A stretch of DNA of 51,560 nucleotides from Trueperaceae bacterium (GCA_011389865.1 JAABTL010000020.1:1-51560); one strand, 5' to 3'. Positions 1 to 51,560 are shown, counted from the stretch's first letter. The notes: generated from the sequence alone by a model not told the origin. A program made the numbers and translations.

Positions 1-1208
1 ACCGTCCCGAAGGCGGAGAAGGCCTCGAACGCCAGCACCGGCAGCGGCACGCCCACCTCGCTGATGGCGAGCCCGAAGATCGCCAGCGTCACGACCGCGA
101 GCGCGAACGTGACGACGGCCGCGGCCCGCGCCAGCAGCGGGCCCGAGATGCTTCGCCCGAACGCGATCGTGCTCCCGCGGCCGCGCACGGCGGCCCACGC
201 CGCCAGCAGCAGCACCGCGACCGTGGTGGTCTTGACGCCGCCCGCCGTCGAGCTCGGGTTGGCGCCGATGAACATGAGAGCCATCGTCAGCACCTGGCTC
301 GCCGGGGTGAGGTCGGCCGGCTCGAGCACGTGGAACCCGGCGGTCCGCGGCGTGAGGCCCTGGAAGGCCGCCGCCATCGGGCGTGCCGCGGGGTCCAGCG
401 CCCCGAGGGTGGCGGGGTTCGACCACTCGAGCGCGGCGATGCCGCCGGCGCCGACGAGCACGAGGATCCCCGTCGCCACCAACGCCATGCGGGTGTGGAG
501 CGTCCACGGAACGCGCGCCTGACCGGCGCCCAGCATCCCACGGCGGATCCAGCGGGCGCGCGCGGCGCTCGCGACGTCGACGAAGACCACCAGGCCCAGT
601 CCGCCAGAGACGAACAGGAGCGGCACGATCACGGCGACCCACGGATCGGACGCGAAGCGCATCAGGCTGTCCGAGAACAGCGAGAAGCCGGCGTTGTTCC
701 AGGCGCTGATGGCGTGGAACAGCGCCAGCCAGGCGCCCTCCGCGCGCCCGGCGTCGCGCGCCATCGCCGGCCACAGCGCGAGCGCGCCGAGCAGCTCGGC
801 GCTGGTGGTGAAGATCAGCAGGTTGCGCACGAAGCGCACGACCCCACCGAGCTGCAGCCGGTTCGTCTGGGCCTGGAGGCCAAGGCGTGCCACCACGCCG
901 AGGCGCCGCCCGGTGGTGAAGGCGATCAGCGCGCCGACCGAGAGGATCCCGAGGCCGCCCGACTTGATGAGCAGCAGGACCACCGCCTGCCCGAAGCGCG
1001 AGAGATCGCTGCCGGTGTCGACGACGATCAACCCGGTGACGCAGACGGCGCTGGTCGCCGTGAACAGCGCCTCGAGCCAATCGAGCCGAACGCCGGGAGC
1101 GTGGGAGATCGGCAGCGCCAGCAGCACGGTGCCGACGGCGATCGCGCTGAGGAACGCGAGCAGGACGATCTGCGGCGGGGTGAGCTGGGGCCGGCGGGGA
1201 CGCTTCAC
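1..1208 (-). CDS. Trk/Ktr potassium uptake channel subunit (TrkH/KtrB family), 3' part cut by window edge
   Basis: Reading the minus strand from a GTG at 1208 gives an uninterrupted frame of 402 codons that runs off the left edge. The protein begins VKRPRRPQLTPPQ and then has many hydrophobic segments. Family features seen are a selectivity-filter-like TATSAVCVTGL, then SAWNNAGFSLF, then GANPSSTAGGVKTTT, and at the edge FEAFSAFGT, which matches the fourth pore loop of TrkH/KtrB. The family moves K+ across the inner membrane with a TrkA/KtrA nucleotide-binding partner, which is not in the window. KtrB proteins usually have about 450 residues, so only the last few dozen are missing. The GTG start is chosen because a TAGCGT box lies 9 bases upstream. 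The opposite strand is also open over much of this gene but encodes no recognisable protein. Confidence 0.9.
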   Translation of the reverse strand, partial: MKRPRRPQLTPPQIVLLAFLSAIAVGTVLLALPISHAPGVRLDWLEALFTATSAVCVTGLIVVDTGSDLSRFGQAVVLLLIKSGGLGILSVGALIAFTTGRRLGVVARLGLQAQTNRLQLGGVVRFVRNLLIFTTSAELLGALALWPAMARDAGRAEGAWLALFHAISAWNNAGFSLFSDSLMRFASDPWVAVIVPLLFVSGGLGLVVFVDVASAARARWIRRGMLGAGQARVPWTLHTRMALVATGILVLVGAGGIAALEWSNPATLGALDPAARPMAAAFQGLTPRTAGFHVLEPADLTPASQVLTMALMFIGANPSSTAGGVKTTTVAVLLLAAWAAVRGRGSTIAFGRSISGPLLARAAAVVTFALAVVTLAIFGLAISEVGVPLPVLAFEAFSAFGT

Positions 1209-1217
1209 CTCGCGCCT

Positions 1218-1223
1218 ACGCTA
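1218..1223 (-). promoter_or_regulatory. -10-like box TAGCGT for the TrkH/KtrB gene
   Basis: On the minus strand TAGCGT is followed by 9 bases and then the GTG start at 1208. No convincing -35 is visible. The spacing suggests a leaderless or nearly leaderless transcript, as for several other genes in this window. Confidence 0.45.
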
Positions 1224-1331
1224 CGCCCGGCGGCGCCGGGACGTCGGCCGAAGGGCCACATCGGCCGAGGGCCCCTCGGCTACGACCCAGCGCGCCGGCG
1301 CGCCCGCCCCGCGATCCGCCACCATCGCGCC

Positions 1332-3824
1332 ATGGACGGGCCCCCCCACCCCCACGCCTGGTGGCGCGCCTCGGGCCCGTGGCGGGTGGCGCTCGAGGGC
1401 CCGCCGGAAGGCGGCTGGCGGCCCGCGTGGGGGGCGCTGCTGGCGGGCGGCGAGCCGACCATGCCGCTGGATGCCCACGAGCCCGATCTCGCCCCGACCG
1501 CCTGGCGACCACCTCGCCGCCGGCACGCCCGCCTGGCGAGCGTCGAAGCGGCGCTCGCGTGGGCGCACGAGGCGCTCGACGGCGCGCCGCCGGGTTGGAG
1601 CGTGGCCTTGCGCTCGGGGAACGGCACGACGGCCGGAGAACGCCTGCGCTGGCGCGCGCGCAGCGTCGGCGACCTGCGCTCGGCGGCCCGGGAGATCGCC
1701 GGCTGGACCGGCGACCCACCAACGGCACCCGTGGCGCCCACGGCGGATCGCGGTCCGCCGCGCCTGACCGCCGCCCAGCGCGCGGTGGTGGCGCACGACG
1801 ACGGACCCGCGGTGGTCGTCGCCGTCGCGGGCGCCGGCAAGACCACCACGATGGTGGCCCGGGTGCAGCAGCGGGTGGCGCGCCGCCAGGTCGATCCCCG
1901 AAGCCTGCTGGTGGTCAGCTTCTCGCGCGCGGCCGTCTCGGCGGTCCGCGAGCGACTCCGCGACGACCCCGCCGTCGCGGGCGTGGAGGTGCGCACGTTC
2001 CACTCGCTTGCGCACCTGCTGCTCGCGACGCGTGCCCGGTTGGGCGGACCCCATCCGCCCCAGGGCCCGCCGCCGGAGGCGCTGGTGCCGCAGGTGGCGC
2101 GCCGGGCGCGGCGCGAGGCGGCCGCGAGCGACCCCGACCTCGCGGACGCCTGGCGCGACGTGGACATCATGGCCTTCGCCGCCTACCGCGGCCGCTGCCT
2201 CGCGCGCCTCGAGCTGCCGTGCTTCGACGACGGCCTGCCGGCGGGCGCCCGCGCCGAGGCCCACCCACCGCCGCCCGACCCGGACCACCCCGACCACCTC
2301 GCGCTGCTCGAGCACTTCGAGCGCGTCCGCCGCAGGCTGGGGTGGCTCGACCACGACCAGCTGCTGGTCGAGGCGTGGACGGCGCTGCACGCCGACGCCG
2401 GCCTGCTCGCCTGGGCGCGAGGGCGCTGGCGGGCCGCCATCGTCGACGAGGCCCAGGACGTCAACGCGGTGCAGCTCGCCTCCCTCGAGCTGCTGATGAC
2501 CGGCCGCGACGACGTCATGCTCGTCGGCGACGACGACCAGAGCGTGTACGGCTTCCGCGGGTCGGTGCCGGGGTCGCTGCGCGGCTTCGCGCTGCGGCGT
2601 CGCGCGACCGTGCTGCTGCTGCCGGAGGCGTTCCGCAGCCGGGCGGAGCCGCTCGCCGCCGCCGCGGCACTGATGGCGCACGGCGGCGGGCGCTGGCCCG
2701 TCCGCCCACGGGCGGTGCGCGGCGCCGGAGGCAGCCTGACGCTCGACGTCGCCGACGGCCCCGAGCCCGAGGCCGCCGCGCTGCTCGCGCGCGCCCGCGC
2801 GCACCTGGAGCGGGGCGCGCGGTGGTCGGACCAGGCGGTGCTGCTGCGTCGCTTCGCGCAGGCGACGGCGCTCGAGCTGGCCGCGGCCCGGTCCGGCGTC
2901 GAGCTGCGGCTCGAGGGCGCGCCCCCGCTCGCCCGCCACCCCACGGTGGTGGCCGCCTGGGCGGGGGTGGCGCTGGCGCTGGGTGCCGCCGGCGAGACGC
3001 CCGCGGTCCGAGAACGCGCCTGGCGGCGCTGGCTGACCGGACCTGGCGGTTTGGCCCAACCGGCGGCCTGGGCCGCCGCCAGCCGGCTCGCACGGCACCC
3101 CGGCCCGGGGGCCGACGCCTGGCGCGAGGCCGCCCCACGCGGGGCGGAAGCGGGACCGGGCGCGCGCCTGGCGGCGATCGCCGAGCTCGCGCGAACGGAC
3201 GCCGCCGGGGCGTTGCTCGCCGCCGGCGTCGATCCCCGCGCCTGGCCCGCCGACCCGCCGCCGCCGCTGGCGGCCACGGCCGCGCTCGTGCGCGACGCGC
3301 GCCAGCGTGACGCGCGGCTGCACGACGCGCGGCTGCGCCCCGCGCAGACGGACGGCGCCAGCGCCCTGGCCGCCGCGTTGGCGGGCTGGCGCCGACCGGC
3401 CCCGCGCGAGGCGCTGCTCGTCACCAGCGTCCACCGCGCCAAGGGGCTGGAGTGGCCGGTGGTGCACGTCCCGGGGATGAACGCCGGCAGCTTCCCGCTC
3501 GGCGACGACCCCGAGGAGCGACGGCTGGCCTACGTCGCCTGGACCCGGGCGCGCGAGGCGCTGCACCTCTACCGCGATGCGCGCGCGCCGCCGTCGCCCT
3601 TCCTGGAGCAGGGCGAGGTGACCCGGATCGCGGCCCTGGCCCGCGACGGCGGCTGGCTGGCGGCGCGGCCGGAGGACGGCGCCACGCTGGCCGCCCGCTG
3701 GTTCCGGCGCGAGGCGCGGCGACGTTTCGGCGCGGAGGGACGGGGGTACGATGTCGCGACCGCGCCCCCCGCCGGCGAGCGGGCACGCGCGCAGGAGGAC
3801 CCCGTTGCACCCCATCGACCGTGA
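1332..3824 (+). CDS. UvrD/PcrA-like superfamily 1 DNA helicase
   Basis: 830 residues from the ATG at 1332. All SF1A helicase motifs can be read in order: Walker A AVAGAGKTTT near residue 165, motif Ia VVSFSRAA, motif II DEAQD near 372, motif III GDDDQSVYGFRGS, an EAFRS element, motif V SVHRAKGLEW near 698 and motif VI YVAWTRARE near 733. It should use ATP to translocate 3'-5' on single-stranded DNA in repair or replication restart. About 150 residues precede the helicase core (tryptophan-rich, MDGPPHPHAWW...) and match nothing I know. The frame stays open far upstream, but that part lies antisense to the potassium channel gene, so the internal ATG is preferred. Its stop lies inside the start of the next gene (20-bp overlap). 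Confidence 0.88.
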   Translation: MDGPPHPHAWWRASGPWRVALEGPPEGGWRPAWGALLAGGEPTMPLDAHEPDLAPTAWRPPRRRHARLASVEAALAWAHEALDGAPPGWSVALRSGNGTTAGERLRWRARSVGDLRSAAREIAGWTGDPPTAPVAPTADRGPPRLTAAQRAVVAHDDGPAVVVAVAGAGKTTTMVARVQQRVARRQVDPRSLLVVSFSRAAVSAVRERLRDDPAVAGVEVRTFHSLAHLLLATRARLGGPHPPQGPPPEALVPQVARRARREAAASDPDLADAWRDVDIMAFAAYRGRCLARLELPCFDDGLPAGARAEAHPPPPDPDHPDHLALLEHFERVRRRLGWLDHDQLLVEAWTALHADAGLLAWARGRWRAAIVDEAQDVNAVQLASLELLMTGRDDVMLVGDDDQSVYGFRGSVPGSLRGFALRRRATVLLLPEAFRSRAEPLAAAAALMAHGGGRWPVRPRAVRGAGGSLTLDVADGPEPEAAALLARARAHLERGARWSDQAVLLRRFAQATALELAAARSGVELRLEGAPPLARHPTVVAAWAGVALALGAAGETPAVRERAWRRWLTGPGGLAQPAAWAAASRLARHPGPGADAWREAAPRGAEAGPGARLAAIAELARTDAAGALLAAGVDPRAWPADPPPPLAATAALVRDARQRDARLHDARLRPAQTDGASALAAALAGWRRPAPREALLVTSVHRAKGLEWPVVHVPGMNAGSFPLGDDPEERRLAYVAWTRAREALHLYRDARAPPSPFLEQGEVTRIAALARDGGWLAARPEDGATLAARWFRREARRRFGAEGRGYDVATAPPAGERARAQEDPVAPHRP

Positions 3825-4158
3825 CGCGGTACAGGCCGAGCTCGACCGGCGGCGCGACCAGCCGGTGTACCTGCACCTGGAGACGACCACCGGCTCGTAC
3901 ACCGCCCTCGGGCCCGAGAAGAAGCCGCCCGTGATCGCCTTCGTGCGCAACGCGCAGGTGACCTACGCGCGCGGGGTCGTCACGGGCCCCGGTCCGTACC
4001 GCGTGGGGCTCAAGCTGCAGGACGGCTGGGTCTACGCGGACGGCCTGACCGACTTCGTGGTGAGCGAACGCGACGAGCTCCTGCTCGCCGGCCACGACCC
4101 CGACGGTCACCTCACCGTGGCGCTGCAGCTCTCCATGCGACCCTTCCGGGAGGCCTGA
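3805..4158 (+). CDS. yojF: YojF family protein (DUF1806), partner of BshB2
   Basis: 117 residues. The sequence LHPIDRDAVQAELD...VYLHLETTTGSY and later GPGPYRVGLKLQDGWVYA is close, from memory, to Bacillus YojF, which sits directly before yojG/bshB2 in Bacillus. Its biochemical role is not established; genomic linkage suggests it assists bacillithiol synthesis or turnover. I chose the TTG at 3805 because GCAGGAGG at 3791-3798 is a strong ribosome binding site 6 bases before it. An ATG at 3751 in the same frame would add 18 low-complexity residues and deepen the overlap with the helicase. The next gene starts 2 bases after the stop. No signal peptide or membrane segment is seen. Confidence 0.85.
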   Translation: MHPIDRDAVQAELDRRRDQPVYLHLETTTGSYTALGPEKKPPVIAFVRNAQVTYARGVVTGPGPYRVGLKLQDGWVYADGLTDFVVSERDELLLAGHDPDGHLTVALQLSMRPFREA

Positions 4159-4160
4159 GC

Positions 4161-4937
4161 ATGGCGACACCGACGACCACCGGTGCGCCCTATGACGCGA
4201 CCCCCGTCGCGACACCCGCCCCCTTCGATCCCGCCGCCGAGCGCGGCCTGCTGGTGGTGCTGCCGCACCCCGACGACGAGACCTTCTCCTCGGGCGGCAC
4301 GATGGCGCGCTGCGCCGACGCCGGCGTCCCCGTCACCTACCTGTGCGGCACCTACGGCGACATGGGGCGGCGCATGGGCCGGCCTGCCTTCGCCAACCGC
4401 GAGTCGCTGCGCGACATCCGCGAGCGCGAGCTCACAGAGGCATGCGCCGTCCTGGGCGCGGAGGCGCGCATGCTGGGCCTGCGCGACAAGTGCGTGGAGT
4501 TCGAGGACCCCGTCGAGATCGCGGAGCGGGTTCGCGCCGTGATCGAGGAACTCGATCCCTCAACCGTGATCGCCTTCTACCCCGGTTTCGCGGTGCACGC
4601 CGACCACGACGCGCTGGGTCTGATCGCCCAGCTCGCCGTGCGCTCGCTGCCGGCGGGCCGTCGGCCGCGCCTGCTGGCCGTGGCGGTCGGCGACCAGGAG
4701 GCCAACCGCGCCGCGCTCGGCGAACCCGACGTCCTCAGTGACATCTCCGGCACCGTCGATCGCAAGATCGAGGCCCTGCGGGCGCACCGCAGCCAGACCG
4801 AGGCGATGTTCGTCAAGTGGGACGAGGACATCGAGGACGAGCAGGGCAAGGCCTTCCGCGACCGCCTGCTCGGCGGCGAGAAGTTCTACCTGCTCGACCC
4901 GCACCACGTCACCGACTACGAGAGGAACCGCCCATGA
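4161..4937 (+). CDS. bshB2: Bacillithiol biosynthesis deacetylase BshB2 (PIG-L/LmbE family)
   Basis: 258 residues, start ATG at 4161. The LmbE zinc motif is seen as LPHPDDETFSSGGTM at residues 35-49 (His36, Asp38, Asp39), and a second ligand region lies in FAVHADHDALG. The family removes acetate from N-acetylglucosaminyl-malate to give glucosaminyl-malate, the second step of bacillithiol synthesis. Assignment to BshB2 rather than another LmbE deacetylase rests on the YojF gene immediately upstream. Glycosyltransferase BshA and ligase BshC are not in the window. The stop overlaps the next gene's ATG by 4 bases (ATGA), so YojF, BshB2 and the M20 peptidase are probably translated from one message. 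Confidence 0.88.
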   Translation: MATPTTTGAPYDATPVATPAPFDPAAERGLLVVLPHPDDETFSSGGTMARCADAGVPVTYLCGTYGDMGRRMGRPAFANRESLRDIRERELTEACAVLGAEARMLGLRDKCVEFEDPVEIAERVRAVIEELDPSTVIAFYPGFAVHADHDALGLIAQLAVRSLPAGRRPRLLAVAVGDQEANRAALGEPDVLSDISGTVDRKIEALRAHRSQTEAMFVKWDEDIEDEQGKAFRDRLLGGEKFYLLDPHHVTDYERNRP

Positions 4938-6322
4938 GCGAGCCCACCGCGTCCGCCACCGGATCTGCCCTGCCGCCGGACCTGCGCACGCGCTACCGCG
5001 AGCTGCTCGCGCGCTGGGTGGCGATCCCCTCCGTGGCCGCCGAGGGGCGCGCCCAGGGCGCCGCCGCGGAGGCGGTCGCCGAGGAGCTGCGCGAACTCGG
5101 GCTCGACGTCGAGGTCCACCCCACCGCCGGCGCGCCGGTGGTGTTCGCCGAGCGCCACGTGCCGGGCGCCCCCACCGTGCTCTTCTACAACCACTACGAC
5201 GTGCAGCCGGCCGACCCGGTCGAGGCCTGGACCGCCGATCCCTTCACCCTCGACGAGCGCGACGGCAAGCTGTTCGGTCGCGGCGCGACCGACGACAAGG
5301 GGCAGCTCGCCTCGCGCGTCGTGGCCCTCGAATGGCTGAAGCGGCGCCACGGCGGCGAGCTGCCGGTCGGCGTGGTCTTCGTGGTCGAGGGCGAGGAGGA
5401 GGTCGGCAGCCCGAACATGGCGCCTTACGTCGCCGCCATGCGCGACCGCCTGCGGGCCGACGCCTGCGTGTGGGAGTTCGGCGGGGTCGACGCCCACGAC
5501 CGGCCGCACCTGGTCTCCGGCCTCAAGGGCATCGCCACCGTCGACCTGAGCGTCCGCACCGCCGACTACGACCAGCACTCCGGCCTCGGGCCGGTGGTGC
5601 AGAACGCCGTGTGGCTCATGGCCGCGGCCGTCGCCAGCCTGCGCGACGCCGACGGCCGCGTGCTCATCGACGGCTTCTACGACCGCGTCCGGCCCGCCAC
5701 CGAGCGGGAGGCGCATTACGTCGCCGTCGCCCCCCGCGAGGACGACGTGGTGGCCCGCCAGATCGGGGTCGAACGCTTCCTCGCCGGCGCCACCGGCAGT
5801 GAGTGGCAACGGCGGCTGCAGCTGGAGCCGGCGGTCAACGTCAACGGCCTGCACGGCGGCTACGGCGGCCCCGGCATGAAGACGGTGCTGCCGGCCTCCG
5901 CCACGGCCAAGCTCGACTTCCGCCTGGTGCCCGACCAGGACCCCGAGGAGGTCGTCGGCCTGCTGCGGGCCCACCTCGATCGGCACGGCTTCGGGGCCGT
6001 CGAGGCGAGGCTGGCCGAGCGCCCCGAGCACCCGAGTCGCGTCGACCCGGATCACCCGTGGGTTCAGCACGCGGCCGCGGCGCTCGAGGAGGCCTACGGC
6101 ACGCCCGCGATCGTCACGATCAGCTCGGGCGGCTCGGGGCCGCTGTCGCCGTTCGTCGACGAGCTGGGCGTGCCGGTGATCATGATCGGCGTCGGCTACG
6201 CGGAGGGGCGCGCGCACGCGCCCGACGAGAACGTCCGCTGGGTCGACGTGGAGCGCGGCACCTACGCGACCGTGCGCACGGTCGAGCGCTGGGCGGGAAT
6301 CGAGCCTCGGACCTCCGCCTAG
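4934..6322 (+). CDS. M20 family metallopeptidase (carnosinase/dipeptidase-like)
   Basis: 462 residues from ATG 4934. M20 landmarks in order: TVLFYNHYDVQP (first metal His-x-Asp), GRGATDDKGQ (bridging Asp), VVFVVEGEEEVGSPN (Glu general base and metal Glu), WEFGGVDAHDRPH, and a late ISSGGSGPLSPF with GRAHAPDENV near the C terminus. The lid/dimerisation domain lies between. It is a cytosolic di-zinc peptidase of the ArgE/DapE/carnosinase group; the substrate cannot be fixed from sequence. Its position behind BshB2 allows a role in processing bacillithiol conjugates, but that is only suggested by the 4-base overlap. A paralogue lies at 44403-45776. Confidence 0.88.
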   Translation: MSEPTASATGSALPPDLRTRYRELLARWVAIPSVAAEGRAQGAAAEAVAEELRELGLDVEVHPTAGAPVVFAERHVPGAPTVLFYNHYDVQPADPVEAWTADPFTLDERDGKLFGRGATDDKGQLASRVVALEWLKRRHGGELPVGVVFVVEGEEEVGSPNMAPYVAAMRDRLRADACVWEFGGVDAHDRPHLVSGLKGIATVDLSVRTADYDQHSGLGPVVQNAVWLMAAAVASLRDADGRVLIDGFYDRVRPATEREAHYVAVAPREDDVVARQIGVERFLAGATGSEWQRRLQLEPAVNVNGLHGGYGGPGMKTVLPASATAKLDFRLVPDQDPEEVVGLLRAHLDRHGFGAVEARLAERPEHPSRVDPDHPWVQHAAAALEEAYGTPAIVTISSGGSGPLSPFVDELGVPVIMIGVGYAEGRAHAPDENVRWVDVERGTYATVRTVERWAGIEPRTSA

Positions 6323-6329
6323 CCTGGAT

Positions 6330-6349
6330 GGCAGGATCACCTTCCTGCC
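6330..6349 (+). terminator. Hairpin after the M20 peptidase gene
   Basis: GGCAGGA and TCCTGCC pair perfectly around a TCACCT loop, beginning 8 bases after the stop at 6322. There is no following T-run, so this is a weak candidate for an intrinsic terminator. Confidence 0.4.
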
Positions 6350-6387
6350 ACGTGCGTACCGTCTTCCGGGGCCTTGGGAGGTCGTGC

Positions 6388-6630
6388 ATGGCCGGACGTG
6401 AGGACACCACGGAGCAGCGCCCGTCGAAGGGCAGATCGCGGCTGGGACCCAGCATCGGCATCGGTGTGGCCATCGGTGTCGCCATCGGTCTCGCCACCGA
6501 CAACCTGGCCTTGGGGATCGGGATCGGCATCGCGATCGGCGTCGCTCTCGGCCTGCGCATGGACGCGGCCAGAGGCGCGGTGGGCAGCGGCCAGCGGCGC
6601 GGGCGGGGCCGCGGCGACGGCCACGAGTGA
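6388..6630 (+). CDS. Small glycine-zipper membrane protein
   Basis: 80 residues. A charged N terminus (MAGREDTTEQRPSKGRSR) is followed by two hydrophobic stretches with GxxxG-type spacing, GIGVAIGVAIGLA and LALGIGIGIAIGVALGL, split by a short polar TDN turn, then a basic tail. This fits a helical hairpin inserted in the cytoplasmic membrane. I do not know a function; similar glycine-rich hairpin miniproteins are usually annotated as hypothetical. GGGAGG 6-11 bases before the ATG at 6388 supports the start. The gene sits alone between the M20 peptidase and the convergent ABC permease. The repetitive Gly-Ile-Ala codons also make the opposite strand open, which I regard as an artefact. Confidence 0.65.
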   Translation: MAGREDTTEQRPSKGRSRLGPSIGIGVAIGVAIGLATDNLALGIGIGIAIGVALGLRMDAARGAVGSGQRRGRGRGDGHE

Positions 6631-6793
6631 ACCGGCGCTCGCGTCGGGCGCGGCCAGTCCGAGCACGCCGTACCCAAGGACGGGCAGGACGAGCGCGTCG
6701 GTGAGGGCGGCTGTGAACGTGCGCCGGTTCACGGGTGGTGCCTCCCGGGAGGGTGGCTCACCCATGCCGGTGGCGTAGCGATCGGAGGCTCCG

Positions 6794-7606
6794 TCAGCGG
6801 CGCGCGAGCAGCTCGCCGCGGCGGAAGCCGCGCGCGCCCAAGACCAGCAGACCTGCAGCCGCGGCCCAGAAGACGGCGCCCAGCAGCGCCACCAGCGCCA
6901 CCGAGAAGACCAGCACCCCGGTGGCCTGACCCAGCAGCAGGACGACGATCGGTAGGACGACGACGCCGCCGATCTGGTAGGCCTCCTGGAAGGTGTTGAC
7001 GCGAGCGGAGACCAGGACCGTGGCGCCGAGCGCCAGGGCGGCGACCGCCGGTGCGACCCACAGCGCCAGCACCCACCACATGCCGGTGGGGAAGAAGATC
7101 CGGCCCATGACGGGCCAGGCGGCGGCGTTGGCCACCACCGTGTAGACGAGGAAGCCGCCCCACGCCACCGCCAGCGCCGGCACGAAGCCCGACAGCAGCT
7201 TCCCGAGCAGCAGCTCGCGGTCGCTGGTCGGCGTGAACAGCAGCGCCTCGAGCGTGCGGCGCTCCTTCTCGCCGGCGAAGGCGTCGGCCGCGATGACGCT
7301 GGCGACCATCAGCGGCACGATCAGGTACATCGGCGCGAAGAGGTACACGAGCATCAGCGTCACGATCGTCTGCTCCTCGCTGAGGCCGGCGAAGCGCTGC
7401 GTGAAGGTCTCCGGCATCCGCTCGAGCAGCTCGCCGAGATCGCTGGCGCCGGGGATGTTGACGAACTGCGGCGCGAACGAGGCGAGGATGGGCAGCACCA
7501 GCAGCATCACCGCGGGCACGATGATGATCGGCAGCAGCACCGCCTTGCTCTGCAGCACCACGCTCAGGTCCTTGCGCACGATCGCGCGCACGGCACGCAG
7601 GTTCAT
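6794..7606 (-). CDS. ABC-2 type transporter permease
   Basis: 270 residues with about six hydrophobic segments, e.g. AVLLPIIIVPAVMLLVLPIL and VVVLPIVVLLLGQATGVLVF. The cytoplasmic element FAGEKERRTLEALLFTP is typical of ABC-2/NatB-type permeases. It begins MNLRAVRAIVRKDLSVVLQS, the usual amphipathic start of such proteins. With the ATPase encoded just upstream (ATG overlapping its stop, 7603-7606) it should form an export system; NatAB-like proteins export Na+ or drugs, but the substrate here is unknown. Its stop is 163 bp from the convergent glycine-zipper gene. Confidence 0.88.
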   Translation of the reverse strand: MNLRAVRAIVRKDLSVVLQSKAVLLPIIIVPAVMLLVLPILASFAPQFVNIPGASDLGELLERMPETFTQRFAGLSEEQTIVTLMLVYLFAPMYLIVPLMVASVIAADAFAGEKERRTLEALLFTPTSDRELLLGKLLSGFVPALAVAWGGFLVYTVVANAAAWPVMGRIFFPTGMWWVLALWVAPAVAALALGATVLVSARVNTFQEAYQIGGVVVLPIVVLLLGQATGVLVFSVALVALLGAVFWAAAAGLLVLGARGFRRGELLARR

Positions 7607-8703
7607 CGCCGGGCCTCCCCGCCCGCCGGTGCGCCGTGGCTCGTGCCGTCGAACGCGTCCCTGGACGCGTGGGCTGGTGCCGCGCCCGGCCCGCCGTGCA
7701 CCTCGCCGGCGGACGGCTTCCGCCGCTTCCCGTGCAGCGCGAAGTAGACGTCCTCGAGGTCCGGCAGCTCGCGCTCGACGGCGTACAACCTGACGCCGCC
7801 CGCCACGAGCGTCGCGACCGCCTCGGCCACCGCCTCGGCGTCGCGCGCGACGCCGGACACCAACAGCGCCCCGCCGTCGGCTGGCGCATCGGTCGCCGCG
7901 ACCCCCGGCTCCGCGACGACGCCACCCCAGCCATCGAGGGCGCTCAGCCGCGCGGCGACGTCGACGTCAGCCGGCGCCGACGCCACGAAGCGCACGCGCA
8001 CGCCCGCGCCGAGGCCGGCCGCCAGGGCCGCGGGGGCACCGGCGGCCACCACGCGGCCATGCTCCAGCACCACCACCCGGTCACAGAGCGCCTGGGCTTG
8101 GGCCAGGTCGTGGGTGCAGAGAATCACGCTGCGCCCCTCGCCGCGCAGCCCGCGGACGCGGTCGGCCACGGCGCGGGCCGCGACGGGGTCGAGGCCGGCG
8201 GTGGGTTCGTCGAGGAACAGCAGCTCGGGGTCGTGTAGCAGCGCCCGCGCCAGGGCCAGCCGCTGCCGCATGCCGCGGCTGTAGGTGCCCACCTTGCGAT
8301 CGGCGGCCTCCGCGAGGTCGAACGACGACAGCAGCTCGTCCACCCGCTGGCGCACGCGCGCGACCGGTACCCCGTACAGGTCGGCGAACGTCGTCAGACC
8401 CGCGCGGCCGCTCAGGCGGTCGTCGACCGCCGGCGTCTCGGTGCTCACCCCCACGCGACGGCGGACGGCCACCCCGTCCACGCTCGGGTCGAGGCCGAAC
8501 ACGCGGGCCGAGCCGGAGGTGGGCGCGAGCACGCCGGCGAGCAGGCGCACGGTGGTGGTCTTGCCCGCACCGTTGTGGCCCAGCAGGCCCACCACCTCGC
8601 CACGGGCCACGGTGAGGTCGAGGGCGTCGACGGCGCGAACGGTGCCACCCTCCGAGGGGAACTCGCGCGTCAGCGCCCGGGTGACGACCACGGGTTCGGC
8701 CAT
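7603..8703 (-). CDS. ABC transporter ATP-binding protein
   Basis: 366 residues. Walker A LLGHNGAGKTTT, Q-loop region, signature YSRGMRQRLALARAL, Walker B LLFLDEPTAGLDP and the switch His in ILCTHDLAQA are all present. The roughly 130-residue C-terminal tail after the nucleotide-binding domain (VRFVASAPADVDV...) resembles the accessory domain of NatA/CcmA-type exporters. I chose the ATG at 8703 (MAEPVVV) rather than one two codons upstream, because a TAGCAT box on the minus strand ends 6 bases before it. It diverges from the GGDEF-EAL gene across about 100 bp. Confidence 0.9.
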   Translation of the reverse strand: MAEPVVVTRALTREFPSEGGTVRAVDALDLTVARGEVVGLLGHNGAGKTTTVRLLAGVLAPTSGSARVFGLDPSVDGVAVRRRVGVSTETPAVDDRLSGRAGLTTFADLYGVPVARVRQRVDELLSSFDLAEAADRKVGTYSRGMRQRLALARALLHDPELLFLDEPTAGLDPVAARAVADRVRGLRGEGRSVILCTHDLAQAQALCDRVVVLEHGRVVAAGAPAALAAGLGAGVRVRFVASAPADVDVAARLSALDGWGGVVAEPGVAATDAPADGGALLVSGVARDAEAVAEAVATLVAGGVRLYAVERELPDLEDVYFALHGKRRKPSAGEVHGGPGAAPAHASRDAFDGTSHGAPAGGEARR

Positions 8704-8709
8704 GCGCAC

Positions 8710-8715
8710 ATGCTA
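8710..8715 (-). promoter_or_regulatory. -10 box TAGCAT for the ABC exporter genes
   Basis: TAGCAT on the minus strand, then exactly 6 bases, then the ATG at 8703. The transcript would start at or next to the start codon, so this operon is probably leaderless. Confidence 0.55.
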
Positions 8716-8790
8716 TGCGGCGCCGGCTCAGCGGCCAGGGACAGACGCCAGGGCGTGAACTCGGCCGCGGACGCCGCCTCGCAGGGCGCC

Positions 8791-8796
8791 TACGAT
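8791..8796 (+). promoter_or_regulatory. -10 box TACGAT for the GGDEF-EAL gene
   Basis: TACGAT is followed by 8 bases and then GTG at 8805. No Shine-Dalgarno sequence precedes that GTG, which fits leaderless initiation. Confidence 0.5.
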
Positions 8797-8804
8797 GGGT
8801 GGGC

Positions 8805-11800
8805 GTGGACCCGAGCCCCATACCCCCCGGCGATCATCGCCTGGCCCCCGCGGCCACGCGTCCGTGGGGCGCCCACGTCCTGTTGATCGCCCCCAGGGGC
8901 GATCCGCTGGAGGGGGCGTTGCGCCGGGCACGGCCGCCGCTGGCCGGCCTGCGGCGGATCGACGGCGACGGAGCGATGGTCGACGGGATGCTGCGCGGCA
9001 GCGACTGGGACGCGGCGGTCGTTGCCGTCACCGACGCGCGCACCACCGGCGACACCCTGGCGCAGCTGCAGGAGCACGACCCCCGGCTCCCCGTCCTGCT
9101 CGTCGTCGACGAGGCCGCCGCCGACGCGGTGGCGGCATGGCGGGCCTTGGGGGCTCGGCTGGTCGTGGCTCGTGACGCGACCGCGGACGTCGCGGCCGAA
9201 CTGTACACGCTGCTCCGTCGCGCGCCGGAGGCGCCGCGGCCCCCGCGGCCGTACGACGTCGAGGACGCCCAACGGCTGACCGAATCGCTCGCCGCGCTGC
9301 TGCGGGCGGCGATGGAGCCCACCCTGGAGGAGGCACTGACGCGCACCGTCGACGTCATGCGGCAGGCCGTGGGTGCGGCGTGGGCCGAGACCTGGCTGCA
9401 CGCGCCGGTGGGCAGCGGCGCGCCGGCGGGAAGCGGCGCGCCATCGCACGGCTCCGCGCCCGGCGGCATGCCGACCGCCGGCCCGTACGCCGCGGAGGAC
9501 GCCGCTCTGCGGCGCCTGAGCGAGCCGATCGCCGGCAGCGGCAGGGCGCCGGAACCCCTGCTTCGTTGGGCGCTGGACCGCGGCGTCGCCGTCGGCATCT
9601 CCGACCTGGGTCCCGCCGGTGGCGAGGTCTGGATCCATCGCCGGCGGACCCCGTCCGAGGGAGCCCGCACGGCGCGGGGACCGATCCCGGGCCTGCGGTT
9701 CCTGCGTCGGCAGCCGGCCTTCGACGCCGGGCTCCGCGCCATCCACGCGGCGCCGCTCCTCGTGGACGACGAGCCGGTCGCCATGCTGCTGTTCGGTTGG
9801 CGCGAGGCCGCGCACGAGGCCGAGGGCGCCGCCAGGGTCGACTGGCTGCTCGACTTGTGGGCACCGACGCTCGGCTGGCGCCGCCGGGCGGCGGCGGCGG
9901 CCAGCCACGCGCTGCTCGCCGACCACGCGTGGCGCGGCATGACCGACGGGGCGGCGGCCTGCGACGCGGCCGGCCGGCTCTCGCTGCGCACGCGGGCCGC
10001 CGACCGCCTCGGCTTCGGGGGGCGCGTCGGCGACGCCGCCGAAGCCTGGCGCGGCGCTTGGCGCCTGACCGACGAGGACGACCGTCCGCTCACCGCGGGC
10101 GCCGATCCCCTCTCGCGCGCCCTGGCGGGCGAACGCCTCGCGCGCGCACGCTACGTCGGTGCGTCCTCCACCGGTCGACGACGGCCGATCGCGGTCGACG
10201 CCGAACCGCTCACCGACCCGAGCGGGAAGGTCCTCGGCGCGGTGGCCCTGCTGCGCGACGCGTCCTCGGAGGACGCCGTCGCGGCGCTGTCGCAGGCCGC
10301 GAGCGAGGGGGTGTTGGCAGAGTTCAGGAACCTGCTCGACCGGGCCGCCGAACTGGCCGCGGCGCTGGGCGAGGCCGCGACCACCGGCGACCTGTGGGAA
10401 CCACTCGACGGCTTCCTCCGCACCACCACGCCCATGCGCTCCTGGCGGGTCCGCGCCCCGGACGGCAGCGAGATCGCCGCGGGCGGCGGTGCCGCGACGT
10501 CCGCGCCAGGCGGCGCCCACCTGATCACCGCGATGCGGCTAGGCGAGCGCGATCTCGGCGCGCTCGAGCTCCATGGCCCCGAGGCGACCGTCTTCGACGA
10601 GCGGCACGCGACGGCCGCCCTGACGGCGGCCAACCTGCTGGCGGTCTCGCTCGACCACGCCGCCCTGGTGGTGCGCGAGCGCGACCTGCGACGCCGGGCC
10701 GAGGAGTCCTCGCGCCAGACGCGCGCGCTGTTCGACGCGGGCCCCGCGGCGACCGCGCTGATCGCCCTCGACGACGGCGAGCTGCTCGACGTGAACGCCG
10801 CCTTCGAGCAGCTCCTCGGCCGCGCGAGCGACGAGCTGCTGGGCACCAGGATCGGCGATCTCGACGCCTGGGTGAACCCGAACGCCTGGCAAGCCCTCCA
10901 TGGCGAGGCGGCGGCGGGCCACACGGTCCGCGACCGCGAGGTCGCCCTGCGTCACCGCGACGGCGACGAACGGCGTTGCCTGTTCGCCTCCGAACACGCC
11001 GAGCACGCGGGCCGGCCAGCGCTCTTGGTGACCCTCCTCGACGTGACCGACCGGCTCCTCCGCGACGCGCAGCTGGGCCAACTCGCGACCTTCCGCGAGG
11101 CGCTGATGTCGTTCATCGAGCAGACGCTCGAGCAGGGCTTCGAGGGCTCGTTCTACCAGCGCCTGGTGGAGGCGGCGGTGCGCGCGACGCCCGGCGCCGA
11201 CGCCGGGTCGCTGTTGGTGCGCGACGAACACGACGCCTACCGCTTCGCCGCGGCCCACGGGTACGAAGGCTTCGACGACGATCCGCTGGGCGACCCGACA
11301 CGGCCCACCTACGCCGTCGCCGCCACGCTCACGGTGCCCATCCACCTCGACGGACGGCGGGTGGCCACCCTCACGATGGACGCCTTCCGAGATCCTCGCG
11401 CGTTCGACGACGCCTCGCACCAGCTCGCCGCCGCCTTCGCGGCCCAGGCGGCCACGCTGGTCAAGCGCCGGGCGCTCGAGCGCGAGCTGGAGCGCCTGGC
11501 GTACCACGATGCGCTGACCGGCCTGCCGAACCGCACGCTGCTGCGCGACCGGCTCGGCCAGGCCATCGCGCGCAGCGTGCGCAACGGACGCGGCGGTGCC
11601 GCGCTCTTCCTCGACCTCGACAACCTCAAGGTCACCAACGACGCCCTCGGCCACGCGGTGGGCGACGCGCTGCTGCGCGCCGTCTCTCAGCGACTGCGGC
11701 TGGCGGTGCGCGGCGAAGACACCGTCGCACGCATCGGCGGCGACGAGTTCGTCGTCCTGCTCCCCGAGGTTCGCGACGCGGAGGCCGTCCGGAAGGTCAC

Positions 11801-12809
11801 CGAGAAGCTGCTCTCGCATCTGCGGTCGCCGTTCGATCTCGCCGGCCACGAGGTGCACGCCACCGCCAGCGTCGGCATCGTCCTCTTCCCCGACGACTCC
11901 GCCGACGCCGACCTGCTGATCCAGCACGGCGACACGGCGATGTACCAGGCCAAGGCCCAGGGCAAGGACCGCTTCCGCTTCTTCACCCGCGACATGAACC
12001 GCGCGCTGCTCGAGCGCGCCGCCCTCGAGTCGCACCTGCGCAAGGCGCTCGAACGCGACGAACTCGGCCTGCACTACCAGCCGCGCGTGGCGCTGACCGA
12101 CGGCCGGATCACGTCGGTCGAGGCGCTCGCCCGCTGGGCGCACCCCGAGCGCGGTTGGATCCCACCGGGCGCCTTCATCCCCGTCGCAGAGGACGCCGGC
12201 CTCATCGGCGCCGTCGGCCGACACCTGCTGGACGTGGCCTGCCGCCAGGCGCGCGCCTGGATCGACGCGGGCTGCCCCACGGTGGTCGCGGTCAACCTCT
12301 CGGCCAAGCAACTGCAGGAGCGAGACGTGGTGGCGCTCGTGCAGGACGCGCTGGAGCGGAGCGGCCTGGAGGGCCGCTGGCTCGAGCTCGAGTTGACCGA
12401 GTCCGCCGTCATGCGCAACGTCGAGGAGAACGTGGCCAAACTCGTCGCGCTGCGTCAGCTCGGGGTGCAGGTGTCGATCGACGACTTCGGCACCGCCTAC
12501 TCGTCGCTGAACTACCTCAAGCGGCTGCCCGCGTCGGCCCTGAAGATCGACCGCTCCTTCGTCGTCGACCTGGGTGACGACCCCGACGCCGCGCCGCACG
12601 ACGCCGGCATCGTGCGGACGGTCGTGGTCCTGGCGCACACCCTCGGCATGGAGGCGATCGCCGAAGGGATCGAGACGCCGGCCCAGCTCGCCTTCCTGCG
12701 CGCGCTGGGCTGCGAGCAGGGCCAGGGGTACCTGTTCGCCCGGCCGTGCTCTGCCGACGAGATCACGCCGCTGCTGCAGCACGGGCGCATCGACCTGCTC
12801 GCGGAGTGA
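8805..12809 (+). CDS. Multidomain c-di-GMP signalling protein (REC-like, GAF, PAS, GAF, GGDEF, EAL)
   Basis: 1334 residues from GTG 8805. Order: a degenerate receiver-like fold at about 20-140, a GAF-like region about 155-350, another sensory segment, PAS near 640-760 (LFDAGPAATALIALDDG), GAF near 770-890, GGDEF about 895-1060 and EAL about 1075-1334. The cyclase motif IGGDEF (near 976) is intact, with an inhibitory RxxD (RGED) five residues before it. The phosphodiesterase keeps EALAR, NLSAKQL, ELTES, DDFGTAYSS, LKIDRSF and AEGIET. Both activities therefore look possible, with product feedback. No membrane segment is seen, so it is probably cytosolic. Low-complexity GSGAPAGSGAP lies around residue 200 as a linker. 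The start was chosen from the upstream TACGAT box; the same frame is open for 30 more codons upstream without a good ribosome site. Confidence 0.9.
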   Translation: MDPSPIPPGDHRLAPAATRPWGAHVLLIAPRGDPLEGALRRARPPLAGLRRIDGDGAMVDGMLRGSDWDAAVVAVTDARTTGDTLAQLQEHDPRLPVLLVVDEAAADAVAAWRALGARLVVARDATADVAAELYTLLRRAPEAPRPPRPYDVEDAQRLTESLAALLRAAMEPTLEEALTRTVDVMRQAVGAAWAETWLHAPVGSGAPAGSGAPSHGSAPGGMPTAGPYAAEDAALRRLSEPIAGSGRAPEPLLRWALDRGVAVGISDLGPAGGEVWIHRRRTPSEGARTARGPIPGLRFLRRQPAFDAGLRAIHAAPLLVDDEPVAMLLFGWREAAHEAEGAARVDWLLDLWAPTLGWRRRAAAAASHALLADHAWRGMTDGAAACDAAGRLSLRTRAADRLGFGGRVGDAAEAWRGAWRLTDEDDRPLTAGADPLSRALAGERLARARYVGASSTGRRRPIAVDAEPLTDPSGKVLGAVALLRDASSEDAVAALSQAASEGVLAEFRNLLDRAAELAAALGEAATTGDLWEPLDGFLRTTTPMRSWRVRAPDGSEIAAGGGAATSAPGGAHLITAMRLGERDLGALELHGPEATVFDERHATAALTAANLLAVSLDHAALVVRERDLRRRAEESSRQTRALFDAGPAATALIALDDGELLDVNAAFEQLLGRASDELLGTRIGDLDAWVNPNAWQALHGEAAAGHTVRDREVALRHRDGDERRCLFASEHAEHAGRPALLVTLLDVTDRLLRDAQLGQLATFREALMSFIEQTLEQGFEGSFYQRLVEAAVRATPGADAGSLLVRDEHDAYRFAAAHGYEGFDDDPLGDPTRPTYAVAATLTVPIHLDGRRVATLTMDAFRDPRAFDDASHQLAAAFAAQAATLVKRRALERELERLAYHDALTGLPNRTLLRDRLGQAIARSVRNGRGGAALFLDLDNLKVTNDALGHAVGDALLRAVSQRLRLAVRGEDTVARIGGDEFVVLLPEVRDAEAVRKVTEKLLSHLRSPFDLAGHEVHATASVGIVLFPDDSADADLLIQHGDTAMYQAKAQGKDRFRFFTRDMNRALLERAALESHLRKALERDELGLHYQPRVALTDGRITSVEALARWAHPERGWIPPGAFIPVAEDAGLIGAVGRHLLDVACRQARAWIDAGCPTVVAVNLSAKQLQERDVVALVQDALERSGLEGRWLELELTESAVMRNVEENVAKLVALRQLGVQVSIDDFGTAYSSLNYLKRLPASALKIDRSFVVDLGDDPDAAPHDAGIVRTVVVLAHTLGMEAIAEGIETPAQLAFLRALGCEQGQGYLFARPCSADEITPLLQHGRIDLLAE

Positions 12810-12905
12810 GCGGGCGAAGCGCGCGACGGGCCGACCGCGCCGCGCCGCCGCCCGACGTCGCGGACGACCTCGCTCCGCGGCGCCGCCGCGGGCGATGATG
12901 GCGCC

Positions 12906-13694
12906 ATGGACCTGGGACTGCAAGGAAAGCGCGCGCTCGTCACGGCCGCCAGCGGCGGCCTGGGCTACGCGGTCGCCGAGGCGCTCGCCGCCGAGGGCGC
13001 CCGCGTGGCCCTCTGCTCGCGCGACGCAGGACGCGCCGCGGCCGCGGCCGAACGCATCGCCGCCAGCACCGGCGGCGACGTGCACGCCATCGAGGCGGAC
13101 GTCGCCGACCCCGCCTCGCTCGAGGCGCTGTTCGAGGCGGCGCTACGCGCCCTCGGCGGCCTCGACGTGCTCGTCAACAACGCGGGCGGCCCGCCGCCCG
13201 GCGGCTTCCTCGACCTGGACGAAACGCAGTGGGCGCGGGGCTTCGAGCTGACGCTGATGAGCGCCGTCCGCGGCATCCGCCTGGCGCTGCCGTCGTTCGC
13301 GGCCGCCGGCGGCGGCCGCGTCCTGACGATCATGTCGTCGTCGGTGAAACAGGCGCTCCCGAACCTGTTGCTCTCGAACGTCTACCGCCCGGCCCTCGTG
13401 GGGCTGACCAAGTCGCTGGCGATCGAGTTGGGTCCCAGGAACGTACAGGTCGTCGGTATCGCGCCGGGCCGCATCGCCACCCAGCGCACCGACGAACTCG
13501 ACCGCGCGGCCGCGGCCCGCTCGGGCCGCAGCTTCGACGCGGTGCGGGCCGACTCACTCGCCACCATGCCCGCGGGGCGACTCGGCCACCCCGCCGAGTT
13601 CGGTCGGGTGGGTGCGTTCCTCTGCTCTTCCGCCGCTGCCTACGTCAGCGGCTCGGTGGTGCTGGTCGACGGCGGCTCGATCCGGGCGCTCTGA
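12906..13694 (+). CDS. SDR-family protein with altered catalytic residues (BKR-like)
   Basis: 262 residues with a Rossmann fold: cofactor motif TAASGGLG near residues 18-25, NNAGG near 94, and a C-terminal SGSVVLVDGG that closely fits 3-oxoacyl-ACP reductase-like SDRs. The active-site segment reads SNVYRPALVGLTKSLA. Aligned on ALVGLTKSLA, the usual Tyr is Ser157 and the usual Lys is Arg161. A known SDR subgroup resembling ketoacyl reductases also departs from the canonical tetrad, so this is probably that subgroup and not a sequencing error. Substrate unknown. The hexamer GATGAT ends 6 bases before the ATG, a poor match to the TANNNT pattern. Its stop is 15 bp from the convergent membrane protein gene. 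Confidence 0.85.
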   Translation: MDLGLQGKRALVTAASGGLGYAVAEALAAEGARVALCSRDAGRAAAAAERIAASTGGDVHAIEADVADPASLEALFEAALRALGGLDVLVNNAGGPPPGGFLDLDETQWARGFELTLMSAVRGIRLALPSFAAAGGGRVLTIMSSSVKQALPNLLLSNVYRPALVGLTKSLAIELGPRNVQVVGIAPGRIATQRTDELDRAAAARSGRSFDAVRADSLATMPAGRLGHPAEFGRVGAFLCSSAAAYVSGSVVLVDGGSIRAL

Positions 13695-13709
13695 CCCGGG
13701 CGAGCTGCG

Positions 13710-14624
13710 TCAGCGCACGCGCTGGACCGTCACCGCCCCCACGCCGCCCTGCACCGTCAGCTCGATGCGGTCGCCGGGCGCCGCGGTCGTGTAACCGGGC
13801 GTCGTGTAGACGTCGCCGTCGCGCGAGAACGTCCCGGCGACGTTGACCCGGCCGAGGCCGCTGCGCACGGTGACGCGCGCCTCGACCGCCTCCGGGATGC
13901 GGACCGTGGTGGCGCCCACGCCGAGATCGAACACGCCGGCGTACCCGCCGCGCTCGGGGAGCGTGACGCTGGTCTCGCCGACGCCGGCGGCGTAGGAGAG
14001 GTCGGAGACGGTCGCCGGCCGCAGGTCGAGCGTGTTGCGCCCGACCCCGGCGTGCACGCGCAGGTCGAGCGGCACGGCGCTGCTCAGCGACAGCGACCAG
14101 CTGCGACCGCCGCTGGGGCCGACCGAGACGGAGCCCGACGCCCGTGAGGCGATCTCGAGGCGCGCGACGTCGCCGGACCGCGTCAGCCGCTGCGAGATCG
14201 TCTCGCCGCGTCCCGTGTCGATCGTCCCGCTCGCCAAACTGCCGGCCGGCGCGGCCGCGTCGATCGTCACGTCCCCGACGCCGAGCCTCAGGGTCACCTC
14301 GCCGGCCCGCGCCCCTTCGAGCGCGTGGTCGACCTCGACGCGCTCGCCCGTGCCGCCGACGCCGGTGAAGGCCCACACCACGGCGACGATCACGGCGACG
14401 ACGATGACCTGCAGCCGGTAGCGCCCGCCGGTGAGCAGGTCGGCGCCGACGGCGATCAGTGCCACCGGCCACACCGACAGCAGCCGGCCGAACAGACCGA
14501 TGCTCAGCCAGCCGAAGTTCGACGCGAGCAGCAGGGCCCCGGCGATGATCAGCAGGTAGGGCCAGAACGGCCGTGTGCGCGTCGCTTCCGGGGCCGAAGG
14601 ACCTGGGGGCAGGGGCGTGGACAT
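13710..14624 (-). CDS. Membrane-anchored LiaF/toastrack-type protein
   Basis: 304 residues. After a proline-rich N terminus come two to four transmembrane segments (PYLLIIAGALLLASNFGWL, VWPVALIAVGADLL, LQVIVVAVIVAVVWAF), as in LiaI/LiaF-type envelope stress proteins. From about residue 105 on the protein is beta-rich with repeated G-V-G-D/E-x-x-v patterns (LRLGVGDVTIDA, AAGVGETSVTLP, LGVGATTVRIP, SGLGRVNVAG, GGVGAVTV). This fits an adhesin-like or toastrack domain exposed outside the membrane. The function is probably envelope stress sensing or scaffolding. Ribosome site AAGGAGGT lies 6 bases before the ATG. It is transcribed divergently from the GIN-domain gene. Confidence 0.8.
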   Translation of the reverse strand: MSTPLPPGPSAPEATRTRPFWPYLLIIAGALLLASNFGWLSIGLFGRLLSVWPVALIAVGADLLTGGRYRLQVIVVAVIVAVVWAFTGVGGTGERVEVDHALEGARAGEVTLRLGVGDVTIDAAAPAGSLASGTIDTGRGETISQRLTRSGDVARLEIASRASGSVSVGPSGGRSWSLSLSSAVPLDLRVHAGVGRNTLDLRPATVSDLSYAAGVGETSVTLPERGGYAGVFDLGVGATTVRIPEAVEARVTVRSGLGRVNVAGTFSRDGDVYTTPGYTTAAPGDRIELTVQGGVGAVTVQRVR

Positions 14625-14646
14625 CGTGGACCTCCTTGCGAACGCT

Positions 14647-14700
14647 CATCGTAGCGCCCGAGCCGGCCTACGACCAGGGACGGCCGCGGGCGCTACGATG
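14647..14700. promoter_or_regulatory. Mirror-image divergent promoters (14-bp perfect inverted repeat)
   Basis: CATCGTAGCGCCCG at 14647-14660 and CGGGCGCTACGATG at 14687-14700 are exact reverse complements separated by 26 bp. Each arm contains TACGAT reading outward, toward the LiaF-like gene (minus) and the GIN-domain gene (plus). The two genes thus have the same -10 with the same flanks, so they may be co-regulated or share an operator. Confidence 0.6.
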
Positions 14701-14724
14701 GCTGGGTAGCGAGAGGAGGCCACG

Positions 14725-15396
14725 ATGCCCGAACCCCTGACCGTCCGCGAGCGGCGCGAGGTGGTGCCCTTCCGTGCGGTGGAGCTGCGCTACTTCGGTC
14801 AGCTTCACCTGCACCAGGGCGCCGAGACCGGACTCGAGATCGAGGGCGACCCCGACGTGCTGGCCAAGGTCCACACGCGCGTCGACGGCGGCACGCTGAT
14901 CCTGGAGATCGGCGAGACCTGGCTCGAACGGCTCACCTCCGGGGTGCTGCTCGTCGCCCACCGGCCGCTGCACTACCACGTCACCACGCCCGACCTGGAG
15001 CGCATCGCCGTCAGTGGCACCGGCAAGGTCGACACCACCGCGATGCGCAGCGAGCGCCTCGAGATCAACGCCTCGGGCACGGCCGACATGCGGCTCGCGG
15101 GTCTCGACTGCGACGAGCTGGCGGCCACCATCAGCGGGCGCGGCAGCTTCGAGCTCGGCGGCCGTGCCGACCGGCTCCACGTACGCGTGTCCGGCTCGGG
15201 CGACATCGACGCCGCCGAACTGGTGGCCGCGGAGGCCGAGGTCCGCATCAGTGGCCAGGGCAACGCCACCTTGCGCGTGCGCGAGAAGCTCGACGTTCGC
15301 GTCAGCGGCGTCGGCGAGGTGCGCTACCACGGCGCCCCCACGGTGACGCAGCGGATCAGCGGGGCCGGGTCGGTCAAGCAGCTCACCCCCGGCTGA
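14725..15396 (+). CDS. GIN-domain (DUF2807) head protein without a signal peptide
   Basis: 223 residues of nearly pure beta-helix-like repeats with the DUF2807/GIN pattern: VSGTGKVDTT, ASGTADMRLAG, ISGRGSFELGG, VSGSGDIDAAE, ISGQGNATL, VSGVGEVRYHG, ISGAGSV. Most family members are secreted or anchored, but this one starts MPEPLTVRERREVV with no hydrophobic segment. A good site (GAGAGGAGG, 14710-14718) precedes the ATG at 14725, and an upstream extension is blocked by the promoter region. It pairs with the divergent LiaF-like gene, which carries a similar beta-rich domain. Function unknown; possibly a cytosolic member or a non-classical surface protein. Confidence 0.75.
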   Translation: MPEPLTVRERREVVPFRAVELRYFGQLHLHQGAETGLEIEGDPDVLAKVHTRVDGGTLILEIGETWLERLTSGVLLVAHRPLHYHVTTPDLERIAVSGTGKVDTTAMRSERLEINASGTADMRLAGLDCDELAATISGRGSFELGGRADRLHVRVSGSGDIDAAELVAAEAEVRISGQGNATLRVREKLDVRVSGVGEVRYHGAPTVTQRISGAGSVKQLTPG

Positions 15397-15398
15397 CC

Positions 15399-15462
15399 CC
15401 CTCGCGCGCAGCCGAGGGACCCTCGCGCGCAGCCGAGGGACCCCCTCGCGCGCAGCCGAGGG
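15399..15462. repeat. Three tandem copies of a short hairpin between convergent genes
   Basis: CCCTCG(CGCGCAGC)CGAGGG occurs at 15399-15418, 15420-15439 and 15443-15462, all three identical. Each copy is a 6-bp stem with an 8-base loop. The array fills the whole gap between the GIN gene stop (15396) and the pyruvate-kinase-like gene stop (15467), so it probably serves as a bidirectional terminator. Confidence 0.75.
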
Positions 15463-15466
15463 ACCC

Positions 15467-16969
15467 TCAACCCTCGCTGGCCCAGGCGCGCAGCGCGCCC
15501 AGCCGCGGCGTCTTCTTGTTCTGGTGCCGGTGCATCCGACGCAGGACGTCCGCGAGGCTGCGGACCGCCTCCTCCGCGTAGGGGCCCTTGTTGAGCATCA
15601 CGCACTCGGCGCGCTCGCCCATCGCGGCGTCGGTGACCTCGGCGCGCGTCGGCACGCCGCGCTTGGCCATCGCCTCGAGCACCTGCGTGGCCCAGATCAC
15701 CGGCACGTGGGCCGCCTCGCACAGCCACAGCAGCTCCTCCTGCACTTCCGCCAGCCGCTCGAAGCCCAGCTCCACCCCCAGGTCGCCGCGCGCGATCATC
15801 ACCGCCGTCGGGCCGCGCCGCAGGGCGTGCACGATCAGCGACGGTAGCGCGCGCACCGCCAGGCGCGTCTCCACCTTGAGCACCAGCGCCGGCGGTGGTC
15901 CCTCCCGCAACGCGGCGATGGCGTCGTGCAGGGCGTCGATCTCGCCGGGTCGCTGCACGAACGAGAAGCCGATGGCGTCGGCGATGCCGAGCGCGTGGGG
16001 CAACGCGGCGAGGTCCTCGGCGGTCGGCACCGGCAGGTCGATCTCGGTCTCGGGGAAGTTGACGCCCTTCTCCAGGCGCAGTCGCTGGCCCTTGCGGCCG
16101 ACGTGTTCGACCACGACGCGGACCGCCGTGCCGACCGGCGTGCCGTCGGCCTCGGCGGTCGCCAACTCGACGACGTGGCCGCCGATCTTGCCGTCGTCGA
16201 ACCACACCTCCTGGCCGAGACCCACCTGCTCCAGGATGGCCGGCAGCGTCACCTCGACGCGCGGCAGCGTGTCCGGCGAGCCGGCCCGGCTGCCCGGCGG
16301 CACCAGCCAGAAGGCGTCGCCCAGCTGCTGGCGCGCCTCCGGGACGCCGGCCGCGATGCGCATCTTGGGGCCGGCGAGGTCGACCTCGACGGCGACGTGC
16401 CGCCCCAGGTCGGCCGCCGCGGCCCGCACGTGGGCCGCCATCGCTTCCCAGTCGTCGGGCGTGTCGTGGGCGGTGTTGATGCGCACGGCGTCCGCGCCGG
16501 CGGCCACCAACCTTCGGGCGACGTCGGGGTCCTGGGCGGCGTTCGACGGCAGCGTCGCCAGCACCCGCACCCGGCGGTCGGGCGGCGGCGGGCCGAAGAC
16601 GCCGCGGGCGCGGCGCTCGATCAGGCCGTCGCCGGCACGCAGCGCCTCGGCGGTCGGCGGCGGCGGGCCGTCGCCCCGACCGGCCAGGGCCGCCAGCGCC
16701 GACCCGACCGCGTCGAGCTGCGGGCCCACGCGGGCCTCGGCGCGGCCGAGCGACGACAGGCCGAGGAGGATGAGGTCCTGCTGTAGGTCGTGGAGATCGT
16801 AGCGCCGCAACGCCAGGTAGCGCACCAGGTTGGCCGCGCTCGCGCGGACCTCCGGGTCGGACCCCGCCAGGGGCCAGCCGGGGAACGCCGTGCGCACCTG
16901 GCGCTCGACGTCCTCGCGCAGCGCCAGCACCCTGTCGAGCAGGGCGGATGGATCCGGGGCAGCGGCCAT
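15467..16969 (-). CDS. Pyruvate-kinase-like protein with N-terminal extension, lacking the C-terminal domain
   Basis: 500 residues from ATG 16969, which is preceded by AGGAGG at 5 bases. Residues 1-120 are an alpha-helical extension (MAAAPDPSALLDRVLALRED...) absent from ordinary pyruvate kinase. Then comes a barrel with VLATLPSNAAQDPDVARRL, EVDLAGPKMRI, a B-domain piece WFDDGKIGG, FSFVQRPGEID, LKVETRLAV, MIARGDLGVELG and WATQVLEAMAKRGVPTRAEV. The usual NFSHG segment reads INTAHD and the canonical DTKGPEIRT is changed to DLAGPKMRI. The protein ends at MLNKGPYAEEAV plus about 40 residues, so the allosteric C domain is missing. It belongs to the pyruvate kinase superfamily, but PEP-to-pyruvate activity is uncertain. 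Confidence 0.8.
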   Translation of the reverse strand: MAAAPDPSALLDRVLALREDVERQVRTAFPGWPLAGSDPEVRASAANLVRYLALRRYDLHDLQQDLILLGLSSLGRAEARVGPQLDAVGSALAALAGRGDGPPPPTAEALRAGDGLIERRARGVFGPPPPDRRVRVLATLPSNAAQDPDVARRLVAAGADAVRINTAHDTPDDWEAMAAHVRAAAADLGRHVAVEVDLAGPKMRIAAGVPEARQQLGDAFWLVPPGSRAGSPDTLPRVEVTLPAILEQVGLGQEVWFDDGKIGGHVVELATAEADGTPVGTAVRVVVEHVGRKGQRLRLEKGVNFPETEIDLPVPTAEDLAALPHALGIADAIGFSFVQRPGEIDALHDAIAALREGPPPALVLKVETRLAVRALPSLIVHALRRGPTAVMIARGDLGVELGFERLAEVQEELLWLCEAAHVPVIWATQVLEAMAKRGVPTRAEVTDAAMGERAECVMLNKGPYAEEAVRSLADVLRRMHRHQNKKTPRLGALRAWASEG

Positions 16970-17035
16970 GGGCCCTCCTGGGGTCGACCCTCGAGCTTCC
17001 ATTGGTAGCACGCCGGCGTCAGGGCGGCGTCAGAC

Positions 17036-17118
17036 CGGCCCGCCGCCGCGCACGCCGCGGCCGCCGCCGCGCGTGCCACGGCCGCTGCCGCGGACACCGC
17101 GGCCGCTGCCGCGGACAC
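17036..17118. repeat. 21-bp period GC-rich minisatellite
   Basis: CGGCCGCTGCCGCGGACAC occurs at 17079-17097 and again at 17100-17118, with more degenerate copies before it from about 17036. The stretch lies between the starts of the pyruvate-kinase-like gene and the SDR-Rrf2 pair. I see no gene in it. Confidence 0.6.
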
Positions 17119-17166
17119 GGTCGTGGCCGTCCTGGTGCGGGGTCCAGCGTCCCGCAACACCCGTGC

Positions 17167-17172
17167 TAGCGT
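17167..17172 (+). promoter_or_regulatory. -10 box TAGCGT for the SDR-Rrf2 pair
   Basis: TAGCGT is followed by exactly 6 bases and the ATG at 17179, with no Shine-Dalgarno sequence: a leaderless arrangement. Possible target of the downstream Rrf2 regulator. Confidence 0.55.
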
Positions 17173-17178
17173 GGCCGC

Positions 17179-17892
17179 ATGCACACGCTGCGGGACAAGG
17201 TGATCGTCATCACCGGCGCTGGGGGCGCGATCGCCGGCGCCGTGGCAGAGGCCTTCCGGGAGGCCGGCGCGCGGCCGGCCCTGATCGACCGCGAGCTGGT
17301 CCGCATCCAGGGCCGCGCCGCGTCGTACCGGACGGCCGCGGTGGAGAGCGATCTCGCCACGCAGGCGGAGGCCGAGCGGGCGATCGCCGAGGTGATCGCC
17401 CACCACGGACACCTCCACGGCCTGGTGCACCTGGTCGGCGACCGCGCCGGCGGTCCGGTGGGCGCGATCGACGAGGCCACCTTCGACCAGCTGTTCGACA
17501 GCAACGTCCGCACCCTCTTCCTGACCAGCAAGGCGGTGCTGCCGCACCTCGCGGCGCAGGGCGAGGGCTTCATCGGTGGCATCGCCAGCAAGGGCGCCTG
17601 GGTCGGCGGCGTGGCCGGCGGCGCCGAGGGCGCCGCCGTGTTCGCGGCGGCGAAGAGCGCCGCGGCCGCCTACCTGTTCGCGCTCGACGAGGAGCTGCGC
17701 GGCACCGGCGTCCAGGTCAGCATCTGCTTCCCGATGGGCGCGGTCGACACCGAGGCGAACCGGCGCGAGCTCGGCCGCGGGCAGGCGTCGCGCTTGATCG
17801 AACCCTCCGTCATCGGCGCCGCGTTCGTCGCCGCCGCGCGCTCCGGACAGGGCGGCCGCCTGCTCGAGATCCCGGTCCACCCGCCAGGCTGA
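17179..17892 (+). CDS. SDR-family protein with Phe in place of the catalytic Tyr
   Basis: 237 residues. The N-terminal cofactor loop reads VIVITGAGGAIAGA (residues 8-21), a spaced variant of TGxxxGxG. The catalytic YxxxK motif reads FAAAK, with Phe155 replacing Tyr and Lys159 kept; the preceding Ser region is GGIASKGAW. Loss of the phenol hydroxyl would normally abolish classical dehydrogenase chemistry, so the protein may be a sensor, a binding protein or use another proton donor. It is followed after 4 bases by an Rrf2-type regulator, and the two are almost certainly co-transcribed. The start is fixed by the TAGCGT box 6 bases upstream. Confidence 0.82.
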   Translation: MHTLRDKVIVITGAGGAIAGAVAEAFREAGARPALIDRELVRIQGRAASYRTAAVESDLATQAEAERAIAEVIAHHGHLHGLVHLVGDRAGGPVGAIDEATFDQLFDSNVRTLFLTSKAVLPHLAAQGEGFIGGIASKGAWVGGVAGGAEGAAVFAAAKSAAAAYLFALDEELRGTGVQVSICFPMGAVDTEANRRELGRGQASRLIEPSVIGAAFVAAARSGQGGRLLEIPVHPPG

Positions 17893-17896
17893 CGCC

Positions 17897-18325
17897 GTGG
17901 ACCCGGGCATCCGCACGCTGCTCAAACGCGAGGAGAGCTACGCCGTCCACGCGCTCCTGTACCTGCACGAACACCCGGGCGCGCCGGCGGCGCGGGTGGC
18001 GGCGGACCTGCAGACGCCGGCGGCCTTCACCGCCAAGGTGCTGCAGCGGCTCGTGAGCACCGGTCTCGTGGAGGCCAAGCAGGGTCGCTCGGGCGGTGTC
18101 CACCTGCGCGTGCCACTCGACCAGCTGACCCTGCTCGACGTGATCGAGGCGATGTCCGGCACGGTGATCATGGACACCTGCGAGACGAAGCCCGCCTGCC
18201 CCACCCAGCAGCGCACGGGACACTGCCGGCTCAACACCGCGTGGGTGGGCCTGACGCTGCAGGTCCGCAGCGCGCTCAGGGCCGTCTCCCTGGCCACACT
18301 CGTCGACCCACCCACGACCACCTGA
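17897..18325 (+). CDS. Rrf2 family transcriptional regulator with iron-sulfur-type cysteines
   Basis: 142 residues from GTG 17897. The N-terminal winged helix is typical of Rrf2 (LLKREESYAVHALLYLHEHPG, FTAKVLQRLVSTGLV, KQGRSGGVHL). Toward the C terminus lies DTCETKPACPTQQRTGHC, giving C-x5-C-x8-C, close to the spacing of cluster-binding Rrf2 proteins such as IscR and NsrR. It may sense redox state, iron or NO through a [2Fe-2S] or [4Fe-4S] cluster. It directly follows the atypical SDR gene and probably controls that pair and perhaps the MFS carrier downstream. The last 57 bp including the stop are duplicated just after the gene. Confidence 0.9.
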   Translation: MDPGIRTLLKREESYAVHALLYLHEHPGAPAARVAADLQTPAAFTAKVLQRLVSTGLVEAKQGRSGGVHLRVPLDQLTLLDVIEAMSGTVIMDTCETKPACPTQQRTGHCRLNTAWVGLTLQVRSALRAVSLATLVDPPTTT

Positions 18326-18393
18326 GGGCGAGCGCGGCGCGCTCAGGGCCGTCTCCCTGGCCACACTCGTCGACCCACCCACGGGCACCTGAG
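18270..18393. repeat. 57-bp near-exact duplication of the 3' end of the Rrf2 gene
   Basis: 18270-18326 (the last codons and stop of the Rrf2 gene) recur at 18337-18393 with only two mismatches, offset by 67 bp. The unit contains CAGGGCCGTCTCCCTG, able to form a small hairpin. The second copy is non-coding and ends 5 bp before the -10 box of the MFS gene. Confidence 0.9.
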
Positions 18394-18398
18394 CGGCG

Positions 18399-18404
18399 TA
18401 CGCT
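18399..18404 (+). promoter_or_regulatory. -10 box TACGCT for the MFS gene
   Basis: TACGCT lies 10 bases before the ATG at 18415. No Shine-Dalgarno sequence is seen between them. Confidence 0.45.
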
Positions 18405-18414
18405 GCACGGCGTC

Positions 18415-19638
18415 ATGACCGCCGCACCAGCGACACGCGCGAGCGTCCCGCTCTTCCTCACCTTCACCGCCGGGTACTTCCTCAGCTACTTCCTGCGCTC
18501 GGCCAACGCCGTCCTGGCGCCCGACCTGCAGCGCGACGTCGGCCTGGGTCCCGCCGACCTGGGCCTGATGACCGCGCTGTTCTTCGCCGCCTACGCCGCG
18601 GCGCAGCTGCCGGTCGGCCTGGCGCTCGACCGCTGGGGACCCCGCGGGGTGGCGGTGAGCCTGATGTCGCTCGGGGTCGCCGGCGCGCTGCTGTTCGCCG
18701 TCGGCACCTCCTTGCCGGCACTGGCCATCGGGCGCGTCCTGCTCGGCGTCGGGACCGGCAGCGTGCTGCTGGCGGGACTGAAGGCCTTCGCCCTGTGGTG
18801 GCCGCCGCACCGCTTCGCGACGATCTCCGGCGTCTACTTCGCCTCCGGCTCGCTCGGGGCGCTGCTCGCGTCGTCGCCGCTGGCGTGGGCGAACGCCGCG
18901 TTCGGTTGGCGCGCGACCTTCGTGGCGGCGGCGCTGGTGGTGGCCGCCGTCACCGCCCTCATCTGGCGGCGGACGCCGCCCGTGCCGGCGCGACCACGCC
19001 GGGACCCGCACTCGGCGTCGATCGAGCCCGCCACGCCGCTCACCGGCTCCACCTACCTCGCCCTCGCCGCCGTCATGTTCCTCGGCGCCGCCCACACCGG
19101 CCCCGTGCTCGCCTTCCAGACGCTCTGGGGCGGCCCTTACCTCTACGACGGCTTCGGTGTCGACGCGTCGACGGCGGGGCGCTTCCTGCTCACGCTCTCG
19201 CTCGGCGTCAGCCTGGGCTACGCCTCCTCCGGCGCGCTGGCCGACCGCATCGGGCTGCGACGGGTCACGCTGCTGACGGCGCTGGCCTTCGCGGCGGTGC
19301 AGCTGGCGCTGGCCGCGGTCGTCCCCGGCGTCACACCGCTGGCGTGGGTGTTGCCGCTCTACGCGCTGCTCGGCTTCACCGGTGGCTTCTGCGTGTTGGC
19401 GCTGTCGAACGCCCGCGCGCTGCTCGGCGTCGCGCGCTCCGGGCGCGCCACCGGCTTCGTCAACGGCGGCAGCATCGGCGGGGTCTTCGCCCTGCAGTGG
19501 GCCATCGGCCTGGTGGTCGAGGCCGTCGGGGGGCCCGACGGCTACCGGCTGGCGCTGCTGGGCACGGGTGCGATCACGCTCGCCGCCGCGCTCTTCCATG
19601 CCTGGGCGCGCGCCAGGGTGGCCGCGGCGAACGCCTAA
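18415..19638 (+). CDS. MFS transporter
   Basis: 407 residues with twelve predicted membrane segments. MFS motif A appears in both halves as GLALDRWGPRGVA and GALADRIGLRRVT, and the protein begins with a loose TFTAGYFLSYFLRSANAVL helix. It is a proton-coupled or facilitated carrier in the cytoplasmic membrane; the substrate cannot be told. The ATG at 18415 is chosen because of the TACGCT box and because residues upstream in the same frame come from the duplicated Rrf2 tail. Its stop overlaps the convergent STAS gene's stop by 4 bases. Confidence 0.9.
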   Translation: MTAAPATRASVPLFLTFTAGYFLSYFLRSANAVLAPDLQRDVGLGPADLGLMTALFFAAYAAAQLPVGLALDRWGPRGVAVSLMSLGVAGALLFAVGTSLPALAIGRVLLGVGTGSVLLAGLKAFALWWPPHRFATISGVYFASGSLGALLASSPLAWANAAFGWRATFVAAALVVAAVTALIWRRTPPVPARPRRDPHSASIEPATPLTGSTYLALAAVMFLGAAHTGPVLAFQTLWGGPYLYDGFGVDASTAGRFLLTLSLGVSLGYASSGALADRIGLRRVTLLTALAFAAVQLALAAVVPGVTPLAWVLPLYALLGFTGGFCVLALSNARALLGVARSGRATGFVNGGSIGGVFALQWAIGLVVEAVGGPDGYRLALLGTGAITLAAALFHAWARARVAAANA

Positions 19639-19979
19639 CGCAGGCCGGCGATGGCGGCGGCCGCCTCGTCGTGGAAGACGACGATGGTGGTCAGGCCCGC
19701 AAGCTCGAACACCTCGCGCACCTGCGGCTGCGCCGCCGCCACCGCGAGGTCGCCGCCGGCCGTGCGCGCCGCCTTGACGCCGGACAGGATCGCCCTGAGC
19801 CCTGCGCTGCTGACGTAGGTGACGCCGGCGAGGTCCACGACCACGCGCGGTTCACCGCCCGCAACGGTGGCCTGCAGCGCCTCGGCCAGACGCGGGGCCG
19901 TGACGGCGTCGACCGAGCCGGCGACCTCGACCACCGCGGCGCCGTCCCCGGAACGGGTCTCGAGCTCGAACGACCTCAT
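19635..19979 (-). CDS. Anti-sigma factor antagonist (STAS domain, RsbV/SpoIIAA-like)
   Basis: 114 residues, a single STAS domain: VVVDLAGVTYVSSAGLRAIL with Ser58 at the position phosphorylated in SpoIIAA. In known systems the unphosphorylated form binds the anti-sigma kinase and frees the sigma factor. It is the last gene of the signalling operon and its ATG overlaps the stop of the anti-sigma gene (19976-19979). No sigma factor gene follows; the next gene is convergent. Confidence 0.92.
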   Translation of the reverse strand: MRSFELETRSGDGAAVVEVAGSVDAVTAPRLAEALQATVAGGEPRVVVDLAGVTYVSSAGLRAILSGVKAARTAGGDLAVAAAQPQVREVFELAGLTTIVVFHDEAAAAIAGLR

Positions 19980-20452
19980 GCGGCTCCTCCTCGCGACGCG
20001 CCGCCGGGACCCGCGGCGCTCGGCTGTGCGCCGCGCACGCGCAGCGTCAGGATGTTCGGGCGGCCGCCGCCGGCGTCACCGGGGTGGTACGCCACGGCGT
20101 CGGTCAGCTCGCGGATCAGATGCCAGCCGAGCCCGCCGACGCGTCGCTGGTCCCAGTCGCTATCGAGGTCCGGCGGCGGAGCGTCGTCCGGGCCGAACGG
20201 CGTTCCGTGGTCCTGCAGCGTCACCAGCGCGACGTCGTCCTCGACGTCGGCGGTCAGGGTGAGGTCGCCCGGCTCGTTGCGGGTGGCGTAACCGTGCTCG
20301 ACGACGTTGACGATCGCCTCCTCGAGCACCAGCTTGAGTCGGTGCGCGTGGTCACGGTCGAGCCCGTAGCGCTCGGAGATCAGGTCGACGAACCCGAGGA
20401 ACACGGCCAACTGGGCCTTCGTCGCGGGCTTGGTCATGGTCATCGCCGGCAT
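19976..20452 (-). CDS. Anti-sigma regulatory serine kinase (RsbW/HATPase_c type)
   Basis: 158 residues. The GHKL ATP-binding boxes are clear: LKLVLEEAIVNVVEHGY (N box), LQDHGTPFGP (G1) and RVGGLGWHLIRELTD (G2). It should phosphorylate the STAS protein encoded next and bind a target, classically a sigma factor. The C-terminal 25 residues are Ala/Gly/Pro-rich. There are several ATGs near the start (20452, 20443); the first is used because GGGGTGA precedes it. It starts 4 bp after the receiver gene stop. Confidence 0.9.
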   Translation of the reverse strand: MPAMTMTKPATKAQLAVFLGFVDLISERYGLDRDHAHRLKLVLEEAIVNVVEHGYATRNEPGDLTLTADVEDDVALVTLQDHGTPFGPDDAPPPDLDSDWDQRRVGGLGWHLIRELTDAVAYHPGDAGGGRPNILTLRVRGAQPSAAGPGGASRGGAA

Positions 20453-20456
20453 GGAA

Positions 20457-20834
20457 TCACCCCAACCCGAGCAGGCGCTCGGCGGTCTCGAGTAGAGCGT
20501 CAGGATCGAAGGGCTTCGTGAGGTAGAGGTGGGCGCCGACGTCGGCGCCCCGCTGACGGTCGGCCTCCTGCCCCTTGGCGGTGAGCAGCACCAGCTGGAC
20601 GTGCGCCAGGTCGGGATCGGCGCGCACGGCCGCGCACACGTCGTAGCCGTTCATCCTGGGCATCATGACGTCGAGGAAGGCGACGTCGGGGCGCTCGAGG
20701 CGGATGCGCTCCAGTGCCGCCGCGCCGTCGGGCTCCATCAACAGCTCGACACCGTCGTCCTCCAGGGTCTCCAGGGTCTGTTGCAGCAGCGTTCGGATGT
20801 GCGGCTCGTCGTCCGCGATGAGCAGTTTCGGCAC
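20457..20834 (-). CDS. Single-domain response regulator (receiver only)
   Basis: 125 residues from GTG 20834, with GGGAGGGA 5 bases upstream. Receiver hallmarks: acidic pair in LLIADDEPHIR, phospho-acceptor Asp55 in FLDVMMPRMNGYD, Thr in LLTAKG and Lys in YLTKPFDPD. No output domain, so it acts by protein contact, perhaps as a relay from the hybrid kinase to the PP2C phosphatase or another target. It lies between the phosphatase gene (47 bp upstream) and the anti-sigma gene. Confidence 0.9.
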   Translation of the reverse strand: MPKLLIADDEPHIRTLLQQTLETLEDDGVELLMEPDGAAALERIRLERPDVAFLDVMMPRMNGYDVCAAVRADPDLAHVQLVLLTAKGQEADRQRGADVGAHLYLTKPFDPDALLETAERLLGLG

Positions 20835-20881
20835 CGCGTCCCTCCCTCGTGCCCTTCGGCGTCGCCGAGGAGCATACCCGG

Positions 20882-22435
20882 TCACCCCCCTCGGGGTGGG
20901 GTACGGAAGCGCGCCACGACCAGGGTGCAGTCGTCGTGGGTGGGCGCGCCCGCGACGAAGGCGTCGAGGGCCGACCGCACGGCGTCGAGCACCGCCTGGG
21001 CGTCGGCGTGCCGGTGGGCCGTCACGACCTCCAGCAGGCGGCCCTCGCCGAACTCGTTCCCTTCCGGGTCGCGCGCCTCGGTGACGCCGTCGGTGAAGGC
21101 GACCAGCAGGTCACCCGGCGCCAGCGCGACGGCGGCCTCGCCGAAGGCGGCGTCGGCGTCCCAGCCGACGAGGATGCCCGTGCGCGTCAGGCGCTCGACG
21201 CGGCCGTCGGCACGCAGCACGATCGGCGGGTTGTGGCCGGCGTTGACGTAACGCACCTCGCCGTCGGGCCGCAGCACGCCGTACCACAGCGTGACGAACA
21301 TGCCGTCCGAGGCGTCGAGGGCGGCCAGGCGGTTGGTGTCGGCGACGGTCTGCGCTGGCGAGCGACCGCCGGTCGCCGCGGCCCGCAGGAGACTGCGGGC
21401 GACGGCCATGAACAGCGCCGCGGGCATGCCCTTGTCGGCGACGTCCGCCACGACGACGCCCAGCGCGTCGCCCAGAGGCAGCAGGTCGTAGAAGTCGCCG
21501 GAGACCTCGCGGGCCGGCCGCCAGAAGCCTGCCACGCTCCAGTTCTCCGGCGCCGGCGTCTCGCGCGGCAGCAGGCGCGCCTGCACCTCGTAGGCCAGCC
21601 GCAACTCCTGCTCGAGTCGCTCCTGGGCCAAGGCGCGCTGGTGCAGCCGCGCGTTGTCGAGGAAGGCCGCCGCCTGGGTGGCCAGGGCCGTCAGCAGCTT
21701 GAGGTCGCCGGCGGTGAAGACGGCGTCGTCGCCCGCCCGTGTCAGCCACACGCCACCCAGGCAGGCCTCGCGCGCCATCATCGGGGCCCACAGCAGGTGT
21801 TCGCGGGCGCCGGGCCCGGCGGCGACGATGGCGGGAAGCTCGGGATCGGCCAGGCGCGCGCGTAGCCGAGCGGCGTCCCCGTCGACCGCGGACCGACCCT
21901 CGACGACGACCCTGGTGCGGGCGCCGGCCGCCTCGCCGGCCTCCTCGTCGGCGAGCCACACGCCGCCACCGTCGCCATCGATGACGCCGCGCGCCTCCGC
22001 CAGCACCCGACGCGGCACGGCGACCGGGTCGAGGGTGCCGGCCAGCGCGTCCCCGACGCGGTAGAGCAGGTGGATCTCGCGGTATCGCTCCAGCGTCTCG
22101 CCCGCCATGGCGCGCTGGGCTTGGGCGGCGGCCAGCGCGCGCTGCAGCGCGCCGTGGAGGGCCTCGACCGCCGCCTCCTCGGCGCCCGTCTGGGGGACCG
22201 GGTCGACCTCCAACAGGCCGACCTCGGCCGTGTCGACCGTGAGCGGCCACGTCCGGGCGACGTGCGGCTCGCGCCACGACTCGCCGATCTCCTCCGCGTG
22301 CAGCGCGCCGTCGGCCCGCCGCAGCCGCAGGCGGCCGCCGACGAGGATCCGCCCGAAGGGCGCGAGCAGCTCGCTGGCCGCACGCGCGGGCAGCAGCCGC
22401 CGCAGGCTCGCGCCCTCCGTCCCGATCGCGCTCAC
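20882..22435 (-). CDS. PP2C/SpoIIE-family serine phosphatase with GAF domain (RsbU/RsbP-like)
   Basis: 517 residues. An N-terminal segment of about 120 residues is followed by a GAF domain about 125-290 (LYRVGDALAGTLDPVAV...), a linker helix (EQELRLAYEVQARLLPRE) and a SpoIIE phosphatase domain to the end. Metal-binding residues are visible in VSGDFYDLLPL, VVVADVADKGMPAAL, VNAGHNPP, AFTDGVTEARD and THDDCTLVVAR. It should dephosphorylate the STAS protein and so switch on the pathway. It starts at GTG 22435, overlapping the kinase gene's stop by 4 bases, with no ribosome site of its own. Confidence 0.92.
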   Translation of the reverse strand: MSAIGTEGASLRRLLPARAASELLAPFGRILVGGRLRLRRADGALHAEEIGESWREPHVARTWPLTVDTAEVGLLEVDPVPQTGAEEAAVEALHGALQRALAAAQAQRAMAGETLERYREIHLLYRVGDALAGTLDPVAVPRRVLAEARGVIDGDGGGVWLADEEAGEAAGARTRVVVEGRSAVDGDAARLRARLADPELPAIVAAGPGAREHLLWAPMMAREACLGGVWLTRAGDDAVFTAGDLKLLTALATQAAAFLDNARLHQRALAQERLEQELRLAYEVQARLLPRETPAPENWSVAGFWRPAREVSGDFYDLLPLGDALGVVVADVADKGMPAALFMAVARSLLRAAATGGRSPAQTVADTNRLAALDASDGMFVTLWYGVLRPDGEVRYVNAGHNPPIVLRADGRVERLTRTGILVGWDADAAFGEAAVALAPGDLLVAFTDGVTEARDPEGNEFGEGRLLEVVTAHRHADAQAVLDAVRSALDAFVAGAPTHDDCTLVVARFRTPPRGG

Positions 22436-25400
22436 TGGAGGAGCACCAGCGGGACCCCGACGTCGCGCACGCGGTCGGCGAGGGCGCCCTCGTGGGCGAG
22501 CGGCGCGGGGGCCAGCAGCAGGTCCGGCCGGGCGCCGGGGGGCCGCCCGAGGGCCGCCACCGCCGCGTCGGCGTCGGCGAGCCGCTCGATCTGGTAGCCG
22601 GCCTCGTGCAGCGCCGCCATGACGCGCTCCGCGTGGCGGCGGTCGTCGTCGGTGGCCGCGTCGGGATCCACCACGGCGATGCGGGTGCCCGAGGCGGCGT
22701 CGCGCAGCAGGGCGTCGACCTCGCCCAGCAGCGCGCGGACGTCGACCGGCTTGGTGAAGTAGCGTTCGACGCCCAGGCGCACCCCGCGCTCCGGGTCGTC
22801 CACGACGCTGAGGATCATCAGCGGGATGCGCGCGGTCTCGGGATCGCTCTTGAGGACCGCGGCGACGTCGAAGCCGCTCAGTTCCGGCATCATCACGTCG
22901 AGCACCACCAGGTCGGGGCGCCGTCCGCGGACGGCGTCCACGGCGGCCCGGCCATCACCGGCCTCCACCACCGCGTGCCCCGCCTCCTCGAGTTCCTGCC
23001 GCAGCAGCGCGCGCACGCGCGCGTCGTCGTCGACCACCAGCACCGTCGCGCTCGCCTCGGCGCCGCCCTCGCCGGTGGTGCGCGTCCGCTCGACCAGCGC
23101 CGCGACGCGGCGGCGCAGGGCCGCCTCGGTCGCCCGGACCGTCGCACCCACCAGCTGGGCGGCGTCCTGCGGCGGCGCGGCCTCGGCGGCGATCGGCCGC
23201 GTCTCGGCGACCGGGTCGTCGACGGGGGCGTCGGCGCGCGTGTCGCGCGCGCCGCTCGCCTCGCGGGCAACCTGCCGGGGCGGCGCCAGGGGCACGACGA
23301 AGGCGAAGGTCGCGCCCTCGCCGTGGACGCTCTCGACCCAGATGCGGCCGCCGTGGTGCTCGACGATCTGCTTGCAGATGGGCAGGCCGAGACCCGTCCC
23401 CTGGGGCTTCTCGGTCAGCGTGTCGCCGACCTGGCGGAAGCGCTCGAACACCGTCGCGTGGTCCTCGGGCGCGATGCCGACGCCGGTGTCGCTCACCCGG
23501 ACGCTCACGGCCTCGCCCACCTCCGGGTCCTCGACGACGCGCGCGACGATGCCGACCTGCCCCTCGGTGGTGAACTTCACCGCGTTCGACACGAGGTTGA
23601 TGACCACCTGCGTCAGGCGGTCGCGGTCGCCGGTCACCCGCGGCAGGTCGTCCGCCAGGTCGAGGCTCAGGTCCACGCCCGGCTTCTGCTCGAACAGCCC
23701 GTGCGTCGCCTGCGCGGCACGCGTGACGACCTCGCCGAGGTCGATCGGCGCCATGCGCCAGTCCACGCGGCCGGCCTCGATCTTCGCGAGATCGAGCACG
23801 TCGTTGATCAGGTGGGTCAACCGCTGCGACTCGGAGTAGATGATGCCCGCGTTGCTGCGCACCTGGCTCACCGCCCGCCGCACCTTGCGATCCTCGCTGT
23901 CGGCGAGAGCGGGCGCCAGCACCTCGTCGAAGCGCCTCTCGATCAACCTGGCGAAGCCGAGGATCGATGTCAGCGGCGTCCTCAGCTCGTGCGAGACGTT
24001 GGCGAGGAACGAGCTCTTGGTGGCGTTGGCGGCCTCGGCCGCGTCCTTGGCCGCCCGCAGCTCCTCCTCGTAGCGCTTGCGGTCCGACACGTCGCGCACC
24101 AGGCCACGGAAGCCGACCGCGTGGCCCTTGGCGTCGTGCACCACGCCGATCGAGGCCTCGCCGTGGAACGCGCCGCCGTCGCGGCGGCGGAAACGGAACT
24201 CCCGGCGGCGCACGGGCTGGTCGGTCGCCATCACGGCCATGAAGGTCGCCATCACCTCGCGGACGTCGCGCGGGTCGACGAAGCGACGGTACGGCTGGCC
24301 GATCAGCTCGTCGAGCGAATCGGCCCCCAAGCCGGTGGCGAAGGCGGGGTTCGCCAGCCGCAGCACGCCGCCGGCGTCCGCCTCGAAGTAGGCGTCCTGG
24401 ATCGTCTCGAGGATCGTGCGGTACTTCTCCTCGCTGCGCCGCAGCTCGTCCTCGGCGGCGCGCCGCTCGACGAGCTCGGCCTGCACCTCCTGGTACAGGC
24501 GGGCCGAGTCGATCGCCACCGCGGCGCTGGCGACGAAGCGCCGCAGCACCGGCAGGTTGTCGCCCAGCGGCCGCCGGCTGTACGGGTTGTCGACCGCGAG
24601 GACGCCCACCGTGCGCCCGCGCGAGAGCATCGGCAGCACCGCCGGCGATCGCGAACGGAGCAACTTGTGGTCGGCGTACGGGGGCCGCACGCGCCAGGCC
24701 TCCGGGACGGCGACGTTGCCGTCGAAGACGATCTCGCTGGCATCGCGGTACACGGTCTCGAGCACCGGCACGCTGCCGTCGAGCGGCACCCGGTGGGAGG
24801 CACCCAGCGCCTGATCGAAGCCGATCCAGCTGGTGGTCTCGAGCGCGCCGCCGTCGTCGGTCGGCAGCCACACGACCGCCCGCTCGAAGCCCACGACCTC
24901 TTGGATCGCCTGCAGCACCAGGTCCATCCGCTCCTGCACCGAGGTCGGCTCCTGCATCGCCGTGGAGATGCGGCTGAGCTGCTCGCTCTCGCGGCGCCGC
25001 GCCTCGATCTCCTCGATCAGCCGCACCTGCTCGAGGGCGATGGCGCCGAGCTGGGCGAAGCGCGTGAGCAGCTCCTCCTCCTCGGGACGGAAGGTCCGCT
25101 CGTCGGCGCGGTCGCGCGCCAGCGCGATGACGCCCAAGGGCCCCGCGCCCGACACCAGGGGCGCCGCCATGGCCGAGCGAGCGAACGAGAGGTCGACGCC
25201 GCGCAGGCGCCCGCTCCAGCGCGCGTAGTCGTCGACGCGCAGGGGGCGCCCGTCGGACCACGCGCGGCCCGCCAGGCCCTCGCCGCGCCTGAAGACGAGC
25301 GCGGGGCGCACGGCGAACTGGCCCAGCGCGCCGTGCGGCTCGAGCGACGCACCACCCTGGCCGATCAGGTGGACGAAGCCGTGCTCGGCGTCCAGCGCCT

Positions 25401-26568
25401 CGCTCGCGTGCCGCAGGACGGCATCGAGCAGCTCGCCGATCGGTGCGCGGCGGGCGAGACCGTCGGTCACCTCGCGCAGCGCCCGCAGGTAGGCCTCCTG
25501 CTCGGCCAGGCGGCGCTCAGCCTGCTGCAGGGTGCGCTCGGCCAGGACCTGCCGGCCCGCGTCCTGCAGGCGCACCAGGTGGCCGGTCTGGCGCCCGTTG
25601 CGGTCGCTGAGCGGCACGACCTGGGCGTTGAACCAGCGCACCGGCTCGCTGCGGCGCCAGGCGAGGTCGACGTCGTCGGCGGCGTCCGCGTCGAGCCGGC
25701 GCAGCAGTTCGGGCTGGTCGTGGAAGAGGTCGGCGGCCGTGCGGCCGACGCCGTCGTCGGGGCCGTCGAGCCCCAGCAGCTCGGCGGCCGCCGGGTTGAG
25801 TTGCAGGGCCACGTGGCGCAGGTCGAACACGGCGATCGCGTCGCCCAGGTGGCGCATGACGGTCTCGCGGGCCACGGGGACGATGTCGAGCAGGCGGTGC
25901 GAGAAGAGGCTCTGCGCCAGCGCCGCGGCGCTGATCGCGAAGGTCAGCGGCGTCAGGTCGACGGGCAGGTCGACGCCGCCGAGCACCACGGCGACGTTGG
26001 CGACCCATGGCACCGCGACGGCGATGAGGACCAGCGTCACCTGCGCGCGGTAGCGCCGCGGGGTGCCCACGTAGCCGCGCAGCAGGTAGAACGACCCCAG
26101 CGCCAGCCACAGGTAGCTCGTCAGGGTGTGGACCCAGAACCAATCGCCGCGCACGACGAGCAAGCGGCCGTCGACGCTCTCCACCGAGCGCCACAGCAAA
26201 TCGTTCAGCGGGTAGGTCCACGCGAGGCCGATCGTGACGGCCGGCAACACCAGCAGCAGCGTGACGACGAAGCGGTTGAGCCACGCGCCCTGGCGCGTGT
26301 AGTCGTTGGCGAAGACGACGAAGGCGACGGGCAGCGTGGCGATCCCCAGGTACTTGAGCTGCATCCACAGGAGCTGGAGCGCGGGGTCGATCGCGGCGAA
26401 CTGCATGCCCTCGGCGAGCGCCCACATGGCGCCGGCCAGGGCGAAGAAGGTGAAGCTGCGCGCGCCGCGGATGGCGGCGCGGCGCGTCCAGGCGACCGCC
26501 GCCAGCAGCAACAGCACGGCGACGATGGCCCACAGGGCGAGAACGAGGGGTTGGGGCGGCCAGGCCAC
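22432..26568 (-). CDS. Hybrid histidine kinase: 7TM, PAS, GAF, GAF, PAS, HisKA, HATPase, receiver, truncated receiver
   Basis: 1378 residues from GTG 26568, which has GGAGG 5 bases upstream; a GTG two codons earlier (26574) abuts that site. About 225 N-terminal residues form seven membrane helices like the HisKA_7TM sensor. PAS about 235-340, GAF about 360-510, GAF about 525-700, PAS about 715-835. The kinase has SHELRTPLTS with phospho-His860, then NLVSNAVKFT, SDTGVGIAPED and GTGLGLPICKQIVEHHGG. A receiver follows with Asp1224 (VVLDVMMPELSGFD). A last, receiver-like piece (TRIAVVDPDAATDDD...) lacks the Asp and stops after its fourth strand. First gene of the five-gene signalling operon. Confidence 0.93.
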   Translation of the reverse strand: MAWPPQPLVLALWAIVAVLLLLAAVAWTRRAAIRGARSFTFFALAGAMWALAEGMQFAAIDPALQLLWMQLKYLGIATLPVAFVVFANDYTRQGAWLNRFVVTLLLVLPAVTIGLAWTYPLNDLLWRSVESVDGRLLVVRGDWFWVHTLTSYLWLALGSFYLLRGYVGTPRRYRAQVTLVLIAVAVPWVANVAVVLGGVDLPVDLTPLTFAISAAALAQSLFSHRLLDIVPVARETVMRHLGDAIAVFDLRHVALQLNPAAAELLGLDGPDDGVGRTAADLFHDQPELLRRLDADAADDVDLAWRRSEPVRWFNAQVVPLSDRNGRQTGHLVRLQDAGRQVLAERTLQQAERRLAEQEAYLRALREVTDGLARRAPIGELLDAVLRHASEALDAEHGFVHLIGQGGASLEPHGALGQFAVRPALVFRRGEGLAGRAWSDGRPLRVDDYARWSGRLRGVDLSFARSAMAAPLVSGAGPLGVIALARDRADERTFRPEEEELLTRFAQLGAIALEQVRLIEEIEARRRESEQLSRISTAMQEPTSVQERMDLVLQAIQEVVGFERAVVWLPTDDGGALETTSWIGFDQALGASHRVPLDGSVPVLETVYRDASEIVFDGNVAVPEAWRVRPPYADHKLLRSRSPAVLPMLSRGRTVGVLAVDNPYSRRPLGDNLPVLRRFVASAAVAIDSARLYQEVQAELVERRAAEDELRRSEEKYRTILETIQDAYFEADAGGVLRLANPAFATGLGADSLDELIGQPYRRFVDPRDVREVMATFMAVMATDQPVRRREFRFRRRDGGAFHGEASIGVVHDAKGHAVGFRGLVRDVSDRKRYEEELRAAKDAAEAANATKSSFLANVSHELRTPLTSILGFARLIERRFDEVLAPALADSEDRKVRRAVSQVRSNAGIIYSESQRLTHLINDVLDLAKIEAGRVDWRMAPIDLGEVVTRAAQATHGLFEQKPGVDLSLDLADDLPRVTGDRDRLTQVVINLVSNAVKFTTEGQVGIVARVVEDPEVGEAVSVRVSDTGVGIAPEDHATVFERFRQVGDTLTEKPQGTGLGLPICKQIVEHHGGRIWVESVHGEGATFAFVVPLAPPRQVAREASGARDTRADAPVDDPVAETRPIAAEAAPPQDAAQLVGATVRATEAALRRRVAALVERTRTTGEGGAEASATVLVVDDDARVRALLRQELEEAGHAVVEAGDGRAAVDAVRGRRPDLVVLDVMMPELSGFDVAAVLKSDPETARIPLMILSVVDDPERGVRLGVERYFTKPVDVRALLGEVDALLRDAASGTRIAVVDPDAATDDDRRHAERVMAALHEAGYQIERLADADAAVAALGRPPGARPDLLLAPAPLAHEGALADRVRDVGVPLVLLQ

Positions 26569-26622
26569 GATCACCTCCAGCGGGTCCTCCCCCCCTCGGG
26601 AGGGCGCGGCGCGGGTGGTGCA

Positions 26623-26628
26623 AGCCTA
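26623..26628 (-). promoter_or_regulatory. -10 box TAGGCT upstream of the signalling operon
   Basis: TAGGCT on the minus strand, about 55 bases before the GTG at 26568, would give a leader of roughly 45 bases containing the GGAGG site. No clear -35. Confidence 0.4.
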
Positions 26629-26645
26629 CCAGCAGGCGGCAAAGC

Positions 26646-26677
26646 ACGGTGCCCGGGGCTCACGCCCCGGGCACCGT
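26646..26677 (-). terminator. Strong hairpin terminator after the cold-shock gene
   Basis: ACGGTGCCCGGGG and CCCCGGGCACCGT pair over 13 bp around a CTCACG loop. In the direction of the cold-shock gene it is followed by GCTTTG, a minimal T-run. It also insulates the signalling operon that starts just beyond. Confidence 0.7.
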
Positions 26678-26697
26678 CGTTCAACCGTGTGTCAGCT

Positions 26698-26940
26698 TCA
26701 GTAGCGCTGGCGGTAACCAGCGGCCGGGCCGGCGCTGTGCGTCACGGTGACGTTCTTCGCCTGCGGGCCCTTGGTGCCCTGCTCGACGTCGAACTCGACC
26801 TCGTCGCCCTCGTTGAGGCTCTTGTAGCCGTCACCGGCGATCGCCGAGAAGTGGCAGAAGACGTCCTTGCCGCCACCCTCGACCTCGATGAACCCGAAGC
26901 CCTTTTCGTTGTTGAACCACTTGACCTTACCGGTAGCCAT
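26698..26940 (-). CDS. Cold-shock domain protein
   Basis: 80 residues, the usual CspA size with a short tail. RNP1 KGFGFIEV and RNP2-like DVFCHFSAI are intact and the start [14 protein letters not shown] is canonical. It binds single-stranded RNA and DNA and probably melts RNA structure at low temperature. The tail [10 protein letters not shown] extends beyond the five-strand barrel. A TACGCT box at 27057-27062 implies a leader of about 110 bases. Such long leaders are known to carry temperature control in csp genes, though I cannot show that here. It is a single-gene unit ended by the 13-bp hairpin. Confidence 0.96.
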
Positions 26941-27150
26941 TCCAAGACCATCTTTCTCACCGCCAGTGGTCACCCGGTGGGTGCCTTGCCGAGCGGTACG
27001 AGCGAATCCGGGCCAGGGCCCGGGACGCGGCCGGCGAACCGAGCGACGTCGCGCCAAGCGTAGCCGCTCAGCGGGCGAAGCGCAAGATGCCCTCGTCACA
27101 CCGCAAACCGACTAACCTGTGCGACATCGTCATCTCGACGGAGGTCCCCC
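26941..27150. promoter_or_regulatory. Divergent promoter region and cold-shock leader
   Basis: TACGCT on the minus strand (27057-27062) serves the cold-shock gene, leaving a leader of about 110 bases. TAACCT on the plus strand (27113-27118) lies about 33 bases before the DUF302 gene, whose site GGAGG is 5 bases before its ATG. No gene is seen in this interval. Confidence 0.5.
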
Positions 27151-27549
27151 ATGCCCGAACTGCATGCCATCGTTCCCAAGCCGCTCCCCGACACCCGCGC
27201 CGCGATCGAGGCCGCCCTGAAGGCCGAGGGCTTCGGCGTCCTGACCGAGGTCGACGTCCAGGCGATCTTCAAGGCCAAGCTCGACGCCGACCACGAGGGT
27301 CACCGCATCCTCGGGGTGTGCAACCCGGCCATCGCCAAGCGCGCCCTCGACCTCGACCGGGACATCGCCCTGCTGCTGCCGTGCACCGTCACCCTGCGCG
27401 AGGTCGAGGGCGGAACCGAGGTGAAGGTCCTCGACCCACAGCAGGCCTTCACCCTGACCGCCCCCGCCACCCGCGCGCAGCTCGAGCCGCTGGCCGGCGA
27501 GGTGGGCGAGATGCTGGCGCGCGCGTTGGCCGCCGTACGGGCGGACTGA
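27151..27549 (+). CDS. DUF302 domain protein
   Basis: 132 residues forming one DUF302 domain: an N-terminal strand, helix DTRAAIEAALKAEGFGVLTEVDVQAIFKAK, then ILGVCNPAIAKRALDLDRDIALLLPCTVTLRE and KVLDPQQAF. The buried LLPC cysteine and a final helical LARALAAVRAD are usual for the family. Biochemical role unknown; such proteins are often near redox or stress genes. It ends 13 bp from the convergent SLC13 permease. A clear GGAGG site supports the ATG. Confidence 0.9.
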   Translation: MPELHAIVPKPLPDTRAAIEAALKAEGFGVLTEVDVQAIFKAKLDADHEGHRILGVCNPAIAKRALDLDRDIALLLPCTVTLREVEGGTEVKVLDPQQAFTLTAPATRAQLEPLAGEVGEMLARALAAVRAD

Positions 27550-27562
27550 CCGGCGCGGCGGC

Positions 27563-29422
27563 CTAGAAGGGGAAGAGCCGCGGCACGATCAAGACCGTCA
27601 CGATCAGCACCAGCAGCTGCATCGTCACCCCGACGCGCAGGAAGTCGCCGAAGCGGTACTGGCCGACGCCGAGCACCAGCGTGTTGACCGGCGAGGCCAC
27701 CGGGGTCGCGAACGCCGTCGACGCCGCCAACGCGACCGTCAGCAGCAGCGGGTAGGGCGACACGCCCAGCGTGAGGGCCGCCTGGAACGCGATCGGCGCC
27801 ACCAGCACCGCGGTGGCGGTGTTCGAGATCACCTGGCTCGCCAGCGACGTCAGCAGGAAGAGACCGACGAGCATCGCCAGGGGCCCGTACGGGCCGACGC
27901 CGGCGACGAGCGCGTCGACCACCAGCTGCATGCCCCCGGTGACCTCGAGCGCGGTCGCCATCGGCAGGATGCCGGCGATCAGCACGACGCTCTCCCAGCT
28001 CATCGCGCGGTACGCCTGCTCCATCGACAGGCACCCCGTGATGATCATCGCGATCGCCGCGAGGCCCGCGGCCATCACGGTCGGCAGCCAGCCGAAGGTC
28101 ATGACGATCAGCATCGCCAGCATGATGGCGATCGCGACCGGCGCCTTGCGGGCGGCGTCGCGCGAGACGGCCGCGTCCTCGGGCTCCGCCAGCACGACGG
28201 CGTCCGCCTGCTCGCGGCGCAACGCCGCGATCGCGGCGCGGGGGCCCTGCACCAGCAGCGTGTCGCCGAAGCGCAACCGCAGCTGCCCCAGGCCCTCGGT
28301 GACGGTCGCGCCGCCGCGCTGCACGGCCACCACCTGGACCCGGTAGCGCTCCCGGAAGTGGAGCTCGGTCAGCGTGTGGTCGAGCCAGCGCGAGCGGGGG
28401 GTCGGCAGCACCTCGATGACGCCGAGGTCGCGGGGCATGACGTCCTCGTCGAAGTGGTCGAGCGCCTCGACGTGCAGGCCGAGATCGCGCCCGAGCTCGT
28501 GCACGTGGTCGGGGTGCCCCTGCACCAACAGCCGGTCGCCGTGCTCGATCACCGTGTGGGCATCGACGGGCTTGGACGCGCGCGCGCGGGCGCGCTGCAG
28601 GGCCCACGGCGCGTCGGGCTCGACGTCGACGGCCAGCACCTGGACCTGGTGGCGGTCGGACCAGTGCAGGGTGCCCAGGCTGGCGCCCTCGAGGTCGTGA
28701 CCGGCGGGCAGGTGGAGGCGGAACAGGCGCGCGGGAAGCCCGTAGCGGTCGACCAGCTCGCCGAGGCTGACGTGCTCCTGACGGGCCTCGGGGTTCGCCG
28801 GCGCGCGGCTGGGCAGCCAGTGGCGCCCCACGAGCACCATGAAGCCGATGCCCACCGCGAGGATGACGACCGCGACGGGCGTGAACGCGAAGAAGCCGAA
28901 CGGCTCACGCCCCTGGGCCCTCAGCAACTCGGCCACGACGACGTTGGGCGGGGTGCCGATCAGCGTCAGCATGCCACCGAGCAAGGAGGCGAACGACAGC
29001 GGGATCAGCAGCTTCGACGGGCTGATGCGCGCCCGCCACGCGAGCGTCACCACCACCGGGAGCATGACGGCCACCGTCCCGGTCGAGCTCATGATCCCGG
29101 AGAGCAGCGCGGTGATCAGCATGATCAGCAGGATCAGGCGCCCCTCGCCGTCGCCGGCGACGCGGCCGAGCCACATCCCCAGTCGCTGGGCGACGCCGGT
29201 GCGGAACATGCCGCCCGAGACCACGAAGAGCGCGGCGATCATGATGACGAGCGGGTCGCCGAAGCCGGCCAGCGCCTCTCTGGGCGTGAGGATGCCGGTG
29301 AGCACGAGGGCCGCCGCCGACATCAGCGCCACGAGGTCGAGCCGGATGCGGTCGCTGACGAACAGCGCGATCGTGGCGGCGAGGATGAGGAAGACGGTCA
29401 GGACGTCCTGGTCCACGGGCAT
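27563..29422 (-). CDS. SLC13/DASS-type permease with two RCK_C (TrkA-C) domains
   Basis: 619 residues. Membrane segments lie at about 1-220 and 390-619, split by two soluble RCK_C-like domains (LHLPAGHDLEGASLGTL... and TLTELHFRERYRVQVVAV). Family signatures are MSSTGTVAVMLPVV and IGTPPNVVVAELL. Such permeases carry anions, e.g. sulfate or dicarboxylates, with sodium; the substrate here is not decidable. The ATG at 29422 overlaps the TGA of the nosF-like gene (TGATG), so the permease appears to be the last gene of the nos-like operon. Upstream in the same frame are only low-complexity residues antisense to other genes. A TAGATT and a GGGGAG site precede the ATG. Confidence 0.9.
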   Translation of the reverse strand: MPVDQDVLTVFLILAATIALFVSDRIRLDLVALMSAAALVLTGILTPREALAGFGDPLVIMIAALFVVSGGMFRTGVAQRLGMWLGRVAGDGEGRLILLIMLITALLSGIMSSTGTVAVMLPVVVTLAWRARISPSKLLIPLSFASLLGGMLTLIGTPPNVVVAELLRAQGREPFGFFAFTPVAVVILAVGIGFMVLVGRHWLPSRAPANPEARQEHVSLGELVDRYGLPARLFRLHLPAGHDLEGASLGTLHWSDRHQVQVLAVDVEPDAPWALQRARARASKPVDAHTVIEHGDRLLVQGHPDHVHELGRDLGLHVEALDHFDEDVMPRDLGVIEVLPTPRSRWLDHTLTELHFRERYRVQVVAVQRGGATVTEGLGQLRLRFGDTLLVQGPRAAIAALRREQADAVVLAEPEDAAVSRDAARKAPVAIAIMLAMLIVMTFGWLPTVMAAGLAAIAMIITGCLSMEQAYRAMSWESVVLIAGILPMATALEVTGGMQLVVDALVAGVGPYGPLAMLVGLFLLTSLASQVISNTATAVLVAPIAFQAALTLGVSPYPLLLTVALAASTAFATPVASPVNTLVLGVGQYRFGDFLRVGVTMQLLVLIVTVLIVPRLFPF

Positions 29423-30234
29423 CAATCTACGCTCCCCGCCCCGGCCGGCGGTCCCGCCGCGCCATCGGCCGGCGGGCTCGACGCGCCATCGGCCGGCGGA
29501 CCCGCCGCGCCGTTGGCCGGCGGGCTCGCCTCGTCGCCCACGACGGCGCCGGCCTCGAGGCGCAGCAGGCGGCGCGGCGCGTAGGCGGCGACCTCCTCGT
29601 CGCGGTGGGCGCCCACCACCACCGTGCCGCCCGCGGCCGCGTGGGCGCGCACCCACGCCGCCAGCCGCGCCAGGCCTTCACGGTCGAGGCTGGCCGCCGG
29701 TTCGTCGAGGAACCACACCCGCGGCGCCCCCATCAGGGCCGACGCCAACGCCAGCCGTTGGCGCTCGCCGCCCGAGAGGCGCGAGGCGCGGCGCGCGAGC
29801 AGCGGCGCGAGCCCCATGCGCGCGATGGCGTCGGTGACGGCCTCGTCGCCCACGCCGCGGCAGGCGCGCGCGACACCGAGCAGCTCGTCCACCCGCGCGC
29901 GTCCCGGGAAGGCGACGGCCTGCGGGACGTCGGCGCGGGCGAGCGCCGCCGCGGGCGAGCGGGCCGGTGCGCCGGCGACCCATACGCGGCCGCGGGTGGG
30001 CACGAGACGCCCCGCCATCAGCGCCAGCAGCGTGCTCTTGCCCGCCCCGTTGGCGCCGAGCAGCGCCAGGACCCCGGGGCCGACGCTCAGGTCGAGCGGG
30101 GCGAGCCGCCCGTCGACGCCGGCGCCCTCGAGCCGCACGGCGGCGGGCGCCTCCTGGTCGGTCGGCCGCGGATCGGCGGGCGCGGGCGGCGTGCCGGTGG
30201 CCCCCGCCTGTGGCGAACCAGGCGACCGGCTCAT
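29422..30234 (-). CDS. nosF: NosF-like ABC transporter ATPase
   Basis: 270 residues. Walker A LLGANGAGKSTLL, signature LSGGERQRLALASAL, Walker B VWFLDEPAASLD and switch His in VVGAHRDE are present. The call to NosF is from position between NosD and NosY-type genes. The domain is short and has an N-terminal Pro/Ala stretch and a C-terminal repeated tail PPADGA. It would power the NosY permease, which with NosD is thought to support copper centre assembly in nitrous oxide reductase. The ATG at 30234 overlaps the nosD stop by 4 bases. Confidence 0.82.
   Translation of the reverse strand: MSRSPGSPQAGATGTPPAPADPRPTDQEAPAAVRLEGAGVDGRLAPLDLSVGPGVLALLGANGAGKSTLLALMAGRLVPTRGRVWVAGAPARSPAAALARADVPQAVAFPGRARVDELLGVARACRGVGDEAVTDAIARMGLAPLLARRASRLSGGERQRLALASALMGAPRVWFLDEPAASLDREGLARLAAWVRAHAAAGGTVVVGAHRDEEVAAYAPRRLLRLEAGAVVGDEASPPANGAAGPPADGASSPPADGAAGPPAGAGSVD
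29442..29533. repeat. 24-bp tandem repeats at the 3' end of the nosF-like gene
   Basis: Units begin at 29442, 29466, 29490 and 29514 (core CGGCCGGCGG, the fourth starting TG instead of CG). In the protein they encode the repeated octad PPADGAxx just before the stop. The period of 24 keeps the frame, so copy number could vary without disrupting the gene. Confidence 0.8.
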
Positions 30235-31595
30235 GCCCAACCCCGCGCGTTCGCGACGGCACCGAACGCGAGCGCGAGCGCGGCCAACGCCGCGGCCCAG
30301 CCGGCACGGTCGGGCCGCCCCACGGTCGCCGGCAGCCGCGGCAGCGGGTCGGCGAACGCCGCCCCGCGCAGCCCGGGCACGCTCGCCTCGAGCCGCTGCC
30401 ACAGCGCGATCCCCGGCCCGTACGCCAACAGCATGAGGTCCGGCTGGCGCGCCGCGCGGGCGGCGAACGCCGAGGTCGCGACGTAGGGCAGATCGAGCGT
30501 GCCGTCGCCGTCGAGGTCGAGTGGTGGCGCACGATCGAACGCGTTCCCCCGCAGCGTCAGGGCCGCGTCGTCGTCCGCGACCGCCAGGTCGGCCGCGTTG
30601 GCCACGAAGGCATGGTCGACGATCGTCACCGAGCTGGCGTCGGCGACGCTGCCGACGGGCGCGCGGTCGAGGAGCACGCCGACGCCGTTGCCCTCGAGCC
30701 GGTTGCCGTCGAGCCGGGCGCCCGAGGCCGCCACCAGCAGCAGGCCGACGGTGTTGCCGCGGGCGGTGTTGCCCGTCAGCACGGCGTCGCGCTCCTCCTG
30801 CAGCAGCAGCCCGAAGGCCATCGGGCCGCGGTGCCCCGTGAGCCGGTTGCCCGTGACGACCGCGTCGCGGCCGTACATCACCGCGGAGCCGACGCCGCCA
30901 CCGGCCACGACGTTGTCACGCAGCGTCACGCCGGCCGTGAACATCACGTGCAGCCCATAGCGGCGGCTGTCACGGGCCTCGACGCCGGCGACGAGCGCCC
31001 CGTCGGCCCGCTCGAGGTAGGCCCCGTCGAGGAACCCCTCGATGCGGCCCCCCTCGACGCGCAGCCCGGGCGTGAGGTAGCTGGTGACGCCGGGGCCGCG
31101 GGCGTCGCCGCGCAGGTCGAGGTCGAGCAGCCGCACGTCGCGCGCGTCCTCGACGTGGACCCCGGCGGTGACGCCGTGCGCGCGCAGCCCCTGCACCAGC
31201 GCGCCGTGCGCACCGAACAGCGCCACCGCCGCGTCGGGGGCGTAGAGGTCGGCCTCGGGTCCGACGCCGCTGACCGTCAGGCCCTCGATGCGCACCCCCG
31301 GCGCCGTCACGGTCAGCGCGGTGCCGCGGCCGCCGCCGTCGAGGACGGCGCCGGGCTCGGCGCGCAGGCGGACGTCCGGCGCGTCGATCGTCCACGGCCC
31401 CACGTGGACGCCGGGCAGGAGGCGCAGCTCCGCGCCCGGCGTCAGCGCCGGCAGCGGGTCACCCGCGGCGATGGTGATCGGGTCGGCACCCGTGGTCGCC
31501 GTCGCGGTGGCCACCGGCCCCCACGACGCGAGGAGCAGCCACGCCAAGCCCGCGCGGAGAACGACGGCGACGGGAGAAGCGGCGGGCGGGCGCAT
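30231..31595 (-). CDS. nosD: NosD-like periplasmic beta-helix copper-assembly protein
   Basis: 454 residues. Start MRPPAASPVAVV is followed by a hydrophobic export signal ending near ATATA. The rest is a right-handed beta-helix with repeats such as DARDVRLLDLDLRG, GRDAVVTGNRLTGHRG and LTGNTARGNTVG, the NosD/CASH pattern, plus NosD-like DLPYVATSAFAA and a last hydrophobic helix GWAAALAALALAFGA that probably anchors the C terminus. The ATG is supported by a TACGAT box 9 bases upstream, so the gene can also be transcribed independently of nosY, whose stop is 159 bp upstream. In nitrous oxide reducers NosD helps to build the Cu sites of NosZ. Confidence 0.88.
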   Translation of the reverse strand: MRPPAASPVAVVLRAGLAWLLLASWGPVATATATTGADPITIAAGDPLPALTPGAELRLLPGVHVGPWTIDAPDVRLRAEPGAVLDGGGRGTALTVTAPGVRIEGLTVSGVGPEADLYAPDAAVALFGAHGALVQGLRAHGVTAGVHVEDARDVRLLDLDLRGDARGPGVTSYLTPGLRVEGGRIEGFLDGAYLERADGALVAGVEARDSRRYGLHVMFTAGVTLRDNVVAGGGVGSAVMYGRDAVVTGNRLTGHRGPMAFGLLLQEERDAVLTGNTARGNTVGLLLVAASGARLDGNRLEGNGVGVLLDRAPVGSVADASSVTIVDHAFVANAADLAVADDDAALTLRGNAFDRAPPLDLDGDGTLDLPYVATSAFAARAARQPDLMLLAYGPGIALWQRLEASVPGLRGAAFADPLPRLPATVGRPDRAGWAAALAALALAFGAVANARGWA

Positions 31596-31604
31596 GCTGT
31601 GGGC

Positions 31605-31610
31605 ATCGTA
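31605..31610 (-). promoter_or_regulatory. -10 box TACGAT for the nosD-nosF-permease unit
   Basis: TACGAT on the minus strand is followed by 9 bases and the ATG at 31595; a near-leaderless start inside the cluster. Confidence 0.5.
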
Positions 31611-31656
31611 CGGAGGGCGTCGTCGGGACGTTCGCCCCGGCCTAGGTGCGCCGCCC

Positions 31657-31704
31657 GCGGCGCTGCCCTCGGCGCTGCCCGCGGCGCTGCCCTCGGCCCC
31701 GCCC
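31657..31704. repeat. Four 12-bp tandem units between nosY and nosD
   Basis: GCGGCGCTGCCC at 31657-31668 and 31681-31692, alternating with TCGGCGCTGCCC (31669-31680) and a diverged TCGGCCCCGCCC (31693-31704). The 159-bp gap around it holds no gene that I can support. Confidence 0.75.
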
Positions 31705-31754
31705 CTGGCGCGTGCGGCGGCGCGCTCGGCGTGACGGGGGTTCACCGCGAACGC

Positions 31755-32537
31755 CTAGCGGGACCGGCGCGCCAGCACCCCGCCGGCGACCAGCGTGAGC
31801 AGCGCCGCACCGACCAGCGAGGTCACGCCGGCCCAGAAGGCCGCGCCCAATGGCGCCCAGCCCCACCAGCGCTCCAGCAGCAGCCCCGTCGGACCGACGA
31901 ACACCGGCGTGTCGAGCGTCCGCAGCAACGCCACCCGGGCGATCTCGAGCGGGTGCGCCAGCACGAGCACCGCGAGGTACGGCTCGAACGCCCGCTCGGC
32001 GAACGCCACCGCCAGCGCGACCAGCGCCGGTTCGTAGGCCACCACGCCCAGTCCCCACACGACCGCGCCCAGCGCGACCGCCTTGGCCGGCTCGAGCGTG
32101 GCGGCCGCGACCAGGCCGGCCAGGGCGCCGTACGCGACGACGATCGCGGCCACCGAGCCCACGAGGGCGGCCGCCGCGACCGGCGCCGCCCCCACCACCG
32201 CGGCCGCCGCCGCCGCGCCCGCGGAGAGCGGCAGCAGCGCCCCCAGCGTGGCGCCGATCACCGCGCCGCGGTACGCCCCCGCCGGGCGCGTGGCCAGGGA
32301 GCCCCAGAAGGCCCAGGTGGTGCGCCGCGCCAGGCGTGGCGCCAGGAGCGCGAGCACCGCGGGCGGCAGCAGCAGGGCCGCCACGCCGAACACCGACATC
32401 ACGCCGACCTCGGGGGCCAGGGCGCGCCAGGAGAGCGCCGTCAGCGGCAGCATCGCGGCGACGAGCCACACCCACGGGTCGCGGGCGAGCTCGCGCCGGT
32501 GCAGCGCCTCGAAGGAGAGCGGCCGCGGCGTCGTCAC
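31755..32537 (-). CDS. nosY: NosY-like ABC permease
   Basis: 260 residues from GTG 32537, overlapping the nosL stop by 4 bases. It starts VTTPRPLSFEALHRREL, a usual start for NosY (cytosolic helix before the first membrane span), and has six or so hydrophobic segments rich in Ala and Val. It should partner with the NosF-like ATPase to move a sulfur species or other factor needed for copper centre formation. The frame continues upstream but over the nosL gene without recognisable residues. Low-complexity Ala/Gly composition makes this less certain than the neighbours. Confidence 0.8.
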   Translation of the reverse strand: MTTPRPLSFEALHRRELARDPWVWLVAAMLPLTALSWRALAPEVGVMSVFGVAALLLPPAVLALLAPRLARRTTWAFWGSLATRPAGAYRGAVIGATLGALLPLSAGAAAAAAVVGAAPVAAAALVGSVAAIVVAYGALAGLVAAATLEPAKAVALGAVVWGLGVVAYEPALVALAVAFAERAFEPYLAVLVLAHPLEIARVALLRTLDTPVFVGPTGLLLERWWGWAPLGAAFWAGVTSLVGAALLTLVAGGVLARRSR

Positions 32538-33097
32538 ACCAGCGGCACCCAGGGGCGCGGGATCCCCAGCTCGAGGACCTCGTCCCAGGTCAGCACGCTC
32601 GGCTCCGCGAGCCGCTGCGCCTCGGCGAACGCGAGCGCCTCCGGCTCGTCGCCGAAGGCGGCCAGGCCGCCGCCCATCGGCGTGCGCAGGCGCGGGTGGT
32701 GGAGCAGCGTGGCCACTTCGGCGGGCCACCACACGGACGCCGCCTGGGTCGACGCCACACGGTCGGCGAGCCATGCGGCGCTCACGACCGGGACCGGGCC
32801 GGCGTGCCCGTTGAGGTGGTCGGCGAGGCACTCGATCGCGTCGTAGACGAGCGTGCGGCCGCCCTCGGTGCGCGCCTGCGCGGCGAAGCGGGCGTCGACG
32901 ACGGCCATGCCACAGGCCGGGCAGCGGTCGTCACCGATCGCCACACCGCGAGGCTCCGGATCCGTCGTCTGCGCCGCCGCGCGGCCCCCCGCCACGAGGA
33001 AGCCGGTGAACGCGGCCAGCCAGCGCAGCGCCGCCCGCCGTGAGAGGGTCGGCCGACGCGGTCGCGTCGGCCGACGCCCCACGGCGTCCTCCGCCAT
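32534..33097 (-). CDS. nosL: NosL-family copper-binding protein with Tat-type signal
   Basis: 187 residues. The N terminus has SRRAALRWLAAF, a twin-arginine-type signal that ends about AAAQ (residue 43). The mature part begins with DDRCPACGM (Cys59, Cys62, Met64), the copper-binding motif of NosL, followed by ARTEGGRTLVYDAIECLADHL. NosL delivers Cu+ to nitrous oxide reductase. Most NosL are lipoproteins with a Cys at the cleavage site; here a Tat signal replaces it. It sits between a second NosL-like gene (10 bp upstream) and nosY (overlap). Confidence 0.88.
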   Translation of the reverse strand: MAEDAVGRRPTRPRRPTLSRRAALRWLAAFTGFLVAGGRAAAQTTDPEPRGVAIGDDRCPACGMAVVDARFAAQARTEGGRTLVYDAIECLADHLNGHAGPVPVVSAAWLADRVASTQAASVWWPAEVATLLHHPRLRTPMGGGLAAFGDEPEALAFAEAQRLAEPSVLTWDEVLELGIPRPWVPLV

Positions 33098-33107
33098 CGC
33101 CGCGACC

Positions 33108-33870
33108 TCAGCCGAACTGCCGCTGCAGCAGCGGCACGAGGTTGGCGATCGGCAGGGGGGCGAGGTCGGCCAGCAGGGCGAGGTCGAGATAGCGCCGGCG
33201 ACCGAGTTGCGCGCTGCGCGGGGCCACGAACGCGGCGGCGTCGGCCTGCCGCGCGAAGGCGCCCACCTTCGCCATCATCGAGGCCGGCAGGCGCTCGGCC
33301 CACAGGAACGTCGCGCCGGCGGCCGCCAGCAGTTCGGCGTGGGTCGGTGGTTCGGCCTGGTCGTAGGTCGCGACGTACAGGGCGGCGCCCTCACCATCGA
33401 CGACGCCGTGGGCGTAGGCCCAGCCGAGCGCGCAGCCGATCGATTCGAAGTGGCGCGCCTCGCCTTCGAACGCCCACTGGGCGTAGGTCCGCTCGCGGAA
33501 GCCCGCTCCCTGCGGCGCGGCCGGCGGTGTCGCCAGCGTCATGTCGCAGAAGGCGCAGCGGCCCTCGGTCCAGGGGATCGCGTGCGCCTCGGGCCGGCCC
33601 ATCGCGGCGCCGGCCGGGGGCGGCGTCGCGCCGCCGCCGGGCGCCATGCCCATGGCGGCCCGCCGCTGGCGGCGGGCCGCCGCTGGCGGCGGGCCCGGTG
33701 CCGTGCTGTTGGTCGTGCTGCATCTGGCCCTGGGCGGCGGCGGTCGCGCCGCTGGCGGCGACGAGGGCGCCGGCGGCGAGGGCGCCGAGGCGCTGGATCG
33801 CGCGGCGACGTTCGGGATCGAAGGTGGCGTCGGGGGCGGGCTTCGGGTCAGGGAGACGAACGGGGGGCAT
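33108..33870 (-). pseudogene. Second NosL-like exported protein, split by a frameshift
   Basis: The start MPPVRLPDPKPAP (ATG 33870, AGAGG 5 bases upstream) leads to ERRRAIQRLGALAAG and a signal ending about GATAAAQ, then QGQMQHDQQHGTGPA. The C-terminal part, MGMAPGGGATPP then GRCAFCDMTLATPP, is in another frame and reaches the stop at 33108. The switch falls at 33661-33694, where a 17-bp palindromic unit is tandemly repeated. The C-terminal part carries a NosL-like CxxCxM and IGCALGWAYAHG. Either the gene is inactive, phase variable, or the assembly has a mistake in this hard-to-sequence hairpin. A net 1-bp loss, or two 17-bp units fewer or one more, would restore the frame. Confidence 0.75.
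33661..33694. repeat. 17-bp exact tandem duplication within the NosL-like gene
   Basis: CGCCGCTGGCGGCGGGC at 33661-33677 is repeated exactly at 33678-33694. The unit is itself an inverted repeat (CCCGCCGC...GGCGGG across the junction). Since 17 is not a multiple of three, copy changes shift the reading frame of the NosL-like gene. Confidence 0.9.
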
Positions 33871-33973
33871 GGCAACCTCTTCGCGTGGACGGGCTGCACC
33901 GCGTGCGGCGCGCCGGGTAGCGACGGCGCGGGGGCCGTCGCGTTCGCTTCGTTGGCATCGGTAGCGGGCGGAC

Positions 33974-34315
33974 TCAGGCCGGCGAGAAGGCGCCGACCGC
34001 CAAGCCCGGGGCCGGCGGGTCGCGCCCCAGGCGCGTGCGGCCGGCCCGCGGGCGCGGCGCGCTCGACCGCGGGCGGGCGCGGCGGCGCCTGAGGCTCGCC
34101 GCGGGGCCCGGCACCGGCGACGCGACGATCGCCGGCGCGCCGACGCCCCCCACCTCGAGCAGCGCGTGCGCGTGATCGGGCGTGCCCGCCGGGTGCGCAT
34201 GGCCCACCTCGGGCAGGGCGGCCGCCAGCGCGACGGCCGCGGTCGCCTGCAGCAGCAGGACGACGAGGGTGGCTCGGGCACCACAGCGCAGCGCTCGGGA
34301 CAGGCGCGCGGACAT
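33974..34315 (-). CDS. Small exported histidine-rich protein at the head of the nos-like cluster
   Basis: 113 residues. MSARLSRALRCGARATLVVLL... has a basic start and a hydrophobic stretch ending in ALAAALPEV, a signal peptide or anchor. It is followed by GHAHPAGTPDHAHALLEVG, with five His in 14 residues, able to bind copper or another metal. The rest is Arg/Pro rich. I do not recognise the family. It has its own TAGGGT box 7 bases before the ATG and lies 103 bp upstream of the NosL-like gene in the same direction, so it probably heads that transcription unit. The C-terminal half may be less reliable, since it is of low complexity. Confidence 0.55.
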   Translation of the reverse strand: MSARLSRALRCGARATLVVLLLQATAAVALAAALPEVGHAHPAGTPDHAHALLEVGGVGAPAIVASPVPGPAASLRRRRARPRSSAPRPRAGRTRLGRDPPAPGLAVGAFSPA

Positions 34316-34322
34316 GGACAGC

Positions 34323-34328
34323 ACCCTA
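34323..34328 (-). promoter_or_regulatory. -10 box TAGGGT for the nos-like cluster
   Basis: TAGGGT on the minus strand, 7 bases before the ATG at 34315; leaderless arrangement. Confidence 0.55.
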
Positions 34329-34397
34329 CGCCACGCGCCGCGAACTCGGGACGCCTCCGGCGACCCACTGTCCCTGGAAGGACTCGGCAGGGGCGGA

Positions 34398-34441
34398 TAG
34401 CCTGGAGACCGCTCGTGCTTTTCTTCACGAGCAGCTGCTCG
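34398..34441 (+). promoter_or_regulatory. Promoter and palindrome upstream of the OsmC gene
   Basis: TAGCCT at 34398-34403 is a -10 candidate and gives a leader of about 75 bases. Within it CGAGCAGCTGCTCG (34428-34441) is a perfect 14-bp palindrome 46 bases before the ATG; it could be an operator, for example for a peroxide-sensing repressor, or an RNA hairpin. Confidence 0.5.
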
Positions 34442-34487
34442 CGGCCACCCCACGCGAACCCGCCCGCGAGCGGCCCCGGAGGAACGC

Positions 34488-34913
34488 ATGCCCACCATCA
34501 CCACGACCTCTCTCGGCGACGGCGCCTTCGAGACGCTGCTCGGCCGCCACCGGATCATCACCGACGCCCCCCAAGGGATGGGTGGCGAGGACCGCGGCCC
34601 AGAACCCGCACAGCTCTTCGCCGCCTCGCTCGGCGCCTGCGTCGCGGCCATCGTGCAGGCCTACTGCGCCGCGCACGACGTCGACGGGCGCGACATGCGC
34701 GTCGACGTCGACTTCGAGAAGGTTGGCGAACCCACGCGACTCCGGCGGATCCTCGTGCGCATCGCCGTGCCGCACGCCGACATGTCGAGCGATCGCCTGC
34801 GGACGGTCCTGCAGCGCGTCGCGGAGCACTGCCCGGTGCACGAGACGATCTCGACCCTGGACGCGATTCGCTTCGAGTTCGAGGGCGAGCGCGGGGCCGG
34901 CGCCACCGACTGA
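34488..34913 (+). CDS. OsmC/Ohr family peroxide-reducing protein
   Basis: 141 residues, normal for the family. The two catalytic cysteines are in LGACVAAIVQAYC and EHCPVHETI, with RHRIITDAPQGMGGEDRGPEP ahead of them as in OsmC. It reduces hydroperoxides with thiol reductants. GGAGG lies 5 bases before the ATG. It stands as a single gene with a 75-base leader containing a palindrome, and is divergent from the nos-like cluster. In an organism with bacillithiol, OsmC/Ohr proteins are natural partners. Confidence 0.92.
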   Translation: MPTITTTSLGDGAFETLLGRHRIITDAPQGMGGEDRGPEPAQLFAASLGACVAAIVQAYCAAHDVDGRDMRVDVDFEKVGEPTRLRRILVRIAVPHADMSSDRLRTVLQRVAEHCPVHETISTLDAIRFEFEGERGAGATD

Positions 34914-34935
34914 CACGCGCACGTCTCGCCGCGGC

Positions 34936-36189
34936 TCAGGCGCGGACGGCCGCCTGCCGCCCGGCACCGACGCCGTGGCGACCCGCCACGGTCAGGACCG
35001 CCGCGCCCACCACCAGCGCGGCGGCGGCCGCGCCGAACAGCGCGCGGTTGCCGAGGGCGTCCATCAGGGCGCCCGTCGCCCCCGGGGCGACGATGGCGGC
35101 ACCGGAACCGAAGAGGTAGTACAGCCCGGTGTAGAAGCCGACCCGGTCGCGCCCGCCCTGGTCGGCCACCAGCGGGTAGGCGGGCACCAGCACGAACGCC
35201 CAGCCCGCGCCGGCCAGCGCCATGCAGGCGATCAGGACGCTGCTCGCCGCCACCGGCACCGCGGCGGCGAGCAGCAGCGCCAGGGCCAGGAGCAGCGCCC
35301 CGCCGCGCATCGTCCGCAGCTCGCCGAAGCGACGCCCGGCGAAGCCGGCGGGCAACGCGAGCAGCACGAAGGCGGCGCTGGCGGTGCCGAGCAGGCGCCC
35401 GGCCTGGCCACCCGTGAACCCGAGGGTCTCGGTCGCCAACACGCTGAACTGCGCCTCGACCGCCGCGAAGCCGAAGAAGCAGAAGAACAGGCCGAGCAGC
35501 AACCACGCGGGCCCGCGATGGGCGGCGCCCGCCAGCTCCCGGAGGTCGCGCAGCAGCCCGCGCAGGACCGGCGCGTCGTCTTGCACGGCGCCGTGCCGCA
35601 CGAACGCCGGATGGCGCCGTGCGCTGAGTACGACCACCACCAACGACGCGAGCGCGAGCAGCGACGCCGCGGCGAACGGCCACCAGCGGGCCGCATCGAA
35701 CGTGGGCGCGATCACGACCAGCGCCACCACCCCGCCCAGCGCCCCCATCAGCGTGATGATCCCGTTGCCCGCCGCCCGGTCCTCGGGCGCGACGTGGTCG
35801 GGCAGCAGCGCGACGAGCGGCGCGCGGTAGAGGGTGATCGACAGCAGGAAGACGACGTCCAGCGCCAGCAACGTCCACAGCGCCGTCGCCGCCCACGGTA
35901 GGCCCGCGAAACTCAGAGCGGCCAGCGGCACGCCCGCGAGCAGGAACGGCAACCGCCTCCCCCAGCGACCCTCGACGCGGTCGGACCAGGCGCCCACCAC
36001 GGGGATCAGGAGGATGGCGACGACGTTGTCGAGCCCCATGATCGCGCCGCGCAGGGCGCGGCTCTCGACGAAGTCGCCGAGCAAGAGCGGCATGAACACG
36101 TTGTAGGTGCCCCAGATCGCCGCCAGCGCGAGGCCGCCGGCACCGATGCCGATCAGCCGGGCGACGGGGAGCGAGCGATGCGGCGCCAC
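34936..36189 (-). CDS. MFS transporter (sugar/sucrose-like)
   Basis: 417 residues with twelve membrane segments. The segment AIMGLDNVVAILLIPVVGAWSDR followed by GRRLPFLLAGVPLAAL recalls the sucrose/glycoside type of MFS carriers, and the loop RAPLVALLPDHVAPEDRAAGNG is usual for the SLC45-like group. Substrate undetermined. GTG 36189 is chosen because TAGCCT ends 6 bases before it. It ends 22 bp from the convergent OsmC gene. The long central loop is Arg/Ala rich. Confidence 0.85.
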   Translation of the reverse strand: MAPHRSLPVARLIGIGAGGLALAAIWGTYNVFMPLLLGDFVESRALRGAIMGLDNVVAILLIPVVGAWSDRVEGRWGRRLPFLLAGVPLAALSFAGLPWAATALWTLLALDVVFLLSITLYRAPLVALLPDHVAPEDRAAGNGIITLMGALGGVVALVVIAPTFDAARWWPFAAASLLALASLVVVVLSARRHPAFVRHGAVQDDAPVLRGLLRDLRELAGAAHRGPAWLLLGLFFCFFGFAAVEAQFSVLATETLGFTGGQAGRLLGTASAAFVLLALPAGFAGRRFGELRTMRGGALLLALALLLAAAVPVAASSVLIACMALAGAGWAFVLVPAYPLVADQGGRDRVGFYTGLYYLFGSGAAIVAPGATGALMDALGNRALFGAAAAALVVGAAVLTVAGRHGVGAGRQAAVRA

Positions 36190-36195
36190 GGGATC

Positions 36196-36201
36196 AGGCT
36201 A
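36196..36201 (-). promoter_or_regulatory. -10 box TAGCCT for the MFS gene
   Basis: TAGCCT on the minus strand, exactly 6 bases before GTG 36189; leaderless type. It makes the MFS gene independent of the P450 gene upstream. Confidence 0.55.
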
Positions 36202-36266
36202 ACCGCCGGGGAGGCGCGAGCGGCCGGCGGGTCGGCGCGGGCGCCCTGCGTGACTCCGCCCGCGGC

Positions 36267-37487
36267 TCAGGGGACGTCCCAGCGCACCGGCAGCGCCTCG
36301 AGCCCGCGGAAGCCGGGCAGGAAGCGGTACCTCAGCTCCTCCTCGGGCACCGCGAGCCGCAGGTTGGGCAGGCGCGCCAGCAGCGTGGTCAGCGCGACGT
36401 CGGTCTCGAGGCGAGCCAGCGGGGAGCCCAGGCAGTAGTGCAGCCCCTTCCCGAAGCCGAGGTGCGGGTTGGGCGAACGGTCCAACTCGAGCGCGTCGGG
36501 CCGCTCGAAGCGCTCCGCGTCGCGGTTGGCGCTCGACAGGATGAGGATGACGGGGTCCCCACGGCGGATGAGCTGCCCGCCCCATACGACGTCTTCGGCG
36601 GCCCAGCGGTTCAACGCCCGCTCCACCGAGCCGTCGTAGCGCAGGAACTCCTCGACCGCGGCCGGCATCAGCGTGGGGTCGGCGGCCAGCGCGTCGCGCC
36701 GGTCGGGGTGGCGCGACAGCGCGAGGACGGCGTTGGCGATCAGGTTGACGGTGGTCTCGTGGCCGGCCACGATCAGCAGCACCACGGTGCTGCAGAGCTC
36801 GTCCTCGCTCAGCCGATCGCCCGCCTGGTCGGCGGCGACCAGCGCCGAGATCATGTCGCCGCGAGGGTGCCGGCGCCGCTCCTCGAAGAGCGCCTGGAGG
36901 TAGTCGGTGAACTGGGTCAGCTGCCGTACGGTCTCGGCCTGGGCCTCGGGCGTCATGGGGGGCTCGAGGAGGGCGTTCCCCCATGCCCGGAAGCGATCGC
37001 GGTCGGCGATCGGCACACCCAGCAGCTCCAGGATGACGGTCGTGGGCAGCGGGAACGAGAAGTCGGTGATCAGGTCCATCTCGCCGCGGCCCACCACGGG
37101 ATCGAGGAGCGCGTCGGCGATCGCCTGGGCCCGCGGCCGCAGGTCCGCCACGCGCTTCGGCGTGAACGCCTGGCTCACCAGGCCGCGCAGCCGGCGGTGG
37201 TCGGCGCCGTCGGCGTTGAGCATGTGCTGCCCGAGCCGGCGATCGAGCGGCGAACCGGCCGGGATCCGCTCGGGCGGCAGAGCCAGCGCGGCGTCGCGCA
37301 CGAAGCGCTTGTCGCGCAGCATGGCGTCCACGTCGGCGTAGCGGGTGACGAACCAGATCGGCGTGGTGCCGTTCAGGCCCGGCTGCTGGTAGATCGGGTC
37401 GTCGCGGCGCATGGCGGCGAAGGTCGGGTGCGGATCGCGCTTGAAGTCGTGGCCGTAGAGGTCGTACTTGCGTGCGGCCTCGCTCAT
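36267..37487 (-). CDS. Cytochrome P450
   Basis: 406 residues, the bacterial class I length. I-helix IVAGHETTVNL, ExxR in EEFLRYDG, and the heme loop FGKGLHYCLGSPLARLE with Cys352 as thiolate ligand are all intact. It should hydroxylate or epoxidise a small substrate, with electrons from a ferredoxin/reductase that is not encoded nearby. The ATG at 37487 overlaps the stop of the aldo/keto reductase gene by 4 bases, so the two act as a pair. Substrate unknown; the motif KGLHYCLG is typical of CYP107/CYP109-like soluble P450s. Confidence 0.93.
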   Translation of the reverse strand: MSEAARKYDLYGHDFKRDPHPTFAAMRRDDPIYQQPGLNGTTPIWFVTRYADVDAMLRDKRFVRDAALALPPERIPAGSPLDRRLGQHMLNADGADHRRLRGLVSQAFTPKRVADLRPRAQAIADALLDPVVGRGEMDLITDFSFPLPTTVILELLGVPIADRDRFRAWGNALLEPPMTPEAQAETVRQLTQFTDYLQALFEERRRHPRGDMISALVAADQAGDRLSEDELCSTVVLLIVAGHETTVNLIANAVLALSRHPDRRDALAADPTLMPAAVEEFLRYDGSVERALNRWAAEDVVWGGQLIRRGDPVILILSSANRDAERFERPDALELDRSPNPHLGFGKGLHYCLGSPLARLETDVALTTLLARLPNLRLAVPEEELRYRFLPGFRGLEALPVRWDVP

Positions 37488-38458
37488 GCTTGGGTCTCCT
37501 CGGCCCGGTCGTGGGCGGGAGGCACCGGCGGCGTCAGGGCCGCGATCTCGGCGCGCATCTCGGGCACCATGGCGAACTCGGCGGCGGCCAGCGACGGCGC
37601 CAACTGCTCGAGGCTGCGCGCGCCCACGATGGGCGCCGTGACGGCCGGGTGCGACGCCACCCAGGCGACCGCGAGCGTGGCGGGGTGGACGCCGCGCTCG
37701 GCCGCGTAGGCCATGAAGTCCTCCGCGACGCCGCTGTCGAGCTCGCGCGCGTAGCGCTTGGCGTACCGCGCGTTCTCGACCAACCGGCCCTTCTCGACGC
37801 GCTGGCCGCGCGGGTAGCGCCCAAGCAGCAGCCCGGCGGCGAGCGGGCTGTAGGGGATGACGCCCAAGCCCTCGGCGGCCGCGAGCGGCAGGATCTCGAC
37901 CTCCGCCTGCCGCTTCACCAGGCTGTACATCGGCTCGATCAGCTCGAAGCGCGCCAGCCCCTCGCGGGCGCTCACCCCGAGCGCCTTGGCGATCTGCCAG
38001 GCCGCCCAGTTGCTGACCGCCGGGTAGAGGATCAAGCCGCGGCGCACCAGGTCGTCCAGCGCGCGCAGCGTCTCCTCGATCGGCGTGTCGCGGTCGAACT
38101 GGTGGACGAAGTAGAAGTCCAGCCGATCGGTGTCCAGTCGCCGCAGGCTCGCCTCGACCTCGCGCACGATGGCGCGACGTGACAGCCCGCCGGCGTTGAC
38201 GTCGTCGCCCATGCGCCCGAACACCTTGCTGGTCAGCACGATGCGGTCGCGCTCGCCGGCGATGAGGCGGCCGACGATCTCCTCGGAACGACCCCGAGCG
38301 TAGACGTTGGCGGTGTCGACGAAGTTGACGCCCGCGTCGCGCGCCGCGGCGTACATGCGGGCGGACTCGGCCTCGTCGGCGTCGCCACCGAACGCCATCG
38401 TGCCGAGGCAGAGAGACGAGACGCGCACACCCGTGCGACCGATCAGGCGGTGTTCCAT
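37484..38458 (-). CDS. Aldo/keto reductase
   Basis: 324 residues of the (beta/alpha)8 AKR fold. The start MEHRLIGRTGVRVSSLCLGT, the Asp in NFVDTANVY with catalytic Tyr, Lys in IVLTSKVF and His in YFVHQFDRD form the tetrad, and the NADPH site is in PIVGARSLEQL. It is co-transcribed with the P450 and could reduce its carbonyl product or supply the substrate. A TAGCCT box lies 5 bases before the ATG, and the gene faces the metallophosphoesterase gene across about 150 bp. Confidence 0.92.
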   Translation of the reverse strand: MEHRLIGRTGVRVSSLCLGTMAFGGDADEAESARMYAAARDAGVNFVDTANVYARGRSEEIVGRLIAGERDRIVLTSKVFGRMGDDVNAGGLSRRAIVREVEASLRRLDTDRLDFYFVHQFDRDTPIEETLRALDDLVRRGLILYPAVSNWAAWQIAKALGVSAREGLARFELIEPMYSLVKRQAEVEILPLAAAEGLGVIPYSPLAAGLLLGRYPRGQRVEKGRLVENARYAKRYARELDSGVAEDFMAYAAERGVHPATLAVAWVASHPAVTAPIVGARSLEQLAPSLAAAEFAMVPEMRAEIAALTPPVPPAHDRAEETQA

Positions 38459-38463
38459 GCGCC

Positions 38464-38469
38464 AGGCTA
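38464..38469 (-). promoter_or_regulatory. -10 box TAGCCT for the AKR-P450 pair
   Basis: TAGCCT on the minus strand ends 5 bases before the ATG at 38458; leaderless type. Confidence 0.55.
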
Positions 38470-38597
38470 GCCGAGAGGAACACCGGGGTCGGACGGGTCC
38501 GACACACGCCCATCGCCGCCACCCGCCCCGCCCAGCGCCACGCGGCCCGCGCACGACCAGCCGCAACGCAGAGACACCCCCTCACGAACGGCTGCTG

Positions 38598-38603
38598 TAC
38601 GCT
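38598..38603 (+). promoter_or_regulatory. -10 box TACGCT for the metallophosphoesterase-methyltransferase pair
   Basis: TACGCT, then exactly 6 bases, then GTG 38610, with no ribosome binding site; leaderless type. Confidence 0.6.
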
Positions 38604-38609
38604 GCCGCC

Positions 38610-39428
38610 GTGGATCGCAGGCGCTTCATCACCTACGCAGCCGCGGTCTCGGCGACCGCCGCGTCGGGGTTGTCCTTGGCCCAGGTCACCGGGACCTACC
38701 GGTTCGACGTCGTGCGGGAGCGGGCCACGCTCGCGGGCCTGCGCGCGCCGCTGCGCGTCGCCTGGCTGACCGACCTCCACCACGGGCAGTACGTCCGCAC
38801 GGCGTCTGTGCGGGCATGGGTCGACGCCGCGCTCACCGAGGCGCCCGACCTCGTGCTCCTCGGAGGCGACCTGGTCGACCAGCGCCCGGGTGCCGACAGC
38901 GATGAGGCCCTCGTCGCGGAACTCGCCCGTCTGCGCGCGCCGCTCGGGGTGCTGGCCGTGTGGGGCAACCACGATCGGGCGCGCTTCGAGGGCATGGAGC
39001 CCTTCGCCGGGGCGCTGCGCGATGCCGGCATCGACGTCCTCGTCAACCGCGGCGTCACCGTGCGGGACGACCTCCACGTCGCCGGTCTCGACGACCTCCG
39101 CGTCGGCCGTCCCGACCTGGAGGCCGCGCTCGCCGGCCGGCCCGCGACGGGCGCCACCCTGTTCGCCTCGCACAACCCCGACGTGCTCCCGACCGTCCCC
39201 ATCGACGTCGGCCTGACGCTCTCGGGGCACACCCACGGCGGCCAGGTGGTGCTGCCCGGCGTGGGCGCGCTCTACACCTCATCGGAGTACGGCGACCGCT
39301 TCCTGGCCGGCTGGGTCGACGGGCCCGCCCGCGGTTACGTGTCGCGTGGACTCGGCGTCACGAGCCTCCCGGTGCGGATCAACTGCCCGGCCGAGCTGAC
39401 CGTCCTCGATCTCGCGCCGGTCGCCTGA
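38610..39428 (+). CDS. Metallophosphoesterase with Tat-type signal (YaeI-like)
   Basis: 272 residues from GTG 38610. VDRRRFITYAAAVSATAAS has the RRxF pattern of a Tat signal and a hydrophobic stretch. The calcineurin-like motifs are intact: LTDLHHGQ, LGGDLVD, WGNHDRA and SGHTHGGQ, so a dinuclear metal centre is expected outside the membrane. Relatives such as YaeI act on phosphodiesters of lipids. It is followed after 7 bp by a methyltransferase gene. The GTG is supported by the TACGCT box 6 bases upstream. Confidence 0.9.
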   Translation: MDRRRFITYAAAVSATAASGLSLAQVTGTYRFDVVRERATLAGLRAPLRVAWLTDLHHGQYVRTASVRAWVDAALTEAPDLVLLGGDLVDQRPGADSDEALVAELARLRAPLGVLAVWGNHDRARFEGMEPFAGALRDAGIDVLVNRGVTVRDDLHVAGLDDLRVGRPDLEAALAGRPATGATLFASHNPDVLPTVPIDVGLTLSGHTHGGQVVLPGVGALYTSSEYGDRFLAGWVDGPARGYVSRGLGVTSLPVRINCPAELTVLDLAPVA

Positions 39429-39435
39429 GCGTCCC

Positions 39436-40434
39436 ATGACCGCTACGGACCCGCTCTCCCGCCTCGAGGCCGCCCTCGCCGCACGCGCGCCGCTGGTCGA
39501 CGCCGCGCACGAGACCGCGTTCCGGCTGTTCAACGGCCACCTCGAGGGCGACCCGCGCTGGGTGATCGACGCCTACGGCCGCACGGCCGTCGTCTACCGC
39601 CACGGGCAGGCCGACGACGCCGACCTCGGCGCGGTCCTCGAGACCCTACGCGCGCAGCTGCCGTGGCTGGCGACGATCGTCGTCAAGGAGCGCGAGGGCC
39701 TCTACGAGGCGCGCCGCGGGCGGATCGCCTTCCAGGCGCCGGGCAGCGTGGGCCCCGACACGCGGGTCAGCGAGCACGGCGTGCGTTACGCCGTCGACCC
39801 GCTGCTCAACCAGGACGGCGGCTTCTACCTCGACACGCGCGAGCTGCGCCGCTGGCTGCTCGACCACGCCGAGGGCAAGACGGTGCTCAACACCTTCGCG
39901 TACACCGGCAGCCTCGGCGTCGCCGCCCTCGCGGGCGGGGCCGCGCGGGTGCTGCAGACCGACCTCAACCCGCGCTTCCTCGACGTCGCCCGGGCGTCGA
40001 CGGCGCTCAACGGCCTGCCGGTCGACCGGCGCGACTTCGTGGCGCGCGACTTCTTCTCCTTCGTGCGTGGCACCAAGCTGCGCGGCGAGCGTTTCGACAT
40101 CGTCATCCTCGACCCGCCGTTCTTCTCCAGCACGCCGCGTGGCGAACTCGACCTCAGTCGCGACACCACGCGACTCGTCAACAAGGTGCGCCCACTGGTG
40201 CGGAGCGGCGGCACGCTGGTCGTCGTCAACAACGCCCTGTTCCTGAGCGGCGCCGCGCTCGTGGCCGAACTCGAGGCACTCTGCGCGGGCGGATGGATGA
40301 CGATGGAGACGCTGATCGGCGTCCCGCCGGACGTCAAGGGCTACCCCCAGACGCGTGTCGGCGAGCCGCCGGTCGACCCGGCGCCGTTCGACCACAGCAC
40401 GAAGATCGCGGTGTTGGGGGTGCGGCACCGCTGA
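39436..40434 (+). CDS. Class I SAM-dependent methyltransferase (RlmI/RlmK-like)
   Basis: 332 residues. An N-terminal segment (FRLFNGHLEGDPRWVIDAYG...) leads to the SAM domain with LNTFAYTGSLGVAAL, VLQTDLNPRFLDVARASTALN and VILDPPFFS. The NQDGGFYLDTRELRRWLL preface matches 23S rRNA m5C methyltransferases of the RlmI group. It likely modifies 23S rRNA or another RNA, but the target is not proven. The gene starts 7 bp after the phosphoesterase stop; a separate ribosome site is not obvious. Confidence 0.88.
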   Translation: MTATDPLSRLEAALAARAPLVDAAHETAFRLFNGHLEGDPRWVIDAYGRTAVVYRHGQADDADLGAVLETLRAQLPWLATIVVKEREGLYEARRGRIAFQAPGSVGPDTRVSEHGVRYAVDPLLNQDGGFYLDTRELRRWLLDHAEGKTVLNTFAYTGSLGVAALAGGAARVLQTDLNPRFLDVARASTALNGLPVDRRDFVARDFFSFVRGTKLRGERFDIVILDPPFFSSTPRGELDLSRDTTRLVNKVRPLVRSGGTLVVVNNALFLSGAALVAELEALCAGGWMTMETLIGVPPDVKGYPQTRVGEPPVDPAPFDHSTKIAVLGVRHR

Positions 40435-40450
40435 CGGCCGCGGGCCGTGC

Positions 40451-40456
40451 TAGGGT
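40451..40456 (+). promoter_or_regulatory. -10 candidate TAGGGT upstream of the nitrilase gene
   Basis: TAGGGT about 100 bases before the ATG at 40556. The gap between the methyltransferase stop and the nitrilase start (121 bp) has no other feature I can support. Confidence 0.35.
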
Positions 40457-40555
40457 CCTTCACGTACGCACAAGCAGGGGCAGTGGCCGTGGCGCCACGC
40501 TGCCGACGGACGAACCTCACCAGGCAAACTTGAGGGCGCACAGGACCGGATCCTC

Positions 40556-41599
40556 ATGCCCCAGAACGATGCCCATGGCACCCAACGCATTCAGCCCATG
40601 GGCCCGACGGCGAACGACACCGTTCGGGTCGCGGCGGTCCAGGCCACGCCCGTCTTCCTCGACCGCGAGGCCACCGTCGACAAGGCCTGCGCGCTGATCG
40701 CCGAGGCGGGCCGCCACGGCGCCCATCTCGCCGTGTTCCCCGAGGGGTTCGTGCCCACCTACCCGCTGTGGGCCTGGTACATCCCGCCCATCCGCACCAA
40801 GGAGGCGCGGGTGCTGTACGACGAGCTGCTGCAGCAGTCGGTGACGGTGCCCGGCCCGACGGTCGAGCGGCTCGCCGAGGCGGCGCGCGAGGCGGGCGTG
40901 ACGGTCGTCATGGGCGTCAACGAGCGCAACGCCGAGGCGAGCGGGACGACGCTCTACAACTCGCTGCTCTTCATCGGTCCCGACGGCCGCGTGCTCGGGC
41001 GACACCGCAAGCTCGTGCCCACGGTGGCCGAGCGGCTGGTCCACGGTCGCGGGGACGGGAGCACGCTGGCCGTCTACGACCTCGACATCGGCCGCATGGG
41101 CGGGCTCATCTGCTGGGAGAACTACATGCCGCTCGCGCGCTGGGCGCTCTATGCCCGCGGCGTACAGATCTACGTCGCGCCGACCTGGGACCGCGGCGAG
41201 CCGTGGCTCTCCACCCTGCGCCACATCGCCAAGGAGGGGCGCGCCTTCGTGATCGGCTGCTGTTCGCCGGTGCGACGCGGCGACGTGCCGGACCGCTACG
41301 CCTTCAAGGCGGAGTACCTACCAGACGCGCCCTGGATCAACCCGGGCGGCAGCGCGATCGTCGATCCCGACGGCCGGTTCCTGGCAGAGCCCGTGACCGA
41401 GCGCGAGGAGATCCTCTACGCCGACCTCGACATGGGCATGCTCCGCGGCTCGCGCTTCCAACTCGACGTCGCCGGCCACTATGGACGGCCCGACGTGTTC
41501 GGCTTCCGGGTCCGCACCGGCGGCGACGCGACGCCCCACGACGGCGCGGAGGTCATCGATGGGCACGCCGCGCCGGCCGGCGTGTCGGCGGCTACGTGA
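40556..41599 (+). CDS. Nitrilase
   Basis: 347 residues. The catalytic triad is clear: Glu63 in FPEGFVPTYP, Lys152 in RHRKLVPT and Cys186 in LICWENYMP. Motifs such as GGLICWENYM and APTWDRGEPW...HIAKEGR are characteristic of true nitrilases (EC 3.5.5.-) more than amidases. It hydrolyses a nitrile to the acid and ammonia in the cytosol. A second ATG at 40598 (MGPTAND) would remove a 14-residue tail and is a possible real start; no ribosome site decides. The tail DGAEVIDGHAAPAGV is poorly conserved. Its end overlaps the antisense small membrane protein by 8 bases. Confidence 0.9.
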   Translation: MPQNDAHGTQRIQPMGPTANDTVRVAAVQATPVFLDREATVDKACALIAEAGRHGAHLAVFPEGFVPTYPLWAWYIPPIRTKEARVLYDELLQQSVTVPGPTVERLAEAAREAGVTVVMGVNERNAEASGTTLYNSLLFIGPDGRVLGRHRKLVPTVAERLVHGRGDGSTLAVYDLDIGRMGGLICWENYMPLARWALYARGVQIYVAPTWDRGEPWLSTLRHIAKEGRAFVIGCCSPVRRGDVPDRYAFKAEYLPDAPWINPGGSAIVDPDGRFLAEPVTEREEILYADLDMGMLRGSRFQLDVAGHYGRPDVFGFRVRTGGDATPHDGAEVIDGHAAPAGVSAAT

Positions 41600-41741
41600 C
41601 GCGGCGGCCGTTGATGACCTGGACGAGGAAGAGCACGGCGGCGATCACCAACAACACGTAGATGAACCCACCGAGCGTGGTTCCGGTGACGAGGCCGAGC
41701 AGCCACAGGACGAGCAAGACGATCGCAATGGTCATGAGCAT
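41592..41741 (-). CDS. lmo0937-family small membrane protein
   Basis: 49 residues: MLMTIAIVLLVLWLLGLV, a turn TGTTLGGF, then IYVLLVIAAVLFLV and QVINGRRVT. This two-helix hairpin with LWLLGLVTG and a final GRR closely matches the lmo0937 family of small stress-associated membrane proteins. Function unknown. GAGAGGGG precedes the ATG by about 8 bases; a second ATG lies at 41735. The site itself can fold with the CCCTCT just upstream. It is antisense to the nitrilase 3' end by 8 bases. Confidence 0.85.
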   Translation of the reverse strand: MLMTIAIVLLVLWLLGLVTGTTLGGFIYVLLVIAAVLFLVQVINGRRVT

Positions 41742-42041
41742 GGAAGACACCCCTCTCGGAGAGGGACCGCGTCCGATCGTGGCGGCAGCACGGAGACACC
41801 AGGTTGGCGTTTCGATTCAGGATACGCGGGGTCTCGTGCCGGCTCGGTGCAGCGCGCACATCGGCGGCTGCCGAAGCGTTGGGCCCAGGACGGGCCCGTG
41901 GCCGGCCACGCCGGGGTCGGAGCCGGGCCGTGCCCCTGTGACGAACGAGTGAGAGACGCTGCCAGGCGGGACATACAATGACGGTCCAGCTCGATGTGCG
42001 GGTTGGCGTGAAGACGCGCCGTCGGCGCGTGAAGGTGTCCA
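41742..42041. promoter_or_regulatory. 300-bp divergent control region between two small stress-type genes
   Basis: No gene is seen here. TATCCT on the minus strand (41819-41824) is a -10 for the lmo0937-like gene. TACAAT on the plus strand (41974-41979) is the best -10 in the window and gives a leader of about 55 bases for the PRC-barrel gene, which has AAGGTG before its ATG. CCCTCTC and GAGAGGG (41750-41764) form an inverted repeat across the small gene's ribosome binding site. Confidence 0.5.
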
Positions 42042-42470
42042 ATGGCACGACTCGTCAAGATCGCCCTCGCGAGCCTGCTCGTGGGTCTCGCCTCCGTGTT
42101 CGCTCAGACCGACCGGCTCGCCGGCGGCGCCTTCGTGGAGTACGGCGCGTCGCACGACCTCTTGGCTTCCGACCTGATGGGTACCGACCTGTACGTCAGC
42201 CCGACGCCCGTGACGCTCGCGCGCGTCGATGAGCTGCCGCCCGAGTGGGAACTGGTCGCCAGCATCGGCGACCTCGTGATCGACAGCGACGGCGTCGTCC
42301 GGGGCGTCCTGGCCGACATCGGCGGCTTCCTCGGCATCATCGGCACCCGAACGGTCGCGATTCCGATCGAGCAACTCGTCATCCACCGGAGCACCGACCT
42401 GTCCGAAGTGCGCGTGTACCTCGCGATCACCGAGGAGGAGCTCCTCTCCCTGCCGCCACGCGACGACTGA
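42042..42470 (+). CDS. Exported PRC-barrel-domain protein
   Basis: 142 residues. MARLVKIALASLLVGLASVFA is a clear signal peptide, followed by a short linker and a PRC-barrel: ASDLMGTDLYV, VASIGDLVIDSDGVVRGVLADIGGFLGIIGTRTVAIPIEQL. PRC-barrels bind proteins or small ligands and occur in stress proteins; in this exported form the role is not known. AAGGTG lies 7 bases before the ATG. The last base of its TGA is the first of the next ATG (TGATG), so a 54-residue ORF is coupled to it. Confidence 0.85.
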   Translation: MARLVKIALASLLVGLASVFAQTDRLAGGAFVEYGASHDLLASDLMGTDLYVSPTPVTLARVDELPPEWELVASIGDLVIDSDGVVRGVLADIGGFLGIIGTRTVAIPIEQLVIHRSTDLSEVRVYLAITEEELLSLPPRDD

Positions 42471-42634
42471 TGCGCGAACACGACCCCTTGCCTTCTGCGC
42501 GGTGGCGCCGGTCGCCGCCCCACCCCGGCACGCCCGCACCGACGAAGGCCGCGTGGCCCTCGACGGCGGACGCCGACTGGCTGCGAGACCTCCATTCGTA
42601 CGACGGCTTCGTCCGGCACCGGCGCCCCGACTGA
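42470..42634 (+). CDS. 54-residue ORF translationally coupled to the PRC-barrel gene
   Basis: Starts in TGATG overlap with the PRC-barrel stop. The protein begins MREHDPLPSARWRRSPPHPG, has a Pro/Thr-rich middle and ends WLRDLHSYDGFVRHRRPD. It has no membrane segment and six arginines before two tryptophan-containing stretches. I do not recognise it. The overlap is the main evidence for expression; composition alone would not separate it from chance. Confidence 0.4.
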   Translation: MREHDPLPSARWRRSPPHPGTPAPTKAAWPSTADADWLRDLHSYDGFVRHRRPD

Positions 42635-42761
42635 CGCAGCCGACGACGAGCCTCACCGCGGGACGTCGAGGGCGCCCAGGTCCGCTTCGCAGATCGAGCG
42701 ACGGCGGCACCCGAGAGGCGCGCCAGACGAACCTCCCATCCGCGGTTGGGGCCCCAACGAT

Positions 42762-42797
42762 GCGCGAGCGCCCGGCAAGGTGGCCGGGCGCTCGCGC
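42762..42797. terminator. Strong hairpin between convergent genes
   Basis: CGCGAGCGCCCGGC and GCCGGGCGCTCGCG pair over 14 bp (15 with the flanking G-C) around AAGGTG. It lies before the AhpD-like gene's stop at 42807 and after the 54-aa ORF, so it can end both transcripts. No T-run on either side. The rest of the 172-bp gap shows no gene. Confidence 0.7.
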
Positions 42798-42806
42798 GTA
42801 GGGACG

Positions 42807-43220
42807 TCAGTCGGCGGAGATCGCCCCGGCCCTGGCCTCGCCCTTGTCGCCGGCCCGCTGGGCCGCGCCGAACTCGGACTCGAACTGGCCGAGCGCCTCG
42901 TAGGCCTCGACGCCGTACATCACCGAGGGGCCGCCACCCATCAGGATGGCGACGCCGATGGCCTCGACGATCTCGGGGCGGGTGGCGCCGGACTTGAGCG
43001 CGTCGTGGACGTGGAACGAGATGCAGCCCTCGCAGCGCACGCTGATCGCGATGCCGAGCGCGATGAGTTCCTTGGTCTTCGGGTCGAGCGTGCCGTCGCC
43101 GACGGCGGCGTGGTGCAGCTTGCCGAATCCCTCCATCACGGAGGGGATCTCGCGTTGGACCTGACCCATCAGCTTCTGGATGTGGTTGTGGATGTCGGGG
43201 TAGTTCTTCTCTTTGGACAC
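42807..43220 (-). CDS. Carboxymuconolactone decarboxylase family (AhpD-like) protein
   Basis: 137 residues from GTG 43220, with GAGGAG 6 bases upstream. The redox motif RCEGCISFHVHDALK has Cys63 and Cys66 with His70 close by, as in AhpD-like alkylhydroperoxidases. The fold is all-helical: LDPKTKELIALGIAISV, PEIVEAIGVAILMGGG. It probably reduces peroxides or acts as a thiol oxidoreductase in the cytosol. Its charged tail (FGAAQRAGDKGEARAG) is unusual. TAGGCT at 43265-43270 on the minus strand is a possible -10, giving a leader of about 35 bases. Confidence 0.92.
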   Translation of the reverse strand: MSKEKNYPDIHNHIQKLMGQVQREIPSVMEGFGKLHHAAVGDGTLDPKTKELIALGIAISVRCEGCISFHVHDALKSGATRPEIVEAIGVAILMGGGPSVMYGVEAYEALGQFESEFGAAQRAGDKGEARAGAISAD

Positions 43221-43264
43221 GTAGGACTCCTCACGCACGCCCGACGTCGTCGGGCGGCCAGGTC

Positions 43265-43270
43265 AGCCTA
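43265..43270 (-). promoter_or_regulatory. -10 candidate TAGGCT for the AhpD-like gene
   Basis: Minus-strand TAGGCT about 45 bases before GTG 43220. A CCGACGTCGTCGG inverted repeat lies between the box and the ribosome site. Also in this 133-bp gap, GCCGA/TCGGC at 43314-43330 is a weak hairpin after the Gfo/Idh/MocA gene. Confidence 0.35.
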
Positions 43271-43353
43271 CCCCGACCCATGCGTGAATCCAGGTGTCGA
43301 ACATCCCTCGGTCGCCGAAATACTATCGGCGTGCGCCCTCGGTCCCGTGTCGG

Positions 43354-44373
43354 CTAGGCGCCCGCGACCTCCACCCATCTTCCAGCCTGCCCGCTCTCGA
43401 AGATCGCGTCGAGCACGCGCTGGTTCGCGAGCGCGTCCGACAGCGGCGTCGGCACCGGGGCATCCTCGAGGACGGCGCGCGAGAACGCCTCCGCCTGCAG
43501 CGTGTACTGGTCGACGCGGTCGAAGGTCGTCTGGTGGATGCCCGCCGCGGTCTCGTGCCACAGCCGGCAGGGGCCGTCCTGCGGCGCGTTGAACGGGATC
43601 TCGAGCTCGATGCGCCCCTCGTCGCCGTACGCGTGCGCCCGCTGGTACGCCTGGTGCTGCGTCCCGCAGGTGAAGGTGGCGGTGCGCCCCCGGCCGAAGT
43701 CGAGGATCGCGCTCACCAACCGGTCGACGCCGAGCTCGGGGTCGATGTCGACGGTCGCCACCACCCGCAGCGGCTCGCCTCCGAACAGCCAGCGCGACAG
43801 CGAAACGTCGTAGCTGCCGATGTCGCGCAGGCCGCCACCGCCCGCCTCGGGCTGGTTGCGGATGTTCTCCGGGTCGTACTTGACGTAGCTGAAGTGCGAG
43901 TGCACCGTCACGAGCCGACCGATCGCGCCCTCGTCGATCAACCGCTTCGCGGTCACCCACTGCGGGTGGAAGCGGTACATGAACGCCTCCATCACCTTGA
44001 AGCGCGGGTGGGCCGCCGCCGCCTCCATGAGGCGCTGGACTTCGGCGGCGTCCATGCCGAGCGGCTTCTCGCACAGCACGTGCTTGCCGGCCTGCAGCGC
44101 GCGAATCGACCAGTCGACGTGCAGGTGGTTCGGCAGCGGCACGTAGACGGCGTCGACTCCTGGGTCGGCGAGCAGCGCCTCGTAGCTGCCGTGCGCGCGC
44201 GGTACGCGCAGGGCGTCGGCCGCGGCGCGCGCGACGGCCTCGCTGCGCGAGGCGATCGCCACCACCTCGACGTTCTCGGCCTTGAGCATCGCGGGGATGA
44301 CCTTCTCGCGCGCGATGCGGGCGGCGCCGAGCACCCCCCAGCGGACGCGGTCGGGACGAGCGGGATCGGGCAT
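43354..44373 (-). CDS. Gfo/Idh/MocA family oxidoreductase
   Basis: 339 residues. The NAD(P) fold starts RWGVLGAARIAREKVIPA, followed by VPLPNHLHVDWSIRALQAGKHVLCEKPLG, which holds the family's EKP, and the C-terminal sheet domain carries RFHPQW and GGLRDIGSYDVSLSRWLFGG. It oxidises or reduces a sugar or related polyol; the closest known types are glucose-fructose oxidoreductase or xylose dehydrogenase-like. It follows the M20 peptidase by 29 bp on the same strand and is probably co-transcribed. Confidence 0.9.
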   Translation of the reverse strand: MPDPARPDRVRWGVLGAARIAREKVIPAMLKAENVEVVAIASRSEAVARAAADALRVPRAHGSYEALLADPGVDAVYVPLPNHLHVDWSIRALQAGKHVLCEKPLGMDAAEVQRLMEAAAAHPRFKVMEAFMYRFHPQWVTAKRLIDEGAIGRLVTVHSHFSYVKYDPENIRNQPEAGGGGLRDIGSYDVSLSRWLFGGEPLRVVATVDIDPELGVDRLVSAILDFGRGRTATFTCGTQHQAYQRAHAYGDEGRIELEIPFNAPQDGPCRLWHETAAGIHQTTFDRVDQYTLQAEAFSRAVLEDAPVPTPLSDALANQRVLDAIFESGQAGRWVEVAGA

Positions 44374-44402
44374 GGGGCACCTCCGGGTCGAACGGGGTCT
44401 CG

Positions 44403-45776
<1,374 letters not shown>

Positions 45777-45897
45777 GGGATCCTCTCTGGCCCCCGGGGG
45801 CGTCGTCGGACCATTCGCGAGCGGCGGCGTTCGGAGGTGGCGTCGCTCGCGCGGTGGGTCGACGGAGTGAAGGCGAAGTTACCGCGCCGACGCGAGC

Positions 45898-46827
45898 TCA
45901 GCGCTTCAGCACCGCCAGCGGCACGTAGCACGCCACCACGAAACTCGGGTTGACGACCTCGCTGATCTTGAGGTCGGCGGCCGCGCTGCACAGCACGTAC
46001 GCCTGCTCTCGCGTGAGCCCGTGGTGCGCCTCGAGGTGGTCGATCATGCGCCGCACCGCGTCGCGCGCGCACGCGAGGAGGTCGGTCCCGTGCGCGGTGG
46101 TGGCATGGAAACCGCGCGCGTCCGCCGTGGTCAGCGGCGAGGGCACGACGAACTGCAGCTCCGGCACGGGGCGGTCGCGGCGCACCTGGAAGCGCAGGGT
46201 CGCCGCGAGGGGCGCCTCGATCGCCGCGCCGCACACCTCGCCGTCGCCCTGCGCGGCGTGGCCGTCGCCGGTGGCGAAGTTGGCGCCGGGCGCGAACACC
46301 GGGAAGAAGGCGCGGGTGCCCGCCGTCAGGTGGCGCACGTCGACGTTCCCGCCGTTGCGGCGCGGCGGCATGGTGTCGAGCCGTCCGGCCTCGGCCGGCG
46401 CCACGCCCATCACCCCGCAGAAGGGCGCGAATGGGACCTCGACCGCGTCGCTGTCGCGGAAGAAGCACGAACGGCCCTCCACGCGCCAGTGCTGCAGGTG
46501 CGGCTCCGGGAAGTCCTCCGCCAGCAGCCCCATGCCGGGGAGCCAGCCGGTCCAGCCCCAGCCGCGGTGCGCGAACTCCAGGATCTCGACCTCGAGCGTG
46601 TCGCCCGCCTGGGCGCCGCGCACCGCCACCGGCCCGAGCAGCGAGTGGGCGCGCGAACCGTCGATCGCGAGCAGGTCTGCGACCTTCGTCACGGGGGTCA
46701 TCTGGCCGTCGAGCGGCTCGCGCAGCTCGAAGGTCACGGTGTCGCCCGGGTCGATCTCGAGCCGGGCGGGGTCGTCGCGGTCGAACCAGGCGTGGGTCTC
46801 ACTGCCGTCCAGGACGTGGTGGGTCAT
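45898..46827 (-). CDS. Acetamidase/formamidase family protein
   Basis: 309 residues. Signatures are IDPGDTVTFELREPLDGQM, LLGPVAVRGAQAGDTLEVEIL, PFCGVMGVAP, PPRRNGGNVDVRHL and GDGHAAQGDGEVCGAAIEAP, the last being typical of the FmdA_AmdA family. It cleaves short amides such as formamide or acetamide to the acid and ammonia. The stop of the MBL gene overlaps its ATG by 4 bases (46824-46827), so the two are coupled. A nitrilase is encoded about 5 kb away on the other strand, giving a small nitrogen-release theme. Confidence 0.92.
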   Translation of the reverse strand: MTHHVLDGSETHAWFDRDDPARLEIDPGDTVTFELREPLDGQMTPVTKVADLLAIDGSRAHSLLGPVAVRGAQAGDTLEVEILEFAHRGWGWTGWLPGMGLLAEDFPEPHLQHWRVEGRSCFFRDSDAVEVPFAPFCGVMGVAPAEAGRLDTMPPRRNGGNVDVRHLTAGTRAFFPVFAPGANFATGDGHAAQGDGEVCGAAIEAPLAATLRFQVRRDRPVPELQFVVPSPLTTADARGFHATTAHGTDLLACARDAVRRMIDHLEAHHGLTREQAYVLCSAAADLKISEVVNPSFVVACYVPLAVLKR

Positions 46828-47696
46828 GCCGTCTCCGCGCCGTACCCGAGCGCGACTGCCGCGCCGCGCACCGCCAGCGGGAGCCGCTCGCCGGCCATCG
46901 GCAGGTCGCGGTAGGCGTCCAGGCGCACGCGCGCCACGGCCTCGTCGACGGTGGCGCCGGCGCGAAGAAGGTCGCCCACCTCGGTCGCCAGCGCCTCGAG
47001 CAGGCGGCGCTGGTCGTCGAGCACCTCGGGGCCGGCCAGTGGACCGTGCCCCGGCACGACGACGCGCGGCCCCCAGGCGGCCAGCCGATCGAGCCCGGCG
47101 AACCAGTTCTCGAGGTTCGTGCGCACGAGCGGGAACGCGCCGTGGAACACCTGGTCGCCCGACCAGGCGATCCGCTCCTCGGGGCACCACCACAGCGTGT
47201 CGGAGTCCGAGTGCCCGGGCCCCACCGACACGCCCTCCAGCGTCACGCCGCCCAGGTCGACGGTCGCCCGCGCGTCGAACGCGACGTCGACCTCGGGCAT
47301 CGCGAAACTCGCCGGGTCCCCGCCGAGCCGCGCGGCCATGCCGGCGTAGGCGTCGTGCACCGCCGGGTCGCGCAGGGTGGCGGCCGAGCGCGCGCTGCCC
47401 ACGACCGCGGCCCCCTGGAAGGTGACGCGGCCGAGCACGTGGTCGGGGTCGGCGTGGGTGAGAAGGAGCCAGCGCACCGGTCGGCCGCCGGCGAGGCGCT
47501 CCGCCTCGGCCCGCACGGGGGCCGTCTGCTCCGGCGTCATCATCCCGTCGACGACGGCCGTGGCGCGGTCGCCGACCACGATCGTGGCGTTGGCCTGCCA
47601 GCGCTCGCCGGTGACCGGCCCGTAGGCCACGGTCACGCGCGGCGACACCGGGACGAGGCGGACCTCGGGGTGCGGATCGAGCGGGTGGGGCTGCAT
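46824..47696 (-). CDS. MBL-fold metallo-hydrolase
   Basis: 290 residues. Metal ligands are read as LLLTHADPDHVLG (HxDxDH), VGPGHSDSDTLWW, AWSGDQVFHGAFP and VVVPGHGPLAG. The arrangement is that of the class of glyoxalase II or beta-lactamase-like hydrolases with an alpha-helical C terminus. No signal peptide is seen. The ATG at 47696 has TACCCT 5 bases upstream, and the gene leads the amidase. Its substrate may be an ester or lactone related to that pathway, but this is not shown by sequence. Confidence 0.9.
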   Translation of the reverse strand: MQPHPLDPHPEVRLVPVSPRVTVAYGPVTGERWQANATIVVGDRATAVVDGMMTPEQTAPVRAEAERLAGGRPVRWLLLTHADPDHVLGRVTFQGAAVVGSARSAATLRDPAVHDAYAGMAARLGGDPASFAMPEVDVAFDARATVDLGGVTLEGVSVGPGHSDSDTLWWCPEERIAWSGDQVFHGAFPLVRTNLENWFAGLDRLAAWGPRVVVPGHGPLAGPEVLDDQRRLLEALATEVGDLLRAGATVDEAVARVRLDAYRDLPMAGERLPLAVRGAAVALGYGAETA

Positions 47697-47701
47697 GGAG
47701 C

Positions 47702-47707
47702 AGGGTA
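47702..47707 (-). promoter_or_regulatory. -10 box TACCCT for the MBL-amidase pair
   Basis: TACCCT on the minus strand ends 5 bases before the ATG at 47696; leaderless type. Confidence 0.5.
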
Positions 47708-47819
47708 GCAGGCGGCCGTACGCTCTCGCGCGGTGCCGAAAGCCTGGCCGTGCGCGGCGGCGTGCGAAGGCGCCTGAGCGTGATCCGCGCGCATCACGTC
47801 GCCGCACGCCACGCCTGCG

Positions 47820-47825
47820 TACACT
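47820..47825 (+). promoter_or_regulatory. -10 candidate TACACT for the PLP decarboxylase
   Basis: TACACT about 70 bases before the ATG at 47896, giving a leader of about 60 bases that includes a CTGGAGG site. No other feature is seen in the 199-bp divergent gap. Confidence 0.4.
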
Positions 47826-47895
47826 GCCGGCCACGACCGCAACGACCATCAGCCCGGGTCCGAGCGACGACACCCGCGAACCCTGGAGGCCCATC

Positions 47896-49365
47896 ATGAT
47901 CGACCCCGCCGAGACTGCCGCCGCGCACGAGACCCTCGACCCCACCGACCTCGAGGGCCTGCGAACGCTGGCGCATCGGATGGTGGACGACGCCTTCGAC
48001 GACCTGGCCCGACTGCCCGAGCGACCGGTGTGGCGCCCCATGCCCGAGGACCTGGCGCCACGCTTCGAGACCCCGGCGCCGCGCACGGGTGTCGGTGCGG
48101 AGGCCGCCTACGGCCAGTACCGATCGCAGGTCGTGCCGTACCTGATGGGCAACGACCACCCACGCTTCTGGGGCTGGTACGTCGGTAACGGCACCATGGT
48201 CGGTGCGCTCGGTGCGTTCCTGGCCGCGGCATCGAACCCCAACCTCGGCGGAGGCAACCACGCCGCGGTACGCGTGGAGCAGCAGGTGCTGCGCTGGTGC
48301 GCGGAGCTGCTCGGCTTCCCGCTGGACGCCGGCGGGCTGATGGTCGGCGGCGCGTCGATGGCCAACCTGGTGGGTTGGACCGTCGCGCGTCACGTGCACG
48401 CCGGTGTCGACGTCCGCGCGGAGGGCATCGCCGCCATCCCGGAGCCGCTCGTGGCGTACGCGTCGGTGGAGGTGCACTCGTGCCACCAGCGCTCGGCGGA
48501 GCTCCTCGGCCTCGGGGCCCACGCGCTGCGCCTCATCCCCACCGACGACGCGTACCGCATCGACCTCGCGGCCCTGCGTCGGGCCGTCCACGAGGACCGC
48601 GCGGCCGGCCGCAAGCCCTTCCTCGTCATCGGCAACGCCGGAACCATCAACACGGGCGCGATCGACGACCTGGACGCCATCGCCGACCTGTGTGCCGAGG
48701 AGCGCCTGCGCTTCCACGTCGACGGCGCCATCGGGGCGATGATCGGCCTCGCGCCCGCGCTGGCGCCCCTTCTGCGCGGCATCGAGCGGGCCGACTCGAT
48801 CGCCCTCGACCTGCACAAGTGGATGCACGTGCCCTTCGAGGCGGGCCTGGTGCTCGTGCGCGACGCGGCGGCGCAGCGTGCCACCTTCGAGACGTCGCCC
48901 GCCTACCTGGCGCACGCGCCGCGCGGCCTCGCGGGGGGCGCGACGTGGCTCACCGACTTCGGCCTCGAGACCTCCCGCGACTTCAAGGCGCTCAAGGTTT
49001 GGCTGTCTTGGATGGACCGCGGCGTGGACGCGTACGGCCGGATGATGCAGCGCAACGTCGACCAGGCCCACCACCTGGCGGCCCGTGTCGAGCGCGAGCC
49101 CCTCCTGGAGCTGATGGCGCCGGTCGGCCTCGATATCGTCTGCTTCCGCGTCCACCCCGAGGGCTGGAGCGAAGAGCGCCTCGACGCACTCAACCGCGAG
49201 CTCCTCATGCGCGTCCACGAGAGCGGCGTCGCGGTGCCGTCGTACACGACCCTCGACGGGAAGTACTGCCTGCGGGTCGCCATCGGCAACCACCGCTCGA
49301 CGTTCGAGGACTTCGACGTCTTCGTGGACGCGCTGCTGAAGATGGCGGACGAGGTCGAGGCGTAA
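47896..49365 (+). CDS. PLP-dependent group II decarboxylase
   Basis: 489 residues, usual for aromatic amino acid/glutamate-type decarboxylases. Landmarks are HPRFWGWYVGNGTMVG, the helix LGGGNHAAVRVEQQVLRW, LMVGGASMANLVG for cofactor contact, LVIGNAGTINTGAIDDLDAI, FHVDGAIGAM and SIALDLHKWMHVPFEAG with Schiff-base Lys308. It would decarboxylate an amino acid to an amine; substrate choice cannot be told. CTGGAGG 7 bases before the ATG supports the start. It is convergent with the repeat protein gene and ends in a shared hairpin. Confidence 0.92.
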   Translation: MIDPAETAAAHETLDPTDLEGLRTLAHRMVDDAFDDLARLPERPVWRPMPEDLAPRFETPAPRTGVGAEAAYGQYRSQVVPYLMGNDHPRFWGWYVGNGTMVGALGAFLAAASNPNLGGGNHAAVRVEQQVLRWCAELLGFPLDAGGLMVGGASMANLVGWTVARHVHAGVDVRAEGIAAIPEPLVAYASVEVHSCHQRSAELLGLGAHALRLIPTDDAYRIDLAALRRAVHEDRAAGRKPFLVIGNAGTINTGAIDDLDAIADLCAEERLRFHVDGAIGAMIGLAPALAPLLRGIERADSIALDLHKWMHVPFEAGLVLVRDAAAQRATFETSPAYLAHAPRGLAGGATWLTDFGLETSRDFKALKVWLSWMDRGVDAYGRMMQRNVDQAHHLAARVEREPLLELMAPVGLDIVCFRVHPEGWSEERLDALNRELLMRVHESGVAVPSYTTLDGKYCLRVAIGNHRSTFEDFDVFVDALLKMADEVEA

Positions 49366-49385
49366 CGGGGGGACCGGCACATGAT

Positions 49386-49415
49386 GGGGCCGGGTGCTGG
49401 CGAGCACCCGGCCCC
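49386..49415. terminator. Bidirectional hairpin terminator
   Basis: GGGGCCGGGTGCT and AGCACCCGGCCCC form a perfect 13-bp stem with a GGCG loop, between the convergent stops at 49365 and 49435. No T-run is present. Confidence 0.75.
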
Positions 49416-49434
49416 GCATGTCATCGTGCGACGG

Positions 49435-51560
49435 TCAACGAAGCTCGATGGTTCTCGTCCTGGTGTCGCCGTCCACGATCACCGTCACCTCGGCCTCGCC
49501 GCGCGTGAAGCGGTCGGTGTCGGCGACGAGCGTGGCCATCCAGGGCTGGCCGCACACGGCGCCGATCACCGTGGCGGAGGCGGAGACCCTCACGGGCTCG
49601 CCCTTCTTGACGGGCACCACCTGGACGATGGAAACGTCAAGGTCGTAGCTGTCGGACTCGCAAACCAGCGAACCCGTCACGACGGCCGTGTTGCCGCGGA
49701 AGGAGCCCACCGGGTCGATCGCGACCTCCGCACCGTTCAGGGCGACGAAGTGGGCCGTCACGGTCACGTCCTCGCGCAGACGAACGTTGAGGTCGGGCTC
49801 GATGCCCGGCACCGTCCCCGTCCAACGCAGGAACGCGGCGCCGTCATCGGCCACGCCGGTCAGCGTCAGCTTGGTGTTCCTCGGGAACGACGCACGGCAG
49901 ACGCCGCCCGTGGTTCCGCAGTCGATGCCCTCGGGCACGCTCGTGACGTGGCCCAAGCCGTCGAGCGCGACCGTCACCAACGGGCCGACCTCGGGCAGGA
50001 AGTTCGCCGTGATCGCCATGCTGTCGTGCATCTCGAGGGTGACCGGGTTGGCCGGGCTGGTGATGGCTCCCGTCCAGCCCTGGAAGTACCAGCCAGACGC
50101 CGAGATCGCTTCCAGCGTCACGGCCGTACCGTCGGCGTATGGACCGGGGGACGGCTCCACGACCACGTAGCCCTCGCCTTGAGCGGTCACGTCGAGGGTG
50201 TGGCCAGTGGCCACGAAGTGGGCCGTGACGTCGAGGTTCGAGGTCACGGTCAGCTCGATCGTGGCGTTCGACCCTTCCGCGTCGCCGCTCCAGTGATCGA
50301 AGAGCGCCCCAGGGTCTGCCACGGCCGTCAGGGTCGCGGTGGCACCGTCCGCGTACGTCCCGCCGCCCAACACCTCACCGTCGCCGTCGACGTGCGTGGT
50401 CACGGTGTACGTGACGGTGTCCTGCACGAACGTCGCCGTGACGGCCTTGTTCGCGTCCATCGTGAGCGTCGCTGGGTTGGCGTCCTCGGTCAGGTCGCCG
50501 CTCCAATGATCGAAGTGCCACCCGGCATCGGCCACAGGCGTCAGGCTCACGGTCGAGCCCGCCTCGTAGGGTCCGGCCTCCGGATCGAGGTCCACCTTGC
50601 CGCCACCCTCGATCGTCACGTCGACCGTGTACGTGATGACCGGCGCGAAGGTCGCGACGATGTCCAGGTCACCCTTCAGGATCAGGACCAGCGGGTCGTC
50701 GGTGCTGATGACGTCACCGGTCCACCCCACGAAGGTCCACCCGGCATCAGGGGTCGGCGTCAGCGTCACCTCGGCCCCCGCCGGATACGTCCCGTCGCCA
50801 TCAACCGAACCGGCGCCTTCGACGCGTGTCGTCACGGTGTAGGTGTCCGGCACGAACGTCGCCGTGACGGTCTTGGCCGCGTTCATGGTCACCGTCTCCG
50901 GGTTGGCCGAGCCGGTCAAGTCGCCACTCCAATGATCGAAGCGCGAACCCGGCATCGGCGTCGCCGTCAACGTCACCGGGGTACCCGGCTCGAAGAACTC
51001 GCCGGACGGGTTCCTGGCGACGCCGCCTTCGCCGACGATCGCGGTTGTCAACGGGTACCACTGGGTGAAGTGCGCGGTGTAGGCCATCGCTCCGATGACC
51101 TCGAAGGACCCCGAGAGGGACGAGCCCGTCACGGCGCCGGTCCAGTGGTCGAAGTGCCATTCGTCGGTCGGCACCGCCGTCACCGTCACGATCGTCCCGT
51201 ACGGGTACGCCACCCCGTCGGGTACGCGCTGCACGGAGCCGCCGTCGCCCACGATGCTCTCCGTCACCGGGTAGAGCACCTGGGTGAAGTTCGCGACGAC
51301 CGTCTTGTTCGCGTCCATCGTGAGCGTCGCCGGGTTGGCGTCCCCGCCGAGGTCGCCGCTCCAGTGGCTGAAGACCCAATGCGCGGCCGGCGCCGCGGTC
51401 AACTCGGCGGAGGCACCGGACGCGTACGAACCCGCGCCGGTCACCGTGCCGGACCCCTCGGGCGCAACGGTCACGTCGAGGACATACTCGGTGACGGCGG
51501 CGTCGTACTCGAACGCGCCGGACTCGCAGGCACTCCCTTGCGGTCGTGCCACGCCGCGTT
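49435..51560 (-). CDS. Surface repeat protein with eight divergent InlB B-type repeats (5' end beyond window)
   Basis: The frame is open to the right edge, so about 708 residues of the C-terminal part are seen. It begins RPQGSACESGAFEYD, a motif that usually closes a right-handed beta-helix (choice-of-anchor Q type) domain, so such a domain probably lies outside the window. Then eight repeats of about 70-80 residues follow, each with a hallmark FDHWSGDL or FxxWTG core and a VTATF end, e.g. WVFSHWSGDLGGDANPATL. From about 610 a roughly 100-residue domain (AIDPVGSFRGNTAVVTGSLV...) ends the protein without an LPxTG or PEP-CTERM anchor. Repeat 8 has a pair of cysteines (IDCGTTGGVCRASF), as do the start and end. 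The terminator is shared with the decarboxylase gene. Confidence 0.88.
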   Translation of the reverse strand, partial: RGVARPQGSACESGAFEYDAAVTEYVLDVTVAPEGSGTVTGAGSYASGASAELTAAPAAHWVFSHWSGDLGGDANPATLTMDANKTVVANFTQVLYPVTESIVGDGGSVQRVPDGVAYPYGTIVTVTAVPTDEWHFDHWTGAVTGSSLSGSFEVIGAMAYTAHFTQWYPLTTAIVGEGGVARNPSGEFFEPGTPVTLTATPMPGSRFDHWSGDLTGSANPETVTMNAAKTVTATFVPDTYTVTTRVEGAGSVDGDGTYPAGAEVTLTPTPDAGWTFVGWTGDVISTDDPLVLILKGDLDIVATFAPVITYTVDVTIEGGGKVDLDPEAGPYEAGSTVSLTPVADAGWHFDHWSGDLTEDANPATLTMDANKAVTATFVQDTVTYTVTTHVDGDGEVLGGGTYADGATATLTAVADPGALFDHWSGDAEGSNATIELTVTSNLDVTAHFVATGHTLDVTAQGEGYVVVEPSPGPYADGTAVTLEAISASGWYFQGWTGAITSPANPVTLEMHDSMAITANFLPEVGPLVTVALDGLGHVTSVPEGIDCGTTGGVCRASFPRNTKLTLTGVADDGAAFLRWTGTVPGIEPDLNVRLREDVTVTAHFVALNGAEVAIDPVGSFRGNTAVVTGSLVCESDSYDLDVSIVQVVPVKKGEPVRVSASATVIGAVCGQPWMATLVADTDRFTRGEAEVTVIVDGDTRTRTIELR

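Follow-up and report, generated by a model that had tools for sequence, protein, structure and literature searches.

A 2022 cryo-EM study of NosDFY reportedly laid the basis for a relay in which NosL hands Cu(I) to NosD and ATP drives its onward passage to a client protein. This route from NosL through NosD to the client has been summarised elsewhere (PMC13068155). In Pseudomonas stutzeri, NosDFY and NosL (PDB 7o0y, 7osf) assemble the CuZ site of nitrous oxide reductase NosZ, and the canonical proteins serve CuZ, not CuA (PMC6530538, PMC7558416). The Cu(I) motif of NosL is defined as CxM or CxxCxM, and the Cu(I) features of clade II NosL are CxxCxM and a second conserved Met (PMC6530538). Clusters with NosD, its partners and NosL that lack NosZ have been reported in Parageobacillus thermoglucosidasius (PMC13068155) and as clusters 4 and 5 of B. 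azotoformans (PMC3475470), so this NosZ-less kind is already known. For CuA, T. thermophilus PCuAC inserts both copper ions in vitro and SCO reduces the cysteines (PMC6696091). The PCuAC/SCO pair for CuA of the Thermus ba3 oxidase resembles the genes described below in handling copper in the periplasm and is linked to them in Thermaceae; nevertheless, it consists of chaperones without an ATPase and is not homologous to them.

Gene set in the window

The window analysed here, 51,560 nucleotides long, is the entire contig C12 of a Trueperaceae genome (G000; 3.05 Mb, 97% complete). On its minus strand, positions 27563-34315 encode, in order of transcription, a small exported protein, NosL1, NosL2, NosY, NosD, NosF and an SLC13/CitMHS permease (Table 1). 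Judged by sequence, the set is probably a copper relay of the NosDFY-NosL type for a client other than NosZ. The original prediction of a His-rich exported protein, two NosL, NosY, NosD, NosF and an SLC13 permease on one strand was borne out, although the span given to it, 29422-34315, leaves out the permease. Many 4-base overlaps had also been described, which was overstated: NosL2/NosY and NosD/NosF overlap by 4 nt and NosF/SLC13 by 1 nt, and elsewhere adjoining genes are 10 to about 160 nt apart.

Table 1. Genes of the nos-like set in the window, in order of transcription
Feature	Position	Strand	Characteristics
Small exported protein	33974..34315	-	113 aa; signal/TM segment followed by LPEVGHxHPAGTPxHxHx; leads the set
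NosL1	33108..33870	-	Tat-type signal RRRAIQRLGALAAG and CAFCDM NosL domain; PF05573 33.7 bits
NosL2	32534..33097	-	Tat-type signal SRRAALRWL, CPACGM NosL domain, without lipobox; PF05573 27.7 bits
NosY-like membrane permease	31755..32537	-	260 aa; profile match to canonical NosY
NosD-like periplasmic beta-helix protein	30231..31595	-	Signal and C-terminal TM helix; TIGR04247 198.7 bits, PF05048 75.2 bits
NosF-like ABC ATPase	29422..30234	-	PF00005 85.8 bits; starts 4 nt inside NosD, junction ATGA
SLC13/CitMHS-type permease	27563..29422	-	PF03600 326 bits; two TrkA_C domains

The small exported protein found no match in a Pfam search. Homologues occupy the equivalent position in other loci (L030_5, 77%; L032_10, 56%; L084_7, 43%), and the protein is retained in the window's genus (g1) and in genus g12. 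Downstream of the permease, a 1380-aa multi-domain sensor kinase with a receiver domain (22432-26574) is kept across the genus.

Copper-binding features of NosL and NosD

Both NosL proteins exceed the PF05573 cut-off of 24 bits and carry the Cu(I) motif, and the lipobox Cys of a lipoprotein anchor is missing from both. Among 15 NosL1 and 14 NosL2 proteins, CxxCxM is present in 29 of 29 and a twin-arginine (RR) motif in 28 of 29, and inspection of the leaders revealed neither a lipobox nor any Cys ahead of CxxCxM. Alignments showed CxxCxM and a later Met to be conserved in NosL1, and C59, C62, M64 and M141 to be invariant in NosL2. The two proteins form distinguishable groups in the tree (NosL1 with support 94/93, NosL2 weakly supported), and NosL1 leaders of relatives are frequently rich in Met and His. 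The AlphaFold model of NosL2 (pLDDT 89) matched best the NosL structure 7og7 (E 1e-5, TM 0.75 by target length) and also 7osf_H; for NosL2, the structure prediction that had been proposed as a check returned a NosL fold with CxxCxM kept. In two Thermus-like loci (L078 10395-10835, L076 6691-7131), an extra 146-aa exported protein (HESRQVGxYRVVIGF) without a Pfam match stands between NosL1 and NosL2.

In the window NosL1 is frameshifted: its Tat signal starts near 33870, and the domain ORF (33108-33653) is in a different frame. The cause is a GC-rich net insertion of 16 nt relative to the sister species (94%-identical protein), which lies in the linker (window 33600-33720). As the sister gene (L030) is intact, an assembly error and a fresh lesion are both possible.

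The NosD kind found in the window is here labelled NosD*. Its profile matched a single PDB sequence, P. stutzeri NosD (7o0y, E 7e-40), and 7o0y_A was also the top PDB fold match of the AlphaFold model (pLDDT 80); this predicted fold match is clear, although with a TM of about 0.5-0.57 and a high rmsd the model is not closely superposable. The residues RYGxHxM and Met240 are invariant in NosD*, canonical NosD and P. stutzeri NosD, and may be the copper ligands of NosD. NosY found no match in Pfam, NCBIfam or PDB sequence searches. Profile comparison nevertheless identified it as a homologue of canonical NosY from NosZ clusters (98.8%, E 6e-17), with orthologues in related loci, so that its earlier assignment stands on this comparison and not on sequence matches. 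A beta-helix NosD homologous to that of P. stutzeri is adjoined by a NosF ATPase and a NosY permease, as in the NosDFY complex.

Taken against P. stutzeri, the locus has homologous NosD, NosF, NosY and NosL, models of NosD and NosL2 that match solved folds, and the RYGxHxM site and copper motif. It differs in lacking NosZ, in a separate NosD clade that falls under the TIGR04247 cut-off, in two NosL proteins that both carry Tat-type signals without a lipobox, in a NosY unrecognised by Pfam, NCBIfam and PDB sequence searches and, in Thermaceae, in its neighbour PCuAC. Compared by gene content, the Bacillota clusters have one NosL (a lipoprotein in P. thermoglucosidasius) and linkage to NirK, whereas two Tat-type NosL and linkage to PCuAC/SCO characterise the genes studied here.

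Absence of NosZ and a separate NosD clade

Neither the window nor G000 as a whole yielded a NosZ of any of the clades I, II and III. The whole-genome search with TIGR04244 returned a sole match, the CuA domain of cytochrome oxidase subunit II (26 bits), and the clade III model NF052460 a weak one below its cut-off (E 2e-4). The statement that the window lacks NosZ therefore extends to the 97%-complete genome, and the alternative that NosZ lies elsewhere is contradicted for G000; because the window is an entire contig, nothing can lie just outside it on this assembly, nosZ included. In addition, NosD of the window scores 198.7 bits against a TIGR04247 cut-off of 300, which its canonical counterparts in Trueperaceae pass with more than 400. 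A clade III L-NosZ as hidden client was rejected, as none of the 111 Deinococci genomes reached the NF052460 cut-off; partial matches to this model also catch clade I/II NosZ, in 14 relatives. The search for copper oxidases that had been proposed found in G000 one COX2 with a CuA domain, one SCO and a NirK, the last on C66 (L099 6758-7936). The absence of a cupredoxin noted earlier accordingly holds for the genes of the set and not for the genome, with its COX2 and NirK. G000 may be an incomplete denitrifier, with NirK and without NosZ.

TIGR04247 splits NosD of the relatives into proteins above 400 bits, from genomes with NosZ, and NosD* at 140-233 bits. Among the 111 genomes, 57 carry NosD*, and nearly all complete copies score 450-678 bits with the NosD* profile (pieces at contig ends fall below 450), against 160-207 bits for canonical NosD, giving a bimodal distribution. 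In the tree NosD* forms its own clade apart from the NosZ-linked NosD of relatives (support 100/100) and clusters mostly by family, the pattern that vertical descent should give. Of the genomes with NosD*, 49 of 57 showed no NosZ in the NF052460 search, and those lacking canonical NosD that were tested with TIGR04244 had NosZ in no case.

Both NosD kinds occur together in eight genomes. In genus g28, which belongs with the Oceanithermus-like g23 to a family-level group (f3), a nosZ cluster that has two NosL and a DFY set to itself stands across recN from the genes of the NosD* kind, and G050 has the latter at the same flanks without the nosZ cluster. From this it follows that the canonical nos set and the set described here are separate systems. 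The canonical Sec-dependent (clade II) nos clusters of Trueperaceae and Marinithermaceae (L044, L045, L071-L074) have the same gene types; however, they hold NosZ and an adjoining exported small protein, and their NosD falls in a distinct clade. In the g28 clusters (L071, L072, L073, L074), there are two NosL-like proteins, and the separating recN-like gene lies on the opposite strand. Another Trueperaceae-family genome, G016 (100% complete), encodes NosZ (C15; L087 8534-10489, TIGR04244 431 bits) with no adjoining NosDFY and no NosD match genome-wide, and thus apparently has NosZ without its assembly machine.

Conservation of the core

The core comprises NosD, NosF, NosL1, NosL2 and NosY. The 18 loci read hold these five genes as a block on a single strand (with NosF of L081 below the score cut), so that the proposed comparison with related genomes yielded a conserved block in two orders: Thermaceae and f3 have D-F-L1-L2-Y, the window's genus and g12 have L1-L2-Y-D-F. 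Conserved over Thermaceae, Marinithermaceae and Trueperaceae, the core is inherited across the Thermus-Meiothermus-Trueperaceae lineage mostly without NosZ. A scan of named genomes with short peptide patterns matched only in Deinococcota, the patterns being too short to measure spread outside the phylum. Loss of the core in G002, of the same genus as the window, was considered and rejected, as a contig end at least partly accounts for it and NosF adjoining SLC13 is present there. In the Thermus-like G086 most of the core is deleted, and pieces of NosY and NosD remain beside PCuAC-SCO (L091 8403-8963; G086:C8:68633-68899).

It is very unlikely that the set is a drifting leftover of a nos operon after loss of nosZ. 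Homology to nos accessory proteins, the NosL1 frameshift and the deletion remnant in G086 would fit such decay. Nevertheless, NosD* stands apart from the NosD that accompanies NosZ within the phylum, three families conserve the five-gene block, the sister species and the majority of the other loci read have the Tat leader of NosL1 in frame, and the eight genomes with both kinds argue that the core is no stray nos remnant.

The permease has a different history. SLC13 adjoins NosF in all five species of g1 (G000-G004; in G002 the contig ends inside the core) and lies on the core's contig in g12, adjacency being limited to g1. In Trueperaceae, orthologues turn up in genomes that have NosD* and in genomes that lack it; in other genera they lie elsewhere in the genome (about 2 Mb from the core in G011), and none was found in any of the core loci examined in Thermaceae and Marinithermaceae. 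With linkage confined to the window's genus, apart from the shared contig in g12, SLC13 was rejected as a part of the core and is a local addition. Joint conservation of SLC13 and NosD, by which the original prediction was to be judged, thus fails outside the genus, and inside it five of five species keep the SLC13-NosF pair. The idea that a sulfur species is exported through the permease is not supported. An earlier suggestion had NosDFY supplying sulfide for CuZ (PMC6530538), and SLC13 and NosF overlap by 1 nt in the genus, but an ABC unit exporting a sulfur species or other ligand jointly with SLC13 is extremely improbable given SLC13 orthologues away from the core, also in genomes without NosD*, and SLC13-free cores in two families.

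Genomic context and the putative client

In 26 of the 31 Thermaceae genomes (one of the 31, G086, has only the core remnant), PCuAC is at most 5 kb away from NosD*, in two different arrangements. In Meiothermus loci (including L038) it follows NosY on the same strand, and in the Thermus-like genus g20 a divergent PCuAC-SCO pair stands beside NosD. Core-less genomes keep PCuAC (PCuAC-SCO in g20) at the same flanks, indicating that the core behaves as a cassette beside CuA chaperones. PCuAC is absent from G000 and other Trueperaceae except G019, which lacks the core. The linkage evidence therefore comes from another family, and in that of the window only the co-presence of COX2 and SCO speaks for CuA. 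No COX gene stands beside the core in any locus read.

COX2 is encoded in 57 of 57 core-bearing genomes, and the core in none of the seven genomes lacking COX2 (Fisher p 0.005, kinship ignored). In genus g23, for instance, G038 and G042 lack COX2, SCO and core alike. The core is not obligatory for CuA, since 47 genomes with COX2 show no detected core.

The suggestion that the set matures a different copper enzyme gains support from the separate NosD clade, the genomes with both kinds, the PCuAC linkage in Thermaceae and the conserved copper-ligand motifs. CuA of cytochrome oxidase subunit II is the likeliest client of such a re-assigned NosDFY-NosL relay, a reading for which we see about equal grounds for belief and doubt. 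The fuller proposal, that a vertically inherited, ATP-driven relay of the NosDFY type with two Tat-exported NosL metallates CuA in Thermaceae, Marinithermaceae and Trueperaceae, is tentative and somewhat less probable. Copper transfer by the core, its direction and its client are what we infer; the analysis shows the homology, the separate clade, the lack of NosZ, the conserved core, PCuAC linkage in Thermaceae and the ligand motifs. Two further points count against this explanation: the canonical NosL and NosDFY serve CuZ rather than CuA, and NosL1 is frameshifted in the window.

In the proposed mechanism, Cu(I) would be bound at the CxxCxM of both Tat-exported NosL proteins, of which NosL1 in many relatives has a Met/His-rich leader. 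The copper ion would then pass from NosL to NosD, whose periplasmic beta-helix bears the invariant RYGxHxM...M site, and ATP hydrolysis by NosF, acting via NosY, would switch NosD from a NosL-bound to a client-bound state, as for P. stutzeri NosDFY. The client would be the CuA site, served together with SCO and, where present, PCuAC, and the relay would probably be important under copper scarcity.

Alternatively, the core might be a general periplasmic store or resistance system for copper, controlled by a metal sensor and without a single client enzyme. Meiothermus and Thermus-like loci have CsoR-family repressors close to the core (together with a thioredoxin-like protein in Meiothermus), and the Met/His-rich NosL1 leaders and frequent loss of the core would suit such a function. 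CsoR-family genes may sense other ligands too, however; the gene linked to the core encodes a CuA chaperone and neither an efflux ATPase nor a copper oxidase, and in the one case studied NosDFY uses ATP to deliver to a protein client. This alternative is therefore rather unlikely.

Another copper enzyme, in G000 NirK, is also an unlikely client, slightly more so than a store. NirK is encoded in G000 (TIGR02376 353.7 bits) and has been proposed as the client in P. thermoglucosidasius, whose NosL-NosDFY locus lacks NosZ (PMC13068155), but it is not linked to the core here. The distribution of Cu-oxidase_3 proteins does not agree with that of the core either: many core-bearing genomes have none (for instance the well-covered G010 and G022 of genus g7), and many core-less genomes have several. 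A multicopper oxidase or NirK was accordingly rejected as the general client.

Biological implications

The Deinococcota form, with two Tat-type NosL and PCuAC linkage, was not found described in the literature searched, nor was any paper on the core in Thermus. A survey of Thermus denitrification reported no nosZ and did not mention nosD (PMC10989939). With 49 of 57 core-bearing genomes showing no NosZ, the presence of NosD or NosL is no safe sign of N2O reduction. In the literature NosL has been described as dedicated to nitrous oxide reductase CuZ; if the CuA reading is true, this would be the first demonstrated case of a NosDFY system working for an enzyme besides NosZ, and the core suggests an extra step in CuA assembly, for which PCuAC and SCO were thought sufficient. 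Its occurrence without NosZ in cultivable thermophiles such as Meiothermus taiwanensis offers a natural system for the role of NosDFY outside N2O reduction. In the Thermus/Meiothermus branch, the position of the core beside CuA-loading genes suggests that the machine serves respiration on oxygen.
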